NCBI GenBank assembly: GCA_903892365.1
Contig: CAITIF010000971.1
Coordinates: 1 to 11,690, forward strand
Reading direction: 5' to 3'
Source: an uncultured Pirellula sp.
GTDB lineage: Bacteria; Planctomycetota; Planctomycetia; Pirellulales; Pirellulaceae
DNA: 11,690 nucleotides
Positions 1-11,690 of the stretch are shown in pieces (the stretch's first letter is position 1; every line of letters begins with the position of its first letter). The position numbers were made by a program, and so were the translations under genes. The notes beneath the pieces are model-generated. The model was not told the DNA's origin. It worked only from the letters and a program-made list of their open reading frames with translations, and made no database searches.

Positions 1-278
1 TCTTTCTTCATGAGATGGTTCGAGGCTGACAGCGAACGCCTGCTTCGTGTGGATTTCTTCTGAACTGGGATCTCCCGATTCGGAACGTCCAAAACCGATC
101 TAGATTTGGTTCCAGGACTTCGCACTTGCTTGATGCGACGCACGTTGGAGGTCCCGGGTCGCTTAAGCCATCGATCGATCCAAACCATCGATCGGAAAAA
201 GAGAACGAGAAAGACAATGGCTCCAAGGACAAGTGCAACGCATGCAGCTATCAGTCGGACAATGTCGAATGCTTCCAT
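1..278 (-). CDS. Small single-pass membrane protein, C-terminus beyond window (partial)
   Basis: An open frame reads on the minus strand from an ATG at 278 to the window edge without a stop: 92 complete codons, the rest lying to the left. The protein begins MEAFDIVRLIAACVALVLG. A single strongly hydrophobic segment covers about residues 7-28, followed by an aromatic/basic boundary (RSMVWIDRWLKR) and a long Arg/Lys/Ser-rich tail. That is the layout of an N-terminally anchored inner-membrane protein with a basic cytoplasmic tail (positive-inside rule; inference). No catalytic motif is visible and I do not recognise the family. There is no Shine-Dalgarno before the ATG. It is on the same strand as the MFS gene, 165 bp downstream of that gene's stop. 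The full length and the function cannot be told from this window. Confidence 0.6.
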   Translation of the reverse strand, partial: MEAFDIVRLIAACVALVLGAIVFLVLFFRSMVWIDRWLKRPGTSNVRRIKQVRSPGTKSRSVLDVPNREIPVQKKSTRSRRSLSASNHLMKK

Positions 279-423
279 GAGATTTATAGCTTAGAAAAAA
301 GGACGGCTCACGTTCTCGGACGAGACCACGTTGGGTGGAGACGAAGTAAATCGTAGCTCCTAGTCTAGTTGCAAAGCCTCAAATCTCCATCCATTCTTGA
401 TCGCTTCGGCAATTCGTCGAGAT

Positions 424-446
424 TCGCGGCTAGCGCCTGCGGCTCA
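424..446. repeat. 23-bp REP-like repeat, copy 1 (overlaps MFS stop codon)
   Basis: This GC-rich segment matches 2186-2208 at 22 of 23 positions, with one C/T difference. Its core is AGCGCCTGCGGCTCA. It holds short self-complementary pieces (GGC-TAGC-GCC and GCC-TGC-GGC). On the minus strand the repeat begins with TGA, and that TGA is the stop codon of the MFS transporter, so the gene ends exactly where the repeat starts. Similar sequences are, from memory, frequent between genes in Rhodopirellula-type genomes; that could not be checked here. Confidence 0.7.
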
Positions 447-1682
447 AGTGGAACGGGATGAATGATCTGCGCTCGCCCGGTGCAGGATAGCGGCAAGCGG
501 CAGACTCACTAAAGTCGATACGGTCGCTACGCCCCCTACAATCGAAAAGCCAACGATGGAATTGTTCTCGCCGGTTTGGAGAATCGCAGCTGATAAACTA
601 GCTGCTAAGCCGCTCGCTAAGTGTTGAACCGCGCTGTTGATACTCATGAATCCGGCGCGACGGCTTGGAATGGTGGCCATAGCCAGCAAGGCTTGGGCAG
701 GAACCATGCGGCCAGAAGTGACCGTCATGTACAAAGATGTTATCGCTATCGCAACGGGAAGCGAAACATGGCCAAGATTGGTTATTAGCAGGGTTGGAAT
801 GATGGCCAACGAAGCGAACGTCCAAAAAACAAACTTTTTGCCCAGTCGATCTGTCAGTCTTCCAACGATCGGCATCGCAATAAAAGTACATGCTCCTCCA
901 ACAATGTAGATGTACTTTACCTCTGGCTTCTGAAGCCCAACATTGGTCACCATGTAGGTCGCGATGTAGGGCGCGACGGTGAAAGTTCCGAATACCAAAG
1001 AAACCGTGTACAAGTACGCGAGTCGCTGGCTGCGAACGCGAAACTGATCGGACAGCGTTTTCCAATACGATGCGGGCGTTGCAAGAATATGTCCCCGCAG
1101 CGTCGGTAGCGACACCAACATCAGAAACCAGACAGCCACCGCGATCAACGCCAATACAAAAAATGGGACGCGAACCGAATGCGAAACATCCGCAACCCAA
1201 AGGGACAACGGCACACCTACGATCGAGGCAATTGCAAAGGAAACGGAAACAATCCCCAACGCAAACCCTCGTCGGCCTTCCGGAAACAAGTCGCTTACCA
1301 ACGTCATGGTCATGGACCCAACCACCCCACCGAACAGCCCCGTCATGGCTCTTGCAAAGACCAACGTGGCGTAATCGTTGGCTACCCCACACAGGAACGT
1401 GCAAATGCAGAACATTGCGAAAACGACCATCATGGCACGTTTCCGTTCGAAGCGGTCAATGAATCCTGACGCGAACATGCCTCCGACAAACGCTGCGAAG
1501 CCGTAGCTTGCCACCATATGCCCGAACTGTTCGGGAGAAATCTGCATCTCGTCGAGAAACCGAGGCCCTAGCGGCATCACCAACATAAAGTCCAACAGAT
1601 TGATGAACTGAACAGCCGCCAACGCGAACAGACTAATCCACTGGCGACGAGTGAAAGAAGTGGATGCTGGATTTAAATTCAT
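444..1682 (-). CDS. MFS transporter, DHA1/drug-efflux-like, 12 TM
   Basis: This 412-residue major facilitator protein is most likely a proton-coupled exporter of drugs or metabolites in the cytoplasmic membrane. About twelve hydrophobic segments are visible in two halves split by a polar central loop (about residues 195-220). The MFS motif A lies after TM2 (GFIDRFERKRAM, about residues 73-84) and recurs in the second half (GRLTDRLGKKF, 274-284). The length is typical of the DHA1 family. I chose the ATG at 1682 because MNLNPASTSFTRRQW leads straight into TM1; the frame is open further upstream, but only through a non-hydrophobic stretch with a TTG at 1736. There is no obvious Shine-Dalgarno. 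The stop codon lies inside a REP-like repeat. It is transcribed divergently from the secreted protein at 2365. The substrate cannot be told from sequence. Confidence 0.88.
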   Translation of the reverse strand: MNLNPASTSFTRRQWISLFALAAVQFINLLDFMLVMPLGPRFLDEMQISPEQFGHMVASYGFAAFVGGMFASGFIDRFERKRAMMVVFAMFCICTFLCGVANDYATLVFARAMTGLFGGVVGSMTMTLVSDLFPEGRRGFALGIVSVSFAIASIVGVPLSLWVADVSHSVRVPFFVLALIAVAVWFLMLVSLPTLRGHILATPASYWKTLSDQFRVRSQRLAYLYTVSLVFGTFTVAPYIATYMVTNVGLQKPEVKYIYIVGGACTFIAMPIVGRLTDRLGKKFVFWTFASLAIIPTLLITNLGHVSLPVAIAITSLYMTVTSGRMVPAQALLAMATIPSRRAGFMSINSAVQHLASGLAASLSAAILQTGENNSIVGFSIVGGVATVSTLVSLPLAAILHRASADHSSRST

Positions 1683-1807
1683 CAAAGATTCGGGCTTCGT
1701 TCTTGTTGCAGAACAACTCGCAAAAGTAGGGCACAATCATCGCGTACCCAATCATCCTGAGCAAGTCGCAATCCACGGCTAGATTGATTCTTCATACTCG
1801 GTTGACT

Positions 1808-1829
1808 TTGGTCTCCGCTCTAAGACCAA
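1808..1829. repeat. Stem-loop, 7-bp perfect stem
   Basis: TTGGTCT (1808-1814) and AGACCAA (1823-1829) are exact reverse complements around an 8-nt loop. It is the first of a series of stem-loops in this intergenic region and lies about 125 bp upstream of the MFS start. It could be an operator-like dyad or part of the repeat cluster. No T-run follows on either strand, so it is not a typical terminator. Confidence 0.5.
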
Positions 1830-1868
1830 CACCAACCTTTCCAGAAAATTAACACGTGCAACGCGACG

Positions 1869-2011
1869 GTGGGCCTCGTGCCCTCCTTCGCAATAGGTTT
1901 GGTGCGCTAATATGCCATGATCCTTCCCAAGGCCGCGTTCCTGGGCCGGAGGCCCACGAACTCTAAATAGCTCAGTCATTTCAGGCAACTAGCACACCCA
2001 ACCTATTGCGA
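1869..2011. repeat. Nested inverted-repeat element (MITE/REP-like)
   Basis: Two sets of inverted repeats interlock. Arms 1888-1909 and 1990-2011 match at 20 of 22 positions as reverse complements, and a weaker match with small gaps continues inward (TGCCATGA against TGCCTGA). Arms 1869-1883 and 1943-1957 match at 13 of 15 (outer ends GTGGGCCT and AGGCCCAC). The second pair is self-complementary within each arm as well: GGGCC-GGA-GGCCC at 1943-1955 is a perfect 5-bp hairpin, and GGGC/GCCC closes one at 1871-1883. There is no transposase. It fits a short non-autonomous repeat or a highly structured RNA region; which one is not decidable here. Confidence 0.65.
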
Positions 2012-2032
2012 CATTCGGGGCAAGTCCGAATG
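2012..2032. repeat. Stem-loop, 7-bp perfect stem
   Basis: CATTCGG (2012-2018) pairs exactly with CCGAATG (2026-2032) around a 7-nt loop. It abuts the right end of the nested inverted-repeat element, so it is probably part of the same structured block. Confidence 0.55.
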
Positions 2033-2058
2033 CCGCTGCACACTGGTCCATCCTCTGC

Positions 2059-2075
2059 CGGGGTCGAAGCCCCCG
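2059..2075. repeat. GC-rich hairpin, 5-bp stem
   Basis: CGGGG (2059-2063) pairs with CCCCG (2071-2075) around a 7-nt loop. A run of seven T follows, but only after a further 21 nt (2097-2103), too far for a standard intrinsic terminator. It is best seen as the last stem-loop of the 1808-2075 cluster. Confidence 0.4.
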
Positions 2076-2185
2076 ATGTCTCGGTCGATGAATGGGTTTT
2101 TTTAACAGTGGCATACGGTGATTGGAACTTTGGGGTGTGGAAACCACGAATGCGATCCTGACAGAGAAACCAAAAGTAGATGGCA

Positions 2186-2208
2186 TCGCGGTTAGCGCCT
2201 GCGGCTCA
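2186..2208. repeat. 23-bp REP-like repeat, copy 2
   Basis: It is the second copy of the repeat at 424-446, in the same orientation, with one mismatch. It lies in the divergent intergenic region about 155 bp upstream of the secreted-protein start, and does not touch a gene end here. Two copies 1.7 kb apart in noncoding sequence suggest a dispersed family. Confidence 0.7.
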
Positions 2209-2352
2209 GTTTGGCTCACAGGGACGGCCCCCAAAAGGGACATCGCTACAATCCGAAGGTTCGCACAAAACGTTCGCAATAAATGGTTAAAAAATATTGA
2301 ACCCCCAACAAATCCAATTAGCGTGGAACAGTGCGGGGAACGATATTACACA

Positions 2353-2357
2353 AGGAA
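2353..2357 (+). promoter_or_regulatory. Shine-Dalgarno AGGAA fixing the start at 2365
   Basis: AGGAA lies 7 nt before the ATG at 2365. It separates this start from upstream in-frame codons and agrees with the signal peptide that begins at that ATG. Confidence 0.6.
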
Positions 2358-2364
2358 AATCAAC

Positions 2365-2796
2365 ATGTTTGCGAAGATTAGCTTGGGTCTTTTGGTCGCT
2401 TTAGCGACGGTTTGTGCCATCCCTTCGGCTCAAGCGCAGGACCCTTTTGGATTTCAATTTGGCTACACACTCGGATACCAAAACAGCTTCCGCAATCGAT
2501 TGCCAACACCTCCGTACTTCGCCATTTATCCACCTGTCTATTACGGAAATCGCTACCAGCGCCCCTACGGCGATAGCCCGTTTGCTGCCTTCCCGCAACT
2601 CCGATCAAGCCCAGATTATTATGCGGTCCCAAGAGATGTGCCGTTCCGAACTCGGTCTGTGATGAACAAGCATGCCGATCTATCTTCGGTGCAGCATGCT
2701 GTTCCAGAACCAGTGGCCGAAGCTGCACCACAAGCTGGTAAGACAGTCGTTATCGTCAATCCGTTTGCGCAATCGCAAGTGGCTCAAGGAAAGTAA
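2365..2796 (+). CDS. Small secreted Tyr/Pro-rich planctomycete protein
   Basis: This 143-residue protein has a clear Sec signal peptide (MFAKISLGLLVALATVCAIP..., probable cleavage after SAQA near residue 24). The mature part is rich in Tyr, Pro and Phe, with a stretch reading LPTPPYFAIYPPVYYGNRYQ, then SPFAAFP, and a C-terminal VVIVNPFAQSQ. From memory, the PPYFA..PPVYY plus SPFA plus late NPF/NPY layout marks a planctomycete-specific family of exported proteins of unknown function; this is recognition, not a search result. There are no cysteines in the mature part and no enzymatic motif. A periplasmic or cell-envelope structural role is an inference. The AGGAA Shine-Dalgarno and the signal peptide both support the ATG at 2365. 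It is convergent with fhcC, with only 11 bp between the two stops. Confidence 0.82.
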   Translation: MFAKISLGLLVALATVCAIPSAQAQDPFGFQFGYTLGYQNSFRNRLPTPPYFAIYPPVYYGNRYQRPYGDSPFAAFPQLRSSPDYYAVPRDVPFRTRSVMNKHADLSSVQHAVPEPVAEAAPQAGKTVVIVNPFAQSQVAQGK

Positions 2797-2807
2797 GTCG
2801 CGGGACG

Positions 2808-3701
2808 TTAACGCACCTCGGACGAGGAGACTCGTCTCAGGACCAACACTTCACCTCGGCCTTGATAATTTTGGTCCGCGATCTGGCGTTGCACCCAACG
2901 TGTTCGCGGAATCTTAATCGGAGTCGGTCGAATCGGAGCATCCGAGATAACCTCGGTCCATGTTTGCATCGCTTCGATTTGAACTCGTTCCAAATGTTTC
3001 CAAAGCAGCGGTAGGAAACTCAATTCGAACTCTCGCGCTTCCGACAGGGATGCGGACGGTTCCCCAGTATAGTCTCGGAACAAGATGATGCTCCCACGTC
3101 TCAGACCAGCTCCCCAATGGTCTCCGAGCTCGCCAGCAATAACCAGGGACCCGGCGATCATTTGGGACGCTGCATAGCTGCCAATGTCCCCGCCAACAAA
3201 GACAGTTCCTCTTCTCATGCGCTCGCAGGCGCGATTCCCGACGGAGCCTGCAATAAAGAGATCGCCGCCACGCAGGCCAGATTTTTGGCCTGGTAAAGGG
3301 GAGCCAAGATTGTCGCCACAATTGCCGCTCAAGTAGATCAGCCCATCCTTCATGCCGGCCGCCAAATCTCCCCCAGCATTACCGGCAATCAAAACTCGCC
3401 CGCCCGCCAGCTCCATCGCGGTTCGTTCCCCAACATCCCCCAAGATGCACAAGGTACCGCTTTTCATTCGGTATCCCAGCTTCTCAATGCTCTTGCAATC
3501 CCCTTCGATCAAAACGATACCCTCGCAGCTCGTTTCGCATAGCTCGACCCGAAACACTTTGGATATCGGCACAGGGCCTTGATCGGTCGCTATCGACATT
3601 GCCTCGATCGCCTCTTGGGAGAGGTTCTTAAAGGCTTCTGGGGAGAGCGACGATCCATCCATGCTACCCAAAAACGAACTTTGTTTTCTAAGGATTAGCA
3701 T
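2808..3701 (-). CDS. fhcC: Formyltransferase/hydrolase complex subunit C (FhcC/FwdC-like)
   Basis: This 297-residue protein contains a run of GXGXG-type beta-helix repeats over about residues 62-210, such as GDVGERTAMELAGGRVLIAG, GNCGD, GGDIGSYAASQMIAG and GELGDHWGAGLRRG. The N-terminal SLSPEAFKNLSQEAIEAMSI and the C-terminal RWVQRQIADQNYQGRGEVLVLRR fit subunit C of formylmethanofuran dehydrogenase, which in methylotrophs and planctomycetes is the Fhc complex. In that family it is a structural partner in transfer and hydrolysis of the formyl group from formyl-tetrahydromethanopterin to formate in the cytoplasm. The other family with this domain, the glutamate synthase large-subunit C-terminal region, lacks these ends. 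It is the last gene of a three-gene minus unit, 6 nt after the CBM9-like gene. No fhcA, B or D is in the window. Confidence 0.8.
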   Translation of the reverse strand: MLILRKQSSFLGSMDGSSLSPEAFKNLSQEAIEAMSIATDQGPVPISKVFRVELCETSCEGIVLIEGDCKSIEKLGYRMKSGTLCILGDVGERTAMELAGGRVLIAGNAGGDLAAGMKDGLIYLSGNCGDNLGSPLPGQKSGLRGGDLFIAGSVGNRACERMRRGTVFVGGDIGSYAASQMIAGSLVIAGELGDHWGAGLRRGSIILFRDYTGEPSASLSEAREFELSFLPLLWKHLERVQIEAMQTWTEVISDAPIRPTPIKIPRTRWVQRQIADQNYQGRGEVLVLRRVSSSEVR

Positions 3702-3707
3702 GTTGCA

Positions 3708-4388
3708 TCAAGGAGCAAGAGGTTGAATGATTTTGCCACGACACCATACGCTGGGGTCTTCAAAAAAGGGACTGTTTCTCGAACGTGCCATGCATTGCGA
3801 GCCCAACGTTTGAGATTGAAGCACATAGAAAAGTCCGATCTCTTGAAACTCGCGAGGATCAAAGCCCGTCAAGGTAAAAGATGGCAGAAAGACCTTCAGC
3901 TCGTATCCAAAGCTTCTGGAAAGCAGCCCGACCGAAATGTCCTTGGGATGAACCTCATCCGGGTTAGCACGGGCTCTTTGCATCGCACCTAGTTCGCCGT
4001 GCCCCCTCACAATCTCACTAGAATCTGTCGGATTGCACATCAAATCGAACCGATGGCAATACGTTGTACCCCGGTGCACGCCAGGACTCCAGCGGGTGTC
4101 GATGTACAAGCTCAACAGAATGGTTGGATCGCCCCGTCGCGGTCCGTCCTGTTGCGACTTACGAATCGAACCGTGCAGAAACAAGCCATCGTCGTTCCAG
4201 CCTATCGAGAACTCAGCAAAGCGTTTCTCGTCCGCCAAAGAACTCAGCGGTGGAATTCGAAAGGAATCGTCCAATTCCCATTCCAATCGTTCAGGCTTGG
4301 CGAACGATTTAGTGTCGTTCACATAGGCCACTGGAAAACCCAGATCGAATAACCAGCTCGGGTCCCCAAGTAGTTCGCTGAGCTTCAC
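3708..4388 (-). CDS. CBM9/DOMON-like protein, translationally coupled
   Basis: This 226-residue protein of unknown function looks like a single beta-sandwich domain. Visible parts are a core strand pair FAEFSIGWNDDGLFLHGSIR (about 58-77), a conserved-looking IDTRWSPGVHRGTTYCHRF (96-114), GYELKVFLPSFTLTGFDP (161-178), and a final FYVLQSQTLGSQ followed by DPSVW (187-215). This order resembles the carbohydrate-binding family 9-like domains common in planctomycetes. No signal peptide is visible, unlike most CBM9 proteins, so it may act in the cytoplasm. I start at the GTG at 4388: it overlaps the preceding stop as GTGA and has AGGAA 7 nt upstream. An in-frame ATG at 4439 would add a His/Gln-rich leader overlapping the upstream gene. 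The next gene is fhcC. Ligand unknown. Confidence 0.68.
   Translation of the reverse strand: MKLSELLGDPSWLFDLGFPVAYVNDTKSFAKPERLEWELDDSFRIPPLSSLADEKRFAEFSIGWNDDGLFLHGSIRKSQQDGPRRGDPTILLSLYIDTRWSPGVHRGTTYCHRFDLMCNPTDSSEIVRGHGELGAMQRARANPDEVHPKDISVGLLSRSFGYELKVFLPSFTLTGFDPREFQEIGLFYVLQSQTLGSQCMARSRNSPFFEDPSVWCRGKIIQPLAP
4385..4388 (-). promoter_or_regulatory. GTGA stop/start overlap (translational coupling)
   Basis: On the minus strand the GTG start of the CBM9-like gene (4388-4386) overlaps the TGA stop of the methyltransferase-like gene (4387-4385). This 4-nt overlap is a usual sign that ribosomes finishing one gene restart on the next, so the two proteins are probably made together. Confidence 0.7.
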
Positions 4389-5356
4389 GGTTGCGTTCCT
4401 GCTTCCTTGTCGCTGTTCTTGCGTATGATGGTGTACCATGCGAACAGATCAGTATCGAGATTCATGCCGCCGGCAGCATCCCAGCCAAGTGCATGCCCCA
4501 GCCTTCTCGCTTCCGCATCGTCGACCACATCCAGGTGCAGCACTTCGAAGCCGGCTCTGACGAAGGCGTCTTTACTGAATGGCGATTCTCCTTCTGCCCA
4601 AGGGATGTAAGGCTTGTCGGTAGCCGCCTTGGCGGGACAAAAATTGTAAATGACAAAGAGACCGTTTGGCTTCAGCATCGCAGCCACACTCGCTAAGAAG
4701 GTTGCATCGTCGACCCCTAAATCAATCAGCATTCTCGGGTCGGACACTTCGCGCGACGGATGGATGTAACCTTTCTTGAGAACGTTCTTGGAAATCACAA
4801 GGTCAAAGTCTTGCCCCACTTTTTCCGTCAGTGCTTCCTCTTTGGGAAACTGACCGTCGTAAACAAAAACAGAGCCATCACCCAGTGGCCCGTTGGCATT
4901 GGCGTACATCCGTTTCAGAAAAGGTGCAACGTCCACACCAACGCAATGATGCCCCATCAAAGCCAGCATGCGCAAGTGTCCGATACTTCCATACCCAAAG
5001 TCGAAAATCTTGGCCCCGGTAGCGGGCTCGAAGCCAGAAGTCACGGCCAAGTCTAACGCCCTTGCATAAGCCAGCGGCGAACCATAGCGAGCATAGTAGA
5101 ACATCCCCTCATCGATCGTGATCTGTTTCCCGTTCGATTCGATTTGCCACGCTTCTACCGCTGGCAACTTGCCAACTTGTTTCATCCAATCGATCACCCA
5201 AGCATTGGAAATGACGGTCTCAGCATCTGCGACTTCGGATGCAAGTTGTGCCACGATCTCACCGGGCTTTGCAACCTGTTGAGTCGTCTCTTGGGCGCTC
5301 GCGAAAGAGCTCCACCACGAGCCTAACAGCAATATCCAAAAAATTTTACGGTTCAT
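4385..5356 (-). CDS. Exported SAM-dependent methyltransferase-like protein
   Basis: This 323-residue protein has a Sec-type signal peptide (MNRKIFWILLLGSWWSSFAS, cleavage near residue 21, ASA-Q) and a class I methyltransferase-like fold. Motif I is KIFDFGYGSIGHLRML (about 116-131), motif II is VGVDVAP (139-145) with the acidic residue expected to hold the SAM ribose, and FDLVISKNVLKKGYI (184-198) resembles the post-II strand; MLKPNGLFVIYNF (227-239) matches the strand after motif III. The glycines of motif I are FGYGSIG rather than the common E/DxGxGxG. A methyltransferase fold outside the cytoplasm is unusual because SAM is not expected there. It could bind another ligand, or have an unidentified SAM source. 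Substrate unknown. It heads a unit with the CBM9-like gene and fhcC. Confidence 0.75.
   Translation of the reverse strand: MNRKIFWILLLGSWWSSFASAQETTQQVAKPGEIVAQLASEVADAETVISNAWVIDWMKQVGKLPAVEAWQIESNGKQITIDEGMFYYARYGSPLAYARALDLAVTSGFEPATGAKIFDFGYGSIGHLRMLALMGHHCVGVDVAPFLKRMYANANGPLGDGSVFVYDGQFPKEEALTEKVGQDFDLVISKNVLKKGYIHPSREVSDPRMLIDLGVDDATFLASVAAMLKPNGLFVIYNFCPAKAATDKPYIPWAEGESPFSKDAFVRAGFEVLHLDVVDDAEARRLGHALGWDAAGGMNLDTDLFAWYTIIRKNSDKEAGTQP
4396..4400 (-). promoter_or_regulatory. Shine-Dalgarno AGGAA for the GTG start at 4388
   Basis: AGGAA on the minus strand lies 7 nt before the GTG. It favours this start over the in-frame ATG 51 nt upstream. Confidence 0.55.
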
Positions 5357-5475
5357 GATTCGAAGCGATGGACGAGGGCTTACTGGCGGACTTACGGGGG
5401 CTCATTAGGGTCGCTAGCTTGTGCTGGACGCCGCACGCGAATCTACCCGTTTCTGGATGAAGGATTTCACTCGGA
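5357..5475. other. Short intergenic gap between two minus-strand units
   Basis: These 119 bp separate the CPBP protease stop from the methyltransferase-like start, while neighbouring genes overlap or nearly touch. A second promoter is therefore likely here. I see no strong -35/-10 pair, and no hairpin followed by a T-run on the minus strand. Confidence 0.35.
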
Positions 5476-6099
5476 CTAAGTTATAGTCGAATTCCTACGA
5501 TTGACCAACCAGATCATCATGATGGCATCGTAAATCCAATGCGCAACGATAGGAACCAAAAGATTCTGGAAATACCAATGCAGCACTCCCATCGCCACCC
5601 CCATCAGAAAGGCAAAAACGACGTAAGTGACGCTCATGGGATGAGCCAATCCAAACGCCAAAGAACTAACCAGAATTCCAAGGACCAGCGTTTGGGTTGT
5701 GCAGGTTTGCATCTCCCCAACCATCCCCTGCATGATCAGACCTCGAAATAGTAGCTCCTCGCCGACGCCAGCAGCCAGTGCCACCGCGATCAATTGACCC
5801 ACCGATAGACCATTCAGGAGAAGCCTCAATTGCTGCTCGGCGTATTCGCTGAGAGATTGAATGGCTCGAATCGGCAACATGCCAGCAAGCTGCATCGCGA
5901 TCGCTAGAACAATTCCAGCAACGCACCCTACAACCAAACCTTGTCCAACCGAATACCAATCTCTCCAATCTGGAATCAAGGATCGCGGGTCCAGGCCGAC
6001 AACCCACCCCACAACGATGGCGATCAAGCCAAGCCCTAGCTCGACGGCACACATACTCAAAAAGCGTTTGTCGCGAGCCTCTAGCATGACCAACGGCAT
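5476..6099 (-). CDS. CPBP family intramembrane protease (CAAX/Abi type)
   Basis: This 207-residue polytopic membrane protein has the motifs of the CPBP (CAAX protease and bacteriocin-processing, Abi) family: motif 1 EELLFRG (114-120, the paired Glu and the Arg), motif 2 FGLAHP (149-154, His153), and motif 3 HWIYD (187-191). These residues form the metal site of the glutamate-type intramembrane protease Rce1 in characterised relatives. Hydrophobic segments lie around 18-36, 50-75, 98-113, 135-150, 155-178 and 180-198. I start at the ATG at 6099: GGAG lies 5 nt upstream, whereas the longer frame to 6288 gives a Cys/Gly-rich leader that is only the shadow of the upstream gene. It overlaps the kinase-nucleotidyltransferase gene by 19 nt, so it is probably co-translated. 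Its substrate is unknown. Confidence 0.85.
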   Translation of the reverse strand: MPLVMLEARDKRFLSMCAVELGLGLIAIVVGWVVGLDPRSLIPDWRDWYSVGQGLVVGCVAGIVLAIAMQLAGMLPIRAIQSLSEYAEQQLRLLLNGLSVGQLIAVALAAGVGEELLFRGLIMQGMVGEMQTCTTQTLVLGILVSSLAFGLAHPMSVTYVVFAFLMGVAMGVLHWYFQNLLVPIVAHWIYDAIMMIWLVNRRNSTIT

Positions 6100-9000
6100 A
6101 ACTGCTCCACATATCCCGCCGATCCATCGCGGACCCAGCCATCCAATTGGCCAGGTTCCTTCATTTGTTGACCTCGCATGGTATGTACAGCCAGATACTC
6201 GCATGCAACATCCGACAAATTGGACATGTCCCCCCAAAGCTTCTCGAATTGAGTTACCGGATACACATCTTCTTGCCCCAACCCCCACCGCTTCTTCACA
6301 TCTTTGATCGTGATGTAAGTGGGCATCTTCGCCGACATGGTACGAACCGCTTGCTGAGTTAGTTCTTCGTTCGCTAACTTCTCGCGATCGAGTTCAAAGA
6401 TGGCTAGCAACTTATCAATATCGATCCAGGTGGTCATGGACGAATAGAAAGATAACGCAAACTCATCTCGCTCACGTGGCATCGCCATGCCCTCCAGAAG
6501 CCGCTTTCGACCTCCGACAATCGCTAAGCCGCCTCCGCGGTCGTCGATCCGCCGGCTGATCACTTCAAAACTAAGGCATGCACCGGAGTCGATGTGCTTG
6601 CTCAAAACAGTCGAATCCAGATTGGCTCCTAGAGTGTCGATGTTGTGCAACATCAACGTCTTTAAACTGGGTTGTGCGACAAGCATCTGATGCAGCACAC
6701 CGTTACGCAGCATATTCGGGACTTCGTACCAATGCCCCACCGGATGCATGCATTGCTGAGGCAGATTGTCGGTATAATCACTGGCTTCGCCTGTCGATTT
6801 TGCCCAACCCAAGATTGCCGCTTGAGCGCTCTCGCGGACTTTCTGTTGTTGTTCATCAAGAACTTGATGCGCCATTTCTTGCCAAAAGAACCGAAGATCA
6901 CGGGCTGTCGGCACGGTTCGCAATCCTACCGACATTCCGCGCGAAAGATGAACGGGCCCTTCATATCCGTAGTAGTTGTGTTCGGACAAATGTTGCTCCA
7001 TCGGACCATGAGTCATGTAACCCGTGGTAAAGACATGAGGCACGGTCGCACCAAAGGTCTGCGAGGTTTTCCTGCTTTTGGCCAAATGGACTTCAATAAA
7101 ACTGCGATGCTTTCCAGCAAACTTGCAGAAAGGGTGCATGCCTTTGACCACCCCAGCACCTCCAGTCCATCGCGATCCAACACCAGCCGCGAGCGTCACA
7201 ACCGCAACTTCGCCTCGTTCCAACGCTTCGCGGCCCGATTTTGATTCCATCGATTGGCCACTAAGCAGGGGATTGAGAGCCCTTAAATCGATCAGGTCCT
7301 TGGCTGGAACATCTTGAATCGTGGTTTCGGGATGAAGGCGATTTTCAGAAAGACCAATACGTCCCGAAAGCAACTCGCTTCGAATCAATTCATGCTGCTG
7401 TCGATCAAAGCCGTTGATGCGCAGCGATTCATGCAACTGCGTCTTCGAGTCGGAACCCGTTTGAGCTTGCGGCAAGATCCGGTCCAGCAGCCATCGAGCG
7501 CGACCATCCCCCTCGCGGCACGATCGGTTCAATCGCATCAGTTCACGCTGCGATTGCGCACTCAGATCACGCATGTCTTTGCGAATCAGCTTGGGGGCTA
7601 AGATCGCATAGTAGCCGTCAGGCATGGTTGCAGCTTCCCCCTGAAGCAGTTCTGCCCAGGATCCACGGTCGTTGATCGCGAAATCATAGACAACCGGATC
7701 CATCGCAAAAGGCAACCGGGTTTGCATCTCGCGTTTGGTGGTTACCAATGTTTGAAGCAACCAATCGCGAGCCTCTTTCTGGACTTCGGGTGCAAAGAAG
7801 AAACCCATCCCTCCACCCGACATGCCTCCAAGCATCAGGAAGCCCCAGAACTGGTCTCCCCAACGGGCCCGGCATTGTTCGATCATCGAATCGGTGAAAC
7901 AATTGGTGCACCATGGGATAATGACTTGAAGTGGACCGACGAAGTTCTCTGTGGTAAGCCGCGCAACGCTTCGAATATCTCCTTGTTCCATCGCATGGAC
8001 CAGGTTCTCAAAAATGCGCTGCGCTTCTAGCCTAGCTTTCCATTCGCGATCGGCTCGAACCAGATATTTTTCAGAAACCATTTCTAAAATGGGTCCGACA
8101 TTTTGCGCCATGCCGCCATAGATCAGAACCAGACTATCTTCCAGAGCCTTTCTGCTCTGAGGCGAAATGCGATCCTCTTTCAGGATCGTGTGCTGTGGCA
8201 TCAAGCGGCCTCGACTGACTCCAAACTCGGGATCGGTCTCCGACGCGAGCACTCCTTCGATCCGTTTGATACCCGGCCATACTCCACCCGAATCTTGCCA
8301 GCCACCGCCTGATCCGCCCAGCCATTCGCCCAAGATGGCTCGTGCGGTGATCAAGCGTTGATCCATCTCTTGGAGCCCGCCTTGCAATTCGGAAACTTGT
8401 CCGGTCGCTCGCATCAAGACCGAAATCAAGCATCCCAATAGATTGGTGGAAACGGCTAACCTGGAACCTTTGGGAATGTCGTTCACCTTGGATACCAGTT
8501 CCAAACCAAGCCCCGGCTCGCCAACAAGCGTTTCAAGCAATTCCGAGATCTTGCGATGGCAACCTTCCATCGCGGGTGGAACCAACCCCGAAGCGATCAG
8601 AGCCGACTTCAGCAGGCCTAGATAATCTTTCGCGAAATCAAACACTTCGTCGATCTCGGTCAGTTCCGCTTCGGCACCTAAATCAGCACTGACCAATCGC
8701 AGCACCGGACGATCGATCACCCTCAGGTAGGCTTCAACAGGTGGTCGCGGCGATGCATCTCGGCCGTAAACCCCCAAGTCAACCGATGCATTGAGAACGC
8801 GAGCCCCCTCGGGGTAATCCATCCCCAAGAAGAAAATATCGCTCCAGCCCGAGTGCGAAAAATCCATGCGCACGCTGGTCTTCTCACTCAAGATCGGAAA
8901 GTCTCCGGTCTCAGGATCGGGGCGGCTTAGCAATTTGTTGAGCCGAAGTGGGTGTTCGCTGGGATGACCGATGCGAAACATCCATTGATTCCCTCGGACG

Positions 9001-9434
9001 GTTCGGACGCTACGGCGGACTTGGTCGGCAAGTGTCTGAATCCCCAGTTGATGGTACGCTCGAGCCAACGCGCTGGAGATGGCCAATGTCGGCCCATCTT
9101 GGCTTTGAATCGCGAGCATATGATCAATCGCTTCAGGGAAACGCCGGCCCAAGATATGCTGGTACGCCTCGTACGGCAGCAAACCACTTTGCGATTCCGG
9201 AAAGGTTTTGGGTAAATGGTAGCGATAGATGGCTGCTAGAAAGAATAAAGCCCGAACGCGATGGTACAGATTGCCGGTCCTGCGACGGAACGTATCTAAG
9301 TCCGCTGCTGCCTCCAACAGCTGGTTGGCCTGGAGACCAAGGCAAAGCGATTCCAGGGTGCGATGCCGAATCGTATCGTCCAGCGATTCAATCGTTTCGA
9401 TCCAAGGGTTGGATTCATGATGGATAGGGGGCAT
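6081..9434 (-). CDS. GHMP (fucokinase-like) kinase / UDPGP pyrophosphorylase fusion
   Basis: This 1117-residue protein appears to join three parts. Residues 1-150 are helical and resemble no named domain. About 185-575 look like a GHMP sugar kinase of the fucokinase branch: SVRMDFSHSGWSDIFFLG (187-204), the loop PKGSRLAVSTNLLG (321-334), GGSGGGWQDSGGVWPGIK (373-390) and GGMSGGGMGFF (536-546). About 740-1090 look like a UDPGP-family nucleotidyltransferase: VTLAAGVGSRW (746-756) with a following Lys764, HPVGHWYE (897-904), NIDTLGANLD (931-940), and GGGLAIVGGRKRLLE (967-981). Such a protein would phosphorylate a sugar at C1 and join it to a nucleotide. Known FKP enzymes have the reverse order (pyrophosphorylase first). 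The kinase loop departs from the usual GSGLGTSS. The start has AGGAAG 8 nt upstream, 15 nt after the preceding stop. The sugar and nucleotide are unknown. Confidence 0.78.
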   Translation of the reverse strand: MPPIHHESNPWIETIESLDDTIRHRTLESLCLGLQANQLLEAAADLDTFRRRTGNLYHRVRALFFLAAIYRYHLPKTFPESQSGLLPYEAYQHILGRRFPEAIDHMLAIQSQDGPTLAISSALARAYHQLGIQTLADQVRRSVRTVRGNQWMFRIGHPSEHPLRLNKLLSRPDPETGDFPILSEKTSVRMDFSHSGWSDIFFLGMDYPEGARVLNASVDLGVYGRDASPRPPVEAYLRVIDRPVLRLVSADLGAEAELTEIDEVFDFAKDYLGLLKSALIASGLVPPAMEGCHRKISELLETLVGEPGLGLELVSKVNDIPKGSRLAVSTNLLGCLISVLMRATGQVSELQGGLQEMDQRLITARAILGEWLGGSGGGWQDSGGVWPGIKRIEGVLASETDPEFGVSRGRLMPQHTILKEDRISPQSRKALEDSLVLIYGGMAQNVGPILEMVSEKYLVRADREWKARLEAQRIFENLVHAMEQGDIRSVARLTTENFVGPLQVIIPWCTNCFTDSMIEQCRARWGDQFWGFLMLGGMSGGGMGFFFAPEVQKEARDWLLQTLVTTKREMQTRLPFAMDPVVYDFAINDRGSWAELLQGEAATMPDGYYAILAPKLIRKDMRDLSAQSQRELMRLNRSCREGDGRARWLLDRILPQAQTGSDSKTQLHESLRINGFDRQQHELIRSELLSGRIGLSENRLHPETTIQDVPAKDLIDLRALNPLLSGQSMESKSGREALERGEVAVVTLAAGVGSRWTGGAGVVKGMHPFCKFAGKHRSFIEVHLAKSRKTSQTFGATVPHVFTTGYMTHGPMEQHLSEHNYYGYEGPVHLSRGMSVGLRTVPTARDLRFFWQEMAHQVLDEQQQKVRESAQAAILGWAKSTGEASDYTDNLPQQCMHPVGHWYEVPNMLRNGVLHQMLVAQPSLKTLMLHNIDTLGANLDSTVLSKHIDSGACLSFEVISRRIDDRGGGLAIVGGRKRLLEGMAMPRERDEFALSFYSSMTTWIDIDKLLAIFELDREKLANEELTQQAVRTMSAKMPTYITIKDVKKRWGLGQEDVYPVTQFEKLWGDMSNLSDVACEYLAVHTMRGQQMKEPGQLDGWVRDGSAGYVEQLCRWSC
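6105..6108 (-). promoter_or_regulatory. Shine-Dalgarno GGAG deciding the CPBP protease start
   Basis: GGAG on the minus strand lies 5 nt before the ATG at 6099, inside the end of the upstream gene. It supports this internal start over in-frame starts up to 6288. Confidence 0.5.
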
Positions 9435-9442
9435 GGTTATCG

Positions 9443-9448
9443 CTTCCT
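9443..9448 (-). promoter_or_regulatory. Shine-Dalgarno AGGAAG for the fusion kinase
   Basis: AGGAAG on the minus strand lies 8 nt before the ATG at 9434, in the 15-nt gap after the stop of the nucleotidyltransferase gene. It fixes the start and fits reinitiation within one transcript. Confidence 0.6.
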
Positions 9449-9449
9449 G

Positions 9450-10286
9450 TTACTTTTGTACCGCAAGAAGCTCAATCATGTCGCTGAGCACTTTATCACG
9501 ATCTACGCCCGACAACGACAGAGCAAGCTGCGTATTGAGCAGTCCGTATTTGATTCCGATGTTGTAGCGGTGCCCTCGTGCCTCGCAAGCCAGATACCTT
9601 TCTCGCGATGCCAGCTCGTTCAATGCTTCGGCAAGAGAAACGGGCCGATCGACGGTCTTAGCGATTCGCTCCAACACTTCCAAGATCATCGGTGTCAGCA
9701 CATGAATACCGAAGAAACAAAGGTACATACCGCTTCGAAAGCCTGCGATGTTCAATTCCTGTTCTGCTAAAGTCGGAGTGGGCTTCTCAATGACTCGTTT
9801 GACTTCATAGAGTCGATCCGTCTGAGGCAATCGAAGTCCACCGATGGCCCCGAAAAACGGAAGCATTTTCTCTTTCGTGGCCTGGACGCCGGATACCGAG
9901 CAGCCTTCCGCACGAGCCACCTCGATCAGCTGCTGGGCACAGCTCTTTTCCTTGCTGCTCAAGTACAAATGGTCCCCGACCAAATGCAAAAAAGGCTCGT
10001 TCCCCAAAAAGGACCGTGCAGATAAAATCGCTTGGCCATACCCTGTTGGTTTGGGCTGGGTAACAAAAGTCAGCATGTCCAGGTAGCCACCTGCGGCCCG
10101 ACGGTAGGCTTCTTCGTTGCCCGGGCTGATGACAATCGCCAAAGACTCGATTCCCGCCGAAACGACTTCTTCAATGATCATTTCCAGGGCTGTTTTTTCG
10201 ACCCCGTCCCGGTCAACCAATCGCTGAAGCGGAAGCGCCGACTGGCCTGGGCCCGCCGCTGTTACAAGGGCTTTGCTGATTTGCAT
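9450..10286 (-). CDS. GalU-like sugar-phosphate nucleotidyltransferase with altered loop
   Basis: This 278-residue protein has the nucleotidyltransferase fold of glucose-1-phosphate uridylyltransferases, which join UTP and a sugar 1-phosphate in the cytoplasm. Landmarks are an N-terminal strand KALVTAAG (5-12), QPKPTGYGQAI (77-87, cf. PLGLGHAV in GalU), the metal-site-like GDHLY (104-108), VIEKP (165-169), and YNIGIKYGLLNTQLAL (241-256). The nucleotide loop is AAGPGQSALPLQRLVDRDG, so the Thr-Arg of GxGTR and the Lys of the PKEMLPL segment are missing. From memory, a planctomycete branch with an LPLQ..VDRDG loop exists, so this may be a variant family rather than a broken gene. I start at the ATG at 10286 (MQISKALVTAAG); the frame stays open upstream to 10421 but that leader has no homologous look. 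It is followed after 15 nt by the kinase fusion. Confidence 0.8.
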   Translation of the reverse strand: MQISKALVTAAGPGQSALPLQRLVDRDGVEKTALEMIIEEVVSAGIESLAIVISPGNEEAYRRAAGGYLDMLTFVTQPKPTGYGQAILSARSFLGNEPFLHLVGDHLYLSSKEKSCAQQLIEVARAEGCSVSGVQATKEKMLPFFGAIGGLRLPQTDRLYEVKRVIEKPTPTLAEQELNIAGFRSGMYLCFFGIHVLTPMILEVLERIAKTVDRPVSLAEALNELASRERYLACEARGHRYNIGIKYGLLNTQLALSLSGVDRDKVLSDMIELLAVQK

Positions 10287-10415
10287 ACTATCGAGTTCAA
10301 TGGTGGAAACAGAAAAACGCTTAAACGCACATTCGCAGACTAACCCGAACCAGGCATCGTTTCTACCTGGCCGCCTGCCCAAAATACCAAGAAATCGTTG
10401 TCTAACCAGAATTTC
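10287..10415. other. Divergent promoter region of nucleotidyltransferase and lipoate ligase
   Basis: These 129 bp lie between two divergent starts and must hold at least the promoter of the minus-strand sugar unit. I see no clear -35/-10 pair or Shine-Dalgarno for either gene. The only dyad is CCAGG (10350-10354) with CCTGG (10366-10370) around an 11-nt loop, which is weak. Confidence 0.35.
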
Positions 10416-11207
10416 ATGCAACTCATTCGGAATACACGGAAAAACCCAGTCGAGAATCTCGCTTTTGACGAAGCCATGATCGAATGGGCCGACACACGGT
10501 CGGAAAACGGCTTACCTAGCGAAGAACTGCTTCGCCTGTGGGAAATGCCCACTCCGTGTGTCGTGCTGGGCCGTGCCAGCAAATGGGATATGGAGGTAAA
10601 CCACGCCAACTGCGAACGCCAAGGGATCCCTGTTTTTCGACGAATGAGTGGCGGCGCCACGGTCGTGGCTGGACCAGGCTGCCTAATGTATTCGCTTCTT
10701 CTGAGCTACGAATCCCGACCCGCGTTGCGAATGCTGGACGTGGCCCATTCCCAGGTAATGCAACGGCTCCAAGTCGCAAGTCAGGCAACCCTGAAAGCAT
10801 TTGACTTACCGGGTGTGATCGAATTGCAAGGAACGTGTGATCTGACTCTGGCCAATCGCAAGTTCTCCGGGAATGCATTGCGATGCAAACGAAACTGGAT
10901 GCTCTATCACGGAACCATATTGATCTCCATGCCACTGGAATGGCTGGGACAGTATCTCTTGGAACCACCTCGTCAGCCCGAGTATCGCGAGAAACGCAAT
11001 CATCTGGATTTCGTGACAACCTTGTTACCAGCCAATTCGAAATGTTCGCCCATCGAATTTCGCCAAGTGCTTGAACGACAAATAGCCATCCAATGGGGCG
11101 CACATAACGTCGAAGGCGAGCCGAGTTTCATCGATGAAATCGAAGCGTTGGAAGAACAGCTCATGGAGACGCGATACGGCAAGGACCAATGGCATCGCGG
11201 ATCCTAG
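10416..11207 (+). CDS. lplA: Lipoate-protein ligase A family protein
   Basis: This 263-residue protein belongs to the BPL/LPL catalytic family, which attaches lipoate (or octanoate) to a lysine of 2-oxoacid dehydrogenase E2 subunits and GcvH in the cytoplasm. Seen in sequence: PVENLAFDEAM (11-21), PCVVLGRASK (47-56), the lipoyl-AMP loop RRMSGGATVVAGPGCLMYS (75-93), and ANRKFSGNALRCKRNWMLYH (146-165), whose Lys149 is the expected catalytic lysine. The protein is short, about 260 residues, without the C-terminal accessory domain of E. coli LplA, so it may need a separate partner or act as an octanoyl/lipoyl transferase (LipM type). I chose the ATG at 10416 because MQLIRNTRKNPVENLAFDEA fits family N-termini; a TTG at 10398 would add six residues. 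Neither has a Shine-Dalgarno. Divergent from the sugar-activation unit. Confidence 0.83.
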   Translation: MQLIRNTRKNPVENLAFDEAMIEWADTRSENGLPSEELLRLWEMPTPCVVLGRASKWDMEVNHANCERQGIPVFRRMSGGATVVAGPGCLMYSLLLSYESRPALRMLDVAHSQVMQRLQVASQATLKAFDLPGVIELQGTCDLTLANRKFSGNALRCKRNWMLYHGTILISMPLEWLGQYLLEPPRQPEYREKRNHLDFVTTLLPANSKCSPIEFRQVLERQIAIQWGAHNVEGEPSFIDEIEALEEQLMETRYGKDQWHRGS

Positions 11208-11300
11208 GGCGATCGAAACGACTTTGACTTCTTGACTCCAACTAGTGAAAATCAATGCCGATTAGTATTCCCATTTTAACGACACTGATTGTCAATAAAG

Positions 11301-11305
11301 AAAGG
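11301..11305 (+). promoter_or_regulatory. Shine-Dalgarno-like AAAGG for the start at 11313
   Basis: AAAGG lies 7 nt before the ATG at 11313. It supports this start over the in-frame TTG at 11289. Confidence 0.45.
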
Positions 11306-11312
11306 TAACGAA

Positions 11313-11678
11313 ATGCTCAAGCAAGAAGGTTACGAACTGATGGGGGCTGCGTTCGAGGTTTACAATGTTCAAGGCTATGGCATGGCAGAAGAAATCTACC
11401 AACAGAGCCTTGAAATCGAACTGGGCCTGCGTTCCATTCCGTTCATCAGCAAAGCACCTGTCGATGTCTACTTCAAAGGGCATAAGCTAAGTACAAAGTA
11501 TCAACCGGATTTGCTTGTTTTCGGCGAAATCGTTGTTGAGCTAAAAGCGATCAAAGCACTTGCGTCGGAGCACGAAGCACAACCATTCAATTACATGCGT
11601 ATCTCTGGAAAAAAAGTTGGCTACTTGATCAACTTCGGGACTGCCTGTGAACTGGAATGGAAACGTTTTGTAATTTGA
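11313..11678 (+). CDS. GxxExxY protein (PD-(D/E)XK nuclease-like)
   Basis: This 121-residue protein carries the family motif GMAEEIY (G..E..Y) near residues 23-29, followed by QQSLEIELGLRSIPF. It then has the PD...E.K-type core YQPDLLVFGEIVVELKAI, where the Asp, Glu and Lys match the catalytic triad of PD-(D/E)XK nucleases, and a late INFG. The size fits PF13366 (GxxExxY / PDDEXK_3) proteins, which are frequent as single genes in planctomycetes and many other bacteria and have no settled function. The longer in-frame TTG at 11289 is less likely because the ATG has AAAGG upstream. It lies 105 bp after the lipoate ligase, on the same strand, with no terminator visible between them; co-transcription is possible but not shown. 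Confidence 0.85.
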   Translation: MLKQEGYELMGAAFEVYNVQGYGMAEEIYQQSLEIELGLRSIPFISKAPVDVYFKGHKLSTKYQPDLLVFGEIVVELKAIKALASEHEAQPFNYMRISGKKVGYLINFGTACELEWKRFVI

Positions 11679-11690
11679 ACAGAACTACCA

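Follow-up and report, generated by a model that had tools for sequence, protein, structure and literature searches.

Gene organisation and domain architecture

The window, a stretch of 11,690 nucleotides from an uncultured Pirellula sp., carries on its minus strand a gene in which a GHMP-fold sugar kinase is followed, in a single reading frame, by a nucleotidyltransferase of the UDPGP family, and directly upstream of it a smaller gene for a GalU-like protein (Table 1). The assembly of the source genome is 77.9% complete and broken into 971 contigs. The first-pass annotation had described a fusion of kinase and pyrophosphorylase in the order opposite to that of FKP, the bifunctional L-fucokinase/GDP-fucose pyrophosphorylase of Bacteroides fragilis (PMC11982464), and this observation is confirmed: the kinase occupies residues 176-605 and the transferase residues 658-1117, where FKP has the pyrophosphorylase first and the kinase last, and the motifs that had been named agree in position with the 1117-residue frame. 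That frame had been delimited correctly, but its location on the minus strand and the upstream gene had been overlooked.

Table 1. Coordinates of the fusion gene, of its partner gene and of the domains and motifs of the fusion protein.
Feature	Position	Strand	Remarks
Kinase-nucleotidyltransferase fusion gene	6081..9434	minus	1117 aa, ATG start at 9434
Helical N-terminal domain, residues 1-175	8910..9434	minus	structure only: overlays linker helices of FKP
FKP-like GHMP kinase domain, residues 176-605	7620..8909	minus	profile comparison with FKP, structure, tree
SVRMDFSHSGWSDI, residues 187-200	8835..8876	minus	Arg189, Trp197, Asp199 = FKP Arg592, Trp599, Asp601; Ile200 at Thr602
IPKGSRLAVST, residues 320-330	8445..8477	minus	altered phosphate-binding loop; FKP has IPxGSGLGTSS
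GGGWQDSGG, residues 376-384	8283..8309	minus	holds predicted general base Asp381 (FKP Asp762)
UDPGP-family nucleotidyltransferase domain, residues 658-1117	6084..7463	minus	Pfam UDPGP, profile comparison, structure
Nucleotide loop LAAGVGSRW...VVK, residues 748-764	7143..7193	minus	Arg755 and Lys764
GalU-like partner gene, 278 aa	9450..10286	minus	ends 15 bases ahead of fusion start; catalytic GTR/PK motif eroded

Kinase and transferase share one frame at all 80 of the named genome loci kept, complete or cultured genomes (Stieleria, Rhodopirellula, CP036526) among them, which rules out an assembly join as the origin of the fusion; the frameshift or join in relatives that would have spoken against it is not seen, all 80 loci being intact. 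Judged by its profile matches, the protein is also wrongly described as a circularly permuted FKP, an FKP with its halves swapped, because its transferase belongs to another family (UDPGP, PF01704) and an FKP-type N-terminal transferase is not among the Pfam and NCBIfam matches listed for it. The NCBIfam model of FKP (NF009948) matches residues 184-498 with an E-value of 7.5e-18, far under its cut-off: 63.6 bits over model positions 612-891 only, against 721 bits over the whole model.

An FKP-like kinase with an altered phosphate loop

The middle of the protein had been taken for a fucokinase-like GHMP kinase. The Pfam GHMP model is not listed for the fusion protein at E ≤ 1, but the FKP profile, matches to FKP structures, a profile comparison with FKP sequences (probability 99.8, E 2.4e-29, aligned residues 181-591) and the structure overturn that negative result; the GHMP kinase fold is present, and its nearest relative by profile and tree is the kinase of FKP.

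Conservation was read from 211 full-length fusion sequences (the window, 120 database proteins and 90 loci), which form 161 clusters at 90% identity and 105 at 80%. With the sugar-binding and catalytic residues reported for FKP (PMC11982464) as reference, Arg189, Trp197, Asp199 and Ser329 are invariant (211/211), and Glu370, Gln380 and Asp381 are found in 210/211, with one gap; the equivalents of catalytic Arg592, Glu751 and Asp762 are kept in 210-211 of the sequences, and the two proteins have the sugar-stacking Trp and the Asp in common as well. Two departures from FKP are equally uniform. Ile200 stands in every sequence for Thr602, which in FKP holds O3 of fucose (PMC11982464), and the Gly-rich loop, GSGLGTSS in FKP, is GSRLAVST in 211/211 (Gly715 to Arg, Gly717 to Ala); it does not conform to the GLGSS type of GHMP kinases, while retaining the metal-binding Ser and a Thr, and the alteration could weaken the use of ATP.

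A tree was built from 16 fusions, 5 FKPs or FKP-like proteins and 9 lone kinases, 30 kinases in all and none of them a galacto- or arabinokinase. Fusions and FKPs group in it apart from the lone kinases (support 99/98), and all fusions fall into a single clade (100/100), whose stem measures 5.59 changes per column. The long branches, for which the program issued a warning, make the exact place of this clade unsure, and the length of the fusion branch makes it risky to transfer a substrate from FKP. The lone kinases sampled, of the type of the heptose kinases HddA and WcbL, carry GGGTD, in contrast to GWSD or GWTD in fusions and FKP, and form a separate branch. Among the 120 matches listed for searches with the kinase half alone and the transferase half alone, which are mainly pieces of the same fusion, many of them labelled partial, no lone sister family was identified.

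The N-terminal 150 residues, which had been left unexplained, are partly accounted for. The predicted model of the fusion has helices at residues 10-153, and FKP residues 487-949 align structurally to its residues 9-597 (predicted structure), so that a helical domain preceding the kinase is probably common to both proteins, with the caveat that helical bundles superpose easily. Similarity in sequence to the FKP linker is not detectable (profile comparison probability 0.1); homology at that level is thus rejected, and the tie is structural only. A structure search with the whole model gave a list filled by the transferase part, in which the absence of a family is no evidence.

A UDPGP-family transferase with a probably altered base and sugar site

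The transferase half matches Pfam UDPGP (PF01704) over residues 892-1051 (E 1.4e-9) with 37.7 bits, above the gathering score of 22, and ten ordinary UDPGP proteins from the same genomes match it in a profile comparison with a probability of 99.8. Residues named for AnUGP (PMC10470519) were mapped onto the fusion: Lys135, Gly227, His228, Asn256, Asp258 and Glu307 align with Lys764, Gly900, His901, Asn931, Asp933 and Glu981 of the fusion, and Lys403 probably corresponds to Lys1092; each is the same residue in 211/211, as is Arg755, the counterpart of Arg141 of AfUAP1 (PMC3888555). The catalytic Lys/Arg residues and the metal-binding Asp of the family (Arg755, Lys764, Asp933, Lys1092) are thereby complete in every sequence.

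The residues that would read the base and the sugar differ. The position of AnUGP Gln198, which binds uridine in UGPase (PMC10470519), corresponds to residue 838, which adjoins an insertion and is the least certain of the mappings; it is Leu in 202, Gln in 5 and Met in 4 of the 211 sequences (Leu 98, Gln 4 and Met 3 of the 105 clusters at 80% identity). Residue 750, at the site of Gly123, is Ala in 203/211, and residue 1000, at the site of the glucose-binding Asn331 (PMC10470519), is Asn in 16/211 and Met, Leu or another residue in 195/211. Compared with the UDP-glucose and UDP-GlcNAc pyrophosphorylases, the fusion thus has the same fold, nucleotide-loop Arg and Lys, metal Asp and C-terminal Lys, but its transferase sits behind a kinase, carries a conserved insertion at about residues 839-895 and in almost every member has other residues in place of the uridine Gln and of one sugar-binding Asn. 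The UDPGP fold proposed in the first-pass annotation is therefore borne out, whereas its suggestion of a UDP-sugar made with UTP is weakened and now draws on the fold: with the uridine-reading Gln replaced in 206/211, by Leu or Met, UTP use cannot be assumed. UTP has about an even chance of being the nucleotide, and the replaced residues speak against plain UDP-glucose synthesis by the fusion.

A probable pseudo-GalU partner

The GalU-like gene lies upstream of the fusion in 72 of the 80 loci and is found in 15/16 fusion-bearing genomes against 0/130 of the others sampled in the order; it is a near-obligate partner, and the pairing is new here. The protein has the GalU transferase fold and scores 99.7 bits against TIGR01099 (GalU), below the cut-off of 326.8. 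In the GLGTR motif of GalU, Thr is replaced by Gln in 66/73 and Arg is retained in 30/73, and in an alignment with YngB the PK segment (Lys of PKEM) is absent. Because this catalytic motif is eroded, the partner is probably a regulatory pseudo-transferase. It would be an example of an inactive enzyme retained for a role as subunit, a possibility under debate for GalF; in contrast to the GalU/GalF pair (PMC4643126), the partner here accompanies a kinase fusion rather than GalU, and the PK segment is missing from it as well. The damaged-looking nucleotidyltransferase gene next to the fusion suggests a two-gene system leading from free sugar to activated sugar. The 80 loci have no other recurrent neighbour that could serve, through gene context, as a clue to the sugar, the GalU-like gene being the only one that recurs.

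Proposed function

The features described favour, with a probability of roughly 0.6, a bifunctional salvage enzyme that activates sugars with the pseudo-GalU subunit as partner. The FKP-like kinase would use ATP to phosphorylate a free sugar at C1, with Asp381 as base and with Arg189 and Ser329/Thr330 surrounding phosphates and metal; the UDPGP domain would join the resulting sugar-1-phosphate to a nucleoside triphosphate to yield an NDP-sugar, with Arg755, Lys764 and Lys1092 on the phosphates and Asp933 on the metal; and the GalU-like protein, which has the transferase fold and no catalytic motif, would probably join the complex as a subunit with a regulatory or structural role. A bolder version, offered tentatively, is a three-part machine under the control of an obligate pseudo-GalU: a kinase derived from FKP, its phosphate loop rebuilt, would pass its product to a UDPGP-fold transferase that has given up the usual way of reading uracil, giving a nucleotide sugar whose nucleotide, sugar or both are not known from these bacteria. 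Since the kinase pocket resembles that of FKP, an L-fucose-like 6-deoxy sugar or an L-galacto sugar is a first, speculative guess at the substrate.

Plants activate free sugars with a kinase and a UDP-sugar pyrophosphorylase, and the fusion might be a one-chain version of that route, a general salvage enzyme using UTP for galactose-, arabinose- or uronate-like sugars. The UDPGP fold with its UGPase-type motifs and the Gln838 of 5/211 sequences would suit this; its loss in the other 206, and a kinase whose profile matches point to FKP and not to galacto- or arabinokinases (as does its place in the tree, which contained no such kinases), make it somewhat improbable.

That the fusion replaces FKP, making GDP-fucose from L-fucose by way of fucose-1-phosphate after a switch of the UDPGP domain to GTP, is less probable again. 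It shares with FKP the Trp, Asp, Gln and Asp of the kinase pocket, it has lost the uridine-binding Gln, a hydrophobic residue at the sugar-binding Asn would suit a 6-deoxy sugar, and the order has few true FKPs (1/146 genomes over the cut-off, with a second, near full length, in G318). Against this stand the Ile for Thr602 in 211/211, the FKP-like gene of G318, which occurs there together with the fusion, and the fucose genes. The fucosidase GH29 is found in 2/16 fusion genomes against 43/130 others (45/146 overall; Fisher p 0.15) and fucose isomerase-C in 2/16, both weak matches, against 75/130 (77/146 overall; p 0.0009, confounded by family), so that 14/16 are without each, counts to be read with the 77.9% completeness of the source genome and the clustering of the hosts in three families in mind; they speak against a common role in fucose salvage. 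GDP-mannose 4,6-dehydratase is present in 14/16 fusion genomes, which thus already have the de novo route; at 137/146 overall it is nearly universal and therefore uninformative, and de novo GDP-fucose synthesis looks widespread in the order.

It is quite unlikely that the fusion is not mainly a salvage enzyme and that one domain, or each of the two, is a remnant that is regulatory or degenerate: the phosphate loop is changed in every sequence and the partner is itself degenerate, but in both domains the residues for the general base, the metal and the phosphates persist in 210-211 of the 211 sequences, which make up 105 clusters at 80% identity. An assembly or gene-fusion artefact, which the 971 contigs and 77.9% completeness might invite, is scarcely credible given the same architecture at 80/80 loci, complete or cultured genomes included, and strong matches in 15/199 genomes of the phylum sample.

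Relation to known fusions and distribution

GHMP kinase-pyrophosphorylase fusions as such are already known, from FKP and from the zebrafish glucuronokinase/putative uridyl pyrophosphorylase DrGKUP (PMC3938481); they are one-pot routes to activated sugars, and FKP is the known tool for GDP-fucose. With FKP the fusion has this one-chain logic in common (PMC11982464); it differs in domain order, in a UDPGP transferase in place of FKP's N-terminal type with a β-helix, in the changes at the Gly-rich loop and Thr602, and in the separate pseudo-GalU gene. DrGKUP likewise combines both activities' domains in one chain, but its pyrophosphorylase comes first and is of the short bacterial GalU-like type, and its kinase is for glucuronic acid (PMC3938481). 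The fusion is an independent solution, present in Planctomycetota as well as in genomes that carry such labels as Verrucomicrobia and Chloroflexi. The open-access literature searched, subscription papers being outside its scope, holds no account of this domain order, transferase family or paired pseudo-GalU. The sequences themselves are already in databases, as 'UTP--glucose-1-phosphate uridylyltransferase', a label that hides a kinase, or 'galactokinase/mevalonate kinase-like predicted kinase'.

Strong matches (E < 1e-130) occur in 15/199 genomes drawn from the phylum and 16/146 from the order, and a scan of public genomes gave at least 558 relatives, of which 80 were kept; their labels include Pirellulaceae, Verrucomicrobia, Akkermansiaceae, Phycisphaerales, Anaerolineae, Chloroflexi and Armatimonadetes, but many are metagenome bins, for which the stated taxon may be wrong. 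Even inside one family the occurrence is patchy (5/23 genomes among those listed), which fits an optional module that is sometimes transferred or lost.

Variants of the fusion and its transferase domain

The transferase domain of the fusion contains, at residues 839-895, an insertion relative to ordinary UDPGP proteins, which is strongly conserved (LDEQxQKVRESL...GEASDYTDNL) and may form an interface or a sugar-specific element. At one locus (L129, G191:C101), a single in-frame stop falls between the kinase half and the transferase half, leaving frames of 889 and 673 codons; either the gene has naturally split in two here, or the stop is an error in the sequence. One genome of the order-level sample, G318 (L126 and C80), carries both a nearly full-length gene resembling FKP, the bifunctional L-fucokinase/GDP-fucose pyrophosphorylase, and the reversed fusion, and additionally a lone FKP-like kinase (L127) with the motif GGWTD.

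Neighboring genes

In its longest reading, the CPBP frame shares about 200 bases with the 3' end of the fusion gene; its real start probably lies further inside. On the 5' side of the fusion and its GalU-like partner, the lipoate/biotin ligase family gene is divergently oriented relative to this pair, and is followed by a PDDEXK_3 gene. The formylmethanofuran dehydrogenase subunit C homologue is the sole gene of the C1-transfer pathway within the window.

Genes neighboring the fusion pair in the window
Feature	Position	Strand	Match
Formylmethanofuran dehydrogenase subunit C homologue	2808-3701	minus	TIGR03122, 176.8 bits (cut-off 130.65)
CPBP intramembrane protease frame, Rce1-like	5476-6288	minus	Pfam, E 1.4e-18
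Lipoate/biotin ligase family protein	10398-11207	plus	LplA-B_cat (Pfam), E 1.4e-33
GxxExxY-type PDDEXK_3 protein	11289-11678	plus	PF13366, E 4.1e-37
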